From Parvibaculaceae bacterium Mf 1.05b.01 (lineage in GTDB: Bacteria > Pseudomonadota > Alphaproteobacteria > Parvibaculales > Parvibaculaceae), in contig BAOK01000002.1 in assembly GCA_000509225.1 (NCBI GenBank), forward strand, positions 128,496 through 192,495: a stretch of DNA of 64,000 bases. The letters are read 5' to 3'. Of this stretch, positions 1 through 64,000 are shown piece by piece. Every line of letters starts with the position of its first letter. The first letter of the stretch is position 1. The notes under the pieces are model-generated. The model searched no databases, was not told the origin of the DNA, and saw only the letters and a list, made by a program, of their open reading frames with translations. Made by a program: the position numbers and the translations under genes.

Positions 1-1
1 C

Positions 2-169
2 GAACAGATTCTTGGCAACCCGGACGGATTTGCTGGTGTCGACGGCATTTTCCGCTTCCTGCCCGATGGCCGCAATGAACGCGGTCTCGCCGTCCTGGAA
101 CTGCGGCGCAATGGACCGGTCGTTGTAGACCCGGCACCACAGAGCTTTGTACCAGCGCCAACTTTCTGA
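2..169 (+). CDS. Penicillin-binding protein activator / periplasmic-binding-like protein, C-terminal end (partial)
   Basis: An open frame enters from the left edge and stops with TGA at 167-169, giving the last 55 residues of a protein cut by the window. The visible part (GVDGIFRFLPDGRNERGLAV, then a Pro/Ala-rich tail) looks like the C-terminus of the LpoA-like, Leu/Ile/Val-binding-fold lipoproteins called penicillin-binding protein activators. In alphaproteobacteria such a gene commonly sits next to hemW-rdgB-rph-hrcA, as here. The assignment rests on the motif style and context, because the signal peptide and most of the fold lie outside the window. Confidence 0.6.
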   Translation, partial: EQILGNPDGFAGVDGIFRFLPDGRNERGLAVLELRRNGPVVVDPAPQSFVPAPTF

Positions 170-273
170 ACCTCACGCCAATCACACTGCTGAGAATGGG
201 TTGGCTCCGTTGACCTGAAAGATTGTCAGGACCAAGCTCGGTCATCTTGTTTTTCCGTATATGGGTTCGGTTC

Positions 274-933
274 ATGACCTATCGTCTTTACAATTCCCAT
301 GCGAACTCGGCCGGGCGCCGGGTGCGCATCGCTCTTCATCTTAAAGATATTCCTTTTGAGTATGTCTCAATTGATATTGCTCCGCCTGCGGAAGAACATC
401 TGGGTGAGGAATTTGGCAAGATCAATCCAATGCGGCTCATTCCAGCGCTGGAGCATGATGGAAACGTTCTGATCGAATCGATGGCGATTCTCGATTATCT
501 GGAAGACCTTCATCCCGAACCCTCCCTCTACCCAGCAGACCCGCTCAAAAAGGCACAGGCCAAGGCCTTCGCGATGACGGTCGCTGCGGGCATGCACCCG
601 CTCCACAATATGCGGGTGATCAAATATCTGGGCCAAGAGTTGGCGCTCGACCAAAAGGCTGTCGCCAAGTGGTATGTCACCTGGGCAGACAAGGGGCTTC
701 ACGCGCTGGAGACGCTTGTGTCCGAGAACAGAGAAGAGGGGCCCTATTGTTTTGGGGCAAACCCCAGCGTGGCCGATCTGTTCCTGGTACCGCAATATGC
801 CAATTATCAGAACCTGGGGCTCAATCTCACACTCTACCCGCATCTTGCCGTCATTGTGGAGGCGTGCGCTGCGCATCCGGCCTTCATCAAGGCGGCACCG
901 GAAAACCAGCCGGATTTTCCAGGAGATGGCTAA
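274..933 (+). CDS. Glutathione S-transferase, maleylacetoacetate isomerase-like
   Basis: A cytosolic GST-fold protein of 219 residues. The N-terminal thioredoxin-like domain begins with a motif (residues 7-21, NSHANSAGRR then VRIAL) resembling the SSCSxRVRIAL active-site stretch of zeta-class GSTs. It continues with the cis-Pro region NPMRLIPALE (51-60) and the glutathione gamma-glutamyl contact ESMAI (68-72), then an all-helical C-terminal domain. MaiA isomerises maleylacetoacetate in tyrosine breakdown, but no other homogentisate-pathway gene is present, so the substrate is unproven. An in-frame TTG exists at 223; ATG 274 was chosen because the family starts directly with the beta strand. 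The gene converges on hemW and their stop codons overlap. Confidence 0.85.
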   Translation: MTYRLYNSHANSAGRRVRIALHLKDIPFEYVSIDIAPPAEEHLGEEFGKINPMRLIPALEHDGNVLIESMAILDYLEDLHPEPSLYPADPLKKAQAKAFAMTVAAGMHPLHNMRVIKYLGQELALDQKAVAKWYVTWADKGLHALETLVSENREEGPYCFGANPSVADLFLVPQYANYQNLGLNLTLYPHLAVIVEACAAHPAFIKAAPENQPDFPGDG

Positions 934-2111
934 GCGAGTAATTCGCCCAAGAGCTTGTTGAGCACGAGACGGCCCGCCGGTGTGGCCTTGAGCTGATCAC
1001 CGGTCTGTTGCAACAGGCCATCGCCCGATAGCTCGCTCAGGCGGTCCGCATTGACAGGTTTTCCGGAAAGGCTCGCATAGCGTTTGAGCGAAACGCCTTC
1101 CTGCAAGCGCAATCCCATCAACATCATTTCTTCTGCTGATTGGGCAGGGGTAATTGTTTCCTGGTCGACCAGCCCATGGTCTTGAGCTTCCACCAAGGCC
1201 AGCCATTTGGATGGCATGCGCTCTGTCACAGTTGCACACTTCGCCCCGCCCTTCGGGACGCGTCCATGAGCGCCAGGGCCGACTCCCACATAATCTCCAT
1301 AACGCCAATAGGTGAGATTGTGACGACACTCTGCACCCACTCTTGCATGGTTGGAGACTTCATAGGCATTGAGACCAGCGTCTGCGCAGATGGATTGGGT
1401 GGCGTCATAGAGCATGGTCGCTTGATCTTCATCGGGCACGGTGAAGGCACCGCGGGCATGAAGATCAAAGAAGGGCGTGCCTTCTTCAATGGTGAGCTGA
1501 TAGAGCGACAGATGATCCACGGCAAAGGATAAGGCGCGGGTGAGTTCTTGTGTCCAGGCCTCGACGGTTTGGTCTGGGCGCGCATAAATGAGGTCAAAGG
1601 ACATGCGCCCGAAATGCGTGCGGGCCAGCTCAATAGCCCCGAGCGCCTCGTCAACAGAATGAAGACGCCCCAAAAATTTCAGGTCTTTGTCGTTCAGCGC
1701 CTGCACCCCAAGAGAGACCCGATTGACGCCCAATGCGGCAAGCGCGCGAAACTTATCTGCTTCGACACTCGTCGGATTGGCTTCGAGAGAAATCTCGACC
1801 CCCTGATTAATCCCCCAGAGACGGTCGATCGCCGCGAGCACCGTTTCCACAGTCGCAGGTTTCATGAGAGACGGGGTGCCCCCGCCAAAAAAGATGCTGG
1901 TGACGGCCTGCGGATCAGAAAGCATCGCCATGTGCTCAAGTTCGCGCACCAGGGCGCGGGCATAGGTCACCTGATCAACGTTGCGAACAACGTGGGAGTT
2001 AAAATCGCAATAGGGGCATTTTGCCTGGCAGAAGGGCCAATGCACATAAATGCCAAAACCCGGGTCGGGCGCACTCAAATCAGACGCCGCGGCCCTATTT
2101 GAGGAAGACAT
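930..2111 (-). CDS. hemW: Radical SAM haem chaperone HemW
   Basis: A 393-residue radical SAM protein. The cluster-binding CxxxCxxC lies at C28, C32 and C35 ([10 protein letters not shown]). Phe two residues after the last Cys is typical of HemW rather than the oxygen-independent coproporphyrinogen oxidase HemN, which has Cys there. A GGGTPS motif follows. HemW binds haem and is thought to deliver it to target proteins. The gene overlaps the 3' end of rdgB by 17 bases and is the last of the rph-rdgB-hemW operon. Older annotations call this family coproporphyrinogen III oxidase-like. Confidence 0.95.
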
Positions 2112-2703
2112 CGGTCAATTGCCGAAACGCGTCAGCGCGATGGGAGATGGCGTGTTTTGCATCCGGCTCCATTTCCGCAAAGGTTATGTCATAACCGTCC
2201 GCCACAAAGACCGGGTCATAGCCAAAACCTTTGTCGCCGCGCGGCGGCCAGACGAGCGCACCTTCAACACGGCCTTCGAAATAGTCCATCTTGCCATCTG
2301 GCGTTGCGAGCGCGAGGCCGCAAATGAAAGCCGCAGAGCGATCATCACTGCCGGTCTCTTTCAGTGCCTGTTCAACTTTCTCCATCGCAAGGCCGAAGTC
2401 TTTTGATGGACCTGCCCAGCGCGCAGAATAAATGCCGGGATCATCGTTCAAAGCGGTGACCGCGAGGCCGCTATCATCGGCGAGCGCCAGAAGGCCCGAA
2501 GCCTCCGCCGCCGCGCGCGCTTTTAATTCAGCGTTTGCCTGAAAGGTGAGGCCTGTTTCTTCCGGCTCAGGAAGCCCCAGATCACCAGCCGACACCGTCT
2601 CGATGCCAAAGGGTTCCAGAAGCGCGCCGATTTCACGCACCTTGCCCGCATTGTGGCTGGCAACGACGAGCTTCTTACCCCTCAGATCGCGTGGCACCGA
2701 CAT
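2095..2703 (-). CDS. rdgB: XTP/dITP pyrophosphatase (non-canonical purine NTPase)
   Basis: A HAM1/RdgB-family pyrophosphatase of 202 residues that hydrolyses XTP, dITP and ITP to monophosphates and so keeps deaminated purines out of nucleic acid. Visible motifs are the N-terminal substrate loop [12 protein letters not shown] (about 14-25), an internal LADDSGL metal/nucleotide motif, GFGYDPVF and a C-terminal SHRADAF. An upstream in-frame codon would add 14 residues. ATG 2703 is preferred because it overlaps the rph stop by one base (TAATG), which suggests translational coupling, and because it gives the usual length. Confidence 0.95.
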
Positions 2704-3437
2704 TACCGCACAGCTTCTTTCTGCATGTCGACGAGCTGGCCACAAGACTGTTTTGCGAGACGCAGCAGCTCGAGGAAATTTTCTTCCGAGAAAGGTGTGC
2801 CTTCTGCGGTGCCCTGGATTTCAACAATGCCGCCATTGCCGGTCAGCACGAAGTTGGCGTCCGTGTCCGCATTGGAGTCTTCTGCATAATCCAGATCGGA
2901 CACAGGCGCGCCCTGATAGATCCCGCAAGAAATGGCTGCGACATGGTCGGTCAGCGGCGAAATGTCGATCATGTTCCGCGCGCGCATCCATTCGATGCAC
3001 TGGTGAAGGGCCACCCAGGCGCCGGTAATGGATGCTGTGCGGGTGCCACCGTCTGCCTGAATGACATCACAATCGACAGTGATCTGACGTTCGCCAAGTG
3101 CTTTCATATCGACAACGGCGCGAAGCGAGCGACCGATCAAGCGCTGGATTTCCTGAGTCCGACCAGACTGTTTGCCAGCTGATGCTTCCCGGCGCATGCG
3201 CTCATTGGTGGAGCGCGGCAGCATTCCATATTCCGCCGTCACCCAGCCTTCGCCGCGGCCGCGCAAGAAAGGAGGAACGCGCTCTTCGAGACTTGCCGTG
3301 CAGAGCACATGAGTATCACCGAAACGCACCATGCAGGAGCCTTCAGCGCTTTTTGAAAAACCAGGCTCAAAAGAGACTTTGCGCATTTCGTCAAAAGCGC
3401 GGCCAGATGGACGGATGGTGCTCACAGGGGTGTTCAC
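2703..3437 (-). CDS. rph: Ribonuclease PH
   Basis: RNase PH trims tRNA 3' ends by phosphorolysis. The protein matches the family throughout: RPSGR near the start, [45 protein letters not shown] and the final glycine-rich [12 protein letters not shown]. The open frame continues upstream to 3515, but that would add 26 non-conserved residues. A GTG at 3437 has GAGG seven bases upstream and gives 244 residues, close to the usual 238. The gene is divergent from hrcA and heads the rph-rdgB-hemW operon. Confidence 0.95.
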
Positions 3438-3636
3438 GGGCGAACCTCGTTTAGCGGGTGGAAATGGTGGCCCGGTCATACCCCGGCACCCTTCGGGCGT
3501 CCAGCCCCAGAACAAGCTTGAGAGCAGCGTTTGGGCAGCATTGACCGGAAATCAGATGATCAATTGACGATCCCCGCCCCCCTTCCTAAGTTTGATTGGT
3601 TATTTGCGTCCAATTTCAGGGGTTTAGCGCCCGCAG
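3438..3636. promoter_or_regulatory. Divergent rph / hrcA promoter region
   Basis: This 200-base gap separates divergent rph and hrcA and must contain promoters for both. I looked for a CIRCE operator (TTAGCACTC-N9-GAGTGCTAA), which HrcA would bind, and did not find one. No other strong palindrome stands out. Confidence 0.4.
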
Positions 3637-4749
3637 ATGCGCGCGCCGCCAAGCCAGAGTACAAAGCCCATGCCCGCCGTCAAAGATCTTAATGACCGTT
3701 CGAGGGCCATCCTCCAGCAGGTGGTTGAAACCTACCTAGAAACAGGGGCCCCCGTAGGCTCGCGCTTTTTGTCCCAGAACCTGCCCCTGACCCTCTCAGC
3801 AGCAACCGTGCGCAATGTCATGTCAGACCTTGAGGCGCTGGGTCTTTTGGCCGCTCCCCATACGAGCGCCGGCCGCTTGCCTACTGACGCGGGCCTCCGT
3901 CTCTTCGTGGACGGGCTCCTGGAAGTAGGCGACCTTTCAGAGGAAGAGCGCAGGGCCATCGAAACCCAGGTCACCCATTCTCCCACGGCCAACACGGTTG
4001 AAGATGTGCTGCGCGATGCTTCTCAACTTCTGTCTGGCCTCTCTCACTGCGCGGGACTGGTTCTCGCACCAAAGGCGGAGCAAACCCTCAAACATATCGA
4101 GTTTGTCGCCGTTGATAGCGGCCGGGCTCTTGTGGTTCTGGTTTCTGAAGATGAGAGTGTTGAAAACCGCATGATTGATGTGCCCCGCGGCCTCACACCT
4201 TCGGCGCTCATGGAAGCGACAAATTTCCTCAATGCCCGTCTTCGTGGCCGCACCATGGCAGACGCGACAGAGGTCATCCAGTCCGAGATCGCCGCGCAAA
4301 AAGCGGAGCTTTCCACGCTCACCCAACGGGTGGTTGAGGCGGGCCTTGCTGTTTGGTCGGGAAGCGATGGAACCTCGGCGGGCACCAGTACCAGCGACCC
4401 CCTGGACCGATCTCTTATTGTGACCGGGCAATCCAAGCTGCTGGAAGATGTGAGCGCCATGGAGGATCTGGAGCGCGTCCGGCTCTTGTTCCAAGAACTC
4501 GAAAACAAGGCGGACCTGGTCCAGCTTTTGGACCTTGCCCAGGATGCAGAAGGCGTTCGGCTCTTTATTGGATCAGAGAACCAGCACTTTGCCCTGTCTG
4601 GCTCCTCTGTGATTGTGAGCCCCTTTATGGACGAAAGCCGCCGGGTGGTTGGGGTGTTGGGAGTTATTGGTCCTACCCGCCTTAACTATGCCAGGATTAT
4701 TCCTATGGTGGACTATACGGCCCAGGTTGTAGGCCGCCTGTTACGCTGA
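3637..4749 (+). CDS. hrcA: Heat-inducible transcription repressor HrcA
   Basis: A 370-residue HrcA repressor. The N-terminal winged helix-turn-helix is clear (LNDRSRAILQQVVETYLETG, then LSAATVRNVMSDLEALGLL and the wing SAGRLPTDAGLR). The central GAF-like and dimerisation domains follow, ending in VIGPTRLNYARIIPMVDYTA. HrcA represses chaperonin genes through CIRCE operators; the likely target groESL is not in the window. The start is either ATG 3637 or ATG 3670; the first has no obvious advantage beyond length. grpE follows on the same strand 96 bases later, the usual alphaproteobacterial arrangement. Confidence 0.95.
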   Translation: MRAPPSQSTKPMPAVKDLNDRSRAILQQVVETYLETGAPVGSRFLSQNLPLTLSAATVRNVMSDLEALGLLAAPHTSAGRLPTDAGLRLFVDGLLEVGDLSEEERRAIETQVTHSPTANTVEDVLRDASQLLSGLSHCAGLVLAPKAEQTLKHIEFVAVDSGRALVVLVSEDESVENRMIDVPRGLTPSALMEATNFLNARLRGRTMADATEVIQSEIAAQKAELSTLTQRVVEAGLAVWSGSDGTSAGTSTSDPLDRSLIVTGQSKLLEDVSAMEDLERVRLLFQELENKADLVQLLDLAQDAEGVRLFIGSENQHFALSGSSVIVSPFMDESRRVVGVLGVIGPTRLNYARIIPMVDYTAQVVGRLLR

Positions 4750-4845
4750 GTGTTGACTTCAGCGAGCGGACAGGTCATTTCTCCGCCTCATCAAAGTTTA
4801 GAGTGGCCAATTGGCTTTTTTGGCGCTTTCAGGGATTACGTAGAC

Positions 4846-5547
4846 ATGAGCGATCAAGACAATTCTGCAAATGGCAACACAGGCGATGAGGGCGATGCGC
4901 CCCGCAAGCCAACGCCTGCCGAATTGAAGCAACAGGCTGACGACCTGCTAAAGGCGGCCGCTGCGGCGAATGATGACAGCGAAGACGACGTGGCCGAAGA
5001 GATCGACGAGCGCAGCGAAGAAGAAAAGATCGCCGACGCCATGGCTGCCTTGGCGGCAGAAAATGCTGACCTGAAAGACAAGCTCCTGCGCGCTGCCGCA
5101 GAAGTTGAAAATATTCGTCGCCGCTCTGAGCGGGAGAAGGCAGACGCAGGCAAATATGGCGCGACGAAATTCGCGCAATCCGTGCTGGCTGTTGCTGATA
5201 ATCTACGCCGCGCCATAGATGCTGTCCCCGATGACCGGAAAGACGGCTCTGATGATGTGGTGAAATCCATCATTGAAGGCATTGAGATGGTGGAAAAGTC
5301 GCTCCTAAGTGCTTTTGAAGCGAACGGTATTGTGCCTCTCGACCCGGCACCCGGTGAGAAATTCAACCCGAACCTGCATGAAGCGCTCTTTGAGGTTCCC
5401 GGCACCGGCCAGCCTGGCGGGACAATCGTTCAGGTGGTGGATACGGGCTTTATGATCTCTGATCGGCTTCTGCGTCCGGCACGCGTTGGTGTTGCCAAAG
5501 CAGACGATGGGGCAGCGCCCGGCGGTTCTGTGGACACAACTGCCTAA
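4846..5547 (+). CDS. grpE: Nucleotide exchange factor GrpE
   Basis: GrpE releases ADP from DnaK. The 233-residue product has an acidic, Ala-rich and probably disordered N-terminus, then the long coiled coil with the conserved AAEVENIRRRSEREK, and a C-terminal beta domain (NLHEALFEVPG, GFMISDRLLRPARVGVAK). The frame is open back to the hrcA stop, but ATG 4846 starts the family-like sequence MSDQDN. The partner dnaK-dnaJ pair lies 8 kb downstream, so the chaperone genes are split into two loci. Confidence 0.95.
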   Translation: MSDQDNSANGNTGDEGDAPRKPTPAELKQQADDLLKAAAAANDDSEDDVAEEIDERSEEEKIADAMAALAAENADLKDKLLRAAAEVENIRRRSEREKADAGKYGATKFAQSVLAVADNLRRAIDAVPDDRKDGSDDVVKSIIEGIEMVEKSLLSAFEANGIVPLDPAPGEKFNPNLHEALFEVPGTGQPGGTIVQVVDTGFMISDRLLRPARVGVAKADDGAAPGGSVDTTA

Positions 5548-5555
5548 AGCCTACG

Positions 5556-5571
5556 GTGCGCATCTGCGCAC
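5556..5571 (+). terminator. Small hairpin after grpE
   Basis: A perfect inverted repeat GTGCGCA-tc-TGCGCAC lies nine bases after the grpE stop. No run of T follows directly, so it is at best a weak terminator or an mRNA 3'-end stabiliser. Confidence 0.35.
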
Positions 5572-5695
5572 AGTGCTTGTGCGTTTGTGTCCTCGTAAAA
5601 GTCTCCCGTAAGGCCCATCTTCATCCTAGAGTTTAAGTCAGCCTGGCGACCTCCTGAGAGGCGAACCCGGCAGGCGGATCTGGGAGGAAGACCAT

Positions 5696-6406
5696 ATGAC
5701 ACATCTAATGATGGCGGCAGCCCTGTTTTTCGGGATTCACATCTTCGTTTCGGGCACAAAGCTGCGTGATGGCATTGTCGGCTTGATCGGCGAGCTCCCC
5801 TACAAAGGTCTCTTCGCTGTGACGTCGCTTGGCGCCATTGTCTGGATGGCGATGAGCTATAATGCGGCGGTGGTGAGTGCGGATAATTCTATCCTCTGGC
5901 AGGCACCCCTGGGCCTTTTGCATTCGGGCAGCCTGATCATTTTGGTGGCCGCACTTTTTGCTGTTATCGGCCTCACAACCCCAAGCGCTACAAGCGATGG
6001 CGGTGATAAGGCTGTTGCGGAATCCGATGACCCTGCGACACTGGTGAAAGGCATTCATACCATCACCCGGCACCCTTTCCTTTGGGGAGCCATTATCTGG
6101 GCAGCCTTTCACCTAGGCGCGAACGGAGACCAAGCGAGCGTCCTCTTTTTCGGAACCTTCTTGGGCGTCGCATTCTTTGGCACCTTCGCCATTGACGGGA
6201 AACGCCGACGAGCGCTTGGGGAAAAGTGGGATGCCTTTGCGGGCGCGTCGTCTAACGTTCCCTTCGTGGCCCTTGCGACCGGCCGCGCGAAATTTTCCAT
6301 TTCTGAACTTGGATGGTGGCGCATCGTGCTGGCGCTGCTGGTCTGGGGTGCCCTGTTCGCGTCACACGAATATCTGTTTGCCGTGAGTCCGGTCCCGGGC
6401 GCTTAA
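5696..6406 (+). CDS. NnrU family integral membrane protein
   Basis: A 236-residue multi-spanning inner-membrane protein with about six hydrophobic helices. The N-terminal MAAALFFGIHIFVSGTKLRD and the TRHPFLWG motif near the middle match the NnrU family. NnrU was first described near nitric-oxide and denitrification genes but its biochemical role is not settled, and no nitrogen-oxide gene is nearby here. A GGGAGGAAG ribosome-binding site lies shortly upstream of ATG 5696. The gene stands alone between grpE and the convergent kinase gene. Confidence 0.85.
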   Translation: MTHLMMAAALFFGIHIFVSGTKLRDGIVGLIGELPYKGLFAVTSLGAIVWMAMSYNAAVVSADNSILWQAPLGLLHSGSLIILVAALFAVIGLTTPSATSDGGDKAVAESDDPATLVKGIHTITRHPFLWGAIIWAAFHLGANGDQASVLFFGTFLGVAFFGTFAIDGKRRRALGEKWDAFAGASSNVPFVALATGRAKFSISELGWWRIVLALLVWGALFASHEYLFAVSPVPGA

Positions 6407-6423
6407 ACCTGGATAGGCACTCG

Positions 6424-7872
6424 CTAGGCGCTGACCACAGATGTGAGTTTTTCGTCTTCTTGTGAGTCTGCGGATGCGGAAGTTCGCATTTTGAGTGGCA
6501 GCCTGACACGACAACAGGTCCCTTCGCCGACCGTGCTTTCGATATCAAACTCACCGCCAAGTTCGCGGACGAGCGAGGTGACAATCGAAAGTCCGAGACC
6601 AGTTCCTTCGGTTCCCGTGGTGCGTTGATCATTCACCTGGAAGAACGGGTCGCGCACATTTGCGAGCTTCTCTGGCGGTATGCCGATCCCATTGTCGTGA
6701 ATCTCAATCTTTACGCCACCGTCCTTATCAAAATCGACGCCCACACAAATCAGGCCGCCCTCGTGTGTGAACTTCACAGCGTTGGATAGAAGGTTGACCA
6801 GGACCTGGCAGAGCGCGCGCTCATCCGTCTCAATCTCGAAATTATATCTGCCGTCCCACTGACTCAGGAGCGGGACATGCTTCTTGTCCGCCAATACTCC
6901 AACCATGCGCATGGCCGCCGTGGCAACCTCGGGCACAGAAAGTTTCTCCGGGTGAAGGTCGCAGACTTCAGATTCCAGCTGAGAAAATTCCAGAATTTGC
7001 GTCACCAGAGACAGCATGTGTTCGCCGCTATGCCTGATATCTGTCACGTATTCCTTTCTCTTTTCAGGAATATTGGCAATGCCGTCATCACCCATCTCAA
7101 GGATCTGCGCAAACCCGATAATGGCATTCAGCGGTGTTCGAAGCTCATGGCTCATTGACGCAAGGAAAGACTCGCGGGCTTTCGCCGCTGCTTCCGCACT
7201 GCTGAGCGTCCGCATGGCTTTCTGCCGTGCTGCGTTTGCTTCTTCTACGCTCGCTCCAAGGAGTGCGGCATGATCTTCAGAGGCCTCGGCTCGGGCGGAT
7301 TCAACAAGCGCAAATTCTCTGAAAGATGATAGACCGCCCAGCAGGACCAGAATGGCGGCGTTTCCAATCAGGAGCTGTACCAATTCCCCTTCGCCAAACG
7401 CATGCATCGCCTCGTCTGCCTTGAGGAAAAGGAAAGTGCCGATGATCGCTAGTAAACCGCTATAGAGAATAGTGGAAAGAACCAAGGCGGTTTGTCTTTT
7501 GAGCGTCGCGAACAGACAAACCTCAACTACCAAGATCCAGATACCGTGTTCCACCGCGACAGCTGTGTCGTTGTGGAGAAACAGCGCCTGACCAATAAGC
7601 GTCAGCAAATGGATACTGCCGAAAAGGAAAACCGCCCACACGGCTTGGCGCAGATACTGCCCTCGGGAAAACAGAACGAGAGCAACCATGCAGGGAAGAA
7701 ACATGGAAAGCGCGATAACAGAAAAACGCGAATAGTCAGTTAGCTGATGGGCCGCTTTCAGATGCAGGTAGTCGAATACTGTTGCCAAGGCACCAAGCAC
7801 ACCGACAAGTGCAACAGATATGATAACCGTCCGCTGAGGAGATTGAGACAATTCTTGGTGGCTGGTCGCCAT
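6424..7872 (-). CDS. Membrane sensor histidine kinase (tandem copy 1)
   Basis: A 482-residue kinase. The N-terminal 190 residues form about six membrane helices with no periplasmic sensor domain of note. A helical linker (about 190-238) leads to the dimerisation/phosphoacceptor domain with H242 in SMSHELRTPL. The ATPase domain has its N box at 360-368 (NLLSNAVKF), DNGIGIP and GTGLGLSI. It has no receiver domain. The sequence resembles the PleC/DivJ type of alphaproteobacterial kinase. It is closely related to the next gene upstream (same EMG...EKR.EY..DIR.SGEHML block and GTCCRV ending). No response regulator is adjacent. An AAGG lies nine bases before the ATG. Confidence 0.93.
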   Translation of the reverse strand: MATSHQELSQSPQRTVIISVALVGVLGALATVFDYLHLKAAHQLTDYSRFSVIALSMFLPCMVALVLFSRGQYLRQAVWAVFLFGSIHLLTLIGQALFLHNDTAVAVEHGIWILVVEVCLFATLKRQTALVLSTILYSGLLAIIGTFLFLKADEAMHAFGEGELVQLLIGNAAILVLLGGLSSFREFALVESARAEASEDHAALLGASVEEANAARQKAMRTLSSAEAAAKARESFLASMSHELRTPLNAIIGFAQILEMGDDGIANIPEKRKEYVTDIRHSGEHMLSLVTQILEFSQLESEVCDLHPEKLSVPEVATAAMRMVGVLADKKHVPLLSQWDGRYNFEIETDERALCQVLVNLLSNAVKFTHEGGLICVGVDFDKDGGVKIEIHDNGIGIPPEKLANVRDPFFQVNDQRTTGTEGTGLGLSIVTSLVRELGGEFDIESTVGEGTCCRVRLPLKMRTSASADSQEDEKLTSVVSA

Positions 7873-8032
7873 TTTTCACAGCCTTCTTGGTGTTCATACG
7901 TGTCTGTCCCGGACGCGTTTGACAATTATGACCAGGGAGCGCTTACCAAAAAGATAATCCAAATGTTCTAGAAATTATGGTTTTGCCACGTTGGTCAGCG
8001 AGTCTTGTCGGACAGGCAACAGGGTGAGCCAG

Positions 8033-9475
8033 TTAGCTGGCAGCCTTTGCAAGATCGTCAGGCCGGTCCTCAGTCTCAACCGTTTCTGTTGCCAGGAGAC
8101 CAGGAAGCATCACCCGGCAGCACGTCCCCGTACCCACCGCGCTCTCGATTTCAAATTTTCCTCCAAGACCGCGAACAAGCGTACTGACAATCGAGAGACC
8201 AAGCCCCGTGCCTCCTTCGCCAGCGCAGCGCGCATCGCCAATCTGAACAAATGGTCGGAAAACGTCTTGCAGTTTGTCAGCTGGAATGCCGATGCCATTG
8301 TCCTGAATCTCAATGCACAAGCCTTTGGACCCGTCTGTCTTGAGGACAAGCCATACCTGGCCGCCCTTCGGGGTGAACTTCACTGCATTCGTCAACAGAT
8401 TGACCAGTATCTGGCTGAGCGCTTTCTCATCAGTCTCAACCCGAAAATCGAACCGCTGATCCCAATAACGCAAAAGCTGAACTTCTTTGGCCGAGGCAAT
8501 CACATCCACCATGCGCATCGCGCCCTCAGCGATGGGAGAGAGCAATTGTTCGGAAAGCTCGATATCGCACCCCTCAGACTCGATTCGAGAGAATTCTAGA
8601 ACCTGTCCGACCAGGCCCAACATGTGTTCGCCACTGTTGCGAATGTCTTTGGCGTATTCCAGGCGTTTTTCTTCTGTGCGCGCAATCCCCGCTTTTCCCA
8701 TTTCGAGGATCTGAGAAAAACCGATGATCGCATTGAGCGGCGTGCGCAGTTCATGGCTCATGGATGCAAGGAAGGCTTCGCGCGCCCGCGTAGCTTCTTC
8801 CGCCTTGTTCAGTGCGTGGATCGCTTTTTCCTGTTCCTTTTCAGCCTTAGCCGCTTCCTTTTTCAAGAGAGCTTCGTTCTCTTCCAAAGCTTTGACACGC
8901 GCAGATTCCACCGTGACAAGATCACGATAGGTCGCCAACGCGCCTAGCAGCAAAAGTGCTGCGGCTTGAGAGAAGGCTGTTTGCACAAGCAGAGATGTCT
9001 CCGCATTCGCTGCCGGGTTCAATCCAAGAAGGGAGAAATACAAACAGATGACAGAGACGGTCAGGACGAAAAGGGAGCCTGCAAGAATGTAGGCGATGCG
9101 TCGTGAAAGCGTAGCAAACAAACATACCTGCAATGGGATCATCCACATCGCATTCTCAATCGCATAGAGATAATCGGTAGAACCAAACAAGCTGATTGCC
9201 ATCTGACTAAGCAGATAAAGGCTCGCCATGCAAAAGACAGATCCGACCAACGGGCGGAGCAAGCGTCCGCGCGAAAAGAAGAGTATCAGGATCGCGCCCA
9301 GGAAGTAGGCCGTCACAATTGCGACAACTGTGTCACTACGAAAGCGCTCTTTGCCTATGGCAGCCAGGCTGTAGAATTCAAATGCGGTTGCAGCGCATAC
9401 AATAATGCCGACTAAAGCCACAGACATAAAAATCGCAGCTGAAACCCGACCTCTTTGTTCTCTTTCATCCGCCAC
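8033..9475 (-). CDS. Membrane sensor histidine kinase (tandem copy 2)
   Basis: Same architecture as copy 1: about six membrane helices, an acidic/basic coiled-coil linker (EENEALLKKEAAKAEKEQEK), H241 in SMSHELRTPL, N box NLLTNAVKF, DNGIGIP and GTGLGLSI, with no receiver domain. The frame is open further upstream to a TTG at 9556 and an ATG at 9520. GTG 9475 is preferred because GGAGG lies nine bases before it and the resulting 480 residues align end to end with copy 1. The short C-terminal tail differs from copy 1. Sensed signal unknown. Confidence 0.92.
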   Translation of the reverse strand: MADEREQRGRVSAAIFMSVALVGIIVCAATAFEFYSLAAIGKERFRSDTVVAIVTAYFLGAILILFFSRGRLLRPLVGSVFCMASLYLLSQMAISLFGSTDYLYAIENAMWMIPLQVCLFATLSRRIAYILAGSLFVLTVSVICLYFSLLGLNPAANAETSLLVQTAFSQAAALLLLGALATYRDLVTVESARVKALEENEALLKKEAAKAEKEQEKAIHALNKAEEATRAREAFLASMSHELRTPLNAIIGFSQILEMGKAGIARTEEKRLEYAKDIRNSGEHMLGLVGQVLEFSRIESEGCDIELSEQLLSPIAEGAMRMVDVIASAKEVQLLRYWDQRFDFRVETDEKALSQILVNLLTNAVKFTPKGGQVWLVLKTDGSKGLCIEIQDNGIGIPADKLQDVFRPFVQIGDARCAGEGGTGLGLSIVSTLVRGLGGKFEIESAVGTGTCCRVMLPGLLATETVETEDRPDDLAKAAS

Positions 9476-9592
9476 GCGCAGACGCCTCCGATAAGCACAC
9501 GTTATGCTGCGTTTCCGCATGCCCAGTATGCGGTTCAGAGTTTTCCAAACTAACAATATTTATGGTTTACAATTTGTTGCTGACGCAGCTTT

Positions 9593-11029
9593 TTACTCGG
9601 CTGCAAAGCCTGAAACATGGTGCGAAGCGGAATTCAATTGCACGGTCGGCAGCAGCAGCGTCGCGACAGTCCCTTTTCCCTCTTCACTCTCAAGGGTGAA
9701 CCGCGTCTCCATTGCCTCAGCCAGGGCCGTGATAATTGCCAGGCCTAGCCCGGTGCCGGTTTCGCTCGCCAAGCTGGCGTCACCGAGGCGCACAAAAGGC
9801 AGGCAGACCTCTTCAAGCTTGTCCGCCGGTATGCCTGCTCCTGTGTCCATCACCTGCAAGGTCACTCGGTCTCTGTCGTGCGGGGTCACTCTGAGCGTCA
9901 CGCTGCCGCCGGCGTCGGTGAATTTCAGAGCATTGCCGACGAGATTAAGCCCAATTTGGATAACGGCCTGACGATCAGCTCTGACCTGCAGGTCGCGGTC
10001 GCTCGCGATCTGGATGCCCAGCTCAACACCTTTTGCTTTTGCCGCTGCCTGAGACATTCGGTGGATGAATTGAACGGCCTCTTCTAACCGCCATTCTGTG
10101 GCATGAAGGTCGAACGTGCCTGAACGTATTCTGGAATATTCCAGCAATTGATTGATCAGCCCCAATACGTGCTCGCCGCTTTGATGAATATCAGCTGCGT
10201 AGGTGCGGTATTGCTCTGATGCCCCATCCCCCAGGGCGTCTGATTTCATGACCTCGGAGAACCCGATGATTGCATTGAGTGGTGTGCGCAGTTCATGGCT
10301 CATGGTCGCGAGGAAAGTTTCGCGAAGCTTGATAGATTTTTCAGCTTCCTCGCGAGCAATTTCTGACTGTTCGCGCGCTACATCTGCCTCTTCAAATGCC
10401 CTCTGCATTTCAGCTGCGTGTTCTTCCAGAGCATCAGAGCGGGCGTGAAACTTTATTGCGGCTTCACGGAACATGGCGAAGCCGTCCAGCAATACGAAGG
10501 CAACAATCAGGGCAATGCAGAAAAGAATTAGGTCTGCGCAACAAGGTTCAGTAAAGGGATTGGCACCTATGCGCAGCACATGCACGCCCACCAGCAACAA
10601 CATTGAAAGCACGAAAGAGCCGCCCAAAAAACGTGCGAAGGACCGGCCAACAGTCAAAAAGGGAATGATGAGGGTGGCGATAATCCAAGGTGTATACCGC
10701 TCCACTGCCATTGGCGCCTCAACAACAAAAAGCAGGTTGGCGACTACCGTGACAAGATACAGACTGATAAGTCCGTAGATGAGGCCGACGGTCAAGCGGC
10801 TGGACGCAACCAAGCCCAGCCACGACGCGACAATAACAGACGTGAGCAGGGCGATAAGCGTCCCGACCTGTAACAACTGAAATTCGAAGGTTTCACCTGG
10901 CAGTCCGCTCAAGGAGAAATCATAGGCAGCCGCTGAGATTGTAAACAGACCAGCAATCGTGATGGTGCGCACAACATCGCGAGTGCCCTGATCACGCTCA
11001 GCTTGCGAATCCGCTGACAGTGTACTCAT
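9593..11029 (-). CDS. Membrane sensor histidine kinase (tandem copy 3)
   Basis: Third and most diverged member of the array, 478 residues. It has about six membrane helices, a long helical linker (EEHAAEMQRAFEEADVAREQ and onward), H245 in TMSHELRTPL, N box NLVGNALKF, DTGAGIP and GTGLGLAI. Copies 1 and 2 resemble each other more than either resembles this one. ATG 11029 (with GAAGG five bases upstream) is preferred over GTG 11041. A two-cysteine TEPCCADL motif lies in the predicted last extracytoplasmic loop. No receiver domain or response regulator is nearby. Confidence 0.92.
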   Translation of the reverse strand: MSTLSADSQAERDQGTRDVVRTITIAGLFTISAAAYDFSLSGLPGETFEFQLLQVGTLIALLTSVIVASWLGLVASSRLTVGLIYGLISLYLVTVVANLLFVVEAPMAVERYTPWIIATLIIPFLTVGRSFARFLGGSFVLSMLLLVGVHVLRIGANPFTEPCCADLILFCIALIVAFVLLDGFAMFREAAIKFHARSDALEEHAAEMQRAFEEADVAREQSEIAREEAEKSIKLRETFLATMSHELRTPLNAIIGFSEVMKSDALGDGASEQYRTYAADIHQSGEHVLGLINQLLEYSRIRSGTFDLHATEWRLEEAVQFIHRMSQAAAKAKGVELGIQIASDRDLQVRADRQAVIQIGLNLVGNALKFTDAGGSVTLRVTPHDRDRVTLQVMDTGAGIPADKLEEVCLPFVRLGDASLASETGTGLGLAIITALAEAMETRFTLESEEGKGTVATLLLPTVQLNSASHHVSGFAAE

Positions 11030-11117
11030 CTTGCCCTTCACCTTTGGTCCGCCAAGCGCGGAACAGACCCAAAATTGCAGAAAGGCTTTAAAAAAACATA
11101 TCTTTTAGATAGGGGCT

Positions 11118-12017
11118 TTAAGGGCGGAGAGCTTCTTGCAGCACCCAATCCCGAAAAGCTTCGGCCTCTGGTCGCAAAGGCCGGCCTTCAGGGTAGACCA
11201 CGTGATAAGCCGCGGCAGTTTCCAACGTAAGAGCAAATGGTTTTACAAGACGGCCATCATCCAGTGCGGCGGCTGCCAGCGCCTCATCGGCCAAGGCCAC
11301 GCCCTGACCTGAGGCAGCAGCCTCCAGGGTGAGATGGGCATCGTCATAGATTGGGCCCTTTAGCGGATCAACCGCTGTCGCCCCTGCGGCCTTCAGCCAG
11401 CCTGCCCAATCTTCAAAGCTATCTTCGTGGATGAGCGTATAGGCGGCAAGATCGTCGGGTTCGTTGAGACCTTTGCCGCGCGCCATCAAAGTAGGGCTCA
11501 CAACCGGAAAGGATGCAGACCCCAAAAGTTTTTTGGCGACAAGCCCAGGCCAATCAGCCCGTCCATAGCGGATTGCAAGGTCAGCGCCGCCCTCTTTGAA
11601 CTCAACGAAGTCAGGCGTCGGCACCAGATGCAGCTGTGTTTCGGGGTAAGCGGCATAGAAACGGTCCAATCGTAAAACCAACCAGCGGGCTGCAAAGGCG
11701 GGCTCGACACTCACCAGCACTGGCCCTTTATTCTCTTCAGCCGAAAGGGCGCGTGCTGCGGCGATCGCCTCGCCAACCATATCCAGCGCCCGGGTGAGCG
11801 GTGGTGCCAGCACTTCCCCTGCAGGGGTCAAATGCACTTTGCGGGCGGAGCGCACAAATAGAGGTTCTCCAAGCCAGTCCTCAAGCCCACGAATTTGGTG
11901 ACTGACCGCTGAATGGGTCACGCCAAGCTCATCGGCGGCCTGAGAGAAGCTCAGATGCCGCGCAGCTGCCTCAAAGGCCCGCACCATGGATAGGGGTGGC
12001 AGCTGACGGGCAAACAT
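11118..12017 (-). CDS. LysR-family transcriptional regulator, GcvA-like
   Basis: A 299-residue LysR regulator. The N-terminal helix-turn-helix reads LPPLSMVRAFEAAARHLSFSQAADELGVTHSAVSHQIRGLE, the form typical of the GcvA subgroup, and is followed by a periplasmic-binding-like effector domain. Such proteins usually control a divergent neighbour; here that is the 89-residue orphan at 12129. A candidate site lies in the intergenic space. The effector and target are unknown. Confidence 0.92.
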   Translation of the reverse strand: MFARQLPPLSMVRAFEAAARHLSFSQAADELGVTHSAVSHQIRGLEDWLGEPLFVRSARKVHLTPAGEVLAPPLTRALDMVGEAIAAARALSAEENKGPVLVSVEPAFAARWLVLRLDRFYAAYPETQLHLVPTPDFVEFKEGGADLAIRYGRADWPGLVAKKLLGSASFPVVSPTLMARGKGLNEPDDLAAYTLIHEDSFEDWAGWLKAAGATAVDPLKGPIYDDAHLTLEAAASGQGVALADEALAAAALDDGRLVKPFALTLETAAAYHVVYPEGRPLRPEAEAFRDWVLQEALRP

Positions 12018-12024
12018 AGATGAA

Positions 12025-12050
12025 TTTTCCTCACATATTTGATGAGAAAA
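12025..12050. promoter_or_regulatory. Imperfect palindrome between LysR gene and divergent small gene
   Basis: TTTTCCTCA and TGATGAGAAAA form an imperfect inverted repeat around an AT-rich centre, eight bases upstream of the LysR start. LysR proteins bind such dyads near their own promoters, so this is a plausible but unproven operator. Confidence 0.35.
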
Positions 12051-12128
12051 GATCGTTTGTTACCAACCCCTTCCATCAATAAATACTCGCTTAGGAGGAA
12101 TATAGAGATTTAGACGTTGGAGATGAAG

Positions 12129-12398
12129 ATGAATATTTTTCGTGGATATACTGACGGGCTGTCAGCCGGTTATCAGGTGGCGACCTATCAGTCAGGCCCC
12201 TTCAAACACCAAACCAGGAAGGCCGCAGCCCCGCGTCCAGCGCGCATGTCCTTTGCAAAGGCTGTCACCGCTGTCGCTGCCCTGGCACTGAAAGGCGCAC
12301 GGACGGTCTTCAAACGGCGGGGCAGAAAAGCTGCCCCGACCGATTTTTCAGCCCAGCTTGATTTGTTTGTGCGACCTGCCGCCCACCAAGCCCTCTAA
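12129..12398 (+). CDS. Small basic protein of unknown function
   Basis: An 89-residue protein I do not recognise. It is rich in Ala, Arg and Lys, with a possible helix (about 45-60, SFAKAVTAVAALALKGARTV) followed by a basic KRRGRK stretch, and ends with a hydrophobic/aromatic segment. ATG 12129 has GGAG six bases upstream; an alternative ATG at 12123 has no spacing for that site. It is divergent from the LysR gene and convergent with alkB. It could be regulated by the LysR protein, but nothing shows its role. Confidence 0.55.
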   Translation: MNIFRGYTDGLSAGYQVATYQSGPFKHQTRKAAAPRPARMSFAKAVTAVAALALKGARTVFKRRGRKAAPTDFSAQLDLFVRPAAHQAL

Positions 12399-12400
12399 CC

Positions 12401-13045
12401 CTAGCGCGCAGGATCCGTGACCCGGCGCAGCGTAAGATTTAGGCGCCCCCCTTTTTCAAGAAGCGTTGAGGTTCCCGGCAATATTCGGTCGATCCCGTGA
12501 AACCGGAGCCGTGAGGGCCCGCTGAGCATCAGCACATCGCCAGAGGCCAGCTTGAAACTTTGGGTCGGGGCTTTGCGCTCTTGTCCGCCCAGCCTGAACA
12601 TGGCGGTATCCCCCAAAGAAACCGACAGAACCGGTGCATCCAGTGGCTTTTCATCCCGATCCTGGTGCAGGCCCATTTTTGCGTGGGGGCCATAATAATT
12701 GACCAGACAGGCTTCTGGAGGCGCGCCGTAGCCGGTGAGATCGGCCCAAAGGGCCTGCAAACGGCCGGGAATGGGGGGCCAGGACCGCCCTGTCGCGGGA
12801 TGACAGTCTTCATATCGGTAGCCGGACCGGTCTGACACCCACCCCAGGTCCCCAAAATTTGTCATGGCTACTGAGAACGGCTTCCCTGTCTTTGGCATTA
12901 TCGGCTGGTAGAGGGGATTTTCGACAATCTGAGCACGAAGTGTGGCCACAAGTTCTTCCTGAGATTGCCGGGACAGCAAACCCGGCCAGATTCTGGTTCC
13001 CGGAACGGGCTCAAGGGCTTTTGGGGGTGCGGTTTTCTCAAACAT
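12401..13045 (-). CDS. alkB: Alpha-ketoglutarate-dependent DNA dealkylase AlkB
   Basis: AlkB removes methyl groups from 1-methyladenine and 3-methylcytosine by oxidative demethylation. The 214-residue protein carries the iron-binding H127-x-D129 (LHQDRDE), the distal H183 and the 2-oxoglutarate-binding R201...R207 (RLNLTLR). The nucleotide-recognition lid [12 protein letters not shown] is also clear. No Ada-type regulator is adjacent. The gene is divergent from dnaK. Confidence 0.94.
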
Positions 13046-13354
13046 TTTAAAGGGCTTACGGGGGTTAACTGTTGCGCCGGGTCTCGCATGCCGCTATTCA
13101 ACCGCATCCCGCGACGGGCAGCCATTTTTGAGCAATCAGAGGGCCAATCTGGCGCGGGTGGTCTTGCGACGTGCGAGGCTCAAACATATATATCTCCCAA
13201 TCGGTTGCGACCGTTTTTAACCTGTTCACCCCATAGGGGGTCAGAGGTTCAAAGCAGAACGACTTCGATCACAGGATCGGGCTCACCCTGCTTCAACCAT
13301 TGGGCGCTGAATTTCAGGTCCGACTGGCCTGCCGCAGTCATAAAGAGGAAGACA
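13046..13354. promoter_or_regulatory. alkB-dnaK divergent intergenic region
   Basis: About 310 bases without a gene. It holds the candidate heat-shock promoter listed separately. A second weaker candidate is TTGCGAC around 13204 followed by CCCCATA at about 13229. A GAGGAAG ribosome-binding site lies just before the dnaK ATG. Confidence 0.4.
13163..13191 (+). promoter_or_regulatory. Candidate sigma-32 (RpoH) promoter of dnaK
   Basis: CTTGCG at 13163-13168 and CATATAT at 13185-13191 are separated by 16 bases. This resembles the alphaproteobacterial RpoH consensus (CTTG with a CTATAT-like -10 box). It lies about 165 bases upstream of the dnaK start. Inferred by eye; no transcript data. Confidence 0.4.
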
Positions 13355-15289
13355 ATGGGTAAAGTTATTGGCATTGACCTTGGCACGACGAATTCGTGTG
13401 TCGCGGTAATGGAGGGTTCACAGCCCAAAGTTATTGAGAATGCAGAAGGTGTGCGCACCACACCATCCATGGTGGCTTTTGCGGACGACAATGAGAAACT
13501 TGTCGGCCAGCCTGCGAAACGCCAGGCCGTCACCAACCCGTCCAACACGCTCTATGCAATCAAACGTCTGATTGGCCGCTCGTTCGACGATCCCATGACC
13601 CAGAAAGACATGGGCATGGTGCCGTACAAGATTGTCAAAGCAGACAATGGCGACGCATGGGTTGAAGCACGCGGCGAGAAATACTCTCCGCAGGAAGTCT
13701 CTGCCTTCATTCTTCAGAAGATGAAAGAGACCGCTGAGACCTTTACCGGCGAGCCTGTGACGCAGGCCGTTATCACGGTTCCTGCTTACTTTAATGACGC
13801 ACAGCGCCAGGCAACAAAAGACGCCGGCAAGATTGCCGGTCTTGAAGTGCTCCGGATCATCAACGAGCCGACAGCCGCGGCACTTGCCTACGGCCTCGAC
13901 AAGTCTGATGGCCGCACCATCGCGGTCTATGACCTGGGTGGTGGTACGTTTGACGTGTCGGTTCTCGAAATCGGCGACGGTGTCTTTGAAGTGAAGTCGA
14001 CCAATGGGGATACGTTCCTGGGTGGTGAAGACTTCGACATGCGCATCATTGAGTATTTAGCCGACGAATTTAAGAAAGAGCAGGGCATCGACCTGCGCGA
14101 CGACAAGCTTGCCCTGCAGCGTCTGAAAGAAGCTGCTGAAAAAGCCAAGATCGAACTCTCATCTGGCGCTCAGACAGAAGTGAACCTGCCCTTCATCACG
14201 GCGGACGCCTCTGGTCCAAAACATCTGACCTTGAAACTCACCCGCGCAAAACTGGAAGCGCTGGTTGAAGACCTGGTCATGCGCACGATCGAGCCTTGTA
14301 AGAAAGCACTTGAAGATGCCGGCCTTAACGCCAGCGCCATTGACGAAGTTGTTCTCGTCGGTGGGATGACCCGCATGCCGAAAGTACAGGAAGCGGTGAA
14401 AAACTTCTTTGGCAAAGAACCTCATCAGGGTGTGAACCCGGATGAAGTCGTCGCCATGGGTGCTGCCATTCAGGCGGGTGTTCTTCAGGGTGACGTGAAA
14501 GACGTTCTGCTTCTCGATGTGACGCCACTGTCGCTTGGTATCGAAACACTGGGCGGCGTGTTCACCCGGTTGATCGAGCGGAACACCACGATCCCAACGA
14601 AGAAGGCTCAAACCTTCTCCACCGCTGAAGACAATCAGTCCGCTGTGACGATCCGTGTCTTCCAGGGTGAGCGGGAAATGGCCGCAGACAATAAGCTGCT
14701 CGGTCAGTTTGACCTTGTGGGCATCCCCGGCGCACCTCGCGGTATTCCGCAGATTGAAGTGGCCTTCGACATTGATGCGAACGGCATCGTGTCGGTAAAC
14801 GCGAAAGACAAAGCGACGGGCAAAGAACAGTCGATCCGTATCCAAGCCTCTGGCGGTCTCTCCGATAGCGAGATCGACAATATGGTGAAAGACGCGGAAG
14901 CGAACGCAGAAGACGACAAGAAGCGTCGCGAGTCCGTTGAAGCCAAGAACCAGGCAGAAGCCATGGTGCACGCCACCGAGAAGACACTTGAGGAGGCGGG
15001 TGACAAAGTCAGCGAAGAGGTGAAGGCGCCCGTTGCTGCCGCCGTTGCCGACCTCAAAACGGCTCTTGAAGGCGATGATGCTGAAGAGATCAATGCCAAA
15101 GCACAGGCTTTGACAGAGGTTTCGCTTAAGCTCGGTGAAGAGCTTTACAAAGCAGGCGTTGAAACGGCCGACGTAGAAGGTGCTGAGGGCGACGCCCAAG
15201 CATCTGACGATGGCAAGGCTCAGGATGATGTGGTCGATGCTGACTTCGAAGAAGTCGACGACGACGAAAAGAAGAAAGACGCATCCTAA
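13355..15289 (+). CDS. dnaK: Molecular chaperone DnaK (Hsp70)
   Basis: The main ATP-dependent Hsp70 chaperone, working with DnaJ and GrpE. The 644-residue protein starts [15 protein letters not shown] (phosphate 1 motif). It has the signature [10 protein letters not shown], the later [10 protein letters not shown], the interdomain linker [19 protein letters not shown], a substrate-binding beta domain, a helical lid and an acidic C-terminal EEVDDDEKK-type tail. The frame is open upstream to 12965, but ATG 13355 gives the conserved start. dnaJ follows 105 bases downstream on the same strand. Confidence 0.98.
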
Positions 15290-15300
15290 TCCCACTTCCG

Positions 15301-15361
15301 TAGGCGTGACCCACGCCTATGACACCCCTCTTCCTGAACGGCGATGTTCCTATTGCCGTTC
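15301..15361 (+). other. Two hairpins in the dnaK-dnaJ intergenic space
   Basis: TAGGCGTG-acc-CACGCCTA (15301-15319) forms an 8-bp stem just after the dnaK stop. GAACGGC...GCCGTTC (15336-15342 and 15355-15361) forms a second 7-bp stem. Neither is followed by a run of T. They may protect the dnaK mRNA 3' end or lower read-through into dnaJ. Confidence 0.5.
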
Positions 15362-15394
15362 GGGGCCTGGGGCTCGGAAAGGACCTGAAGTCTC

Positions 15395-16531
15395 GTGTCG
15401 AAGCCTGATTTTTATACATTGCTAGGTGTGGATCGCTCCGCTAGCGCGGACGAGCTCAAAAAAGCCTATCGTAAGCTCGCAATGAAATATCACCCGGACA
15501 AGAATCCGGGCGATGAAGCTGCTGAGCAAAAGTTCAAAGAAATTTCTGAAGCCTATGACGTCCTGAAAGACGATCAGCAGCGCGCAGCCTATGACCAATA
15601 TGGCCATGCGGCCTTTGAAGGCGGCATGGGCGGTGGCCACCCCGGCGGTATGGGCGGCATGGGCGGTATGTCCGATATCTTCGACGACCTGTTTGGCGAA
15701 TTTATGGGCGGCAGACGTGGCCAGCGCAGCGATGGCGGGCGGGCGCGCGGCCAGGACCTGCGCTACAATATGCAGATCACGCTGGAAGAAGCGTATGAGG
15801 GCAAAAAAGCCCAGATCCATGTTCCAAGTTCGGTCACCTGTGACACGTGTTCTGGATCCGGCGCGACACCGGGCTCTCAGCCCGTTAACTGCACCACCTG
15901 TGGCGGTAATGGTCGCGTGCGCGCCGCACAAGGTTTCTTCTCGATCGAGCGGACCTGCCCAGCGTGTCATGGCCGCGGTCAGGTGATCGAAAACCCGTGT
16001 TCAGACTGCCACGGCCAGGGCCGCGTTCAAAAAGAACGCACCCTTGCTGTCACCATTCCGCCCGGCGTGGAAGAAGGCACGCGCATCCGGCTATCTGGTG
16101 AAGGCGAAGCCGGCATGCGCGGCGGACCGGCCGGCGACCTCTATATTTTCCTCTCCATCGAACCGCACAAATTGTTCGAGCGAGATGGCACGGAACTCTT
16201 TTGCGACGTGCCTGTCTCTTTGACGACAGCGGCGCTCGGGGGAGAAATGGAAGTTCCCACCGTCGGCGGTGGCAAGGTGAAAGTCAAAGTGCCGGAAGGC
16301 ACCCAGACCGGTAAGCAGTTCCGCGTTCGCGGCAAGGGCATGCCAGGGCTTCATGCCCGACGCCATGGCGATCTCTACATCCAGATCCATGTGGAAACAC
16401 CGGTCGGCCTGACAAAGGCTCAGAAAGATCTGCTGAAGAAGTTCGATGAAGCGTCATCTGAGAAGACCAATCCGGAAAGCGCCGGTTTTTTCGACAAGGT
16501 CAAAGAGTTCTTCAACGACACGCCTGACTGA
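15395..16531 (+). CDS. dnaJ: Chaperone protein DnaJ (Hsp40)
   Basis: The DnaK co-chaperone, 378 residues. An N-terminal J domain carries the HPD motif (YHPDKNPGD), then comes a Gly/Met-rich region ([17 protein letters not shown]). The zinc domain has four CxxCxGxG units ([32 protein letters not shown]), followed by the C-terminal peptide-binding domains. The start codon is GTG, 105 bases after dnaK; GGAAAGGA lies upstream but at a long spacing. Confidence 0.98.
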
Positions 16532-16578
16532 GTCGTCTTTGACGGCGCGCCCATGGCCGCTCTGCCGACAATCGGTTA

Positions 16579-16610
16579 GTCTCTTCTCAAAATCGAATTT
16601 GAGAAGAGAC
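16579..16610 (+). promoter_or_regulatory. Perfect 13-bp hairpin over the ribosome-binding site of the hydratase gene
   Basis: GTCTCTTCTCAAA (16579-16591) and TTTGAGAAGAGAC (16598-16610) are perfect inverted complements around a six-base loop. The 3' arm contains the purine-rich GAGAAGAGAC that lies 8-17 bases before ATG 16618, so the folded mRNA would mask the likely ribosome-binding site. No T run follows, which argues against a plain dnaJ terminator. It could also be an operator. Confidence 0.6.
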
Positions 16611-16617
16611 GAAGCCC

Positions 16618-17406
16618 ATGTCTGATGCTCCCTTGCTTACCGAAACACGCGGTGCCGTTTTAATCATCACGATCAATGATGCTCCGTGGAACCGGATGTC
16701 TGCCGCCTTTATGGATGAGCTGGAGACTCTGGTCGCCGACATTGCCCAGGATGACGGCATTCGCGCCGTGGTTCTCACAGGCGCCGGAGACAAAAATTTC
16801 TCCGTTGGTATGAACCTGAAAGAAATCGGCACTGCTGTTCAGGCCAAGGGTGGACAGGATGCGTTTTTCGATCAGCGTTGGAACGTGATCTCTGCCATTG
16901 AAAATATGGGCAAACCCTGGATAGCAACCTTCTTTGGCAACTGCCTCGGCGGAGGATTGGAACTTCCCCTTGGCTGTCATTTTCGTCTGGCCGCGGAAGA
17001 CGGCTGCCAAATCGGTCTGCCGGAGATGGATCTGGGCACCGTTCCTGCCTGGGGCGGTAGTGCCCGGCTTCCCCGTATCGTGGGACGCACCCATGCGATC
17101 GATATGATCCTGCGGGGCAAAAAGATCTCCGGCCCGGAAGCTTTGCGGATTGGCCTTGCCAATGAAGTCTGGCCTCTTGATGAATTGAAAGAGCACGCGA
17201 TTGCGCTGGCAGAAGAGCTGGCGGCTCAACCGCGACTAGCAGTGAAAGCGATGCTGAATGCCTTGATGAGCAGCCCAACGAAAACGTTAGAGCAATCCCT
17301 TGCAGATGAGCGGGCCGCTGTGCATCTCACGTCCGGGACTGCTGACGCGCGCGAGGGCATCATGGCTTTCCTTGAGAAGCGCAAGCCCGTGTTCAACCAG
17401 ACCTAG
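16618..17406 (+). CDS. Enoyl-CoA hydratase/isomerase family protein
   Basis: A 262-residue crotonase-fold protein. It has the oxyanion-hole GNCLGGGLELPLGC stretch and both acidic residues typical of hydratases (E115 in GGGLELP and E136 in GLPEMDLG). It may hydrate enoyl-CoA in fatty-acid or related acyl-CoA breakdown, but the exact substrate cannot be read from sequence. No other beta-oxidation gene is adjacent. It follows dnaJ by 86 bases on the same strand. Confidence 0.9.
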   Translation: MSDAPLLTETRGAVLIITINDAPWNRMSAAFMDELETLVADIAQDDGIRAVVLTGAGDKNFSVGMNLKEIGTAVQAKGGQDAFFDQRWNVISAIENMGKPWIATFFGNCLGGGLELPLGCHFRLAAEDGCQIGLPEMDLGTVPAWGGSARLPRIVGRTHAIDMILRGKKISGPEALRIGLANEVWPLDELKEHAIALAEELAAQPRLAVKAMLNALMSSPTKTLEQSLADERAAVHLTSGTADAREGIMAFLEKRKPVFNQT

Positions 17407-17466
17407 GGGCACCACCCCTTTCGGCGTAGTGCCTCATCTTTGTGCCCATTGGGCAACAGTGCGGCG

Positions 17467-17484
17467 CTGTCATCTCCCTGTCAC
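17467..17484 (+). promoter_or_regulatory. Pho box upstream of porin gene 1
   Basis: CTGTCAT-CTCC-CTGTCAC is an exact match to the PhoB-binding direct repeat (two 7-mers CTGTCA[T/C] separated by four bases). It lies about 84 bases upstream of the porin ATG. This predicts activation of the porin under phosphate starvation, which fits its OprP/OprO family. Confidence 0.75.
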
Positions 17485-17567
17485 ATAAATGTAGCGGACT
17501 GGTCATCTAGCCCGCCTATTCGTCTCCTCGACCGGGGCAGATCCCTGAGTACACGAGGAGATACCTA

Positions 17568-18878
17568 ATGATTAAACAAGCACTGGTGGGCAGTGTGGCA
17601 GCAGCTGCACTCTCGCTGAGCCTAACAGGGACAGCCTTCGCGGGTTACGATGTCAATTCGCGGATCGATTCCCTTGAAAACGAACTGCGTGAGCTCAAAG
17701 CTCAGATGCAGATGCGGGACAGCAAACTTGCGGAGCTGGAATCAGCTACCGAAGGCCTTGGTGACCTGCCAAAATTCGACAGCCGCAAGCTGCAGATCTC
17801 AAGCCGCGATGGCAACTGGTCCATCCGCTTTGGTGGTCGTCTGATGCTTGATGCATTTATCGCTGAGAGCGACATTACTGGTGGTGCAGACACAAGTGGT
17901 GCCGGCGCTGAAATCCGCCGCGCTCGCTTCTTTGCCTCTGGTAAGGTCATGGGCGACTGGAAATACAAGCTGCAGATCGATTTTGCCAGCAACGCTGTTT
18001 CCATTAAGACCGCGACAATCAGCACAAAAATTGCCGGCCTGACGACAACCTTTGGTAACGACAAGGAACCACAGGGTCTCGAAGAGCTGACATCTTCCAA
18101 GTACATCACGTTCATGGAACGCTCGATGGTCAACGAAGCTTTCGCACCAGGCCGTAATCTGGGTGTGAGCGTTGCTTCTGGTGGCGACAATTACAGCGTT
18201 CGCGCTGGTTTCTACACCAACGGAATCGACAATGGTTCAGATGCTGCAACAACCGACTGGTCAGCAACAGGTCGCGTAACCTTTGCACCGATCGCTGAGA
18301 AAACAGAAGTTGTGCACCTTGGCGCGTCAGCGTCCTACCGTGGGTTTGACGACAATACTGGTCCTCGGATCCGTCTTCGTAACTTCCACAATGGCACACG
18401 TTTTGTCAGCACCGCTGCTGGTGGCATCCCATCTGAAGGTCAGATGACTTTCGGTGCAGAAGCTGCTGCAGTGTTCGGTCCTTTCAGCGCGCAGGGTGAG
18501 TACTTTACCTCAACGCTTGAAGGAAACGGCGCAGGCTCTGCTGACATCGACTATGACGGTTGGTATGTCATGGCCAGCTACTTCATCACTGGCGAAAGCC
18601 GCGCTTACAAGGCCGACAAAGGTGAGTTTGGTCGCGTTAAGTCTGAAGGCGCTATCGAAGTAGCCGCACGCTACGAGATGGTTGATATGGAAGACACTGG
18701 CTTCGGCACAGACGCTTCCGAAACCACAGCTCTGACACTTGGCGTCAACTACTACTTCAACCCATATGTTCGCGCGATGTTGAACTACGGCACAGCCGAG
18801 TATGACTTCACTGCGGCATCTGGTGCGAATGATGTAGAAACTGACTTCATCGCAACACGTCTACAGATCGACTTCTAA
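17568..18878 (+). CDS. OprO/OprP-type outer-membrane porin (copy 1)
   Basis: A 436-residue outer-membrane beta-barrel precursor. The signal peptide ends AFA|GYD at residue 25. A coiled-coil heptad stretch (about 30-62, VNSRIDSLENELRELKAQM and onward) would form a trimer stalk. The rest is alternating beta strands ending in a terminal aromatic (LQIDF), as outer-membrane proteins require. The strand pattern fits the phosphate-selective porin O and P family. GAGGAG lies eight bases before the ATG. A Pho box upstream and two terminators downstream make it a single-gene unit. A paralogue lies 2.6 kb downstream. Confidence 0.9.
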   Translation: MIKQALVGSVAAAALSLSLTGTAFAGYDVNSRIDSLENELRELKAQMQMRDSKLAELESATEGLGDLPKFDSRKLQISSRDGNWSIRFGGRLMLDAFIAESDITGGADTSGAGAEIRRARFFASGKVMGDWKYKLQIDFASNAVSIKTATISTKIAGLTTTFGNDKEPQGLEELTSSKYITFMERSMVNEAFAPGRNLGVSVASGGDNYSVRAGFYTNGIDNGSDAATTDWSATGRVTFAPIAEKTEVVHLGASASYRGFDDNTGPRIRLRNFHNGTRFVSTAAGGIPSEGQMTFGAEAAAVFGPFSAQGEYFTSTLEGNGAGSADIDYDGWYVMASYFITGESRAYKADKGEFGRVKSEGAIEVAARYEMVDMEDTGFGTDASETTALTLGVNYYFNPYVRAMLNYGTAEYDFTAASGANDVETDFIATRLQIDF

Positions 18879-18888
18879 GACACGAAAA

Positions 18889-18917
18889 AGCCGAGGCGTT
18901 TCTATCGCGCCTCGGCT
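18889..18917 (+). terminator. Terminator hairpin after porin 1
   Basis: AGCCGAGGCG (18889-18898) pairs perfectly with CGCCTCGGCT (18908-18917), 11 bases after the porin stop. The following T tract is weak (aactctttt). Confidence 0.8.
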
Positions 18918-18954
18918 AACTCTTTTGCTGAAACTGTTCCTCACAGTCAGCTCG

Positions 18955-18995
18955 ACGGTCCGGTTCTTCCCCTAAAGTGGGCCGGGCCGTTTTTT
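18955..18995 (+). terminator. Second terminator after porin 1
   Basis: ACGGTCCGG (18955-18963) pairs with CCGGGCCGT (18982-18990) with one G-T pair, followed by six T. A matching element with the same flanking words (TGTTCCTC...GTCAGCTCG) lies after porin 2. It may also end the convergent chemoreceptor transcript. Confidence 0.8.
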
Positions 18996-19036
18996 ATGTT
19001 TGGTCAGGTGCCGAGTCAGACTCTGGGCGGGTACAT

Positions 19037-21163
19037 CTATGCCGCTTTGACAGATCCCAGGAAGCCCTCAATCTCTTTCCTCAATCCATCTGCCTGAGAC
19101 GCAAGGTCAGACGCAAAGCCTGTCACCTGTTTGGCGGCTTGCATGTTTTCGCCGGTAACGGCATCCACTTCAGAAATATTGGACGTGACTTCCGAGGTTC
19201 CTTTGGCCGCCTCCTGAACACTGCCTGCAATTTCCTGTGTGGCAGCTCCCTGCTCCTCAACGGCGCTCGAAATCGCCGTCGAGATTTCCGACATTTGCGA
19301 GATCATGTTGTTGACGGTTTCAATCGCAGACACAGCGTCCTCGGTGGAGGACTGCATGGTCGAGATTTGCTGACTGATTTCCTCCGTCGCCTTCGCTGTT
19401 TGGTTGGCCAGGGATTTTACTTCACCGGCGACGACCGCAAACCCTTTGCCAGCATCACCGGCGCGCGCCGCTTCAATGGTTGCGTTAAGCGCCAGAAGAT
19501 TGGTCTGTTCTGCAATGTCCTGAATGAGGCTCACCACAGTGCCAATCTTGTTCGCCGCGTCAGCGAGCTGGCTCATCGTAGCGCTGGTTTTGTCCGCTTC
19601 ATCGGTTGTGCGACGCGTGAGGTCTGAGGACTGTGTTACCTGCCGTCCAATCTCCGCGATCGCGCTATGCAACTCTTCTGCAGCTGAGGCGACAGTTTGC
19701 ACATTTTGGGCGGCTGAATCTGCCGCACTGGCAGCCGCGCTTGCGCCAGAACTTGTGCGCTCTGCGGTGCGTGTCATCGATCCGGCGGTTTCGTTCAATT
19801 CTGAAGATGCCGCCGACACGGAATTCAAAAGCGCGGACACTTTGGCGTCGAAGGAAGAGATCATTTCTTCCATGTTCCGTGTACGTTTTTCGCGCTCTGC
19901 CTGGTGTTCTGCCTGTTCAGCTTCAAGCTTCTGGCGTTCAATAGCGTTGCCGCGGAACACGTCAACGGCATGTGCCATCTCGCCAACTTCATGGGTGTTG
20001 TCGAGATAGGGGATGTTCGCTTCGAGATTGCCGTTGGCCAGTGACGACATGGCGGAGGTGATCTGATTCAGAGAGTCGGTAATGCTGCGCCCTACGGCAA
20101 AGCCAAAGACAGATACGATGCCCAACATGAGGAGACCGACGGCCAAAAAGGCTGTTTCTGTTGCGGATTTCGAAGCCGCCAGGGCCTGGTCCGCATTGTC
20201 CAGCCCGGAGGCTGCGACCGCTGCGGTCCGCTCGAACGCAGGCACCATATCAGCGAAGATGCTGCTCAACTTCTTGATCTCAGCATCCCTGGTCAAGGAC
20301 GTATCGGCATAGCGTCGAACGCCCGCCAGGTACTTATCCATCAGCGTGGTCACGTCGGGCGCAAACCCGGCCGGCAGGCGCGGGGCTTCGAGCGATGCGG
20401 CGTCCGAAGACCCTTCAGCGCCTTCGGCGTCAAGTGGCGCTTCGACGACAATGGGTGCCGGAACCGGGGCAGGTGCTGGGGCTGCCTGTGGCTGATCGAG
20501 TTCCTGCAGCAGGACATCGAATTCTGCACGACGGTCATCAATGCGGCCGATATATTTCTCAGCGCCGCGCAGCATGAAGTCTTTCTCATGGCGACGCATC
20601 ATCAGCATCTTGACGGTGAGCTCAGCGAGGTCGGCTTCCCGGAGTTTCGCTTCAACTGCCTGCACTGCGGCCCGTAGCGCGCCCTGAACGCCCTGGTTCT
20701 CATCAAGACCCAGTTGCTGGGTCAGGCTGACAACAGAGCGGAACTGGCCCATATGGGCTGAGACGCCTTGTTCTATTGTCTCGATTTCCGCGTTGAGCTC
20801 TGATGCTGCGGCGAGATTTTTCATCCCTTGGAGGGCGTCAAGTACATTCAATGCAGACGCTTCATATCGCTCGACATATTTCATGTCTCTGCGAAGGAGG
20901 AAGTCCTTTTCATTGCGGCGCATTTGGAGCGTCCCAATTTCGACAGACATGGATAATTGTGCGAGCTGGGAATTCTGCTCCCGGTCTGCGGACGCCGCTC
21001 TGATGCTGACATCGCCAATGACATAGGCAGTCCCCAGGATCGCAACACTCACAATGCCAAGCGCTGCTAAAATCCCGATGCGGGCCGATATTTTTATCGA
21101 ATTCAGGAACCCGAGAAGTTCCGACAGTTTTTCGCCCGCACTACCCACATTGATTTGTTTCAT
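19037..21163 (-). CDS. Methyl-accepting chemotaxis protein with HBM-type sensor domain
   Basis: A chemoreceptor of about 708 residues. An N-terminal membrane helix ([20 protein letters not shown]) precedes a periplasmic helical bimodular (HBM) sensor, recognised by the twice-occurring RR(N/H)EKDFxLR motif. Between the modules lies an unusual Pro/Ala-rich insert (PAPAPVPAP...). A second membrane helix, a HAMP linker and the cytoplasmic signalling tip ([20 protein letters not shown]) follow. There is no C-terminal CheR-tethering pentapeptide. HBM receptors studied elsewhere sense organic acids; the ligand here is unknown. ATG 21163 is chosen over GTG 21172. The gene sits between the two porins on the opposite strand. 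Confidence 0.92.
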
Positions 21164-21526
21164 CGCTCTCACCCAGCATTCTGATTGGCCCTATGGCTCA
21201 TTGGGCTGCCACCCCTTTGAGCGGGTTCACGGGTATCAAAGACCCATTAAGAACTTTTTAAACGCAGGATGGCTGCTGCCCGAACACCCATATGGATGCA
21301 AATTCACCCGAACGATCGCCGCCGTGTAAATGTCCTGGTCGCACTTACAGCCAGACCAGAGAGCGGTTCTACAAGAATTCGGGGTTCGAATGTTCGGGTA
21401 ACCATATTCTGACATTCCACCTTCATGCTGAGTTTAGCCTTTTCTCAATTGTTACCCCTTAGGTTCTAAGTCTGTTTTGGCGCAGGCCTGCTGTCTGCCC
21501 GAGAACTTTGACTACTGAGGGGCACT
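21164..21526. promoter_or_regulatory. Divergent chemoreceptor / porin 2 intergenic region
   Basis: About 360 bases without a gene. It carries promoters for the chemoreceptor (leftward) and porin 2 (rightward). A degenerate Pho-box-like repeat is listed separately. An inverted CTGGTC...GACCAG pair lies near 21328-21358. Confidence 0.4.
21409..21426 (+). promoter_or_regulatory. Degenerate Pho-box-like repeat upstream of porin 2
   Basis: CTGACAT-TCCA-CCTTCAT has the Pho-box spacing (7-4-7) and matches the consensus at 11 of 14 repeat positions. It lies about 100 bases before the porin 2 ATG, a position similar to the perfect Pho box of porin 1. Confidence 0.4.
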
Positions 21527-22873
21527 ATGACTAAGACTAATCTCGGCCTGAAAAACAGGTCCGTAAAAACGTTCACACGTTGCGGGACCGCCATGGTTGT
21601 TGCGACCGCACTAACCTTTGGCTCCGCGAGCGTCGCTTTCGCGGGTTACGACGTCAACTCACGCATTGATGCGCTTGAGCACGAATTGCGTGAACTTAAA
21701 GCACAAGTGCAAGAGCGTGACGGCAGACTTGCAGAGCTCGAAGCAGGTTCAACAAGCCTTGCTAATTTGCCGGTATTTGACAGCCGCAAGCTTCAAATCA
21801 CCAGCCGCGATGGCAATTGGTCAATCCGCTTTGGTGGCCGTTTGATGCTTGATGCCTTCCTCGCTGAAGCAAGCCGGACAGGCGCAGCCGACACAAGCGG
21901 TGGCGGTGCTGAACTCCGACGAGCCCGTTTCTTTGTCTCTGGTAAAGTAGCAGGCGATTGGAAATACAAACTGCAGATTGACTTTGCAAGCAATGGCGTC
22001 GCAATCAAGGATGCCTATATCAGTACGAAGGTTGCTGGACTGAAAGCGATCTTTGGGAACCACAAAGAACCACACGGCCTGGAACAACAGACCTCTTCTA
22101 AATATGTGACCTTCATGGAACGCGCGATGGTGAGCGATACATTCGCTGCCGGTCGTCAGCTTGGTGCCAGCCTTGGCGCAAGTGGTGACAACTTCACCTT
22201 GCGGGGTGGCATCTTCACCAGCGGCATCGACAATGGTAGTGATGCGACAACCACTGACCTTGCGTTTACCGCACGGGGCACCTATGCGCCGATCGTCGAG
22301 GATAGGCAGACAGTACATCTTGGTGTTTCTGGGACCTATCGTACATTTGATGACAATTCCGGCCCGCGCATCCGTTTGCGCAACTTCCACAACGGAACGC
22401 GTTATGTTGATACCGGGGTGACGGTTGCGGAAGGTCAGATGACCTATGGCGCTGAAGCTGCTGTGGTGTTTGGTCCCTTCAGTGCGCAAGGCGAATACTA
22501 CATGTCCACACTTGAGGGCAATGGTACTGGTGCCGCTGACGTCGACTTCAGCGGCTGGTACGCCATGGCGAGCTACTTCATTACTGGCGAAAGCCGCCCA
22601 TACAACACGGACAAAGGTGTCTTTGGTCGCGTGAAGGGTGATGGTGCCATTGAGGTCGCTGCTCGCTATGAAATGATCGACATGGAAGATGCCGGATTCG
22701 GCACCGCCGCGTCTGAAACCACAGCGCTTACAGTGGGCGTCAACTATTACTTCAACCCCTATGTTCGGGCGATGTTGAACTATGGCAATGCTGAGTACGA
22801 CTTCACAGCAGCTGCAGGTACAGCTGATACGGAAGTTGATTTCATTGCGACCCGTCTGCAGCTCGACTTCTAA
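21527..22873 (+). CDS. OprO/OprP-type outer-membrane porin (copy 2)
   Basis: A 448-residue paralogue of porin 1, nearly collinear with it (both mature proteins start GYDVNSRID and end TRLQ[I/L]DF). The signal peptide is longer, with cleavage predicted after A39 (AFA|GYD). The coiled-coil stalk, beta-strand body and terminal Phe are all kept. Differences cluster in predicted loop regions, for example around the ITGG/RTGA and KATISTK/KDAYIST stretches. The two copies may have different substrates or regulation. GGGGCAC lies just before the ATG. Confidence 0.9.
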   Translation: MTKTNLGLKNRSVKTFTRCGTAMVVATALTFGSASVAFAGYDVNSRIDALEHELRELKAQVQERDGRLAELEAGSTSLANLPVFDSRKLQITSRDGNWSIRFGGRLMLDAFLAEASRTGAADTSGGGAELRRARFFVSGKVAGDWKYKLQIDFASNGVAIKDAYISTKVAGLKAIFGNHKEPHGLEQQTSSKYVTFMERAMVSDTFAAGRQLGASLGASGDNFTLRGGIFTSGIDNGSDATTTDLAFTARGTYAPIVEDRQTVHLGVSGTYRTFDDNSGPRIRLRNFHNGTRYVDTGVTVAEGQMTYGAEAAVVFGPFSAQGEYYMSTLEGNGTGAADVDFSGWYAMASYFITGESRPYNTDKGVFGRVKGDGAIEVAARYEMIDMEDAGFGTAASETTALTVGVNYYFNPYVRAMLNYGNAEYDFTAAAGTADTEVDFIATRLQLDF

Positions 22874-22948
22874 CGACATTCCGGGGAGCTCTGAACGCAC
22901 CCCGGATCTCCCTTTTCTGACTGATCCTGTTCCTCGATGTCAGCTCGG

Positions 22949-22986
22949 CGGCCCAACCTTCCCACCAGGGACAGTTGGGCCGTTTT
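22949..22986 (+). terminator. Terminator after porin 2
   Basis: CGGCCCAAC (22949-22957) pairs perfectly with GTTGGGCCG (22974-22982), followed by TTTT. It corresponds in position and flanking words to the second terminator after porin 1. It abuts the convergent oxidoreductase gene. Confidence 0.85.
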
Positions 22987-22989
22987 GAG

Positions 22990-23949
22990 TCAAAGTGCCG
23001 TCGGCATGGTGAGAAGGATTTTGCCACGCTTGCCGCTTTCTTCCTGGCGCGCAAATGCCTGCGCGGCGTCTTCGAATGCGAACACTCTGTCGATGACCGG
23101 TAAAAAGACGCCCTCTGCCATCAAGGTGGACAATCGACCCAATCGTTTTTGGTCCGTATCGCTTTCCAGGAGAAAGCCCCATTTGCGTCTGGAAACAAGC
23201 GCCCGCAAAAACCCTGGCACATCCAAGTGCGGCATGGTCGTGATGTAGGTCCCCTTAGGCTTAAGATAGGGACGTGCCTTGGAAAAACTCATCGACGGCG
23301 CTGCATCAAAGATTGTGTCGAACTGGCTTTCTTTTGGAAGCAAGTTTTTGGTGTCATAGGCAAGCGCATCAGATGCGCCCTGGCTTCGGGCAAAGTCCAA
23401 TTGGGAGGAGTGGCAGATCGCAGTGATCTCTGCTCCAAGATGCTTAGCAAGCTGGAGAGCTGTCACCCCCACGCTTCCAGTGGCGCCGGTCACCAGAAGC
23501 TTGTCGCCTGGCTTGATTTTCGCAATTCGTTCAAGCGCCGCGATGGCTGTCACCGCGCCGCCGACGAGCGCGGCTGCTCCTTCAGGCGTCATGCCCGTCG
23601 GCAGCTTTGCCAGGTTGGCTTCTTTGAGCGCGACAAACTCTCCATGGAACCATGGTCCTTTGAAGATGTTTGTGTAGCCATAGACCATATCTCCCGTCTT
23701 GATGGCCTTGCCATCGCTTTCCGCGACCCCCGCCATCTCGATGCCGGAGAGCACTGGATTGGTTTGCAGGCGTTTGAGCAGGGTTTTGTTTTGCTTGCCG
23801 GTATAGGTCTCATAGTCTCCATGGTTGAGCCCTGCATGTGTGATGCGTATCAGAACCTCTCCCTTTGCCGGTATCGGCTTTGCCACCTCGACAAGTTTCA
23901 GGGTGGGTCGGCCCGCCCCCTTGGGCACGTCGAAACTGACGGCTCTCAT
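22990..23949 (-). CDS. Zinc-independent medium-chain oxidoreductase, quinone oxidoreductase type
   Basis: A 319-residue MDR-superfamily protein. It has the GroES-like N-terminal domain (ITHAGLNHGDYETYTGK) and a Rossmann NAD(P)-binding site (VTGATGSVGVTALQLAKHLGA, about 151-171). The zinc ligands of alcohol dehydrogenases are absent. It probably reduces quinones or activated alkenes. Its ATG overlaps the stop of the upstream NmrA-like gene by four bases, so the two are translationally coupled in a TetR-NmrA-oxidoreductase operon. Confidence 0.88.
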   Translation of the reverse strand: MRAVSFDVPKGAGRPTLKLVEVAKPIPAKGEVLIRITHAGLNHGDYETYTGKQNKTLLKRLQTNPVLSGIEMAGVAESDGKAIKTGDMVYGYTNIFKGPWFHGEFVALKEANLAKLPTGMTPEGAAALVGGAVTAIAALERIAKIKPGDKLLVTGATGSVGVTALQLAKHLGAEITAICHSSQLDFARSQGASDALAYDTKNLLPKESQFDTIFDAAPSMSFSKARPYLKPKGTYITTMPHLDVPGFLRALVSRRKWGFLLESDTDQKRLGRLSTLMAEGVFLPVIDRVFAFEDAAQAFARQEESGKRGKILLTMPTAL

Positions 23950-24794
23950 GCGGTGCTCATCTGGTCGGCATGGTCAGCAACATAGGTTTCAATTGAGCGT
24001 GGTTTGCGGCCTAGCAAAAATTCAATGTCGTTCGATGGGTTGAAGGTGAAGCCTTCTCGCACCGCGAAGGTCATTTCCGCGTTCATGTCCGCATACCAGG
24101 TCTCTGCGCCCTGCTCGATCAAGGCGTTGCGCAGGTCATCGGGCGTGATGCCGACAAAGGGGACATCTCGACCCAAGGCGGCGCTTATGCGATTGGCCGC
24201 GCCTTCAAAAGTCATGGGATCGGGACCCGTCAGTCTATAGACACGATGGGCATGGCCGTCTTCTGTGAGGGCCTTGATTGCAATCTCGGCAACATCGCGC
24301 ACATCGACAAAGCTCGTTTTGCCCGGACCGGCAGGGAACGCCACCATGCCCATGGCGACAAAGCCCGCAAAATTCTGCATGAACCAATCCGGCCGCAAAA
24401 ATGTCCAGGGCAGGTCAGCTGCTTTGACAATCTCTTCCAACTCTCCGGTGCGGCGCACGAAAAAGACTGAACTGTCCGGATCGCATTCAGCCGACAGCAT
24501 CACCAGACGTTTGATGCCTGCTTTCTTGATCTGGCCGGCCATTCGCGTGAGTGATGTCTTAAAGGCATCACTTTGATTGGTGACCATGTAGACAGCGTCG
24601 ACGTCTAGCAGAGCTTTCTCGAACGCATCGGCTTCATCGAAGTCGCCAAGCGCCACTTCATAACCGTCGGGTCCGATCATCTCCGCGGCTTTGGCCGCAT
24701 CGCGGACATAAATGCGGAAGGGTGTTTTCTGGGCAATCAGCTGGCGGGCGATTTCGCTGCCAACATTTCCTGTCGCTCCGGTGACGAGGATCAT
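23946..24794 (-). CDS. NmrA-like NAD(P)-binding protein
   Basis: A 282-residue atypical short-chain dehydrogenase. The N-terminal ILVTGATGNVGSEIARQL is a classic dinucleotide-binding loop. The later RPDWFMQNFAG and TDxVDVRDVAEI-like stretches match the NmrA/QOR2 group, which bind NAD(P) and act as redox sensors or quinone reductases. It has no obvious Tyr-x-x-x-Lys catalytic pair. It lies between the TetR gene and the oxidoreductase, with which it overlaps. Confidence 0.88.
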   Translation of the reverse strand: MILVTGATGNVGSEIARQLIAQKTPFRIYVRDAAKAAEMIGPDGYEVALGDFDEADAFEKALLDVDAVYMVTNQSDAFKTSLTRMAGQIKKAGIKRLVMLSAECDPDSSVFFVRRTGELEEIVKAADLPWTFLRPDWFMQNFAGFVAMGMVAFPAGPGKTSFVDVRDVAEIAIKALTEDGHAHRVYRLTGPDPMTFEGAANRISAALGRDVPFVGITPDDLRNALIEQGAETWYADMNAEMTFAVREGFTFNPSNDIEFLLGRKPRSIETYVADHADQMSTA

Positions 24795-24828
24795 AAAATT
24801 TCCTTTCAGGGGACGTGTGCGCGGCAGT

Positions 24829-25443
24829 TCAGCGAACGAGAGGGGCCACGCTGGTTGTCATAAGATGGGTGAGTGTTTCGGTCGCGGCCTGCTCAGTGAT
24901 CCGCCCGGCGGTCAGTTCTGCGCATAGTGTGTTTGCGGCGGCAACGAGGCTGATGAAGATCAGGTGCATGCGGGCATCGGCCTCAGGCAAGACGTCGGGC
25001 ATGATAGGGGCGAAAGCTTCGGCAAATTGCCTAGCGTGGAGGTCTCTGGACGCGCGGCCCACATCCCGGGCGTCCCCATTTGCTTCAATGGCTGCCGTGA
25101 GGGCCGCTGCCGCAGGCCCGGCTTCCAGAGCGCAGGCGATATAGGCGTCCGTGACGATTTCGGCGATGGCCTCCACGGTCTCAGGTGCTGCGGCGATGCG
25201 CGCGCGGGCGACACCTTCATAGTGGCGGTCAGCCTCTTCGAGAAGCGCCAGGAGAAGCCCCGTGCGGGTCTCAAAGTGATCGTAGGCCATGGGCTTTGAG
25301 ACACCGGCTTTTTCTGCGACCAGCGCCAGCGTGACGGCATCGGCCCCCTCTTTTTCTATGAGGGCTCTGGCCACATCCAACAATTGCTGGCGGCGATCTG
25401 CTCGGCTGAGGCGGGTGCGGGGTGTGGTTTCTAACTGGCTCAT
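24829..25443 (-). CDS. TetR-family transcriptional repressor
   Basis: A 204-residue regulator with an N-terminal TetR helix-turn-helix (RRQQLLDVARALIEKEGADAV then LVAEKAGVSKPMAYDHFETRTGLLLALLEE) and a helical ligand-binding domain. It is the first gene of an operon with the NmrA-like gene (34-base gap) and the oxidoreductase. A symmetric operator candidate lies directly upstream, so it probably represses its own operon until a small electrophile or quinone-like inducer binds. The inducer is inferred only from the neighbours. Confidence 0.92.
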   Translation of the reverse strand: MSQLETTPRTRLSRADRRQQLLDVARALIEKEGADAVTLALVAEKAGVSKPMAYDHFETRTGLLLALLEEADRHYEGVARARIAAAPETVEAIAEIVTDAYIACALEAGPAAAALTAAIEANGDARDVGRASRDLHARQFAEAFAPIMPDVLPEADARMHLIFISLVAAANTLCAELTAGRITEQAATETLTHLMTTSVAPLVR

Positions 25444-25448
25444 GGATA

Positions 25449-25479
25449 ACCTACGTTTCGTAACTTACTAATCGTAGGT
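25449..25479. promoter_or_regulatory. Symmetric operator candidate upstream of TetR operon
   Basis: ACCTACG (25449-25455) and CGTAGGT (25473-25479) are perfect inverted arms. The core GTAACTTAC (25460-25468) is itself a perfect palindrome, and both share the exact centre at 25464. The element starts six bases before the TetR ATG, ideal for autorepression. Confidence 0.7.
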
Positions 25480-25621
25480 AATGGGTAGGGAGCGCTCCGT
25501 CAAGGGTCGCGAGGGGAAATTTGGAAGCGGATCGCTGTACGGCGACGGCCCGCCCTGCTATATCCCGCAGAGAATAAGCGGTCTGGACGGGTTCGCATGA
25601 CCTGCTTTGCGGAGAAAAAAG

Positions 25622-26446
25622 ATGAGCGATAGCGATATTAAAATCGTCCTTCCCGGTGCTGCCGGGCGCATGGGCCGCACATTAATCGCCGAGATTGCTC
25701 AGAAACCGGATTTGAGGCTCATCGGCGCGACAGAACCTGCAGGCTCGTCTTTGGTGGGCACCGATGCAGGCACCCTTGCAGGCCTTCCCGAACCATTGGG
25801 TGTCGCGATTACCGACGACCCGCTGCCGCTCGTTGCAGAAGCAGACGCGATTATCGACTTCACGGTGCCGGCCGCCACAGCTGAATATGCCGCCCTTGCA
25901 GCGCAGGCGCGGATCGTTCATGTGATCGCCACAACGGGATTTGACGCCGGCCAGGAAGCACAAATCGAGGCCGCTGCGCGCCACGCGACAATCATCAAGG
26001 CTGGAAATATGAGCCTGGGGGTCAATCTGCTGACAGCGCTTACACGCAAAGTCGCCCAGACGCTGGACGCTGACTGGGACATCGAAATTTTGGAGATGCA
26101 CCACCGGCACAAGGTTGATGCACCCTCTGGCACCGCATTGATGCTGGGAAAAGCTGCGGCAGAGGGCCGAGGCATCAATCATGACAGGTTTGCAGACCGC
26201 GGCCGTGACGGCATTACCGGCGAACGCACGCCTGGCGATATCGGCTATGCCGTGTTGCGGGGCGGCTCGGTCGTCGGCGAACATTCAGCCATTTTTGCGG
26301 CTGAGAATGAGCGGATTGTGCTCTCCCATATCGCTGAGGATCGGGGGCTGTTTGCCCGCGGTGCTTTGGCAGCGGCACGCTGGGGACAAGGCAAAGGCCC
26401 CGGTCTCTTTTCAATGCTCGACGTGCTCGGGCTCTCTGATTTCTAA
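25622..26446 (+). CDS. dapB: 4-hydroxy-tetrahydrodipicolinate reductase
   Basis: DapB catalyses the NAD(P)H-dependent second committed step of lysine and meso-diaminopimelate synthesis. The 274-residue protein has the nucleotide-binding GAAGRMG (12-18), [11 protein letters not shown] and the catalytic signature [18 protein letters not shown] 25622 is preceded by GGAGAAAAAAG, so this start is used rather than the TTG at 25607. gpmA follows 17 bases downstream and is probably co-transcribed. Confidence 0.97.
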
Positions 26447-26463
26447 CAGTTAGGAAATGACGC

Positions 26464-27096
26464 GTGGCTAACCTTCTTGTGCTTGTCCGCCATGGACAAA
26501 GCGAGTGGAACAAAAAGAACCTTTTCACAGGCTGGAAAGACCCGGACCTGACGGACCAGGGACGTGCGGAGGCGGTCGAAGCCGGTCAGGCACTCAAGGC
26601 CGGCGGCTATGAGTTCGATGTCTCTTTCACGTCGGTTCTGAGCCGCGCGCAGAAAACCAATGATGCGATCCTAAAGGAGCTGGGTCAGACCGATCTGGAG
26701 ATCATCTGCGATCAGGCGCTCAACGAACGTGACTATGGGGACCTGGCTGGGCTCAACAAAGATGATGCCCGTGAGAAATGGGGCGAAGAGCAGGTGCATA
26801 TCTGGCGCCGCTCCTATGACACGCCGCCTCCTGGTGGTGAAAGCCTGAAGGATACGGCAGATCGGGTGCTCCCTTATTACCACGCGACCATCAAGCCACG
26901 GGTTCTCGGTGGTGACCGTGTTCTCATTGCCGCCCACGGAAATTCGCTTCGAGCGCTGGTGATGGATCTCGAAGGCCTGAGCCGCGAAGAAGTGCTGCAG
27001 CTCAATATCGCAACCGGCGCGCCCATCGCCTATGAGCTGGATGATGACGGCAAGGTTCTCTCCAAGAAGCTTTTGATTGAGCGAGAAGCCCACTGA
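26464..27096 (+). CDS. gpmA: 2,3-bisphosphoglycerate-dependent phosphoglycerate mutase
   Basis: Interconverts 3- and 2-phosphoglycerate in glycolysis. The 210-residue protein has the phosphohistidine motif VRHGQSEWN (H10), [24 protein letters not shown] and the second histidine in [11 protein letters not shown]. The length matches the shorter alphaproteobacterial form. Start codon is GTG. It follows dapB closely. Confidence 0.96.
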
Positions 27097-27348
27097 TTGG
27101 AGTGAGACTCCAGCGGGATTCGTCAACACTTAGAACTTCTACAAAGCGAACTGTCACCACCCGACTTGTTCGGGTGCTCCAGGGCGAGAGGCTGAAAGCG
27201 GTCGGCATTTGGTAGCATCGGTAGAACCATGCAACGACAGTGCCTGCAGCCCTGGATTGCCCGAATAAATCGGGCAATGACACCGATGTATGAAAAAGAC
27301 ACACCGCAGCATGCGGACCAGAACACCAGAAAACTCTAGAGCAAGACT
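27097..27348. other. Intergenic region with paired palindromes
   Basis: About 250 bases between convergent gpmA and the DUF2244 gene. It contains the inverted repeat pair listed next and no credible ORF or RNA gene. Confidence 0.6.
27152..27282. repeat. Inverted pair of dispersed palindromic repeats (pair 1)
   Basis: Unit a (27152-27184, plus strand) reads TGTCAC-CACCCGA-cttgt-TCGGGTG-CTCCAGGG. Unit b (27251-27282, minus strand) reads TGTCATTGCCCGA-ttta-TTCGGGCAATCCAGGG. The two are the same element in opposite orientation, about 65 bases apart. Both fold into hairpins and both belong to the TGTCA/TCCA family seen at 31044, 38725 and 45062. Confidence 0.75.
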
Positions 27349-27891
27349 CTAATCAGTCGCTGCGGAAGCAAAATCCTGTTGACCCGGGTGGCGGCGGAGA
27401 CGATCCAGTTCGAACCGCAAGGCTTCACCAAATTGGAGGCGTTCTTCCGGCGAGAGGAACGCGCCGACCGTCAGACGGCGCCCATGGGAGGTGATGTCGA
27501 TGGCGACATCTTCCTCCGCTTCCTTGTCATATTGCACACGCGCCCAATAAGGCTGGGAGACGTAAGCTGTCTCATTTCCCCTGGCATCCACTTTCCGGAT
27601 TTTCAGCGCCGCATCCGACAGTTGCACTGTCTCATAGGCGCGGGCCGCGCGGTAGTTCCATCGAAAGGCCAGATAGATAGCTGCCACATCCAGTCCAAAA
27701 AAACCGAAGACCGGCCAGGCGCCCATTGCCGTGAAGACAATGCCGGCGACGAAGCTCACAACCCCGATGAAAATCATGACGATCAGAAAGCCTTTGCTTC
27801 CAAGCGAGCGATGCGGCGTGAGCCGCGCATCGAAATGCAACGATCCGCCGGACGGTGCTTCCAGGGGGCTTGTATCGTCAACGCGTTCCAT
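27349..27891 (-). CDS. DUF2244 membrane protein
   Basis: A 180-residue protein of the DUF2244 family. Two adjacent membrane helices (about 35-80, IVMIFIGVVSFVAGIVFTAMG and WPVFGFFGLDVAAIYLAF) are followed by a cytoplasmic beta-rich part (YETVQLSDAALKIRKVD) and GAFLSPEERLQFGEAL. Function unknown. The frame is open upstream to 28062, but that would run into nth; ATG 27891 gives the conserved start MERVDDTSP. It is divergent from nth, with which it often occurs in alphaproteobacteria. Confidence 0.85.
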   Translation of the reverse strand: MERVDDTSPLEAPSGGSLHFDARLTPHRSLGSKGFLIVMIFIGVVSFVAGIVFTAMGAWPVFGFFGLDVAAIYLAFRWNYRAARAYETVQLSDAALKIRKVDARGNETAYVSQPYWARVQYDKEAEEDVAIDITSHGRRLTVGAFLSPEERLQFGEALRFELDRLRRHPGQQDFASAATD

Positions 27892-27962
27892 AGTCGCCAA
27901 ATTAGGCCGTTGATGTTTGTTCCGCAATGGATCACGTCTCATCAAATGGGTATGGTCGCCCC

Positions 27963-28607
27963 ATGAAAATGAAGAAAAAAGACATTGAGCCGTTTTTTGA
28001 GATCCTGTCCGCGGACTTGCCGGAACCCAAAACGGAACTTGATTATAAAAATCCCTACACACTCGTGGTCGCTGTGGCCCTATCGGCCCAGGCGACGGAT
28101 GTGGGTGTCAACAAAGCCACCAAAGAGCTTTTCAAAAAGGTCGATACGCCTGAGAAGATGGTGAAGCTCGGCGAAGCCAAGCTGCGGGATCAGATCAAGA
28201 CCATCGGGCTTTATCGGAACAAAGCGAAAAACGTCATCGCCATGTCCAAAATGCTCATCAATGAGTTTAACAGCGAAGTGCCCCGGACCCGCGAAGAACT
28301 GGAGCGGCTACCCGGTGTTGGACGGAAGACCGCCAATGTCGTCATGAATGAAGCCTTTGGCGAAGCGACCATTGCCGTCGACACACATATCTTTCGCGTC
28401 TCAAACCGCACAGGTCTTGCGCCAGGTAAAAACGTCCTTGAGGTTGAACACGAACTTCTAAAGCGCGTGCCCAAAGACTATTTGCAGCATGCCCATCACT
28501 GGATCCTTCTGCATGGCCGTTACGTGTGTAAGGCGCGCAAGCCCGACTGTCCGTCCTGCAAAGTTGTTGACTATTGCGGCTTCAAAGGAAAAACGACAGC
28601 AGCTTAG
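27963..28607 (+). CDS. nth: Endonuclease III
   Basis: A DNA glycosylase/AP lyase that removes oxidised pyrimidines. The 214-residue protein has the helix-hairpin-helix LPGVGRKTANVVMNEAFG with the catalytic Lys, then VDTHIFRVSNR with the catalytic Asp. The C-terminal 4Fe-4S ligands are spaced C-x6-C-x2-C-x5-C (CKARKPDCPSCKVVDYC). The start is ATG 27963 or 27969. A strong terminator follows. Confidence 0.96.
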   Translation: MKMKKKDIEPFFEILSADLPEPKTELDYKNPYTLVVAVALSAQATDVGVNKATKELFKKVDTPEKMVKLGEAKLRDQIKTIGLYRNKAKNVIAMSKMLINEFNSEVPRTREELERLPGVGRKTANVVMNEAFGEATIAVDTHIFRVSNRTGLAPGKNVLEVEHELLKRVPKDYLQHAHHWILLHGRYVCKARKPDCPSCKVVDYCGFKGKTTAA

Positions 28608-28619
28608 TTGTTTGCTGTC

Positions 28620-28665
28620 GCGGAGACAGTCGCAAAACGCGTCGCGTTTTTCTGTCTCCGCTTTT
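28620..28665. terminator. Strong terminator after nth
   Basis: GCGGAGACAG (28620-28629) pairs perfectly with CTGTCTCCGC (28652-28661). Inside it AAAACGC-gtc-GCGTTTT extends the stem. TTTT follows. The convergent lipoprotein gene ends a few bases on, so it may work in both directions. Confidence 0.88.
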
Positions 28666-28667
28666 GT

Positions 28668-29072
28668 TCAATAGCGGTAGGCGCTCAACTGATGGGCCCT
28701 GTTCACCTCTGCAATGCAAGGGTCAACGGGGAGTTCACCACCAGCCGCAGCGCGTGCCTCCACGAACGAGGTGCGCATCGTGTCGCTGTCATCTTCATAG
28801 AGATAGACAAAGAGCGTGCACCCATCACCGTCATAGCGCCAGATTTCTGCGTGTGCCTCGTTGCGCTGAAATTCAGGCGATCCGAACGCCTCGCGCAAGC
28901 CATAGGAATCAAGGCCGATCAAACTGTCAGCGCGGGGGGCAGGCGTCAGTGTCGGTGCAGATCGCACTGGGGCCGACACGGTTTGCGGTGACAGGCTTGA
29001 CCCAAAATTGCTCCCACCGCCCGCGCATGCAGCAAGCGCTGCTCCCATTGCCAGAATTGCTACTACACGCAC
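28668..29072 (-). CDS. Small lipoprotein of unknown function
   Basis: A 134-residue precursor with a lipoprotein signal: hydrophobic RVVAILAMGAALAAC with lipobox Cys at 16. A Gly/Ser/Pro-rich linker leads to a compact domain (about 50-130, LIGLDSYGLREAFGSPEFQRNEAHAEIWRYDGDGCTLFVYLY), resembling small outer-membrane-assembly-type lipoprotein folds that start with a G-P helix. The role is not known. It probably sits in the periplasm attached to a membrane. Confidence 0.75.
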   Translation of the reverse strand: MRVVAILAMGAALAACAGGGSNFGSSLSPQTVSAPVRSAPTLTPAPRADSLIGLDSYGLREAFGSPEFQRNEAHAEIWRYDGDGCTLFVYLYEDDSDTMRTSFVEARAAAGGELPVDPCIAEVNRAHQLSAYRY

Positions 29073-29100
29073 GCTACTCTCCCCACAAGCTTGTTTCGTC

Positions 29101-29206
29101 GCGTTTCCGGACAGAAAATCGCAAGCACACTTTTCTTGGAAACGGCCTGACGTTTTTCAACGCGTTTCCGGACAGAAAACCGCAAATACACTTTTCTTGG
29201 AAACGC
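29101..29206. repeat. Two direct copies of the GTTTCC/GGACAG dispersed repeat
   Basis: Copy A (29101-29144) and copy B (29162-29206) each begin GCGTTTCCGGACAGAAAA, run through CGCAA...CACTTTTCTT and end GGAAACG(C). The ends are inverted complements, giving a 7-8 bp outer stem. They lie 17 bases apart in the same orientation. Two more copies are at 51339 and 51395. Confidence 0.8.
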
Positions 29207-29213
29207 TCAAATC

Positions 29214-29882
29214 TCAGGCCGTCACTTTTTTATGCAAATGCACCATAAGGGCTGTCGCGAAAAAAGGTGTTAACAGATTGATCACCGGAATGGACGCAAG
29301 TGCCGCTGCCGCAACCCCACCTGAGAACACACGCGCTCTCTTTGAACGACGCAGCGACCGAGCGTCCTCTGGCGTGTGGTGCCGGAGTGCGACCAGCTCA
29401 AAATATTCCCGGCCCAGCAAATAGCCATTCAGACCCCAATAAGCGACCACGTTAACCACGGGGATGAAATAGAGCGGTAGGGCGATGAGATTGAGCACGA
29501 TCAGCAAGGCGGTGAATTTCAGGGCAATCCAAAGGCCCTGCACAAAAGGCTGATCGCGGCCAGCGACGTCGCCGGGATAATGTTTATCTTCGACAGCCGC
29601 TGCCACTTCTTCCAGAAAGAGCCCTGCAAAGAGCGCCGAGACCGGCATGAGCAAAAGCACCAGCGCCACAATCACAAAGGCACCCGAGAGCCAATCCACC
29701 ACCTCATCAAGGATCGGCCAGCCCCAATCCGCGCCGAACTCAGGAATGGCCTCCAGCCCGTAGAACGCCCCGAAGCCTGCAAGGACGAGCAGCACAAGGG
29801 CCAGCCCCAGGGCACGCATCATCACCGAGCGGAGCGGTTTGGAAAATGTATCGCTGAGAGCCGTGGAAAGGGCGGTGAACAT
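29214..29882 (-). CDS. EI24/CysZ-family membrane protein
   Basis: A 222-residue inner-membrane protein with about four long hydrophobic helices, the pattern of the EI24/CysZ family (KPLRSVMMRALGLALVLL near the start, PVVNVVAYWGLNGYLLGREYFELVALRH in the middle, PVINLLTPFFATALMVH at the end). CysZ proteins import sulphate in enterobacteria; whether this member does is unknown, as no sulphur genes are nearby. Confidence 0.85.
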   Translation of the reverse strand: MFTALSTALSDTFSKPLRSVMMRALGLALVLLVLAGFGAFYGLEAIPEFGADWGWPILDEVVDWLSGAFVIVALVLLLMPVSALFAGLFLEEVAAAVEDKHYPGDVAGRDQPFVQGLWIALKFTALLIVLNLIALPLYFIPVVNVVAYWGLNGYLLGREYFELVALRHHTPEDARSLRRSKRARVFSGGVAAAALASIPVINLLTPFFATALMVHLHKKVTA

Positions 29883-30022
29883 GCAGCATCCTGGTTAGAA
29901 GTTAGGTGGCGGTGAGGCCCGAATTCACCTCAAGCGCAGATTAACGGCCATCCGGGCTTTGTCCAGCGGGCGGCGCCCCTTATACTCCGCACGATTTTCC
30001 ATCCTGAGCGAAGCGAGCTTTC

Positions 30023-31021
30023 ATGTCAGAACCCAAGTTTGATGTTGCCGGTATCGGCAATGCGATTGTTGATGTCATTTCTGAAGGGACTGACGAATTT
30101 CTTACCGCCAATCGTGTTGAAAAAGGCGCCATGACGCTGATTGATGAGGACCGTGCAACGGAGCTTTACGGCGTTATGGGCTCTGCCATCGAAGTCTCGG
30201 GCGGTTCCTGCGGCAATACGATCGCAGGCCTTGCAGCCCTTGGTGGCACCGCCGCCTATATCGGCAAGGTGCGGGACGATCAATTGGGTCAGGTCTTCAC
30301 CCATGACATAAGGGCGCTGGGTGTCGACTTTACCACCGCGCCCGCGACAGAGGGACCCGCAACCGCCCGCTGCCTCATTGTGGTGACACCGGACGCACAG
30401 CGCAGCATGAGCACCTATCTCGGCGCCGCAGGCGGCCTGACACCGGGCGATGTGCCAGAAGACCTGATCAAGGCCTCCGCCATCACTTACATGGAAGGCT
30501 ATCTCTGGGACCCGCCCGGTGCCAAAGAAGCGTTCCTGAAGGCAGCCAGCATTGCGCACAGCGCTGACCGGCTTGTTTCGCTTACCCTGTCAGACAGCTT
30601 TTGCGTCGACCGGTTCAGGACTGAGTTTCGCGATCTTGCCAAGGATGAAGTCGACATTCTTTTCGCCAATGAAGATGAAATCATGTCGCTTTACGAAGTC
30701 GACACGTTTGATGCCGCCCTTCAATCGATCCGCAAGGACTGCAAGTTCGCTGCTCTCACCCGCTCCGAAGCAGGCTCTGTAATCGTCGCTGACGGCGAGG
30801 TTCACGTGGTGGATGCAGAGCCGGTCGCACAAGTGCTCGACACAACGGGTGCCGGCGATCTTTATGCCTCAGGCTTTCTGTTTGGTCTCTCCAAGGGAGC
30901 TGACCCGGTGACCTGTGGACGCCTTGGCTCCATCGCAGCTGCAGAAGCCATCAGCCATTATGGTGCACGCCCGCAGGCGGACCTGAAAGCGCTTGTGAAA
31001 GACAAAGGGTTGGCAGTTTAA
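30023..31021 (+). CDS. PfkB-family carbohydrate/adenosine kinase
   Basis: A 332-residue ribokinase-fold enzyme. The N-terminal VAGIGNAIVDV and GGSCGNTIAGLAALGG bind the sugar or nucleoside. The C-terminal signature DTTGAGDLYASGFLFGL carries the catalytic base D279. Closest in style to alphaproteobacterial proteins annotated adenosine kinase; the substrate is not provable from sequence. It stands alone between two divergent/convergent neighbours. Confidence 0.9.
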   Translation: MSEPKFDVAGIGNAIVDVISEGTDEFLTANRVEKGAMTLIDEDRATELYGVMGSAIEVSGGSCGNTIAGLAALGGTAAYIGKVRDDQLGQVFTHDIRALGVDFTTAPATEGPATARCLIVVTPDAQRSMSTYLGAAGGLTPGDVPEDLIKASAITYMEGYLWDPPGAKEAFLKAASIAHSADRLVSLTLSDSFCVDRFRTEFRDLAKDEVDILFANEDEIMSLYEVDTFDAALQSIRKDCKFAALTRSEAGSVIVADGEVHVVDAEPVAQVLDTTGAGDLYASGFLFGLSKGADPVTCGRLGSIAAAEAISHYGARPQADLKALVKDKGLAV

Positions 31022-31043
31022 GGACTGGCGTCTCTTTTTCAGC

Positions 31044-31142
31044 TGTCATCCCGGACGCCAACTTGTTGGTGAGCCGGGATCCATTGACCGCTTCTGCGCT
31101 ACGCACCTCTACATTGACCCCGGCTCGGAGGCCGGGGTGACG
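31044..31142. repeat. Inverted pair of dispersed palindromic repeats (pair 2)
   Basis: A long unit on the plus strand (31044-31087) begins TGTCATCCCGGACG and ends GAGCCGGGATCCATTGA. A short unit on the minus strand (31112-31142) contains ACCCCGGC-tcggag-GCCGGGGT. They face each other 24 bases apart between the PfkB gene and the convergent coaA, so they may also act as a bidirectional terminator. Confidence 0.75.
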
Positions 31143-31187
31143 TATATGTAAGAAATGGGCCGCTACCCACAACTCGGCATAAACGTA

Positions 31188-32189
31188 CTAAAGCTTGCGG
31201 AGATAGACGTCGCGGATGGCGTGATCCTGGCCTTTGCGAAGAACCAGGTCAGCCCGCTCGCGCGTCGGCAAAACGTTCTTGTGCAGGTTTGCCAGGTTGA
31301 TGGACGTCCAGATGGAGGTGGCAACTTCAACCGCTTCCTCATCCGATAGGTTTGAGAAACGGTGGAAATAGGCATCGGGATCTTGAAAGCTTGTGGCGCG
31401 CAGGCCCAGGAAACGGTCCACATACCATTCACGCACGATGTTTTCGTCCGCATCAAGATAAATGGAAAAGTCGAAAAAGTCTGAGACGAAGGGCTGCGGG
31501 TCTTCGCCTTCTGCAGGCTTCCAGCTCTGCAGGACGTTCAACCCTTCAACGATCAGGACGTCTGGCTGATCGATCGTGATGGTTTCTCCCACAATGTCAT
31601 AATGGAAGTGAGAATAGACCGGCGCCACAACCTGCCGCTCGCCCGCTTTAATATCTGAGAGGAAGGAGATGAGACGCTTCACATCAAAGCTTTCAGGAAA
31701 GCCCTTCCGCTGCATCAGATCGCGCTCTTCAAGTTCCGCGTTGGGATACAGAAATCCATCCGTCGTGATCAGGTCCACCTTCGGATGGTTGGGCCAGCGC
31801 TGAAGGAGTTCATGGAGAATACGAGCGGTCGTGCTTTTGCCAACAGCAACCGAGCCAGCGACACCGATGATGAAGGGTGTCTTTGCCTGTTTGGTGCCGA
31901 GAAACTTGGACGTCGCACCGTGCAATTCCTGTGTTGCGCCAACATAGAGGTTTAACAGGCGCGACAGCGGCAAGTAAATCTCGCGCACTTCTTCCAGAGA
32001 GACGTTCTCCCCCCATCCTCGAAGTGATTGCAGATCATCTTCTGACAAAGTGAGAGGTGTATCTGCTCGTAGCTTGCCCCATTCGACCGATGTGAAGTGA
32101 CGGAAGGGAGAAATAGACCTGGCCGTTGGCGAGGCCGACTTCTTTGTCTCGCGCGTACTCACATTTTTTTCCGACTTCACTGTCGACAT
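31188..32189 (-). CDS. coaA: Pantothenate kinase, type I
   Basis: CoaA makes 4'-phosphopantothenate, the first step of coenzyme A synthesis. The 333-residue protein has the P-loop GSVAVGKST (112-120), the conserved [11 protein letters not shown] and [16 protein letters not shown], and [10 protein letters not shown]. The N-terminal 25 residues are Ser/Lys-rich and probably disordered. It follows hisE (54-base gap), the usual hisE-coaA order. coaE, another step of the pathway, lies at 51468. Confidence 0.96.
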
Positions 32190-32243
32190 AGAACTTTTCC
32201 CTGACGGTTTGCTAACCGGGTCCTGGCCGTTTATTGGTTCTTC

Positions 32244-32582
32244 TTACTGTTCTTTTCGACTGGCTTTTTCTGCGTGACCAGAGGTTCCCTCACGACGAGC
32301 GAGCTCTGCATAAACCTCAGAAGGGTCAATGTCGAGAGCGGCCATGAGGACGAGCCAATGGTAAATCAGATCGGCAGATTCACTTACGACTGATTTTTTG
32401 TCGGAAGAGCCACTTTCCATCGCCGCAATCACCGTCTCTACCGCTTCTTCGCCTAATTTTTGAGCGCATTTGCCAACACCTTTTGCAAAAAGGGAGGCGG
32501 TATAGGAGTTTTCCGGATCATCTCCTTTGCGATCAGAAATGACCGAAAAGAGTGCTTCAAGCTGGTGGACATCGGTGGCCAT
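32244..32582 (-). CDS. hisE: Phosphoribosyl-ATP pyrophosphatase
   Basis: HisE hydrolyses phosphoribosyl-ATP in the second step of histidine synthesis. The 112-residue all-helical protein has the family core AQKLGEEAVETVIAA and ESADLIYHWLVLM. The frame is open upstream to 32705, but ATG 32582 has AAGGAGG seven bases before it. In most relatives hisE directly follows hisF; here two unrelated genes (CYTH-CHAD and pentapeptide) lie between. Confidence 0.95.
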   Translation of the reverse strand: MATDVHQLEALFSVISDRKGDDPENSYTASLFAKGVGKCAQKLGEEAVETVIAAMESGSSDKKSVVSESADLIYHWLVLMAALDIDPSEVYAELARREGTSGHAEKASRKEQ

Positions 32583-32767
32583 AGCGTGGCCTCCTTGACT
32601 GCGATGGGCGTATGCGATGCGCGCAGAAACGAGATCACATACAGACGAGCCGCCGGTCGCCGTCCTGGTTCCCGGGGCGCGCTTTCGTATCAGATTTGGA
32701 AGCAAGACGCCAGCGCTCAGACACGCGCAGAAATCTGACGTTTTTTGAGGGTTAACAGCGGGTTCCG

Positions 32768-33832
32768 CTAGAGGCGAGTGACAATTCTCTCATCATCAAG
32801 GGCGCCCTGCTTTGTTCCTTGCAGAAGCGTGCCGGATGTAATCGCACCGCGCAGATCCGTCCCCCGCAGATCCGCTCCGTCGAGCAGGGCGTCAACCAGG
32901 ATCGCGTCTTTCATATCCGCGCCGACCAAGAATGTTTCGCGCAGATCTGTCTCGACCATCACCGCGCGCGTAAAGTTCGCACCCGGAAGAAAATGACCCG
33001 CAAGGTTGAAGCGCGTCAGATCTGTTTCGGAGAAATCAGCCCGTTCTCCCTCCACCTTATCGCTTTCAATCCAGAGCTTGTGCTGCAGAAGAATCTCCGC
33101 AAGCACATCACCCTTTGGTGGTCGCCCCGCCCGACGGGAGCGCAAGAGATTTGCCGAGCCTTCGGTCGCTTCATCGATTGCCGTCCTGGTGAGGTTCGCG
33201 TCCAAAAGATTGGCGCCCTGCATCTCGACCGATGATAGGTTTGCACCATCAAACGAACTGTCACGAAGATCAGCACCGGTGAGGTTAACGCGGTCAAGGC
33301 GGGCACCCTGAAAGTCCGCGCCTGTCAGTTTGCAGGTGTCCATATCAGCCTTGAGCAGCGCGGCATCTTTAAAAGAACAGGATGGGTCGAAGAGAATGCG
33401 CCCCTCCTCGCCCTGCACTTCGCCACGGCGCATGTCTGCGCCCTTCAAATTTGTGTTTGTCAGGATCGCTGCTTCAAATTTCGCACCGCGGAGATCTGCC
33501 CGTTCCAAATTTGCGTTGGTGAGGTCTGTGCGGTTGAGGAATGCACCGAACAGGTTTGCGCGCGCCAGATTGGCATCTCTGAAGATCGTGTCCGTAAAGT
33601 CGCAGGCCGGAAGATCCGCATCCGACAGATTGATGCCAGCGAGATCAAGGCCGCCCAGGTCGCAGGCTTTTAGAACGATACGTCTGCCGCCTTTCATCCC
33701 GCGCAAATAGCGTTCATGATATTGGGCAAGACGGGCAACGGCCGCAGCACTCAAACGCCGACCGGATATCTCCGCTGCCTGTGTGGTAATCCCTATCTTG
33801 CGGCGTGAAGGCGCAGCTTTCAGAGCAGACAT
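32768..33832 (-). CDS. Pentapeptide-repeat protein
   Basis: A 354-residue protein with many A(D/N)LxX pentapeptides (for example ANLARANLFGAFLNRTDLTN, then ANLERADLRGAKFEA), which form a right-handed quadrilateral beta helix. The first 50 residues are a short helical region without repeats (AVARLAQYHERYLRGMKGGRR). The repeats are interrupted at about 225-265 by a charged segment (RRAGRPPKGDVLAEILLQHKLWIESDKVEGE). Some such proteins mimic DNA and protect gyrase, but nothing here shows that. It lies inside the his cluster. Confidence 0.92.
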   Translation of the reverse strand: MSALKAAPSRRKIGITTQAAEISGRRLSAAAVARLAQYHERYLRGMKGGRRIVLKACDLGGLDLAGINLSDADLPACDFTDTIFRDANLARANLFGAFLNRTDLTNANLERADLRGAKFEAAILTNTNLKGADMRRGEVQGEEGRILFDPSCSFKDAALLKADMDTCKLTGADFQGARLDRVNLTGADLRDSSFDGANLSSVEMQGANLLDANLTRTAIDEATEGSANLLRSRRAGRPPKGDVLAEILLQHKLWIESDKVEGERADFSETDLTRFNLAGHFLPGANFTRAVMVETDLRETFLVGADMKDAILVDALLDGADLRGTDLRGAITSGTLLQGTKQGALDDERIVTRL

Positions 33833-33962
33833 GTCATTCCCTTAAGGTCGAGAGATCCTGTTACTGATCGCTCAACTTAAGGCAAAATTTCTTCAGACCT
33901 TGCAAAGGAAAAGGGTGCGTTTTGAGTCCCATTCATCTCAAAGGTCGATAAAGTTTTATCGA

Positions 33963-35519
33963 TCAGGTGCGCCAGAACGGGGCTGTTGAGCGGAAAGAGG
34001 CCCAAGCGTCTGAGGCATCTGTCCAATGAGTGTCTGCCTGTGCGCCATGCCAACCCAAAACACGTCCACCGCCGCTCGCAATAGTAAGCTGGTTGGGCAT
34101 GTTTTCTGATTTTTCAATCAGGGTACGAATGATTTCTTCAGCAACTGCCAAATCATTCAGACTGCCAAACACGTCCTGAAGCGCACTGAGTTTTTTGATA
34201 TGTTTTGTGACGGGCTTTTTTGGATAGAGCGACGCGAAAAACCCAACCGCGTATTTCAAACTCTTTAGGCGTTTTCGAAGTTCGTGGCGCTCAGAGAGTT
34301 TAAGGTGATCGATGTTCTCACCAAGAGATTTGGCTTTTTTCAGTCTCTTGGTGAGGGCTCTTTCAGCAAATTTTTGTGCGGGCATGGCAAGCATCATGGC
34401 CATGGTTGGGTCCTGCTCTGCCCGTCTGCGCCAGCTTTTCTCTTCAATGTGGAGAGCGAGAGACAGGCAGGTGCGGGTGAATTCTGTGGAAGACACAGCG
34501 CGCAGGCCTGCGTCCCATGCATTGATCTGTTCCAAGGTGGCCGCCCGGTCCAAGACTTTGATGCTTTCGTTGCCGCTTTCTTTAAGCGGCGCGACCAGCT
34601 CACCTCGGAACACATCATAGTCGCGGGCGACACCAAGCAGACCTGCGAGGGTGCGCGCCTTCGCATTCGTCTCCTGCATCATGGTTTTATCGAGGACTGG
34701 TGCAAAGACTGCAAGTGCTGCACGCAAGCGCCGGAGACCCACACGCATCTGATGCAACGCTTCTTCATCAGCCGTTTCGACCAAAGCCGGTTCATTCGCC
34801 ACAATATGAGCCAGGCAATGACGCAGCACCAGCTCTAGGGCTTGTTCTACACTTGCCTTTTTGGGCAATTGCACCAACTCGCCCTTGACGGATTTAGGTC
34901 CGAGAGCGTTTGCAAGCGCATACCCTCGTTCGCCCTTGGTGCGCACGCCGATCCGCACGGGCACCGTCTCAGCAAGCTCCAGCGCCACACGATAGAGAGA
35001 GGCGGGGTCTCCCTTTTTGAGTTCCAGCTCGAGTTCGCTGACCTTTGTCTCACGGCGCCCGGCGCGGATGAAGCCGCGGTCCAGTGCCAGCTCAATTGAA
35101 TCGCCGGCGTCTGTTGTGAGCATGCCGATTGTGCGGTCAACGTCGGTCACAAAAAGCGGTTCGATATTGTTGCCATTCAACAGTGTCTGAAGACCCTGTT
35201 TCAGGTCCGGCGGCAAACGGTTGAAATCTGGTGTGGTGCAGGTCTTGGGGATGCGGCTTTCAAACTCCGCACGGCCCGCCGCAAGGCTGCCAAAAGCTTT
35301 CTTGCCTTTAAGGGTCTGAATGAGCCGTCCGTCTTCATCGCGCAGGCGCAGGACGACGCCTTTCTGTCGGAGCGTATTGGCAGCGCTATCAAAATAGGTC
35401 GCTCTGAGTTTTTTCGGAGCTGTTGGCGAAAATTCGACATGGGCAAAAGGTTCGCAGGCTGGCAATCGTGCCAGCGCCTTTTCGTCCAGTGTGAGTTTTA
35501 GCTCTATCTCCTGGCCCAC
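33963..35519 (-). CDS. CYTH and CHAD domain-containing protein
   Basis: A 518-residue protein. The N-terminal CYTH (triphosphate tunnel) domain starts with the defining ExExK motif (QEIELKL). It continues with RATYFDSAANTLRQKGVVLRLR and ends near ERGYALANALG. The C-terminal CHAD helical domain begins around VEQALELVLRHCLAHI and has the HQMRVGLRRLRAAL signature. CYTH domains hydrolyse inorganic triphosphate or polyphosphate; CHAD domains bind polyphosphate. GTG 35519 is chosen because the CYTH motif starts at once; an upstream TTG at 35588 would add 23 residues. It sits between hisF and the pentapeptide gene. Confidence 0.93.
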   Translation of the reverse strand: MGQEIELKLTLDEKALARLPACEPFAHVEFSPTAPKKLRATYFDSAANTLRQKGVVLRLRDEDGRLIQTLKGKKAFGSLAAGRAEFESRIPKTCTTPDFNRLPPDLKQGLQTLLNGNNIEPLFVTDVDRTIGMLTTDAGDSIELALDRGFIRAGRRETKVSELELELKKGDPASLYRVALELAETVPVRIGVRTKGERGYALANALGPKSVKGELVQLPKKASVEQALELVLRHCLAHIVANEPALVETADEEALHQMRVGLRRLRAALAVFAPVLDKTMMQETNAKARTLAGLLGVARDYDVFRGELVAPLKESGNESIKVLDRAATLEQINAWDAGLRAVSSTEFTRTCLSLALHIEEKSWRRRAEQDPTMAMMLAMPAQKFAERALTKRLKKAKSLGENIDHLKLSERHELRKRLKSLKYAVGFFASLYPKKPVTKHIKKLSALQDVFGSLNDLAVAEEIIRTLIEKSENMPNQLTIASGGGRVLGWHGAQADTHWTDASDAWASFRSTAPFWRT

Positions 35520-35748
35520 TGGCCTGCACCCTGCCGCGTTTTGTCCAGTGCTGTCTCGGGCGGTTCCAAAGCGGGTGAACCGCCTCAATCCTTTTGTTTT
35601 CGCGTTTTCGAACCATAAAAGTCTGCAACTTTTATTGAAAACGCTCTTGGGTTCCCCTGCCCGGGTTCAGCCGAAAAAGTATTCACCGGATGAGCGTCCG
35701 TGTAAATCGCTGAATCGCCGCAGCGCATAGGATAATAGACAAGATGAG

Positions 35749-36519
35749 CTAGAGACGAACTGGTATCTCTTTGGCGGCCATGTGCGCCTTGGCCTCCCCA
35801 ATGGTGAAGGTGCCAAAATGGAAGATGGAGGCCGCGAGGACCGCACTGGCATGGCCTTTCGTCACGCCTTCCGCCAGGTGATCGAGCGTGCCAACGCCAC
35901 CGCTTGCAATCACCGGTACGCTCACAGCATCAGCAATTGTGCGGGTGAGCTCCGTGTCAAAGCCTTCCTTGGTGCCATCTCTGTCCATGGAGGTGAGCAG
36001 GATCTCCCCTGCCCCAAGGGCGACCACTTTTTTGGCATATTCGACCGCGTCGATGCCGGTCTCTTTTCGTCCGCCATGGGTGAAGACTTCCCACCGGGGT
36101 GTTTCCCCAGGCGTCGAGACCCGTTTGGCGTCCACCGCGACGACAATGCATTGGGACCCGAATTTTTCAGCCGCTTCGCGGACAAAGTCCGGATTGTGGA
36201 CAGCGGCCGTCATGATCGAGACCTTGTCGGCACCTGCGAGCAGAAGCTGGCGCACATCTTCAATGGTGCGCACCCCGCCACCGACGGTAAGCGGCATGAA
36301 GCATTCTTCCGCGGTATGGCGCACCACATCAAACAGGATGGAGCGATCCTCATGGGAGGCAGTGATGTCGAGAAAACAGAGCTCATCAGCGCCTGCGGCA
36401 TCATAGGCCCGGGCAGCCTCGACCGGATCGCCTGCATCCACCAGATCGACAAAGTTCACGCCTTTCACGACGCGGCCATCTTTCACGTCGAGACAGGGGA
36501 TCACGCGGGCTTTGAGCAT
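35749..36519 (-). CDS. hisF: Imidazole glycerol phosphate synthase, cyclase subunit
   Basis: HisF forms imidazole glycerol phosphate and AICAR, using ammonia from HisH. The 256-residue (beta/alpha)8 barrel starts [23 protein letters not shown] with the catalytic Asp. It has [24 protein letters not shown], a VVAVDAKR motif and [13 protein letters not shown]. Its ATG overlaps the hisA stop by one base (TGATG). Confidence 0.97.
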
Positions 36520-37271
36520 CAGGCAGCTCCTTTGAGAAGCGCAATTGCTTCTGCTGGATCGAGACGTCCGTCATAGAGGGCGCGCCCTGAAATGGCGCCT
36601 TCGAGGCCCGCACAATCCGCTGCAATCAAAGCCTTGATGTCGTCAATGGAGGACAGGCCGCCACTTGCGATCACCGGGATTGAAATGGCCTCCGCCAGGG
36701 CAACAGTTGACGCAAGGTTCAAGCCCTCAAGCACGCCGTCACGATCAATGTCGGTATAGATAATGGCGGCCACGCCTGCATCTTCAAACTGTTTTGCCAT
36801 CTCAAGAACGGTGAGGTCTGAGACTTCCGCCCAGCCTTCCACCGCCACCTTGCCGCCTTTGGCATCAAGGCCAACGGCGATCTGGCCCGGAAAGCGTTTG
36901 CAAGCCTCGCGCACCAGGTCGGGGTCTTTCACTGCGGCCGTCCCGATGATCACTCGGGCAACGCCCTTTTCAAGCCACATCTCTATGGTGGCCAGATCGC
37001 GAATACCGCCGCCAAGCTGGGCCGGAATGGTGATCTCTTTGAGGATGGCGTCGACGGCATCAGCGTTGACAGGTTTTCCTTCAAAAGCCCCGTTCAGATC
37101 CACCATATGCAGATAGTCAAAGCCTGCATCCTGGAAGGCGCGGGCCTGGGCGGCCGGGTTGTCATTGAAGACCGTTGCTTCTTCCATGAGACCGCGCACC
37201 AGACGGACGCACTCGCCGTCCTTCAGGTCGATGGCGGGGAAAAGGATCAAGGGTGTTTTCGCGGAACTCAT
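36519..37271 (-). CDS. hisA: Phosphoribosylformimino-AICAR-P isomerase
   Basis: HisA opens the ribose ring of ProFAR in histidine synthesis. The 250-residue barrel has [18 protein letters not shown] with the catalytic Asp, [40 protein letters not shown] and [16 protein letters not shown] 37271 lies five bases after the hisH stop; an ATG at 37289 inside hisH would add six residues. hisH, hisA and hisF are tightly packed. Confidence 0.97.
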
Positions 37272-37276
37272 GGTGC

Positions 37277-37915
37277 TTAAGGCTTCCATTGTAGAAAATT
37301 GCGGATGAGAGCGAGGCCGAGTGCCTGGCTCTTTTCCGGGTGGAATTGGGTCCCTACCATATTGTCACGGGCGACCGCGGCGGTAACCGGTCCGCCATAC
37401 TCTGTGCGTGCAATGACATCCCCCTCTTCTGCAGGCTGCAGATGATAGGAGTGCACGAAATAGGCATGGGTCACAGGCAAACCCTTGAGCACCGGGTGGG
37501 GCTTTGCGATCTGCAACTCGTTCCATCCCATGTGCGGAATTTTGAGGCTCGTATCACTGGGTGTCATTTCCACAACATCGCCGGGGATCCACCCGAGACC
37601 TTTATGTTCCCCGTGCTCCAGGCCGCGTGTCGCCATGAGCTGCATGCCAACACAAATGCCGAGAAAGGGCCGCGCCTTTTCATGCACGGTTTCTTCCAGT
37701 GCATCAGCAAGACCTGGCACCGCGTCGAGACCCCGCCTGCAATCGCCAAAAGCGCCAACGCCCGGCAAAACAATGCGGTCAGCGGCACGAACCGCGTCAG
37801 CATCCCCACTCACCACGATGTCCATGGAAAGCCCGAGCTCATGGCTTGAGCGCTCAAACGCCTTTTCTGCGGAGCGGAGATTGCCGGAGCCATAATCGAT
37901 GATGACAGTTTTCAT
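37277..37915 (-). CDS. hisH: Imidazole glycerol phosphate synthase, glutaminase subunit
   Basis: HisH supplies ammonia from glutamine to HisF. The 212-residue class I amidotransferase has DYGSGNLRS at the start, [10 protein letters not shown], the nucleophile motif [12 protein letters not shown] and the catalytic His-Glu in [10 protein letters not shown]. Confidence 0.97.
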
Positions 37916-37974
37916 GGGGTGGGCTTCATGGAGTGGGACTCTGGTTTTCTAGCTCAAGGACTTGGTTCAAAGAC

Positions 37975-38550
37975 TTAGGTCAAAGATGGGGGCTTTGGAA
38001 AGAGACCAAGGACCTCGCCTGCGGGTGCGGGGGGTTGTTCTGGTTCCTCCGTCTTGGCCGAACGCTTCGGCCAGACCGGACCTTTGGGTTTCGTATACGT
38101 CGCTGATTGGCCGCCAATGGCGGAACCAGTTCTGTCCATGACCGCACTGGTGACCGGGTTGTCAGAGGCTTGTGGTAGAGCATGACTCCAACTGGCGAAA
38201 AAGCGGGCTTCGGCTTCTTCTTCATCGCTGCCGTGAATGATTGCAATCGTCTGGTAGCCTTTTCTGGCAAGCGCCAGACGGCGGAGGTCGTTTGCCTCCA
38301 TGGCCGCAAGGAGTTGCAACCCGAGGCCCAAAAGAACGGTGATGTTCTCATGGACACCTAAAGCACCGCCTGCGAGCGCGATCAAGATCGAGAGGCCGAA
38401 ATAGGCAGCGCCCTCCCACCACATGCGGTGATAGAGAAACCAGATCAAGGGCGACAGGATGGCCCAGCGCGCCATGCCTTCTTTCACAAGGCGTACGTGA
38501 TCTTCTGCTCGCGGGAGCGATGCATTGGCATGAACCGTAAAGGTGCGCAT
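37975..38550 (-). CDS. DUF2628 membrane protein of the his cluster
   Basis: A 191-residue protein of the DUF2628 family. The N-terminus (MRTFTVHANASLPRAEDHVRLVKEGMARWA) is followed by two or three membrane helices (about 27-75) and a basic GYQTIAIIHGSDEEEAEARFF stretch. The tail is Pro/Lys-rich. DUF2628 genes typically sit between hisB and hisH in alphaproteobacteria; the role is unknown. ATG 38550 is used, with ATG 38559 possible. Confidence 0.88.
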   Translation of the reverse strand: MRTFTVHANASLPRAEDHVRLVKEGMARWAILSPLIWFLYHRMWWEGAAYFGLSILIALAGGALGVHENITVLLGLGLQLLAAMEANDLRRLALARKGYQTIAIIHGSDEEEAEARFFASWSHALPQASDNPVTSAVMDRTGSAIGGQSATYTKPKGPVWPKRSAKTEEPEQPPAPAGEVLGLFPKPPSLT

Positions 38551-38724
38551 CGACAGCATCCGTTGACTAGGGTGACCGGCCTTCAGCCGACAGCAAGGCG
38601 AGCCGATTTCGGGGCTCACCTTATGTGGGGTTCTTTAGTTGGTTTCCAGGATAAGGGAAAGCACTTATCTGCCGAGAAATACGACAAGAAATTGCACTCT
38701 CTGGCTTCCCCGCTCGCCTATTGC

Positions 38725-38814
38725 TGTCACCCCGGACCTGATCCGGGGTCCATACGGCTTGCTGACATGCCCAATGGATCCCGGCTCGCTGGCAAGCCGA
38801 CGTCCGGGATGACA
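38725..38814. repeat. Inverted pair of dispersed palindromic repeats (pair 3)
   Basis: A short unit (38725-38752) contains ACCCCGGA-cctga-TCCGGGGT followed by CCA. A long unit on the minus strand (38773-38814) begins TGTCATCCCGGACG and ends GAGCCGGGATCCATTG, almost the same as the long unit at 31044. The pair lies between DUF2628 and hisB and would be transcribed within the his operon. Confidence 0.78.
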
Positions 38815-38839
38815 GGAGGGGTGAAACCTCAGGCGTTCA

Positions 38840-39460
38840 TCAGCTGCCAATGACGCCTTTGGTTGACGGCACCATTTCAGCGGTGCGCGGGTCGATCTCG
38901 ACCGCGGCACGGAGCGCCCTGGCGAGCGCCTTAAAGCAGCTTTCCACGATGTGGTGGGTGTTCTCCCCATAGAGGTTTTCCATGTGGAGCGTGATGCCCG
39001 CGGCTTGCGCAAAGGCCTGGAACCACTCTTTAAAGAGTTCCGTGTCCATTTCGCCCAGTTTCGGACGGGTGAGCTCCACCCGCCAGATGAGATAGGGCCG
39101 TCCCGACACGTCGATCGCGCAGCGGGTTAGCGTCTCATCCATAGGGATAAGCGCGTTGGAATAACGTTTGATGCCTTTGAAGTCGCCCAAAGCCTGTTTC
39201 ACCGCCTCACCCACAACGATGCCGCTGTCTTCAGTGGTGTGGTGCATATCAATGTGCAGATCGCCATCAACCCTGACTTTCAGATCAATTAGGGAGTGGC
39301 GAGACAGCTGCTCAAGCATGTGGTCGAGAAAGCCAATGCCGGTATCAATGTCGTAAATGCCGTTGCCATCCAGGTCGAGCGACACAAAGACTTCTGTTTC
39401 TTTGGTCTTGCGCTCAACAGTGGCGACGCGGCCCGGACCATCAAGGGGCTCTACAGACAT
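38840..39460 (-). CDS. hisB: Imidazoleglycerol-phosphate dehydratase
   Basis: HisB dehydrates imidazole glycerol phosphate. The 206-residue monofunctional enzyme has the manganese-binding signatures [39 protein letters not shown] and the second copy [32 protein letters not shown] lies five bases before the ATG. It is the first gene of the his cluster; a 12-base tandem repeat lies just upstream. Confidence 0.97.
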
Positions 39461-39868
39461 GGGATCTTCCTCAATTCAAACAGCGGGTCAAACAGCGGGT
39501 CAAACAGCGGGTCAAACGGCGGGGTCAGTTCGAAAGACAGAACCGGCGCAATCGCGGGCGTTCTAACAGGTTCGGCGAAAGCCTACCAGCCGCGTCTGGC
39601 CCTTCATCTGATCAAACAGTAGAAAGCTTATGCTTAACAAAGGCTTAACATGTATTAACCAGTTTTCGTCTCAAATCGCCTTGGGGCGCGTTAACCTTGG
39701 CTCTTTGTTAAGGTGACATGTCAGCTATCTTGTCCAAGTCACTATAGTTAACCAATTGTGAATCCTATGACGAGAGCGAAGTTCGCTATGGACTCATAAG
39801 GTTAGGGCGTGTTCTTGAGAGATAGACGTTAAGGATTGAATCCTTCGTTCGTTTTCGTTCTGGGCTGA
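39461..39868. promoter_or_regulatory. hisB upstream region with CtrA-like and GANTC sites
   Basis: About 400 bases without an ORF. TTAA-caaaggc-TTAA (39634-39648) matches the CtrA box (TTAA-N7-TTAA) exactly. A third TTAA follows at 39655 and further TTAAC/TTAAG at 39691, 39708 and 39748. GANTC sites occur as GAATC near 39760 and 39838 and GACTC near 39791. A perfect palindrome AAGGATT-g-AATCCTT (39831-39845) is followed on the plus strand by a T-rich stretch. Confidence 0.55.
39477..39526. repeat. Four tandem 12-base repeats in the hisB leader
   Basis: AAACAGCGGGTC occurs three times in a row and is followed by a diverged copy AAACGGCGGGGTC. The array begins 17 bases upstream of the hisB ATG, between its ribosome-binding site and its promoter region. 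Copy number could vary by slippage. Confidence 0.85.
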
Positions 39869-40489
39869 TTATGCGGCGAGTGCCTTTTTGCAGGCGTCGC
39901 GAGCTTTGAGGCGGTTCAGATAGGCCGCGGTCTTCGGATATACATCTTCCAGCACATAGAGGTGGCTGAGCAGATCAAGGGAATATCCCGTCATGATGTC
40001 CGCCGCGGTGAATCCTGAAGCGAGTAAATAGTCGCGATCAGCGAGTCTTTGCTCCACAGCCTCAAGTGCTGAACGGGCCTTTTTCTCGCCGTCGGCAGCA
40101 ATCGCACCCACTTCTTCCTTTCCCTGTTTAATGGCGTTCACCAGTTTCATGGCGCGCATAAAGCCCAGCGGACGCGACAGGGTGGCTTCGGCAAACCAGG
40201 ACCATTGAAGATATTCAGCGCTCTCGGCCGTCCCTTTTTTCGGACGCAACCGGCCCTCGCCATAGCGGTCCAGGATGAATTCCACCATGGCGCCGGACTC
40301 AAACATGGCGATATCGCCATCGGTGAGGGCTGGAACCTTTCCTGCCGGGCTAATAGAGCGCCACTCCAAACTGTCTCTATAAGCAGATGAGAAGTCGATG
40401 GGCACGATCTCCACGTCGAGCCCCAACTCGAACGCCAGCCAGATCGGTCTGACAGATCGGGTTCCGGATACGTGGTAGATTTTGAGCAT
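39869..40489 (-). CDS. Glutathione S-transferase family protein
   Basis: A 206-residue GST. The N-terminal thioredoxin domain has MLKIYHVSGTRSVRPIWLAFELG and SPAGKVPALTDGD, then FESGAMVEFILDRYG, followed by an all-helical C-terminal domain (ADIMTGYSLDLL). The frame is open far upstream through the TetR gene; ATG 40489 gives the normal start. It follows the TetR gene by 64 bases on the same strand and is probably under its control. Substrate unknown. Confidence 0.92.
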   Translation of the reverse strand: MLKIYHVSGTRSVRPIWLAFELGLDVEIVPIDFSSAYRDSLEWRSISPAGKVPALTDGDIAMFESGAMVEFILDRYGEGRLRPKKGTAESAEYLQWSWFAEATLSRPLGFMRAMKLVNAIKQGKEEVGAIAADGEKKARSALEAVEQRLADRDYLLASGFTAADIMTGYSLDLLSHLYVLEDVYPKTAAYLNRLKARDACKKALAA

Positions 40490-40553
40490 CTGCGTTGCCT
40501 CTGCTTGGGCTTCCTCGGTCGTGGCTCTTTTGCTTCCCGCGCCTATTTTTCTC

Positions 40554-41138
40554 TTATTTCTTTCTGGGCCAATCCGCGAGCAAACGCTCGGCGGCATCTT
40601 TCGCGTCCAGCGCAGGTTTTGATGCGCCCTGAATTTGCGCCAGAGTGATCGCGCCTTCTTTAAGAAGGGTGAGTTCGCGAGCAAGGAGCCGCGGCTTCTT
40701 AAAACGCTCCAGTTCCGCGGCGGCTGCCACCATCTCAACGAAGGCCTGTTTCGCATCCGCGGCTGCCACATGGACAGGGTCTGTGGGATGCGGGAATTCG
40801 CCAGAAGCGCGCACAAAGAGGCAGCCAGAAAACTTGCCCAGGGGCGAGCGGTCCTCAAACCAGGCTTCCAGCGCAACAAAAATCGCCAAAAGGCGCCCTT
40901 TTCCCTTAAGATTTGGGTCGGCGAGCACGTCGCGGAACCAGCCATTCACTGCTTTTTCGCGTGCCTCCAGGACACCCAGAATAAGCGCATTCTTTGAGGG
41001 AAAGTGCCGGTAGAGGGTCATTTTCGCGAGATTTCCCTCGCTCAGGATCCGCTCGATCCCCACAGCGTGAAACCCTTCTGAGTTAAAAAGCGTCTGGGCG
41101 GTCTCAATCAGATCGTTGCGGCGCGACGGACGCGGCAT
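40554..41138 (-). CDS. TetR-family transcriptional regulator
   Basis: A 194-residue regulator. The helix-turn-helix is RRNDLIETAQTLFNSEGFHAVGIERIL then GNLAKMTLYRHFPSKNALILGVLE. The C-terminal domain includes GCLFVRASGEF, seen in a TetR subgroup near oxidoreductase and GST genes. ATG 41138 has GGAG seven bases upstream. It is divergent from the HPP gene across a perfect palindrome and upstream of the GST gene. Confidence 0.92.
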   Translation of the reverse strand: MPRPSRRNDLIETAQTLFNSEGFHAVGIERILSEGNLAKMTLYRHFPSKNALILGVLEAREKAVNGWFRDVLADPNLKGKGRLLAIFVALEAWFEDRSPLGKFSGCLFVRASGEFPHPTDPVHVAAADAKQAFVEMVAAAAELERFKKPRLLARELTLLKEGAITLAQIQGASKPALDAKDAAERLLADWPRKK

Positions 41139-41170
41139 GGGGGAACTCCTTGGGTGACGGATAAGCGACT

Positions 41171-41191
41171 TAAACTGTCCTAGACAGTCTA
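41171..41191. promoter_or_regulatory. Palindromic operator candidate between TetR and HPP genes
   Basis: ACTGTC-cta-GACAGT (41174-41188) is a perfect 15-base palindrome, extended by matching bases on both sides (TA...TA) with one mismatch. It lies 35 bases upstream of the TetR start and about 100 bases upstream of the HPP start, where one site could control both directions. Confidence 0.7.
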
Positions 41192-41293
41192 GCCCGAAAA
41201 CACTAAATGATACCAAACGGTCTTGTATGCTCTGCGCGAGTCTCCATATGTTGTAAAATTCGCGCTGGACTCACTATTTTTCGGAAAGCCGTC

Positions 41294-41824
41294 ATGGCAG
41301 ATCGTCTCTCCTCTCTTCTTCTTACCACTTCTTATGTCCGGCCCGACATGCGCCAGATCATGATCGCAGGTTTCGGCGGAACCCTCGCCATTGGCCTCCT
41401 GGGCATGATGGCGCATTTCTCGGGCAGCGCCCTTCTGATGGCGCCGCTCGGCGCAACTGCGGTGTTGGTTTTTGGCCTCCCCGACAGCCCTCTCTCCGGC
41501 CCCCGTCATGTCATGGGCGGTCATGCTCTCTCTATGTCTATCGGACTTTTATGTCTCTTTATTGTCAGTTTCGTGGCGCCGGGAGGGGGCGCCCTGCCGC
41601 TCACACTGGCTGCGGGCGCCGGTACGGGCCTTGCCATCGCCGCGATGCTCGCCACCCGGACCGTGCATCCGCCAGCGGGTGCCAACCCCTTGCTTCTTAT
41701 GTTTTCTAGTGCTGGTTTTGCAGATGCCGCGTTTTTGATCGCCTTGCCCGGTGTCGCAGGCGCCTTCCTGCTCTATCTTATCGCCGCGCTTTTGCGCCGA
41801 GCCGAAGCCCCCTCTAATCGCTAA
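41294..41824 (+). CDS. HPP-family membrane protein
   Basis: A 176-residue inner-membrane protein with four to five hydrophobic helices and the family-defining HPPAGANPLL motif (about residues 125-134). The region GSALLMAPLGATAVLVFG and PLSGPRHVMGGH also fit. Some HPP proteins take part in nitrite transport in plastids and cyanobacteria; here the role is unknown. ATG 41294 is used although the frame extends to 41207, which would overlap the regulatory region. The flavin-binding gene follows 15 bases later. Confidence 0.9.
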   Translation: MADRLSSLLLTTSYVRPDMRQIMIAGFGGTLAIGLLGMMAHFSGSALLMAPLGATAVLVFGLPDSPLSGPRHVMGGHALSMSIGLLCLFIVSFVAPGGGALPLTLAAGAGTGLAIAAMLATRTVHPPAGANPLLLMFSSAGFADAAFLIALPGVAGAFLLYLIAALLRRAEAPSNR

Positions 41825-41839
41825 CAAGAAGAAACCCAC

Positions 41840-42379
41840 ATGGAACCCCGCGGAACCCCTCGCCTGACCCAGGACCTTGCTGACTTTATCGCTGAGCGCG
41901 ATCATTTCTATTTTGCCTCTGCCTCGGCCAAGGGCGCGCCTTATCTCCAGCATCGGGGCGGTCCGCGCGGCTTCTTGAAGGTCTTGAGCGACACCGAGCT
42001 TGGCTACGCGGATTTTGGCGGAAATCAGCAATATGTGACACTGGGGAACCTGAAAGAGAACCCTGCCGCCTTCATCTTTCTGATCGATTATGTGAACCGG
42101 CGCCGGATCAAACTCTGGGGGGAGGCGCGCGCCGTGGAAACTGACCCTGCCCTCACCCGCTCTCTCGCTCATCCAGGATATAGAGCGCGGATTGAACGCG
42201 CGATCCTCTTTAAGGTGACCCGCTGGGATGTGAATTGTTCCGCCCATATTACCCCACGCTATTCGCCAGATGTTCTGGAGCCTGCATTTGACCGGCTGCA
42301 GAACCGCATCAAGGTGCTGGAGACCCAGGTCCGGGAGCTTGGCGGCGACCCGGGCGAATTTGACCATGTCGGAGAATAA
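41840..42379 (+). CDS. Pyridoxamine 5'-phosphate oxidase-like FMN-binding protein
   Basis: A 179-residue split-barrel flavoprotein. TQDLADFIAERDHFYFASAS, HRGGPRGFLKVL, YADFGGNQQYVTLGNL and RIKLWGEARAV match the PNPOx-like group that binds FMN or F420. A C-terminal helix (FDRLQNRIKVLETQVRELGG) could form a coiled coil. Not PdxH itself. It is 15 bases after the HPP gene, so the two are probably co-transcribed and both may respond to the TetR protein. Confidence 0.87.
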   Translation: MEPRGTPRLTQDLADFIAERDHFYFASASAKGAPYLQHRGGPRGFLKVLSDTELGYADFGGNQQYVTLGNLKENPAAFIFLIDYVNRRRIKLWGEARAVETDPALTRSLAHPGYRARIERAILFKVTRWDVNCSAHITPRYSPDVLEPAFDRLQNRIKVLETQVRELGGDPGEFDHVGE

Positions 42380-42544
42380 GGCGGTTGGCGAATCTTGTCT
42401 CATTTCATGAGAGCTTCGTCGCTTGACGCGAGAAGGTATCCAGCCCACATGTTAAGGCATCATCTTGTCGATCCTTGGCTCACGCTCCGGTCGGATGATG
42501 CACTATCACGCTGACACCCATTTTGTTTTTAGGACCTACCGCAC

Positions 42545-43096
42545 ATGAGTAATCCCCCCGTTTGGCACGGCACCACCATTCTTTCAGTCCGCAAAGGCGG
42601 CAAGGTTGTGGTTGCAGGCGATGGCCAGGTCTCCATGGGCGATACGGTGATCAAAAATAGTGCCCGGAAGGTGCGCCAGCTTGCAGGCGGCACCGTCATT
42701 GGCGGCTTTGCCGGCGCTACCGCGGACGCCTTCACCCTGTTTGAAAGACTTGAAGCCAAGCTTGAGCAATATCCCAACCAGCTGCTTCGCGCCTGCGTTG
42801 AGCTCGCCAAAGACTGGCGAACAGATCGTTATCTGCGGAAACTTGAAGCCATGATGATTGTGGCGGACAGGGAAACCACTTTGGTGCTCACCGGCACGGG
42901 CGACGTGCTGGAACCAGAACATGGGGTGACCGGCATCGGGTCGGGCGGTAATTATGCGCTTTCTGCTGCCCGCGCGCTGGTCGACATGGATATGACTGCA
43001 GAAGACATTGCACGCAAAGCCATGGGCATTGCGGCTGACATTTGCGTCTATACCAACACATCGCTCACCGTTGAAACGCTGGATGCGGATGGCTAA
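42545..43096 (+). CDS. hslV: ATP-dependent protease subunit HslV
   Basis: The proteolytic subunit of the HslUV (ClpQY) protease, 183 residues. The catalytic N-terminal threonine is T10 in [12 protein letters not shown], so a nine-residue propeptide must be removed, as in other alphaproteobacteria. [12 protein letters not shown], the Gly-rich [15 protein letters not shown] and [14 protein letters not shown] are conserved. Its stop overlaps the start of the GNAT gene, and hslU follows that. Confidence 0.97.
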
Positions 43097-43595
43097 CGGG
43101 TCAGACGACAGGTCCTATCGGTTTACCCCCCTTGGATATCACCATCTGTCTTTGCTTCGGCGCTGGTTTGATGAACCCCATGTACGGAAATGGTATAGCG
43201 ATCCGTCCGGGCTTGAGGACATTGCCGATCATATCGAAGAGAGTGACGTACACCCCTATCTGGTGATGCATGGGCACATGCCGATTGCCTATCTTCAGTC
43301 TTATGAGGTCGATGGCTCCCACCCTTATGCGGTGGCGGCGCGCGGCGCCATCGGCATTGATCAGTTTATCGGCCCTGCTGCCTTTCTGGGCCAAGGCCAT
43401 GGAAGCGCCTTCATTCGTGCCTATCTTAGGCAATGCAAAGCTGATGGCGTGCCTCAGGTAATTGTCGATCCAAAGCCACATAATCACCGCGCGATCTCCG
43501 CCTATCGGAAAGCCGGTTTCGAGGACTTGTGCTATGACCGCAGTCCGGAAGAGGGCGCGGTATTGCTTTTGAGTGCTCGCCTCCCTAAAGATTAG
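43089..43595 (+). CDS. GNAT-family N-acetyltransferase between hslV and hslU
   Basis: A 168-residue GNAT protein resembling the AAC(6')/RimJ branch: [25 protein letters not shown] at the start, [25 protein letters not shown] as the acetyl-CoA-binding region, and [22 protein letters not shown] 43089 overlaps the end of hslV by eight bases, which suggests translational coupling. The gene is often found at this place in related genomes. The acceptor is unknown; calling it an antibiotic-resistance gene is not justified. Confidence 0.88.
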
Positions 43596-43612
43596 TGAAA
43601 GAAGACCTGCCC

Positions 43613-44920
43613 ATGACTGCCTTTACCCCCCGCGAAATTGTCTCCGAGCTCGACCGCTATATTGTCGGCCAGGCGGACGCCAAACGGGCTGTTGCCATTG
43701 CGCTGCGCAACCGGTGGCGGCGCCAGCAATTGGGGGATGATCTGCGTGAAGAGGTGCTGCCGAAAAACATTCTTATGATCGGACCAACCGGCGTCGGCAA
43801 AACCGAAATCTCGCGCCGTCTGGCAAAGCTTGCGCAGGCACCTTTCATCAAAGTGGAAGCCACGAAGTTCACAGAAGTCGGCTATGTGGGCCGCGATGTG
43901 GAGCAAATCGTGCGCGACCTGGTGGAAGCCTCTATCGGGCTCGTACGTGAATCCAAACGCAAAGAAGTGGAAGCCAAAGCCTATAGCGCGGCAGAAGAAC
44001 GCGTGCTTGATGCGCTGGTGGGCGCGGAAGCGAGTGCCGCCACACGGGAGGCCTTCCGCAAGAAACTCCGCGCTGGCGAGATGGACGACAAGGAAATTGA
44101 TATTCAGGTCGCAGACGCAAGCGGCGGCATGCCGAGCTTTGATATTCCAGGCATGCCGGGCCAGCAGGTGGGCATGATCAATCTGAATGACATTATGGGC
44201 AAAGCCTTTGGCGAGCGCACCAAGCCGCGCCGAATGAATGTCAAAGACAGCTATGACCTTTTGATCGCTGAAGAATCCGACAAACTGCTGGATGATGACC
44301 AGGTAAATGCAGATGCCATTCACAAGGTGGAAAATAGCGGCATCGTCTTCCTGGACGAGGTAGACAAGATCTGCGCGCGTTCAGACAGGCAGGGTGGCGA
44401 TGTCAGTCGGGAAGGGGTGCAGCGGGATCTGCTGCCTTTGATCGAGGGGACAACGGTCGCCACAAAACATGGGCCGGTAAAGACCGATCATATCCTTTTC
44501 ATTGCGTCGGGCGCCTTTCATCTCTCGAAACCCTCTGACCTGCTGCCAGAGCTGCAGGGTCGGCTGCCGATCCGGGTTGAGCTGAAAGCGCTCACGCGGG
44601 ATGATTTCCGCCGCATTCTGACGGAGCCGGAAGCAAGCCTTATCAAACAATATAAGGGCCTCATGGCCACTGAAGATGTGACGCTCGAGATCACCGAAGA
44701 CGGGATTGATGCACTTGCCGATATTGCTGCGGATGTGAACGCGACGGTTGAGAATATCGGCGCCCGGCGGCTTCATACGATTATGGAGCGGGTGCTTGAT
44801 GAGATCAGTTTCTCAGCCACGGACCGGGCAGGGGAAACCGTCACAATTGATGCGACTTACGTGAAAAACGAGCTGACGGATCTCGCAAGCAATACGGATC
44901 TCTCCAAGTTCATTTTGTGA
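43613..44920 (+). CDS. hslU: ATP-dependent protease ATPase subunit HslU
   Basis: The AAA+ unfoldase that feeds HslV. The 435-residue protein has [17 protein letters not shown], Walker [11 protein letters not shown], the [18 protein letters not shown] pore region, Walker [12 protein letters not shown] and the sensor/arginine region [14 protein letters not shown]. It ends NTDLSKFIL; the C-terminal tail docks into HslV. ATG 43613 is used; a GTG at 43595 overlaps the GNAT stop. Confidence 0.98.
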
Positions 44921-44961
44921 GACAGGAGACTGCCGCCCCGGTTCGAGACGGCGCTGGTGCG

Positions 44962-45008
44962 CCTCCTCACCATGAGGTTTGGGAACTCTAATCCTCTCCC
45001 TGAGGAGG
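44962..45008. repeat. CCTCCTCA...TGAGGAGG hairpin element
   Basis: CCTCCTCA (44962-44969) and TGAGGAGG (45001-45008) are perfect inverted complements with a shorter ATGAGG/CCTCT pair inside. The block, including the preceding TTCGAGACGGCGCTGGTGCG, looks like an intergenic repeat seen in alphaproteobacterial genomes. It may terminate hslU. Confidence 0.5.
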
Positions 45009-45061
45009 ACCATAGGTCCGTTTCGAAGGGTGTAGCTGACCCTAAGGGCAACCGAAGCGCT

Positions 45062-45098
45062 CAATGGATCCCGCATCGCTGAGGCGTCCGGGATGGCA
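45062..45098. repeat. Single dispersed palindromic repeat unit
   Basis: On the minus strand the unit begins TGCCATCCCGGACGCC and ends GCGGGATCCATTG, the long form of the TGTCA/TCCA family. Unlike the other sites no clear inverted partner of the same family lies beside it. Confidence 0.65.
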
Positions 45099-45413
45099 GC
45101 TGAGAAAACTGGTGTGTCCGTCCCCCGGTATGGTTTCTCAAACCTTAACGAAACTGCGCCCTGTTGCGCTGCCGTGACAATAATTCGCGATGGGCGAGTC
45201 TTCTGACGGTGACGTTATTTGCAATGGACTCATTTCGATCACCAAAAAGTTTCTGAGCGTCTCATCTTGAGACAGAAGGGAAACCGACTTCCTTTGTCGA
45301 TTGCGGCCATTTGGGTGTTAAAAAGGGAATTTGGTCGACAATAGAGGCTGCTTCTGTGGAATCGGCTTTAGGCCAGCGCCAGGTTCGCTGAAAGCGATTC
45401 GAAGCCGAAACGA

Positions 45414-45779
45414 TTATCTCGCACTGGACTCATCTTTCAGGAGGGCCAGGAGACGGTCCAGAGCATCGCCGTTGAGGTTGCGGATGTCCCGTGCCAGTCG
45501 GTTGGCTGCCTCCGTGGCCCGCGGGTCCAGACCACCGGTTTCCACCGTTACTTTGGGATGAGAGAGCCTTGCAAGCTCCACCAGCTCCTCTGCATCGTCC
45601 CAGATCAGCCCCAAATGGCCGATAATTTTCTGAACCAGGTGAAATCCGGGTCGCCCCCGGCGGCCATGCTCTAGCGCGGAGAGATAGGCGGCACTCACCC
45701 CCACCGCCTCGGCGAGTTTTGAGAGGCTTTCGCCTTTTTCCTCTCTCAGTTCGCGAAGCCGAACACCAAAAGGGGTCAT
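45414..45779 (-). CDS. XRE-family helix-turn-helix regulator
   Basis: A 121-residue protein with an N-terminal XRE/Cro helix-turn-helix (FGVRLRELREEKGESLSKLAEAVGVSAAYLSALEHGRRGRP). The helical C-terminal half (DDAEELVELARLSHPKVTVET and onward) may mediate dimerisation. Its start overlaps the smr stop by four bases (ATGA). The mltA-smr-XRE order is common in alphaproteobacteria; targets unknown. Confidence 0.92.
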   Translation of the reverse strand: MTPFGVRLRELREEKGESLSKLAEAVGVSAAYLSALEHGRRGRPGFHLVQKIIGHLGLIWDDAEELVELARLSHPKVTVETGGLDPRATEAANRLARDIRNLNGDALDRLLALLKDESSAR

Positions 45780-46411
45780 CGGTGGCGCCTCAGCCAGACG
45801 TACAGGGCACCGCCACCGCCATGTTTCGGGTGGGCCGGTTGAAAGCCGGCCACATGGGTGCGGAATTGGGGTTCGTTCAGCCAGCGGGGCACCATGTCTC
45901 TCAGGACGGAACGACGATCGGGATCAGCATGGAAATCCCGCCCATGGAGCATATGGCCCTGGGCACCTTTTCCCGTAATCACCAGAACAAGCCGTTTTCC
46001 CTGGGCCCGGGCATCAATAATAAAGCGCAAAAGCGTCGGTTCAGCGGAGTGTCGGGTAGCACCATGCAAATCAAGGCGCGCGTCGGGCGTTAACTGGCCC
46101 CGAACCAGGCGTTTGGCGGTGCGGTTGTCCAAGGCATTGAGCGGCGGGGCCGTCGGGCCTCGTTTGAGGGGCGGTGCCTGATGGATCGTGGGTGAGGCGG
46201 GACGCTTTACTTGTTTCGTTAGAGGAACGTTTTTTTTGGGTGGTTCAGGTGTCGCCTCAAGGGGATCTTCGCCCTCTTGCTTTCGGCCCGGCCGGGGCGT
46301 GGCATCTTCGGTCACTTTGCGCCAAAGCGCCGCTTCGTCCCGCGTTAAGGTTCTTCTGCGTTTGCGGTCATACCCGGTAGGGGGGGAGAAATCAGTCGGT
46401 TTTCGCGCCAC
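45776..46411 (-). CDS. Smr-domain protein
   Basis: A 211-residue protein. The first 95 residues are charged and Pro-rich, probably disordered, and include DEAALWRKVTEDATP typical of the alphaproteobacterial form. The C-terminal Smr domain has the LDLHGATRHSA motif, RLVLVITGKG and GGGGALYVWLRR. Smr domains are nucleases acting on DNA or RNA. It starts five bases after the mltA stop. Confidence 0.92.
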   Translation of the reverse strand: MARKPTDFSPPTGYDRKRRRTLTRDEAALWRKVTEDATPRPGRKQEGEDPLEATPEPPKKNVPLTKQVKRPASPTIHQAPPLKRGPTAPPLNALDNRTAKRLVRGQLTPDARLDLHGATRHSAEPTLLRFIIDARAQGKRLVLVITGKGAQGHMLHGRDFHADPDRRSVLRDMVPRWLNEPQFRTHVAGFQPAHPKHGGGGALYVWLRRHR

Positions 46412-46416
46412 CGGCC

Positions 46417-47769
46417 CTACCTCTGATTGGCGGCCAAGGCCGTTTGTCTGGCGGCTAAAGCCGTTGGCAAGAGCACCCAGAAGCGGCCATCCGCTTTCAT
46501 CTCACCGGCCTTCGCCCCGGCGGTCGCGCCGGAGCCCCAGAAATAGTCGCCACGCACTGCGCCCCGAATGGCTGAGCCTGTGTCCTGAGCCACCATCAAT
46601 TTCTGCGTCGGGCCGGTGTCGCCGGGCAATACGGCCTCAAACCAGATGGGGGCGCCCAGCGCATGGGTCCGCCGATCAACGGCAAGGCTGCGTCCCGGCG
46701 AGAGGGCGACACCGCCCGCACCGACCGGCCCGAGGCCCGGGTCGCTCACATCTCTGCGGTTGAAAAAGACATAGGATCGGTTCGCTTCCAGGACGGATTG
46801 CATGTCGCCGGGATTTGCTGCCAGCCAATCGCGGATGCTCGCCATGGAGACCGTTTCGCGGGAAAGGGCGCCGCGCTCAATCAAAACCTTGCCGATGGCG
46901 GTATAGGGGCGGCCGTTTTTTTCGGCAAAACCGACCCGGGCAATTGACCCGTCGGGCAGCTTAAGCCGCGCAGAGCCTTGGATATGGGTGAAAAAGGCAT
47001 CGACCGGGTCTTTCACCCAAGCCACAGCCAGCTCGTCAGGATCAAGCGCCCCCTCATTGATGGCTGCCCTGTCCGGGTAGGGGACAAAGCGCCCATCCTC
47101 CAAACGGCCTCGAATGGTCTCGCCTTTGAGGGTTGGATCGAATTCGCCCAGATCGAGTCTTTGCAGGTCGCCTGGTTTCGCCAGGAGCGGGGTCTGGTAC
47201 GGGCCCTCGCGGGTGAGGCTCGCCTCAATTTCGGGTTCATAATAGCCGGTCATAAGACCGGTCGGTCCCTTTTCAGCTGTCACCGCGAAAGCTTGAAACC
47301 CTCTTTCAAAAAAACCGCGCGGGTCAGCGGCAGCGCCCGGTGAGAGTGCGTCCCGGCAGACCGGCTGCCAGTCGGCGGTGGTGCCATAATTAATGGCGTC
47401 GCCGGTTTTGGCATCAAGGACCCTTGCGGGGGGTGCGCCAAGGATGCGGTCGCAGGACCTGCGGAACGCCTCGAGAGCGGCCCCATGATCGTCGCCTGCC
47501 CAGCCGGGTAGGGCCTCAAAGGCGGTTTTTGACAAAGTAGGGCCGGCAGGGTCCCTCACCGGATCCTCCTCTGGCGCATCGGGGTCGGTGCAGGCTGCAA
47601 GCCCCAGAAACAAGCCAAAAACAAGCGTGGAAAATAAGTATTTCGCAGTAGGACCAGCTGCGGATTTTGTGGATTTAGGCGCCGCACGGCCGGCAGTTGC
47701 CGATACTGGAGAGACTGATCGCGTTGGAGAGGCTGATCGCGTTGGAGAGATTGGGCCATTCAAGGTCAC
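46417..47769 (-). CDS. mltA: Membrane-bound lytic murein transglycosylase A
   Basis: Cleaves peptidoglycan glycan strands to 1,6-anhydro products. The 450-residue precursor carries a lipobox (LFLGLAAC). The MltA and 3D domains follow, with TGYYEPEIEASLTREGPYQTPL and the catalytic Asp motif AQDTGSAIRGAVRGDYFWGSG. The signal region is odd: about 42 residues with a repeated SPTRS stretch precede the hydrophobic core. The only in-frame start codons seen are GTG 47769 and TTG 47763. It lies 15 bases after the Tim44-like gene. Confidence 0.93.
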   Translation of the reverse strand: MTLNGPISPTRSASPTRSVSPVSATAGRAAPKSTKSAAGPTAKYLFSTLVFGLFLGLAACTDPDAPEEDPVRDPAGPTLSKTAFEALPGWAGDDHGAALEAFRRSCDRILGAPPARVLDAKTGDAINYGTTADWQPVCRDALSPGAAADPRGFFERGFQAFAVTAEKGPTGLMTGYYEPEIEASLTREGPYQTPLLAKPGDLQRLDLGEFDPTLKGETIRGRLEDGRFVPYPDRAAINEGALDPDELAVAWVKDPVDAFFTHIQGSARLKLPDGSIARVGFAEKNGRPYTAIGKVLIERGALSRETVSMASIRDWLAANPGDMQSVLEANRSYVFFNRRDVSDPGLGPVGAGGVALSPGRSLAVDRRTHALGAPIWFEAVLPGDTGPTQKLMVAQDTGSAIRGAVRGDYFWGSGATAGAKAGEMKADGRFWVLLPTALAARQTALAANQR

Positions 47770-47784
47770 GTAACCCGCGACCGC

Positions 47785-48492
47785 TCAGGCGCCACCGGTG
47801 GCGACCAGATGCCAGTTTGGATCGCGGCTCGTGATGTCCCGCTCGAAAGTCCAAACATCGACAACCTCGCGCACGGTGACAGGGTCACCCTCGATCACCA
47901 CGCCTTCCTGGTTTTTTGTCGAGGAGGATTGCTCGCTCACGAATTTGACGGTGATGAGAGACTGATTGCCGTTCACCAGCGCTTTCACAAACTCCCCTGA
48001 TTTGAGGCCAATAAAGCTCATCTCAATGGTCTCGCCGCGCTTTTCGCGGGCATCAATGGCACCCTCAAAACTTTCAAACACTTCCGGAGCCAGAAGGGGC
48101 TGCAAGGTGGCGCGATCCCCTGCCGCAAAGGCTGTGACGATCATCTCATAGGCGAGCTTTGCACCGCCCAGGAATTCATCCCCGTCAAAGCGGCGGTCCG
48201 CCAGGGTGAGCTCCGTCAATTGCTGTTCAATCTCGGACCCTGGCTCAACACCACGGATGTGTGGGGAGGGCGCCTCTGCAGCTGCGTCGCGTGGTGTATC
48301 GGGCGCGCGGGAACCTGGCAGGTTGATCACATTGTCTTTGTCATTGTCTTGAGATTGCTCATGGGCAGCGTAGGGGTCAAAGGGCGGGCGCTCTTCCCCT
48401 GTCCGGCGGCCAAGCACGCTGCGCAATTTCAGGAAGACCACAACAGCGACCACCAGAAGGATCAGATTGATAATGCTAAAGTCGCTGCTCAT
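47785..48492 (-). CDS. Tim44-like domain protein
   Basis: A 235-residue protein with one N-terminal membrane helix (IINLILLVVAVVVFLKL), a disordered linker and a C-terminal Tim44-like domain (DGDEFLGGAKLAYEMIVTAFAAGDR and LKSGEFVKALV, then VDVWTFERDI). Bacterial homologues of the mitochondrial import factor Tim44 sit at the inner membrane; their role is little known. ATG 48492 gives the family start MSSDFSIINLI. It heads the tim44-mltA-smr-XRE operon and is divergent from fxsA. Confidence 0.92.
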   Translation of the reverse strand: MSSDFSIINLILLVVAVVVFLKLRSVLGRRTGEERPPFDPYAAHEQSQDNDKDNVINLPGSRAPDTPRDAAAEAPSPHIRGVEPGSEIEQQLTELTLADRRFDGDEFLGGAKLAYEMIVTAFAAGDRATLQPLLAPEVFESFEGAIDAREKRGETIEMSFIGLKSGEFVKALVNGNQSLITVKFVSEQSSSTKNQEGVVIEGDPVTVREVVDVWTFERDITSRDPNWHLVATGGA

Positions 48493-48782
48493 AGAACGAT
48501 TGCTACCTGTCATTGAGGTCATCTGCCGACCATCGATTGTCGGCGGACCCGCAAGGGGAGGGCGCACCCTCTTTGCATCAAGCCTGTTTGAAACAAACCG
48601 GGGAGCGCTTATCTGTTGAGGGTAATCTAGGGCATATGGTGTTCTATTGCCACTTATTGCCCTGAGGAACGGCCTGTTTTGTTCGAAATCAACGGAACTG
48701 GTCCAATCTGGTGTTTTCCTGTCTGGTTCTATTTGAACGGCTAAACCGCCTCAGCCCGCCCAGACATGCTTAAAGGTCGCCC
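48493..48782. promoter_or_regulatory. Divergent tim44-like / fxsA promoter region
   Basis: About 290 bases without a gene, carrying promoters for both directions. A small CCGAC...GTCGG inverted repeat lies near 48526-48543. AAAGG six bases before the fxsA ATG is its ribosome-binding site. Confidence 0.4.
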
Positions 48783-49325
48783 ATGCCCTTCGTTTTTCTC
48801 GCTTTTGTCCTTGTTCCAATCGCGGAGATTGCTGTCTTCATTGAAGTCGGCGGTATGATCGGCCTGTGGCCCACTTTGGGCATTGTGATCCTCACCGCCC
48901 TCTTGGGGACAAGCCTTTTGCGGGCTCAAGGTTTGGCAGCTTTTGGCCGAGCTCAAGCTGCCATGAGCGAAGGACGGCTTCCTGTCGAAGAAGTGGTGCA
49001 TGGCTTTTGTCTTGTGATTGCCGGTGCGCTTCTCTTAACGCCTGGCTTCCTCACCGACATTGCCGGTTTTCTGCTCTTCGTCCATCCCGTCCGGTTGATG
49101 CTGGCTCGGGCCGCCATGAAATGGTTTGCGAAAAACGGAACCGTTCACATGCACACGAATGCCGGGTTTGGCCAGCGTCCACCGGGAAGCGATCCGCACG
49201 GGCCGACGCCGGATGACACTATTGTCGAAGGACAAGCCGAAGAGGTGACACCCCGCCCGCCTGCAGCCGACAATGATGATGCACCTGCTCCGGGCTCAAC
49301 AAGGTGGATTCCCCCCAAAGATTAA
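48783..49325 (+). CDS. fxsA: FxsA-family membrane protein
   Basis: A 180-residue protein with about four membrane helices (FLAFVLVPIAEIAVFIEVGG, ILTALLGTSLLRAQG, LVIAGALLLTPGFLTDIAGF, LLFVHPVRLML) and a hydrophilic tail. The E. coli member suppresses F-plasmid exclusion of phage T7 when overproduced; its normal job is unknown. fxsA next to secB and divergent from tim44 is a conserved alphaproteobacterial order. Confidence 0.93.
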   Translation: MPFVFLAFVLVPIAEIAVFIEVGGMIGLWPTLGIVILTALLGTSLLRAQGLAAFGRAQAAMSEGRLPVEEVVHGFCLVIAGALLLTPGFLTDIAGFLLFVHPVRLMLARAAMKWFAKNGTVHMHTNAGFGQRPPGSDPHGPTPDDTIVEGQAEEVTPRPPAADNDDAPAPGSTRWIPPKD

Positions 49326-49483
49326 ACATCTGCTGTGCCGACCTGTAACCATAGCTGCGCACCGCGCTTGTGAAATGCCCATATTCCGTGATAGCCACAG
49401 TCCGCTATTCAGGGCAGCTCACCTCCGCAAATGGGATGGGTGAACCGCTCAAACACATTATCTAAGGCAGAACGGGAAACGGC

Positions 49484-49987
49484 ATGGCAGAGACAGATCA
49501 AACGGAAGCAGGAAACGCAGGCAGCGACGGTCAGGCTGGTCCGCAGCTTCGGGTGATCACTCAATATGTTCGGGATCTTTCTTTTGAAAGCCCCAACGTG
49601 CCTGGAAGTCTTGCGCCACAGGATGATGCGCCACAGATCGGTGTGAATGTGGATGTTGGGGTTAACCCGCTTGCCGAAACCGACTTCGAAGTTGTGCTGA
49701 AGCTCAAAGTAGACGCAAAAGTAAACGGCAAGCAGCTCTTTCTTACCGAACTTGAATATGCCGGTGTCTTTAAAGTCGCCAACATTCCCCAGGAAAGCAT
49801 GCAGGCGGTTTTGCTCATCGAGTGCCCGCGCCTCATCTTCCCCTTTGCCCGGCGCATTATTGCCGACGTCACACGCGACGGTGGTTTCCCACCCTTGATG
49901 GTGGACCCGATCGATTTCGCGCAACTGTTCCGTCAGCAGATGCAGGCGCAGCAGGAAGCTGGTGAGAAAGAACGTCCGGACGCTTGA
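49484..49987 (+). CDS. secB: Protein-export chaperone SecB
   Basis: SecB keeps outer-membrane and periplasmic precursors unfolded and hands them to SecA. The 167-residue protein has [41 protein letters not shown], and [40 protein letters not shown]. The acidic N-terminus is typical. Confidence 0.97.
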
Positions 49988-50098
49988 TGGTTTGTGAGCA
50001 CGGTTTGTTGATCATGTGCTCCTAAATCCCGGTTGAACAGAGAGAGCTTTCGTTGTGAGTATGCCGATCACCAGTGCATCAAAAACAACGAAGGCGTC

Positions 50099-50593
50099 AT
50101 GGAAGTCATTGTCAGAGACGGGCAGGTCAATGATCTGACGGACATCCTGTCCATCAATCGTCTATCTCTGCCAGGTGTGTCGCTCCTTGACGCGCATGAG
50201 TTTGCAATCCTCTGCAACGCTAGCCGTTTCTTTCGCGTGCTGGAAGTAGACAACCTGATTGCCGGATATCTTTTCGCGCTTGATCGGCACGCATCATATG
50301 ACGGCGAGGAATTCAATTGGTTCTGCGATAACATTGACGGAGAATTCGTCTATATCGATCAAATTGCTGTTGCACCGGAACATAGAAAATCAGGTTTCGC
50401 AGCGGTCCTGTATAACGATCTGGAGAAGTCTTCTCTGAAACATCAGGCCATCGCTCTTGTTTGCGAGGTCAATCTGATCCCTGAAAACATTCCGTCTCGG
50501 AAGTTTCACTTCAAGGCTGGGTTTGCTGAGATGTTTTGCATGCCAACACGTGGTGTTGTTGTGTCGCTCTTCAAAAAGAACCTGGTCGGATAG
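50099..50593 (+). CDS. GNAT-family N-acetyltransferase
   Basis: A 164-residue GNAT protein. EFVYIDQIAVAPEHRKSGFAAVLYNDLEKSS is the central strand and acetyl-CoA loop, and IPSRKFHFKAGFAEM the closing segment. The form (with an FxYIDQIAV motif) is that of an uncharacterised group acting on small molecules. ATG 50099 with AAGG just upstream is preferred to the TTG at 50033. It lies alone between secB and the convergent dnaQ. Confidence 0.85.
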   Translation: MEVIVRDGQVNDLTDILSINRLSLPGVSLLDAHEFAILCNASRFFRVLEVDNLIAGYLFALDRHASYDGEEFNWFCDNIDGEFVYIDQIAVAPEHRKSGFAAVLYNDLEKSSLKHQAIALVCEVNLIPENIPSRKFHFKAGFAEMFCMPTRGVVVSLFKKNLVG

Positions 50594-50620
50594 AGACGGT
50601 CCTGTGCGGCGTCCTATTTA

Positions 50621-51313
50621 TTAAACATCTTTCCAGAGCGTTTCTTCGCCAAGCGTTGCCACAAAAGCCTGATGGGCAGCGCGTTCTTCATCCGTGATGC
50701 GAGACGCGAGCGGTTTTGGCCGCTCTTTGCGCATCACATGGGTGATCTTGCCGCTGGCATCTGTGCCGCTCACTGCTTCGGCAGCAAGGCTCAGGCCCGG
50801 TTCGCGACCGCCAATGAGTTCCAGGTAGACTTCTGCCAGCAATTCGCTGTCTAGCAGCGCGCCGTGCTTTACCCGGTTTGAATTGTCCACATTGAAGCGG
50901 CGGCAGAGCGCATCGAGACTGTTCTGGCCACCAGGAAATTTCTTTCGCGCCATGGCGAGCGTGTCCACCGCCTGTGCGTCGGGCAGGAGCGGGCGGTTCG
51001 TCATTTTCAGTTCGGCATTCAAAAAGCCCATATCAAAGGAGGCGTTGTGAATGACGAGCGGTGCGTCTTTTACAAAATCCAGAAACGCGTCTGCGACTTC
51101 GTCAAATTTTGGTTTGTCTGCCAGAAATTCATCTGACAGGCCGTGTACCTGGAACGCCCCTTCGGACATTTCACGTTCCGGGTTTATATAGACATGATAG
51201 GTGGCGCCGGTGGGCATGTGGTTTTCCAGTTCCACACAGCCGATTTCCACCAACCGGTGGCCCTCTTTTGGACTGATCCCCGTCGTTTCTGTATCAAGCA
51301 CAATCTCGCGCAT
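50621..51313 (-). CDS. dnaQ: DNA polymerase III epsilon subunit (proofreading exonuclease)
   Basis: The 3'-5' proofreading exonuclease of the replicase. The 230-residue protein has ExoI LDTETTGISPKEGHRLVEIG, ExoII LVIHNASFDMGFL and ExoIII KHGALLDSELLAEVYLEL with all acidic and histidine ligands. The C-terminal part binds the polymerase alpha subunit. The gene belongs to the DUF299-maf-aroE-coaE-dnaQ block next to the origin. Confidence 0.97.
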   Translation of the reverse strand: MREIVLDTETTGISPKEGHRLVEIGCVELENHMPTGATYHVYINPEREMSEGAFQVHGLSDEFLADKPKFDEVADAFLDFVKDAPLVIHNASFDMGFLNAELKMTNRPLLPDAQAVDTLAMARKKFPGGQNSLDALCRRFNVDNSNRVKHGALLDSELLAEVYLELIGGREPGLSLAAEAVSGTDASGKITHVMRKERPKPLASRITDEERAAHQAFVATLGEETLWKDV

Positions 51314-51338
51314 CTAATTCCCCACTCATTCTTTGGCC

Positions 51339-51449
51339 GCGTTTCCGGACAGAAAACCGCTAGACACTTTTCCTGGAAACGCTTTCTTTTTGCGGCGTTT
51401 CCGGACAGAAAACCGCCAAGTTAGATTTGGCCCCTTTTCCTGGAATCGC
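51339..51449. repeat. Two direct copies of the GTTTCC/GGACAG dispersed repeat
   Basis: Copy C (51339-51382) and copy D (51395-51449) both begin GCGTTTCCGGACAGAAAACC and end GGAAACGC or its one-mismatch form GGAATCGC. Copy D has an extra insert in the middle. They fill the gap between coaE and dnaQ and match the pair at 29101-29206. Confidence 0.8.
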
Positions 51450-51467
51450 TGTTTGCCCCCACAGCAA

Positions 51468-52088
51468 CTATCCCAGAAGCTTTTTCAGAACCTCGCCTTC
51501 GCGGCCTTTCAGGTCTGCGATGATCTCGCGGACCTGGGCGCGGGCATGCTCCAGTCCCTTATCACTTTCAACAATATAGTCAGCGCCAGCACGCTTGTCG
51601 GCGTCGCTGACCTGCTTTGCAAAGATTTCCTCAAACTTCTCTTCTGTCATGTCGGGACGTGCCAGCACACGCTCGCGTTGCAGTTCATAAGGCGCGCTCA
51701 CAACGACAATCACATCTACCCGTTCGCGGCCGCCGGTTTCGAAGAGAAGGGGAATGTCGAGCAACACCATCTCCGCTCCCTCTTTCGCCGCGTTTTCCAG
51801 AAAGGCGCGGTTCGCCTGTCCCACAAGAGGGTGCACAATGCTTTCAAGTTTTTTGAGCGCGTCTGGTTTGCCGATCACTTCTTTGGACAGAAGTGTCCGG
51901 TCCACCGCACCGTCTTTCACAACACCGGGAAAGGCTTCTTCCAAAGGAGCAACGGCAGCACCGCCAGGTGCGTAGAGTTTGTGTACTTCAGCGTCCGCGT
52001 CATAGACGGGGACACCTTCTGCCGCAAACATTTTGGCGGTTTCAGATTTCCCCATTCCGATGGAGCCTGTGAGGCCAATCAAGAGCAT
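51468..52088 (-). CDS. coaE: Dephospho-CoA kinase
   Basis: Final step of coenzyme A synthesis. The 206-residue P-loop kinase has [28 protein letters not shown], a middle [20 protein letters not shown] and [17 protein letters not shown]. Its ATG directly abuts the aroE stop. Confidence 0.96.
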
Positions 52089-52946
52089 TTAGTGTTTTCC
52101 CCCATCTTTTGGGTTCAAGTTTTCCAATATGAGCGCTCGGAGTTCTGGTGTTACGTCCGGCCGCACCCCGAACCAGGCTTCAAAGCCCGGCACGGCCTGA
52201 TGCAAGAGCATGCCAAGACCATCAACCGTGGTGTTGCCGCGCGCTCGTGCGCAAGCGAGCAGGTCTGTCTCAAGGGGCGAATAGACAATGTCGGTCACGA
52301 GTGCCGAGAGGTCGAGTTTATTAAGTGACAGTTCGAGCGGGTCCATGCCTGTCATGCCTAAAGAGGATGTGTTGACCAGAAGGCCCACTTCTTCGAGGGC
52401 GGCAGGTGCGTCGCCCCAGGAGAGCGCTGTGCCGGTTACATCAAGTTCGGTGAGCAAATCAGCTGCTTTTTCGACAGTGCGGTTTACAAGGCGGATTTCT
52501 GGAACACCTGCATCTGCAAGTGCTACCAGGATCGCGCGGGCAGCCCCGCCGGCGCCCAAGACCATCGCTGGCTTTGAGGTAAAATCGACATCTGGTGCTT
52601 CTGCTTTCAGGTTCGCCATGAAGCCATAACCGTCTGTATTGCGTCCTTCGAAGTGAGTGCCACAATCCACAATCGTGTTGACTGCCTTCAACCGGCGGGC
52701 TGCATCATCATGGTGGGAGAGCGCTGCAAACACAGCTTCCTTGTGCGGCACGGTAACATTTGCGCCAATCACGCCTTCGTCCCGGAAGGAAGACAGGGTT
52801 GCGGTCAATTCCTCTGGGGGCACGCCGTGCTTTTCGTAGACAGCATTCTTGATGCCCAGTTTTTTGATCCAATGGTTATGGATCAGCGGCGAGCGTGAGT
52901 GCGTTACCGGCCAGCCCAGCACCCAGACGCGAGACAGATCGTTCAT
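52089..52946 (-). CDS. aroE: Shikimate dehydrogenase
   Basis: Reduces dehydroshikimate with NADPH in aromatic amino-acid synthesis. The 285-residue protein has GWPVTHSRSPLIHNHWI, NVTVPHKE with the catalytic Lys, the NADPH loop VLGAGGAARAI, NRT and GLGMLLHQAVPGFEAWFG. ATG 52946 is preceded by AGGGGGAAAC; the frame extends upstream but is not conserved. Confidence 0.97.
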   Translation of the reverse strand: MNDLSRVWVLGWPVTHSRSPLIHNHWIKKLGIKNAVYEKHGVPPEELTATLSSFRDEGVIGANVTVPHKEAVFAALSHHDDAARRLKAVNTIVDCGTHFEGRNTDGYGFMANLKAEAPDVDFTSKPAMVLGAGGAARAILVALADAGVPEIRLVNRTVEKAADLLTELDVTGTALSWGDAPAALEEVGLLVNTSSLGMTGMDPLELSLNKLDLSALVTDIVYSPLETDLLACARARGNTTVDGLGMLLHQAVPGFEAWFGVRPDVTPELRALILENLNPKDGGKH

Positions 52947-52956
52947 GTTTCCCCCT

Positions 52957-53553
52957 TCATGTCTCGAGGGCGCCTTCTTTGCGCAGATAGTCAAAGAGCG
53001 GCATGAGCGGCAGGCCAAGGATCGTAAAATAATCGCCTTCTATGCGTTCGAACAATTGAACGCCGGGGCCTTCCAGCTGATAGCAGCCAACGCTTGAGAG
53101 AATTTTCTCTCCAGTGCGTCTTATATAGTGATCGAGATAATCGTCTGAAAAATCCCGCATGGTGAGATGGGCCTGGGTCACATGCCCCCAGACAATTTTC
53201 CCACTGCGCGCGACCGCAACAGCGCTGTGAAGCGTGTGTGTTTTGCCGCGGAAGAAGCTGAGATTTTTTCGGGCTTCATCCAGGTCTCTTGGCTTGTCAA
53301 AGAGACGCGCATCGCAGGTCAGAACCTGGTCGGCGCCAATGACAAACTGATCGCGCGCCTCTGCACTGACCGCCTGTGCTTTGAGTTCCGCAAGGTGTTG
53401 TGCGAGCGCGGTGCCATTTCCCTCAAAGCCCATTTTCGCTTCGGCTTCATCGACGGGCGACACTTCAACACGAAAGGACACACCAGCATTTTCAAGCAGC
53501 ATGGCGCGCACACCGCTACGGGAGGCGAGAACAAGAGTTGGCGTATCAGACAT
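52957..53553 (-). CDS. Maf-like nucleoside triphosphate pyrophosphatase
   Basis: A 198-residue Maf-family protein that hydrolyses non-canonical nucleotides. It has LVLASRSGVRAMLLENAGVSF, the FVIGADQVLTCD motif and GCYQLEGPGVQLFERIEGDYFTILGLPL. The second-type Maf form (RSGVR rather than SPRR) is usual next to aroE and DUF299 in alphaproteobacteria. ATG 53553 is chosen; a TTG at 53565 is in frame. Confidence 0.94.
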   Translation of the reverse strand: MSDTPTLVLASRSGVRAMLLENAGVSFRVEVSPVDEAEAKMGFEGNGTALAQHLAELKAQAVSAEARDQFVIGADQVLTCDARLFDKPRDLDEARKNLSFFRGKTHTLHSAVAVARSGKIVWGHVTQAHLTMRDFSDDYLDHYIRRTGEKILSSVGCYQLEGPGVQLFERIEGDYFTILGLPLMPLFDYLRKEGALET

Positions 53554-53589
53554 TTGGAATACCAATCATGGGGGACATACCTGTTTTGA

Positions 53590-54414
53590 CTATTGTCGGC
53601 TGTAAAGATTGAGAATGGCGGCGGCGGTTTCTTCGACGGACCGCCTTGTCACGTCGATCACCGGCCAGCTGTGCTTGTTGAAAAACCGGCGGGCTTCGGC
53701 AAGCTCTGAGGTGATCAGATCCTTGTCCACATAGTCGGTTTCGGTTTGCTCATTTAAGGAGAGCAAGCGGTTTTTGCGAATTTGCGAGAGCCGATCGACG
53801 CTGGCAACAAGCCCGACGATCAAGGGGCTGGTCGCGGTTTCCAAATCTGGCGGCAAAGGCGTGCCCGGCACAAAGGGCACGTTTGCCGCTTTGATGCCGC
53901 GGTTGGCAAGATAGATGCAGGTCGGTGTTTTTGACGTCCGGCTCACGCCCACCAGGATAATGTCTGCATCATCCAGGTCACCTGCCGTCTGCCCATCATC
54001 ATGGGCCATGGTGAAGTTGAGAGCGGCAATGCGGTCAAAATATTCCGCATTCATTTCGTGTTGCACGCCGGGCTTGTGTGAGATTTCCCGTCCGAGATAG
54101 GTGCCCAGTGCATTGATCACCGGGTCCAGAACAGAGATACAGGGAATGTCCATCTCCCCACAGCGTTCAAGCAATTGATCGCGCAGTTTTTCATTCACCA
54201 TCGTGAACATTACGAGCCCTGGCTCACGCTCAATCTCAGCAATGGCTCGGTCCAGCTGTTTGGGTCCGCGCACCAGTGCATAGATATGTTCAACAGGGCT
54301 CACGTCTTCATATTGCGCACAGGCAGCGCGGGCGACAGCGTTCAATGTCTCGCCTGTCGCATCAGAAACGAGATGCAGATGAAATAGTCGACGAGGACTG
54401 GGGCGGCTGGTCAT
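53590..54414 (-). CDS. Pyruvate, phosphate dikinase regulatory protein (DUF299)
   Basis: A bifunctional kinase/pyrophosphorylase that regulates pyruvate phosphate dikinase by ADP-dependent phosphorylation. The 274-residue protein has HLHLVSDATGETLNAVARAA at the start, the P-loop-like ILVGVSRTSKTPTCIYLANRG and KHSWPVIDVTRRSVEETAA at the end. The target ppdK is not in the window. ATG 54414 is used; a GTG at 54438 is possible. This gene (RP001-like) borders the origin in many alphaproteobacteria. Confidence 0.95.
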   Translation of the reverse strand: MTSRPSPRRLFHLHLVSDATGETLNAVARAACAQYEDVSPVEHIYALVRGPKQLDRAIAEIEREPGLVMFTMVNEKLRDQLLERCGEMDIPCISVLDPVINALGTYLGREISHKPGVQHEMNAEYFDRIAALNFTMAHDDGQTAGDLDDADIILVGVSRTSKTPTCIYLANRGIKAANVPFVPGTPLPPDLETATSPLIVGLVASVDRLSQIRKNRLLSLNEQTETDYVDKDLITSELAEARRFFNKHSWPVIDVTRRSVEETAAAILNLYSRQ

Positions 54415-55064
54415 GTGGTTTGAATTTCCGGACAGCACTCAACGGTGCTTTTTGGGACGTTTGAAACGGCGGTTAAGTTTTCGGCGCAAAAGCTGCCTAA
54501 AACTATCGGGGCTCGCGGTTGATAGCCAGACTTTCGTTAAGAGCTCTTAAGCAAAGATGAGGAACGCAAGAGCCTGTGGATGAGTGTGGAAAACCGGCAT
54601 AAGTCCCCGGTTTTGTTAAGGCCCTACCTGGTCATACCCGTGTTTCTTTTTTCATCGACCGTTCTGTTCATCGTTAACAAACGCCCTTTCAGGGGATGGG
54701 GAAAACGGGGACAAGTAGGGCAAAGCCCTATCAGCTCGACTTATCCCCATGGTTCGATTTATCCACATGCGGTTTCTGCACAGTCCAAGTCCCTGTTCGT
54801 TCATGGACTCTTTTTGGATGGGCGGGAGTCACTCACAATTGCAGTCACAATCCTGTACACTTGTCGCCTGTGACAAAACGCCTAACGGTTTCGGGCAATT
54901 TCGGGGACAAAATTTAATCCCCAATCTCCACAGGCATCCACTATCCACTACATCCTTTTATAAGATTCTATATAAGAGGCGGAACGCGGGATAAGTGTGT
55001 GACGCACGTCCCTCAAGAGGACTTCCAAAGGGTCCATGCACCCGTCAGAAACCCAGAAGGTGTT
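54415..55064. other. Predicted chromosomal origin of replication (oriC/Cori type)
   Basis: A 650-base gene-free gap between divergent DUF299 and hemE, the place of Cori in Caulobacter and of oriC in several relatives. DnaA boxes: TTATCCACA perfect at 54759-54767; TTATCCCCA at 54741-54749; TGTGGATGA at 54575-54583 and TGTGGAAAA at 54585-54593 on the other strand, each one mismatch. GANTC sites lie at 54806, 54826 and 54964. GTTAA/CTTAA half-sites lie at 54472, 54536, 54546, 54616 and 54673, including a perfect TTAAGAGCTCTTAA. An AT-rich stretch at about 54950-54976 could be the unwinding element. Confidence 0.75.
54759..54767 (+). promoter_or_regulatory. Perfect DnaA box
   Basis: TTATCCACA, identical to the consensus DnaA-binding 9-mer. 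A one-mismatch copy, TTATCCCCA, lies nine bases to the left in the same orientation. Confidence 0.8.
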
Positions 55065-56102
55065 ATGAGCAAACCAGCTTCAGAAAAGAAATTCCTGCGG
55101 GCTCTTTCAGGAGAAGTCTTCGACCATCCCCCTATCTGGCTGATGCGGCAGGCAGGGCGGTATCTTCCTGAATATCGGGAGACACGGGCACAAGCAGGCA
55201 GCTTTCTAAATCTCTGCTACACGCCAGAGCTTGCGATTGAAGTGACCATGCAACCTATCAGGCGATATGGCTTTGATGCTTCTATCCTTTTTTCAGATAT
55301 TCTTGTTGTGCCGGACGCTCTGGGTCAGAAGGTCTGGTTTGAGGAAGGGGTGGGACCTCGTCTTGACCCGATCACCCATGTGGAAGGGCTGAAACAGCTC
55401 GACAGATCTCGGGTTCTCGATCACCTGAAGCCGGTCTTTGAGACGGTCAAAGGATTGCGGCAGGAGCTCCCGAAAGAAACCACGCTTATCGGCTTTGCAG
55501 GGGCACCCTGGACGGTGGCGACTTATATGGTGGGGGGTAGAGGTTCGCCAGATCAGGGGGCTGCCAAGGCCTGGGCCTATGGCGATCCTGAAGGCTTTCA
55601 GTCGCTCATCGACCTGCTGACAGAGGTGACGGGTGATTATCTTGAGGCGCAGGTAAAAGCCGGCGCTGAAGTGCTGCAGATATTTGATACCTGGGCGGGG
55701 TCCCTGCCAGCAGACCAGTTCAGGCGGTTCTGCCTCGAGCCCATTCAGGCATTGCGTGCTCGGCTCAAAAAATCCTGTCCTGATGTGCCGGTGATCGCGT
55801 TTCCAAAAGGGGCGGGGGCGGCCTATGAAACCTACTTCCGAGAGACAGGTGTGAGCGCGATCAGTCTCGATACGTCAGTTGATCCGGTCTGGGCGGCCAA
55901 GGTTTTGCAACCGATCGGGCCCGTTCAGGGCAATCTTGATCCTCTGCTTCTGGTGGCCGGCGGTTCTGAGATGGACCGGGCGATCGACCATCTGCTTGAA
56001 ACGCTTGGGAACGGTCCCTGGATCTTTAACCTTGGGCACGGAATTGTGCCGCAGGTCCCGCCGGAAAATGTTGAGCGGCTTATCAAACGGGTACGAGGCT
56101 AA
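55065..56102 (+). CDS. hemE: Uroporphyrinogen decarboxylase
   Basis: Converts uroporphyrinogen III to coproporphyrinogen III. The 345-residue protein has the substrate motif [50 protein letters not shown] and [19 protein letters not shown] 55065 has AAGG four bases upstream. hemH begins two bases after its stop. Confidence 0.97.
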
Positions 56103-56104
56103 TT

Positions 56105-57166
56105 ATGTCAGAAACGGTTGGAGCTGGGGGTCAACGCATTGCGGTGGTGCTGTTCAATCTGGGCGGGCCGGATAAGCCGGAAGCGGTGAAACCCTTTCTG
56201 TTCAACCTCTTCTCTGACAAAGCGATCATCAACGTGCCGCAGCCCTTTCGCTGGCTGATCGCCAAGATCATCTCCTCGCGGCGGGCACCGATTGCTCGGG
56301 AGATTTATGGCCATATTGGAGGCAGATCACCGATTGTTCCGGAAACAGAACGTCAGGCAGACGCCATCGAATGGGTCCTCTCAGATTTGGGTGAGGTGAA
56401 ATGTTTCATCGCCATGCGCTATTGGCATCCGTTTTCAGGGGAAGCTGCGGCCAAAGTTGCAGCCTTCAATCCCGACAAGATCGTGCTTCTGCCGCTCTAT
56501 CCGCAATATTCGACCACGACCACCGCCTCATCTCTTAAGGACTGGCAACAGGCCTGGGGGAAACAGGTAGGGCCGGGTAGTGCTTTATCCAAGTCCCTGG
56601 AAACAAAAGAGATTTGTTGTTATCCAGAAGCGCCAGGCTGGGTTGAAGCACAAGCCGCTCTCATTCGCCAAGGCATTGATCAAGCCGGTGGTGGGGACAG
56701 GATACGGGTTCTCTTTTCAGCTCACGGTCTTCCAAAAAAAGTTGTGGAAGCCGGCGATCCCTACCAGGCCCAAGTCGAACGCACGTGCGCCGCGGTTGCC
56801 AAGGAATTGAACATTCCAGATCTTGATTGGGTCACCTGCTATCAAAGTCGGGTGGGGCCGTTGGAATGGATTGGTCCATCGACGGATGATGAAATTGAGC
56901 GGGCTGGCAGAGATGGCCGCAAAATTGTCCTGGCGCCGATCGCCTTTGTTTCTGAACATTCAGAGACTTTGGTTGAGCTTGATATTGAGTATAGAGAACT
57001 CGCCAAACAGTCTGGCGTTGAGACCTATATTCGAGTACCGGCGGTGGGGACCCACCCGGCCTTTATTCGGGAATTGGGCACCCAAATTCGGGCGGTGCTG
57101 ACGAGTAATGATGTTATCTGTCCAGAAGAGCTTGCTGGTGGTCTCTGCCCTGGAAACCGCCTCTAG
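56105..57166 (+). CDS. hemH: Ferrochelatase
   Basis: Inserts iron into protoporphyrin IX. The 353-residue protein has VVLFNLGGPDKPEAVKPFLFNLFSD, AMRYWHPFSG, LYPQYSTTTT, the catalytic His in LFSAHGLPKKVVEAGDPY, and YQSRVGPLEWIGPSTD, with the Glu of VSEHSETLVELDIEY. Directly after hemE and before hemJ. Confidence 0.97.
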   Translation: MSETVGAGGQRIAVVLFNLGGPDKPEAVKPFLFNLFSDKAIINVPQPFRWLIAKIISSRRAPIAREIYGHIGGRSPIVPETERQADAIEWVLSDLGEVKCFIAMRYWHPFSGEAAAKVAAFNPDKIVLLPLYPQYSTTTTASSLKDWQQAWGKQVGPGSALSKSLETKEICCYPEAPGWVEAQAALIRQGIDQAGGGDRIRVLFSAHGLPKKVVEAGDPYQAQVERTCAAVAKELNIPDLDWVTCYQSRVGPLEWIGPSTDDEIERAGRDGRKIVLAPIAFVSEHSETLVELDIEYRELAKQSGVETYIRVPAVGTHPAFIRELGTQIRAVLTSNDVICPEELAGGLCPGNRL

Positions 57167-57199
57167 ACCAGTGATTGTCTAATTTGTTTTGAGATCGAA

Positions 57200-57649
57200 A
57201 TGACTTATTTTCTGCTCAATCTTTATCCGTGGATCAAAGCTTTTCACATTATCAGTGTGATCTTCTGGATGGCGGGCATGTATTACCTGCCGCGGCTTTA
57301 TGTCTATCACACGGAGACCGAACCAGGCTCTGAGCTCTCTGAAAACTACAAGAAGATGGAAGAGCTGCTGCTTCGACGGATCATCAATCCAGCGATGATC
57401 GCGGCCTGGGTGTTTGGGCTCACCCTTGCCTGGCTTTTGTGGGACAGCATCGGATCGGATGCCTGGTTCCATGTGAAACTGCTGCTTGTCACCGCAATGG
57501 CGGCCTATCATGGGTTTCTGTCACGCTGGCGGAAGGCGTTTGCCCGGGATGAGCGACCCTATACGTCTCGTCAGATGCGGATCCTCAACGAGGTGCCCCC
57601 CGTGCTCACCATCTTCATCGTGATCCTGGTGATTGTCCGGCCGTTCTGA
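57200..57649 (+). CDS. hemJ: Protoporphyrinogen IX oxidase HemJ
   Basis: A 149-residue four-helix membrane protein of the HemJ (UPF0093) family, which oxidises protoporphyrinogen IX. WIKAFHIISVIFWMAGMYYLPRLYVYH at the start carries the conserved haem-ligand histidine. FHVKLLLVTAMAAYHGFLSRWRK and LNEVPPVLTIFIVILVIVRPF follow. hemE-hemH-hemJ thus provides three late steps of haem synthesis in order of decreasing distance to the origin. Confidence 0.95.
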   Translation: MTYFLLNLYPWIKAFHIISVIFWMAGMYYLPRLYVYHTETEPGSELSENYKKMEELLLRRIINPAMIAAWVFGLTLAWLLWDSIGSDAWFHVKLLLVTAMAAYHGFLSRWRKAFARDERPYTSRQMRILNEVPPVLTIFIVILVIVRPF

Positions 57650-57651
57650 AA

Positions 57652-58089
57652 TTATGCGCTGATGGCTTTCAGGCGTTCATCAACGTCTTTTTTCAGTGTT
57701 TGCATATCGATGATAAAACAAAACGAAAGCTGACCCGATTTCGATATTTCAGCCAGCGCATCTTCAGCAGTCTTTAGATAGACCTCTTTCCCATCGGTGA
57801 AAATGAAACCGCTGGGAAGCTGGTTTGGCGTAAATTCGCTGAATTTCTCTCTGATGTTTTTGAGAGATTTCTTGATCTTTTTCACTGAAACACCTTGATC
57901 GAGAAGAAGTTTTATCGTTCTAAGAAGTACGATATCGGCGAAGTGGAACCTTCGCATACGTCCTCGCCCGCGCCTTCCTGCAACGGCAGGAATGATGACT
58001 TCAATTCTACATAAATAGTCCAGCATCTGTTTGCTGTGGCCTGTTAGTTGGGCCACACGATCAATTGGATATGTCGATTCGTCAGACAT
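57652..58089 (-). CDS. MerR-like transcriptional regulator
   Basis: A 145-residue protein with an N-terminal MerR-type helix-turn-helix and wing (YPIDRVAQLTGHSKQMLDYLCRIEVIIPA, then MRRFHFADIVLLRTIKLLLDQGVSVKKIKK). The C-terminal half (about 90-145) has no ligand motif I recognise. It is convergent with hemJ, with two bases between their ends, and interrupts the usual hemJ-rho order. Its region looks more AT-rich than its neighbours. Confidence 0.82.
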   Translation of the reverse strand: MSDESTYPIDRVAQLTGHSKQMLDYLCRIEVIIPAVAGRRGRGRMRRFHFADIVLLRTIKLLLDQGVSVKKIKKSLKNIREKFSEFTPNQLPSGFIFTDGKEVYLKTAEDALAEISKSGQLSFCFIIDMQTLKKDVDERLKAISA

Positions 58090-58309
58090 CGGATTAATTC
58101 TATACTTTAATTCGAGCGAACTTATACTTTTAAATCGAAGAAAATGAGGGAGTTGTGTTCCATCAGGTCTACGCTATATCTAGTTATTTGACAGATCTAT
58201 TGCACTATATATCGTGGGTGCACCTGTTAACACTGACAGGCGTGTTTGCGGCGTCCACAGCAGCTCGAAACTAAAGGGACGCCGCATATCAACCGAAAGG
58301 CGAAGAAAC

Positions 58310-58459
58310 ATGGCGAAGAAATCCCCATGGCACTCCGTTAAGGCAGATGTTCATCACAATAACAGTGACTGCAATACGGGCAACAACATAGAGAAGGAAA
58401 ACCTTAGGCAAGGGACAGGTGGTAAGCCGCTCTGTTCTGAGTGCCGACGGTTGAACTAA
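58310..58459 (+). CDS. Conserved 49-residue protein with a CxxC motif
   Basis: A very small protein starting MAKKSPWHSVKADVHHNNSD. It contains CNTGNNIE and RQGTGGKPLCSECRRLN, so three cysteines and two histidines could bind a metal. I recall similar small hypothetical proteins, but no function. An AAGGCGAAG lies upstream of the ATG and a strong terminator follows 20 bases after the stop, so it looks like a complete monocistronic gene. Confidence 0.75.
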   Translation: MAKKSPWHSVKADVHHNNSDCNTGNNIEKENLRQGTGGKPLCSECRRLN

Positions 58460-58479
58460 TCGTTGCCAAATGAGTGCTG

Positions 58480-58513
58480 GCGGGGCCAAAACTAGAATTT
58501 GGCCCCGCTTTTT
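58480..58513 (+). terminator. Rho-independent terminator after the small protein gene
   Basis: GCGGGGCCAAA (58480-58490) pairs perfectly with TTTGGCCCCGC (58498-58508), followed by TTTTT. It isolates the small gene from the rho leader. Confidence 0.92.
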
Positions 58514-58843
58514 GGCTTGTCGCCTCGACGCCCAAGGGCTATATGATGATTAACACCCGCCGGGATCCTTCCGGAGCGCGACCATGACTGGGCGCCGGGC
58601 TGCCGACCTTCCCACTTTGAAGACCTAGATTCATACGGCGCCTTTTGGGACTTTCATTTCCGCACCACGATAATTCTTTCGGGGCTGCGTTCCAGATTTC
58701 TCCTCAGCGGTCCACCCGCTGACCGACAGACAGATCTTACTGAATTCATCCAAAACAGATCCCAAGACTGAAGATTTTAAGAAATCTCTTTCCTTCCTTT
58801 CGTTTCGAGCCCCTGAGGGCTGAAACACATCACGAGAAAAAAT
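58514..58843 (+). promoter_or_regulatory. Long leader region upstream of rho
   Basis: About 330 bases with no convincing ORF between the terminator and rho ATG. rho genes are commonly autoregulated by Rho-dependent termination in a long C-rich leader. This stretch has C-rich runs (about 58680-58730) that would suit that. Promoter elements are not obvious. Confidence 0.45.
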
Positions 58844-60109
58844 ATGACGCAGATTAAACTGCAAGAACTGAAAGCCAAGTCACCCACCGAACTGTTGGTT
58901 GTGGCCGAAGAGCTTGAAGTAGAAAATGCGAGCACGCTCCGGACCCAGGAGCTGATGTTTGCAATCCTGAAGCAATATGCTGAACGGGAAACTGACATTA
59001 TCGGCGAGGGCGTCGTCGAGGTCCTGCAGGACGGTTTTGGGTTCCTGCGGTCACCAGAAGCCAACTATCTGCCGGGTCCCGATGACATTTATGTCTCCCC
59101 GTCGCAGATCCGCCGTTTCTCTCTTCGGACAGGGGATACGGTAGAGGGTGATATTCGCAGCCCAAAAGAGGGCGAGCGATATTTTGCGCTTATCAAGGTC
59201 AACTCCATCAATTTTGCGGATCCGGAAGAAGCCCGTCACAAGGTCCACTTCGACAATCTGACGCCGCTCTATCCAGAAGAAAAACTGGAAATGGAGATTG
59301 ATGACCCAACCCGGAAAGATACATCCGGCCGGGTGATCGATATTGTGGCGCCTTTGGGTAAGGGACAGCGTGGTCTCATCGTGGCGCCGCCGCGGACTGG
59401 TAAAACGGTCTTGCTGCAAAACATTGCGCACTCGATTTCCGCCAACCATCCCGAAGCCTATCTGATTGTGCTTTTGATCGATGAGCGGCCGGAAGAGGTG
59501 ACGGATATGAAGCGCTCCGTGAAGGGTGAGGTTGTCTCCTCGACCTTTGATGAGCCTGCCGTGCGTCACGTTCAGGTTGCAGAAATGGTGATCGAGAAAG
59601 CCAAGCGCTTGGTGGAACATGGGCGCGATGTGGTGATCCTGCTTGATAGTATTACCCGTCTTGGTCGTGCCTATAACACTGTCGTGCCGAGTTCTGGCAA
59701 GGTGCTGACCGGTGGTGTGGATGCCAATGCCTTGCAGCGCCCGAAACGGTTCTTTGGCGCCGCGCGGAATATTGAAGAGGGTGGTTCGCTCACAATTATC
59801 TCTACCGCCCTCATCGATACGGGCAGCCGGATGGATGAAGTGATCTTTGAAGAGTTTAAAGGCACGGGTAACTCTGAAATCGTGCTTGATCGCAAGGTGG
59901 CAGACAAACGCGTCTTCCCGGCGATGGATATTCTGAAATCGGGAACCCGGAAAGAAGAGCTGCTGGTCGACAAGGTTGAGCTGCAGAAAATGTATGTGCT
60001 TCGCCGTATTCTCAATCCCATGGGAACAACCGACGCGATCGAGTTCCTGCTTGATAAGCTTAAACAGACCAAAAATAATGGTGAATTCTTCGACAGCATG
60101 AACACTTAA
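58844..60109 (+). CDS. rho: Transcription termination factor Rho
   Basis: The hexameric RNA helicase that ends transcription. The 421-residue protein starts [18 protein letters not shown]. The RNA-binding cold-shock-like domain reads [29 protein letters not shown]. Walker A is [15 protein letters not shown], then [10 protein letters not shown], Walker [12 protein letters not shown] and the R loop/Q loop around [27 protein letters not shown]. No unusual insertion domain is present. Confidence 0.98.
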
Positions 60110-60229
60110 ACCGCAAAATTCTGCCGTTTCTAATGGTTTGAAGGCTTTACCTGCCCTTTACAGGTGCCGTGCAAAGCTCTTCCCGAATTCAGGCTCGGTC
60201 TTCGAGTGTATGAGTTTTGGGGAAAGAGT

Positions 60230-60880
60230 TTGGACGATCAAACGGGACTGTCACCGCGTTGGGTTTCTACCTATCTCAACCAACGCCATGTTGCGCAGAT
60301 TCAGGCACGGGTGCCTGAGCCGCGCCCTGCTGTTCCCCACAAGGTTTCTGGTTACAGTCTGACCCATCCTGCGCGGGAAATGCTGTGCTGGTGGTTGAGT
60401 GTGCGGGGAGACCAACATATTCCGACAGCGGATGATGTAGACCTTCGCAGTCTTGTGGAGCTCACCCCCTACATTCGATATATGAGCTGGGAAGGTGAGG
60501 AGTCTCTCGTGATCCGCGTGTTTGGCAGCGCCCTTTGTGAAGCGGCCGGCATGGATCTGCGCGGCATTGATCTCTTTTCATTTGGCGAATATGAGAGCAA
60601 ACAGCGGGATATTGCGCGGCTGAAACTTCTGCCCCGACATCCCTGTGGTGTGATTGCTTTCTGGAACATTACGGATCAGAACGGCATGGCACATCTGCTG
60701 GAAATGATGACGCTTCCCATTGGTCCAGGCTCAGATGGGAAAGACCGGATCATTGGCACGGTGATGCCCATCATGAAGCCGGAAGAGATGCCCGAGGTTT
60801 GGGACAAGACCATGGATATGGAAAAACATCTGGATTTCCACGACGCGCTGTTTGTCGATGTTGGTCATGGCATACCGTAG
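60230..60880 (+). CDS. PAS-domain protein of unknown function
   Basis: A protein of about 216 residues resembling the alphaproteobacterial PAS_5 family: LTHPAREMLCWWLSVRGDQHIPTADDVDLRSL, then LVIRVFGSALCEAAGMDLRGIDLF, and LEMMTLPIGPGSDGKDRIIGTVMP. It has no output domain. The start is uncertain: TTG 60230 has GGGGAAAG about five bases upstream, GTG 60206 and GTG 60164 are also in frame. The stop codon lies inside a 17-base tandem duplication. Confidence 0.75.
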   Translation: MDDQTGLSPRWVSTYLNQRHVAQIQARVPEPRPAVPHKVSGYSLTHPAREMLCWWLSVRGDQHIPTADDVDLRSLVELTPYIRYMSWEGEESLVIRVFGSALCEAAGMDLRGIDLFSFGEYESKQRDIARLKLLPRHPCGVIAFWNITDQNGMAHLLEMMTLPIGPGSDGKDRIIGTVMPIMKPEEMPEVWDKTMDMEKHLDFHDALFVDVGHGIP

Positions 60881-60896
60881 GTCATGGCATACCGTA
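60863..60896. repeat. Perfect 17-base tandem duplication across a stop codon
   Basis: GGTCATGGCATACCGTA occurs twice head to tail (60863-60879 and 60880-60896). The first copy creates the TAG stop of the PAS gene; with a single copy the frame would end at TAA at the same place. Confidence 0.95.
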
Positions 60897-61052
60897 ACTG
60901 AGACTGATGATTCTGGTTTCGTGGTGCTTAACCGTTTCCCCTCCTGAAAAGATACTCCCCCTTTTGTTGCATTTCTGAAAGGTGAAGTGCTGCACCTTCT
61001 GCCGGAAATGCTCTAGGCTCTCTCCAACGCACTTGCAGGAGGAGCTAATCCG

Positions 61053-61652
61053 ATGTCCGATAAGATCATTGATGGTCGCGCCACGTTTAAGACAATGGCT
61101 GACAGCAGTCAGGAAGAGTGGCAGTTGATTGCCGCCAGTAATGGCGAATTCTCAAAAGGGTTGCCCGACCGGGTGCTCGCGCATCTGAAACTGTTGGATG
61201 GGGACTTTGGGGGCTTCGCCGTAGACCGCCTTGAACATTCGCTCCAGTCCGCAACCCTCGCCCACCGTGCTGGGAAGGATGAGGAGTATGTGGTCTGCGC
61301 ACTTCTGCATGATATCGGCGATACGCTGGGCACTTTCAATCACGCCGAAATCGGTGCGGCGATCCTGAAACCCTTCGTGTCAGAAGATAATCACTGGATG
61401 CTGGAGCATCACGGGATCTTCCAGGGCTACTACTTCTTCCATCATATCGGGCTTGATCGTGATATGCGCGATGAGTATCGCGGCCATCAGGCGTTCGAGC
61501 ACACGGCGCAGTTCTGTCATCTGTTCGACCAGAATGCGTTTGATCCGAATTATGACACGATGCCGCTGGACGCCTTTGAGCCTATGGTTCAACGGGTCAT
61601 GGAACGGCCGCGGGCCAGCATCTATAAGGGCTCGGCCGCTGCCGCTGAGTAA
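61053..61652 (+). CDS. HD-domain protein, PhnZ-like oxygenase or phosphohydrolase
   Basis: A 199-residue protein with an HD metal site: H62 (LEHSLQSATLA), H86-D87 (ALLHDIGD), and downstream H119/H120 and H130/H131. The wording resembles the HD-domain mixed-valent di-iron oxygenases (PhnZ and myo-inositol oxygenase type) more than nucleotide phosphohydrolases. No phosphonate genes are adjacent, so the substrate is open. GGAGGAG lies shortly before the ATG. Confidence 0.82.
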   Translation: MSDKIIDGRATFKTMADSSQEEWQLIAASNGEFSKGLPDRVLAHLKLLDGDFGGFAVDRLEHSLQSATLAHRAGKDEEYVVCALLHDIGDTLGTFNHAEIGAAILKPFVSEDNHWMLEHHGIFQGYYFFHHIGLDRDMRDEYRGHQAFEHTAQFCHLFDQNAFDPNYDTMPLDAFEPMVQRVMERPRASIYKGSAAAAE

Positions 61653-61699
61653 GAATCAGAGGAACAGCTCTGCCGCGACTTCGCAGCGCGCGGCGGCGG

Positions 61700-63067
61700 T
61701 TAGTCCTTGCCGATCTTGATGGTGAGGTCCTCCGTCCGCTCATGCCCACTCAACTCGCGGATGCCGAGCGTGAAAGTTTCGCCTTCGATACCGGCAATAT
61801 CGCTGGTGACTGTGACGCTGAGGATGCCGCTGTTCTCCAACACCGGCGTAAGCTCAGTCGGTAAACGCTCCATCCAAAAAGTGCCCGTTGCGCCCTCGGT
61901 TCCCGTTACCAAGGCGCGAAACACAGTGTTTGTGTCGGTGCCAGCGGGAATGGTGATTTCCGGCGGATTGATTGTGATTGCTTTTGAGGGGGCCGGTTTT
62001 GCGGGATCGCAGACGGGCGGCTGGAAACTCTGCTTGCTTGTGGTGTGGCCAATGGTTTCGTCCCATTTGCTAACGATCTGAGCAAGGTCGTTGGTGGCAG
62101 ATTCTATTTGATCCGCACGCGTCGGTTTGCCTATAGCCTCCCAAAGTTTGTCGATGGTTTGCTGATCAGGAGTTTCGGTTTGTGTAAGCGCGTTTGTGAG
62201 TGCTGTCATGGCGGGTGTCGACGTTGCCGGTGAGGGGGCAAATCTTGCGCGGTTCGCGGCAACCTCGGTGCTACTTCGAGCAACTTTCAGGGGGTCCTGT
62301 GCCACGTCGCGCAACAGGCCGCCGACTTTGGCTTCGATGGAGCGGGCCTGCATCAACATCAAATCGCCGGCACTATCTGAGAAGCGCTGATAGTCGAGGG
62401 CCTGTCGCCTACGCTCATTAGCAGCGTCGCGGGTCGTCAGCGCAGCTGTCATGAGCTGCTCATTGGCATTCCTGAAAGTATCGTCGTTCTCAACAGCTCC
62501 TAGTGCTTCGTTCAAGTCTTCGATTAGTTTGTTGAAACTCTCATCGCCCGTGAGGAACGCATCGACTTCATCGTCGAGAATGCCGACTTGCGAATAGCCT
62601 TGAAACACGCACCCAAGAGCTCGCGCGCCGTTTGCATATACTTCCTGTTTGAGGCGATCTGTGATGATGTCGCTTCCTGCATAAAGCGCGGCGGTTCCTA
62701 TGGCGCTGCCGGTAATAAAATCTTGATGCGCTCTGCCGGTGATGGCGTAGAACAAGGTGACCGCTCCAGTGGCCAATGTTGCAAGACCAAGGTGCGTTCG
62801 GGCGTCTCTCAGGCTCGCTTCTCGCTCCAAATAGGCGGTCTGCAAATCGAGCGTGTAATGACGTGCCACCGAAATCGGAACGATATGGGTCTCGTTAGCG
62901 TCGGTTGCCGCGGACCTTGCCGCCTTTAAGTTCCCTTCAGGGGCGCCCAGGACCGCTGCGCAGCCGAGAAGCAGCCCACAGGTCACAACCAAACAAGCCA
63001 TTCGGCTCATTCTGGTCTTAATGCTGTGGTGCGTTCGTTTGTGTCGTGTGGCATTGAGATCGAGCAT
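61700..63067 (-). CDS. Large orphan lipoprotein
   Basis: A 455-residue precursor I do not recognise. The signal has a basic n-region and lipobox LLLGC (C36; C17 if translation starts at ATG 63010). A largely helical body follows with one hydrophobic stretch (LGLATLATGAVTLFYAIT, then a Gly/Ala-rich TGSAIGTAALYAG). A Cys-containing linker leads to a beta-rich C-terminal domain (ITINPPEITIPAGTDTNTVF...), like an immunoglobulin-type fold. GGGGAGGGG precedes ATG 63067. Probably periplasmic; function unknown. Confidence 0.72.
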   Translation of the reverse strand: MLDLNATRHKRTHHSIKTRMSRMACLVVTCGLLLGCAAVLGAPEGNLKAARSAATDANETHIVPISVARHYTLDLQTAYLEREASLRDARTHLGLATLATGAVTLFYAITGRAHQDFITGSAIGTAALYAGSDIITDRLKQEVYANGARALGCVFQGYSQVGILDDEVDAFLTGDESFNKLIEDLNEALGAVENDDTFRNANEQLMTAALTTRDAANERRRQALDYQRFSDSAGDLMLMQARSIEAKVGGLLRDVAQDPLKVARSSTEVAANRARFAPSPATSTPAMTALTNALTQTETPDQQTIDKLWEAIGKPTRADQIESATNDLAQIVSKWDETIGHTTSKQSFQPPVCDPAKPAPSKAITINPPEITIPAGTDTNTVFRALVTGTEGATGTFWMERLPTELTPVLENSGILSVTVTSDIAGIEGETFTLGIRELSGHERTEDLTIKIGKD

Positions 63068-63142
63068 GACCACCCCTCCCCATAATAAAATAGTGGAATC
63101 ATTTCATCAAATGGGCAAGGGGCTTTTGGCTCTAATTTCGTA

Positions 63143-64000
63143 TCACGGTTCGATGATGGTGGCGCCGGTGGTTTTGCGTCCCTGAATATCAATGTGCGCC
63201 TGAGCGGCATCTGCCAGGGCATAGCGTTGGTTGATGTCCACTTTCACCGCACCTCGAGCGACAACGTCAAAAAGATCGGCCGTTGCTTCGGCGACCTGAT
63301 CTGGCGTCATCATGTAATGCAGCATGGTCGGCCGGGTGACATAAAGAGATCCCTTGTTCTGGAGCATGCTGAGATCGACCCCGGTGACAGGACCGGATGC
63401 ATTGCCGAAGCTTGCGAGCAGGCCGCGAGGAGCCAGGCAATCCAGAGACATTTCAAACGTGTCCTTGCCCACACCGTCATAGACTACGGGCACCTTGGCG
63501 CCATTGGTAATATCGGCGACGCGCTCGGGCACGTTCTCTGTTGAGTAATTGATGACATGGGCGCAGCCATGGGCACGAGCAAGCTCTGCTTTTTCCTCAG
63601 AGCCAACGGTGCCGATCATGGTGACACCGAGTTCCTTGGCCCACTGGCAAGCGACCAAACCGCAGCCTCCGGCAGCTGCATGGAAGAGGATGGTTTCACC
63701 GGCTTTGACTTTGTAGGTCTCTTTAAAGAGGTAGCGAACGGTGAGCCCCTTCATCATGAGAGCGGCTGCTTCATCCTCTTTGACCCCTTCTGGAAGTTTT
63801 ATCAGACCGGCGGCGAAACAATTCTGTGCTTCGGAGTAGGCGCCGAGTGGGCCGGACCCGTAGGCAACCCGATCGCCGACGGTCACGTTTGTGACGCCTT
63901 CGCCAACTGCTTCCACCACACCGGCTGCCTCCAGACCCAGACCTGATGGAAGGGCAATGGGGTAGAGGCCGGAGCGGTGGTAGGTGTCGATATAGTTGAG
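63143..64000 (-). CDS. NADPH:quinone oxidoreductase, zeta-crystallin-like (5' end cut by the window)
   Basis: The frame runs off the right edge; 285 C-terminal residues are visible. The start of this part (LNYIDTYHRSGLYPI and GLEAAGVVEAVGEG) is the QOR1 substrate-channel motif. VGDRVAYG, the NADPH-binding AAAGGCGLVACQWAKELG and VVYDGVGKDTFE follow. It belongs to the zinc-free MDR family that reduces quinones by one electron. The start codon lies outside the window. Confidence 0.92.
   Translation of the reverse strand, partial: LNYIDTYHRSGLYPIALPSGLGLEAAGVVEAVGEGVTNVTVGDRVAYGSGPLGAYSEAQNCFAAGLIKLPEGVKEDEAAALMMKGLTVRYLFKETYKVKAGETILFHAAAGGCGLVACQWAKELGVTMIGTVGSEEKAELARAHGCAHVINYSTENVPERVADITNGAKVPVVYDGVGKDTFEMSLDCLAPRGLLASFGNASGPVTGVDLSMLQNKGSLYVTRPTMLHYMMTPDQVAEATADLFDVVARGAVKVDINQRYALADAAQAHIDIQGRKTTGATIIEP

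Follow-up and report, generated by a model that had tools for sequence, protein, structure and literature searches.

The closest described system is the chromosome origin of Caulobacter crescentus, Cori, which was mapped between hemE and a DUF299/COG1806 gene (PMC1914354), in the hemE/CC_0001 gap. Cori is about 400 bp long and contains TGATCCACA G-boxes, an AT-rich block and five CtrA sites of the TTAA-N7-TTAA form. Its W-boxes, of TCCCCA consensus, bind DnaA weakly (PMC4285127), and parS lies about 8 kb away (PMC6399470). The wider Cori-type class does not require CtrA N7 sites, and the origin of E. ruminantium is without them (PMC1914354). A 2015 review stated that CtrA sites had not been seen in origins outside Caulobacter, except possibly in Rickettsia (PMC4468827), and a later ChIP study placed CtrA beside the Hyphomonas origin (PMC7200025). 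A TTAA spacing of N6 has been recorded at Caulobacter ctrA P2 (PMC3751295) and at two pilA sites (PMC11264516). DnaA-trios have been described for bacterial origins in the orientation 3'-GAT-5', and under the BUS rule a DnaA box at the unwinding element must have three or more NAN trios (3'-5') no farther than 16 bp from it (PMC8287927).

We analysed a 64-kb stretch of DNA from a Parvibaculaceae-like alphaproteobacterium, hereafter the window, in which an earlier note had proposed a chromosome origin between a DUF299 gene and hemE, exactly at the Cori position. For this 650-bp gap we computed the location, the turn of the GC skew, the DnaA-box cluster, the instability and the conservation. Synteny, box cluster and skew sign change all support the proposal, and we predict with high confidence that the gap is oriC, the single origin of the chromosome and of the Cori (hemE/DUF299) type. 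We grade this call as strong; it locates the replication origin in a genus that is not among the model Alphaproteobacteria. The flanking genes are the same as in Caulobacter and point away from the gap, as had been claimed (Table 1). They are followed outward by maf, aroE, coaE, dnaQ and secB on the PpsR side and by hemH, hemJ and rho on the hemE side. Of 108 loci that hold both hemE and a PpsR/DUF299 gene, some of them duplicate records, 107 have the divergent arrangement with a gap of 267-784 bp; the named near relatives are Rhodobiaceae/Parvibaculaceae.

Table 1. Features of the predicted origin and its flanking genes, with positions in the window.
Feature	Position	Strand	Evidence or conservation
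PpsR/DUF299 (COG1806) gene, left flank marker of Cori-type origins	53590..54414	-	NF003742, 340 bits vs cut-off 225
oriC (predicted), divergent intergenic region, ~650 bp, Cori-like	54415..55064		synteny, DnaA-box cluster, GC-skew switch
26-bp imperfect palindrome with TTAA-N6-TTAA TTAAGAGCTCTTAA (54537-54550)	54531..54556		candidate CtrA site; inverted repeat
DnaA box TCATCCACA, 1 mismatch	54575..54583	-	conservation 0.96
DnaA box TTTTCCACA, 1 mismatch	54585..54593	-	conservation 0.93
TTAA half-site (GTTAAGG)	54616..54619		conservation 0.83
TTAA half-site (GTTAAC)	54674..54677		conservation 0.96
Weak DnaA box / W-box TTTTCCCCA, 2 mismatches	54697..54705	-	within 20-bp direct repeat of 54585-54604
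DnaA box TTATCCCCA, 1 mismatch, includes W-box TCCCCA	54741..54749	+	conservation 0.98
Perfect DnaA box TTATCCACA	54759..54767	+	conservation 0.96
GANTC (GACTC)	54806..54810		motif scan
GANTC (GAGTC)	54826..54830		motif scan
Two adjoining weak DnaA boxes TAATCCCCA, ATCTCCACA, 2 mismatches each	54915..54932	+	conservation 0.91, 0.96
GGCATCCACTATCCACTACATCC, irregular counterpart of relatives' DnaA-trio-like array	54933..54955	+	homology to relatives
AT-rich block CTACATCCTTTTATAAGATTCTATATAAGA, candidate DNA unwinding element	54948..54977		least stable 30-bp of 64 kb; conservation 0.94
GATTC, CcrM-type site inside candidate unwinding element	54964..54968		identical in 7/7 genus members (1.00)
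hemE, right flank marker	55065..56102	+	TIGR01464, 411 bits vs cut-off 303

The gap was compared with 98 homologous origin gaps, from seven members of the genus, 26 other family members and 65 others. Mean identity to the window was 0.73 over the seven genus members, and conservation tracked the binding motifs, while the relatives differ from one another by indels. The best conserved parts were most of the DnaA boxes (0.91-0.98) and the AT-rich block together with its GATTC. The hemE/COG1806 origins of Rickettsia, Rhizobiales and Parvibaculum occupy the same gap and share its enriched DnaA boxes as well as a GANTC, frequently AAGANTC, next to the AT-rich end on the hemE side; the gap here is longer than most of theirs, as it is longer than Cori. 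Two chance-sized ORFs (97 and 81 aa) overlap the gap, an Rfam scan of it returned no match, and its GC content is 0.49 compared to about 0.56 for the genome.

One perfect and three one-mismatch DnaA boxes were counted in the gap, in agreement with the earlier note, whereas about 0.08 (0.076) would be expected in 650 bp (Poisson P ~1e-6). Two-mismatch boxes and W-box-like TCCCCA sites are also present, and in every group of the 98 homologous gaps DnaA boxes greatly exceed the chance expectation. Caulobacter Cori likewise combines DnaA boxes with weak TCCCCA sites, but the boxes here are near the E. coli consensus, unlike the Caulobacter G-boxes. We also observed a 20-bp direct repeat, whose copies at 54585-54604 and 54697-54716 are offset by 112 bp, and around the weak DnaA boxes the inverted pair GTCCCCGGTTT/AAAACGGGGAC (54603-54613 with 54702-54712), and with these repeats the origin seems to be built of duplicated modules.

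GC skew was sampled in 20-kb stretches of the genome itself and compared with two complete congeners (G002 and G003). Over 0-120 kb of contig C1 it is negative, at 150 kb it is close to zero, and from 170-200 kb it becomes and stays positive; the gap itself lies at about 183 kb. Skew turns a second time close to 1.2 Mb of C2; if both contigs form one circle, the two arcs between this turn and the gap measure about 2.0 and 1.8 Mb, which is nearly antipodal on the 3.82-Mb chromosome. The congeners behaved alike, and their skew goes from negative to positive at the same genes. In each of the three genomes the cumulative GC minimum falls to the PpsR side of the gap, at a distance of 11 kb in G002 and G003. 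In our genome it is 42 kb away, on a flat plateau, so that skew alone does not pinpoint the gap. On the hemE (positive-skew) side, all three genomes have two perfect parS sites at a distance of 14-16 kb from the gap, compared to 8 kb in Caulobacter. The dnaA gene lies at 51 kb of C1 (51043-51525), 131 kb from the gap and with negative skew on both sides; we rejected it as the origin because the skew does not turn there. This distance differs from the Caulobacter arrangement and is much farther than in classical dnaA-linked origins. The earlier note had expected the skew to turn at the gap and not at dnaA or parAB, and this expectation was borne out, since the sign changes around the gap in our genome and both congeners, dnaA is not at the turn and parS is 14-16 kb away.

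We considered whether the gap could be a mere divergent promoter region for hemE and the PpsR gene, with DnaA boxes that serve transcription and a true origin elsewhere in the skew plateau, for example near dnaA. Skew near zero over C1 100-180 kb, with the minimum of our genome at 141 kb, would allow such a displacement, and DnaA is a transcription regulator in Caulobacter (PMC4468827). However, four boxes of this quality within 400 bp occur only in this cluster among 270 kb of the genome and about 250 kb of each congener, dnaA sits within negative skew, and the skew minimum of the two congeners is 11 kb from the gap. Moreover, the gene order agrees with the experimentally mapped Cori, and a promoter scan found no sigma-70-like promoter in the gap, though this last point is weak evidence. 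We therefore regard a promoter-only role for the gap as very improbable.

The AT-rich stretch beside hemE that the earlier note had pointed out proved to be the least stable 30-bp segment of the window (Table 1). Beside this block, relatives carry TCCACAGG and then a series of CTA/CCA/CAA triplets. Arrays of regular C[ACT]A triplets were detected in 23 of the 98 origins on the plus strand and in one on the minus strand, with about 0.2 expected per strand, and their orientation agrees with that of described DnaA-trios (PMC8287927). The corresponding stretch of our species reads ATCCACT-ATCCACT-ACATCC, and the strict BUS/DnaA-trio rule found no match at the expected place. The order of DnaA box, GG spacer, CTA-rich stretch and AT-rich DNA is nevertheless that of BUS origins of the Bacillus subtilis type; regular trio arrays of that type occur in some relatives (L009, L008 and L182), whereas our species has two ATCCACT repeats that fail the three-trio rule. 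By homology to these relatives, 54933-54955 is a putative trio element. A strict IHF consensus, itself degenerate, had no match in the gaps of the seven genus members, unlike in Caulobacter Cori. This negative, the trio-like stretch that fails the rule and the lack of a perfect N7 CtrA site are points against the oriC reading.

By analogy with other bacteria, these elements suggest an order of assembly, a site of unwinding and two inputs from the cell cycle. DnaA would bind two groups of boxes, a minus-strand pair at 54575-54593 and the plus-strand boxes TTATCCCCA/TTATCCACA at 54741-54767, assisted by weak TCCCCA-type sites. Starting at the weak boxes of 54915-54932, it would then spread along the ATCCACT/trio-like stretch, upon which the AT-rich block beside hemE would open and helicase would be loaded there. 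The GANTC sites, one of them in the unwinding element, may provide an input from the methylation cycle, and CtrA bound at the TTAA-N6-TTAA pair and at the single half-sites might hold back or adjust initiation.

The three GANTC sites counted by the earlier note are all present, and they exceed the rate of the window only mildly (P ~0.04), so the GANTC case is carried by the relatives. Over the seven genus members, GANTC occurs at 5.15/kb in the origin gaps compared to 1.3/kb in their genomes, and over genus and family at 5/kb compared to 1.1-1.3/kb outside. AAGANTC is found within the gap in all seven genus members, 21 of 26 other family members and 32 of 65 other origins. The window as a whole is depleted four-fold, with 77 GANTC sites against 293 expected, as would be anticipated if GANTC were methylated. 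As in Caulobacter, the genome has genes for GcrA and CtrA (NF045991, 427 bits vs cut-off 350), and it encodes one full-length CcrM-like methylase (NF050803, 646 bits, under the 830 cut-off of this Caulobacter-based model). Cell-cycle control of the Caulobacter kind, as the earlier note suggested, is supported only in part: the CtrA, GcrA and CcrM-like genes and the GANTC enrichment are in keeping with it, but the spacing of the candidate CtrA site is N6 and no origin outside the genus has the site. We consider control of oriC by CtrA and CcrM plausible and unproven.

That note had also singled out a perfect TTAAGAGCTCTTAA among its CtrA half-sites. The sequence is real, but we rejected it as a canonical N7 site because its spacing is 6, and the gap contains no perfect TTAA-N7-TTAA, compared to five N7 sites in Caulobacter Cori. 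The N6 pair was kept in five of seven genus members, with varying middle bases; it was not found in the other two, in the 26 other family members or in the 65 other origins, and it sets this genus apart from the hemE/COG1806 origins of Rickettsia, Rhizobiales and Parvibaculum. Of 30 ctrA loci in this lineage, 29 carry TTAA-N6-TTAA in the promoter. When intergenic TTAA pairs with a TTAAC/GTTAA outer base were sorted by spacing over three genomes that are related and not independent, N6 and N7 stood out equally (11 each, about one at other spacings). The motif at the ctrA promoter, TTAACC-TTTR-TTAAC (N6), is present in nearly all Parvibaculaceae examined.

Direct repression of the origin by CtrA as in Caulobacter, through this pair and the half-sites at 54616 and 54674, would fit the presence of ctrA, the N6 form of ctrA promoters here and at Caulobacter ctrA P2 (PMC3751295), the spacing preference in the genus, the retention of the pair in five congeners despite its varying middle bases, and the rank of the gap as the second TTAA-densest area of the window. 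Against it, the pair is gone from two congeners and absent from 26 other family members, the gap is without an N7 site, and no strong DnaA box is overlapped, the nearest being 25 bp away. The pair also lies inside a 26-bp inverted repeat, so another dimeric regulator is possible. On this sequence evidence, we put direct CtrA repression slightly below an even chance. The palindrome could instead serve the PpsR gene as an operator or promoter element and have no part in replication, in line with its inverted symmetry and its place on the PpsR side of the gap; this seems rather unlikely, since it stands amid other conserved origin sites and its TTAA spacing agrees with that of CtrA sites in the genus.

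A possible CtrA site confined to close relatives is the one mildly new point on this origin. The genus may have gained its own CtrA input at a Cori-type origin by way of an N6 site not present in other Parvibaculaceae, a separate acquisition of the kind suggested for marine Caulobacter; we offer this tentatively and think it doubtful. The flanking genes, DnaA boxes and AT-rich block with GANTC are the old parts of the Cori-type origin and the CtrA sites its fast-changing part, and with this division it becomes testable across Parvibaculaceae how many times the origin came under CtrA control.

The most TTAA-dense spot of the window is at 39461-39868, between hisB and a GST-like gene. A short tandem repeat of GGGTCAAACAGC type (39480-39525) lies there just upstream of hisB and is absent from two aligned congeners. 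The region has seven half-sites, including the chain CTTAACAAAGGCTTAACATGTATTAACC (N7 then N6), and conserved GANTC sites; two congeners have retained the half-sites and GTTAACCAATTGTGAATCC. The region resembles a promoter under CtrA/CcrM control, which may belong to a small gene or RNA that is not annotated.
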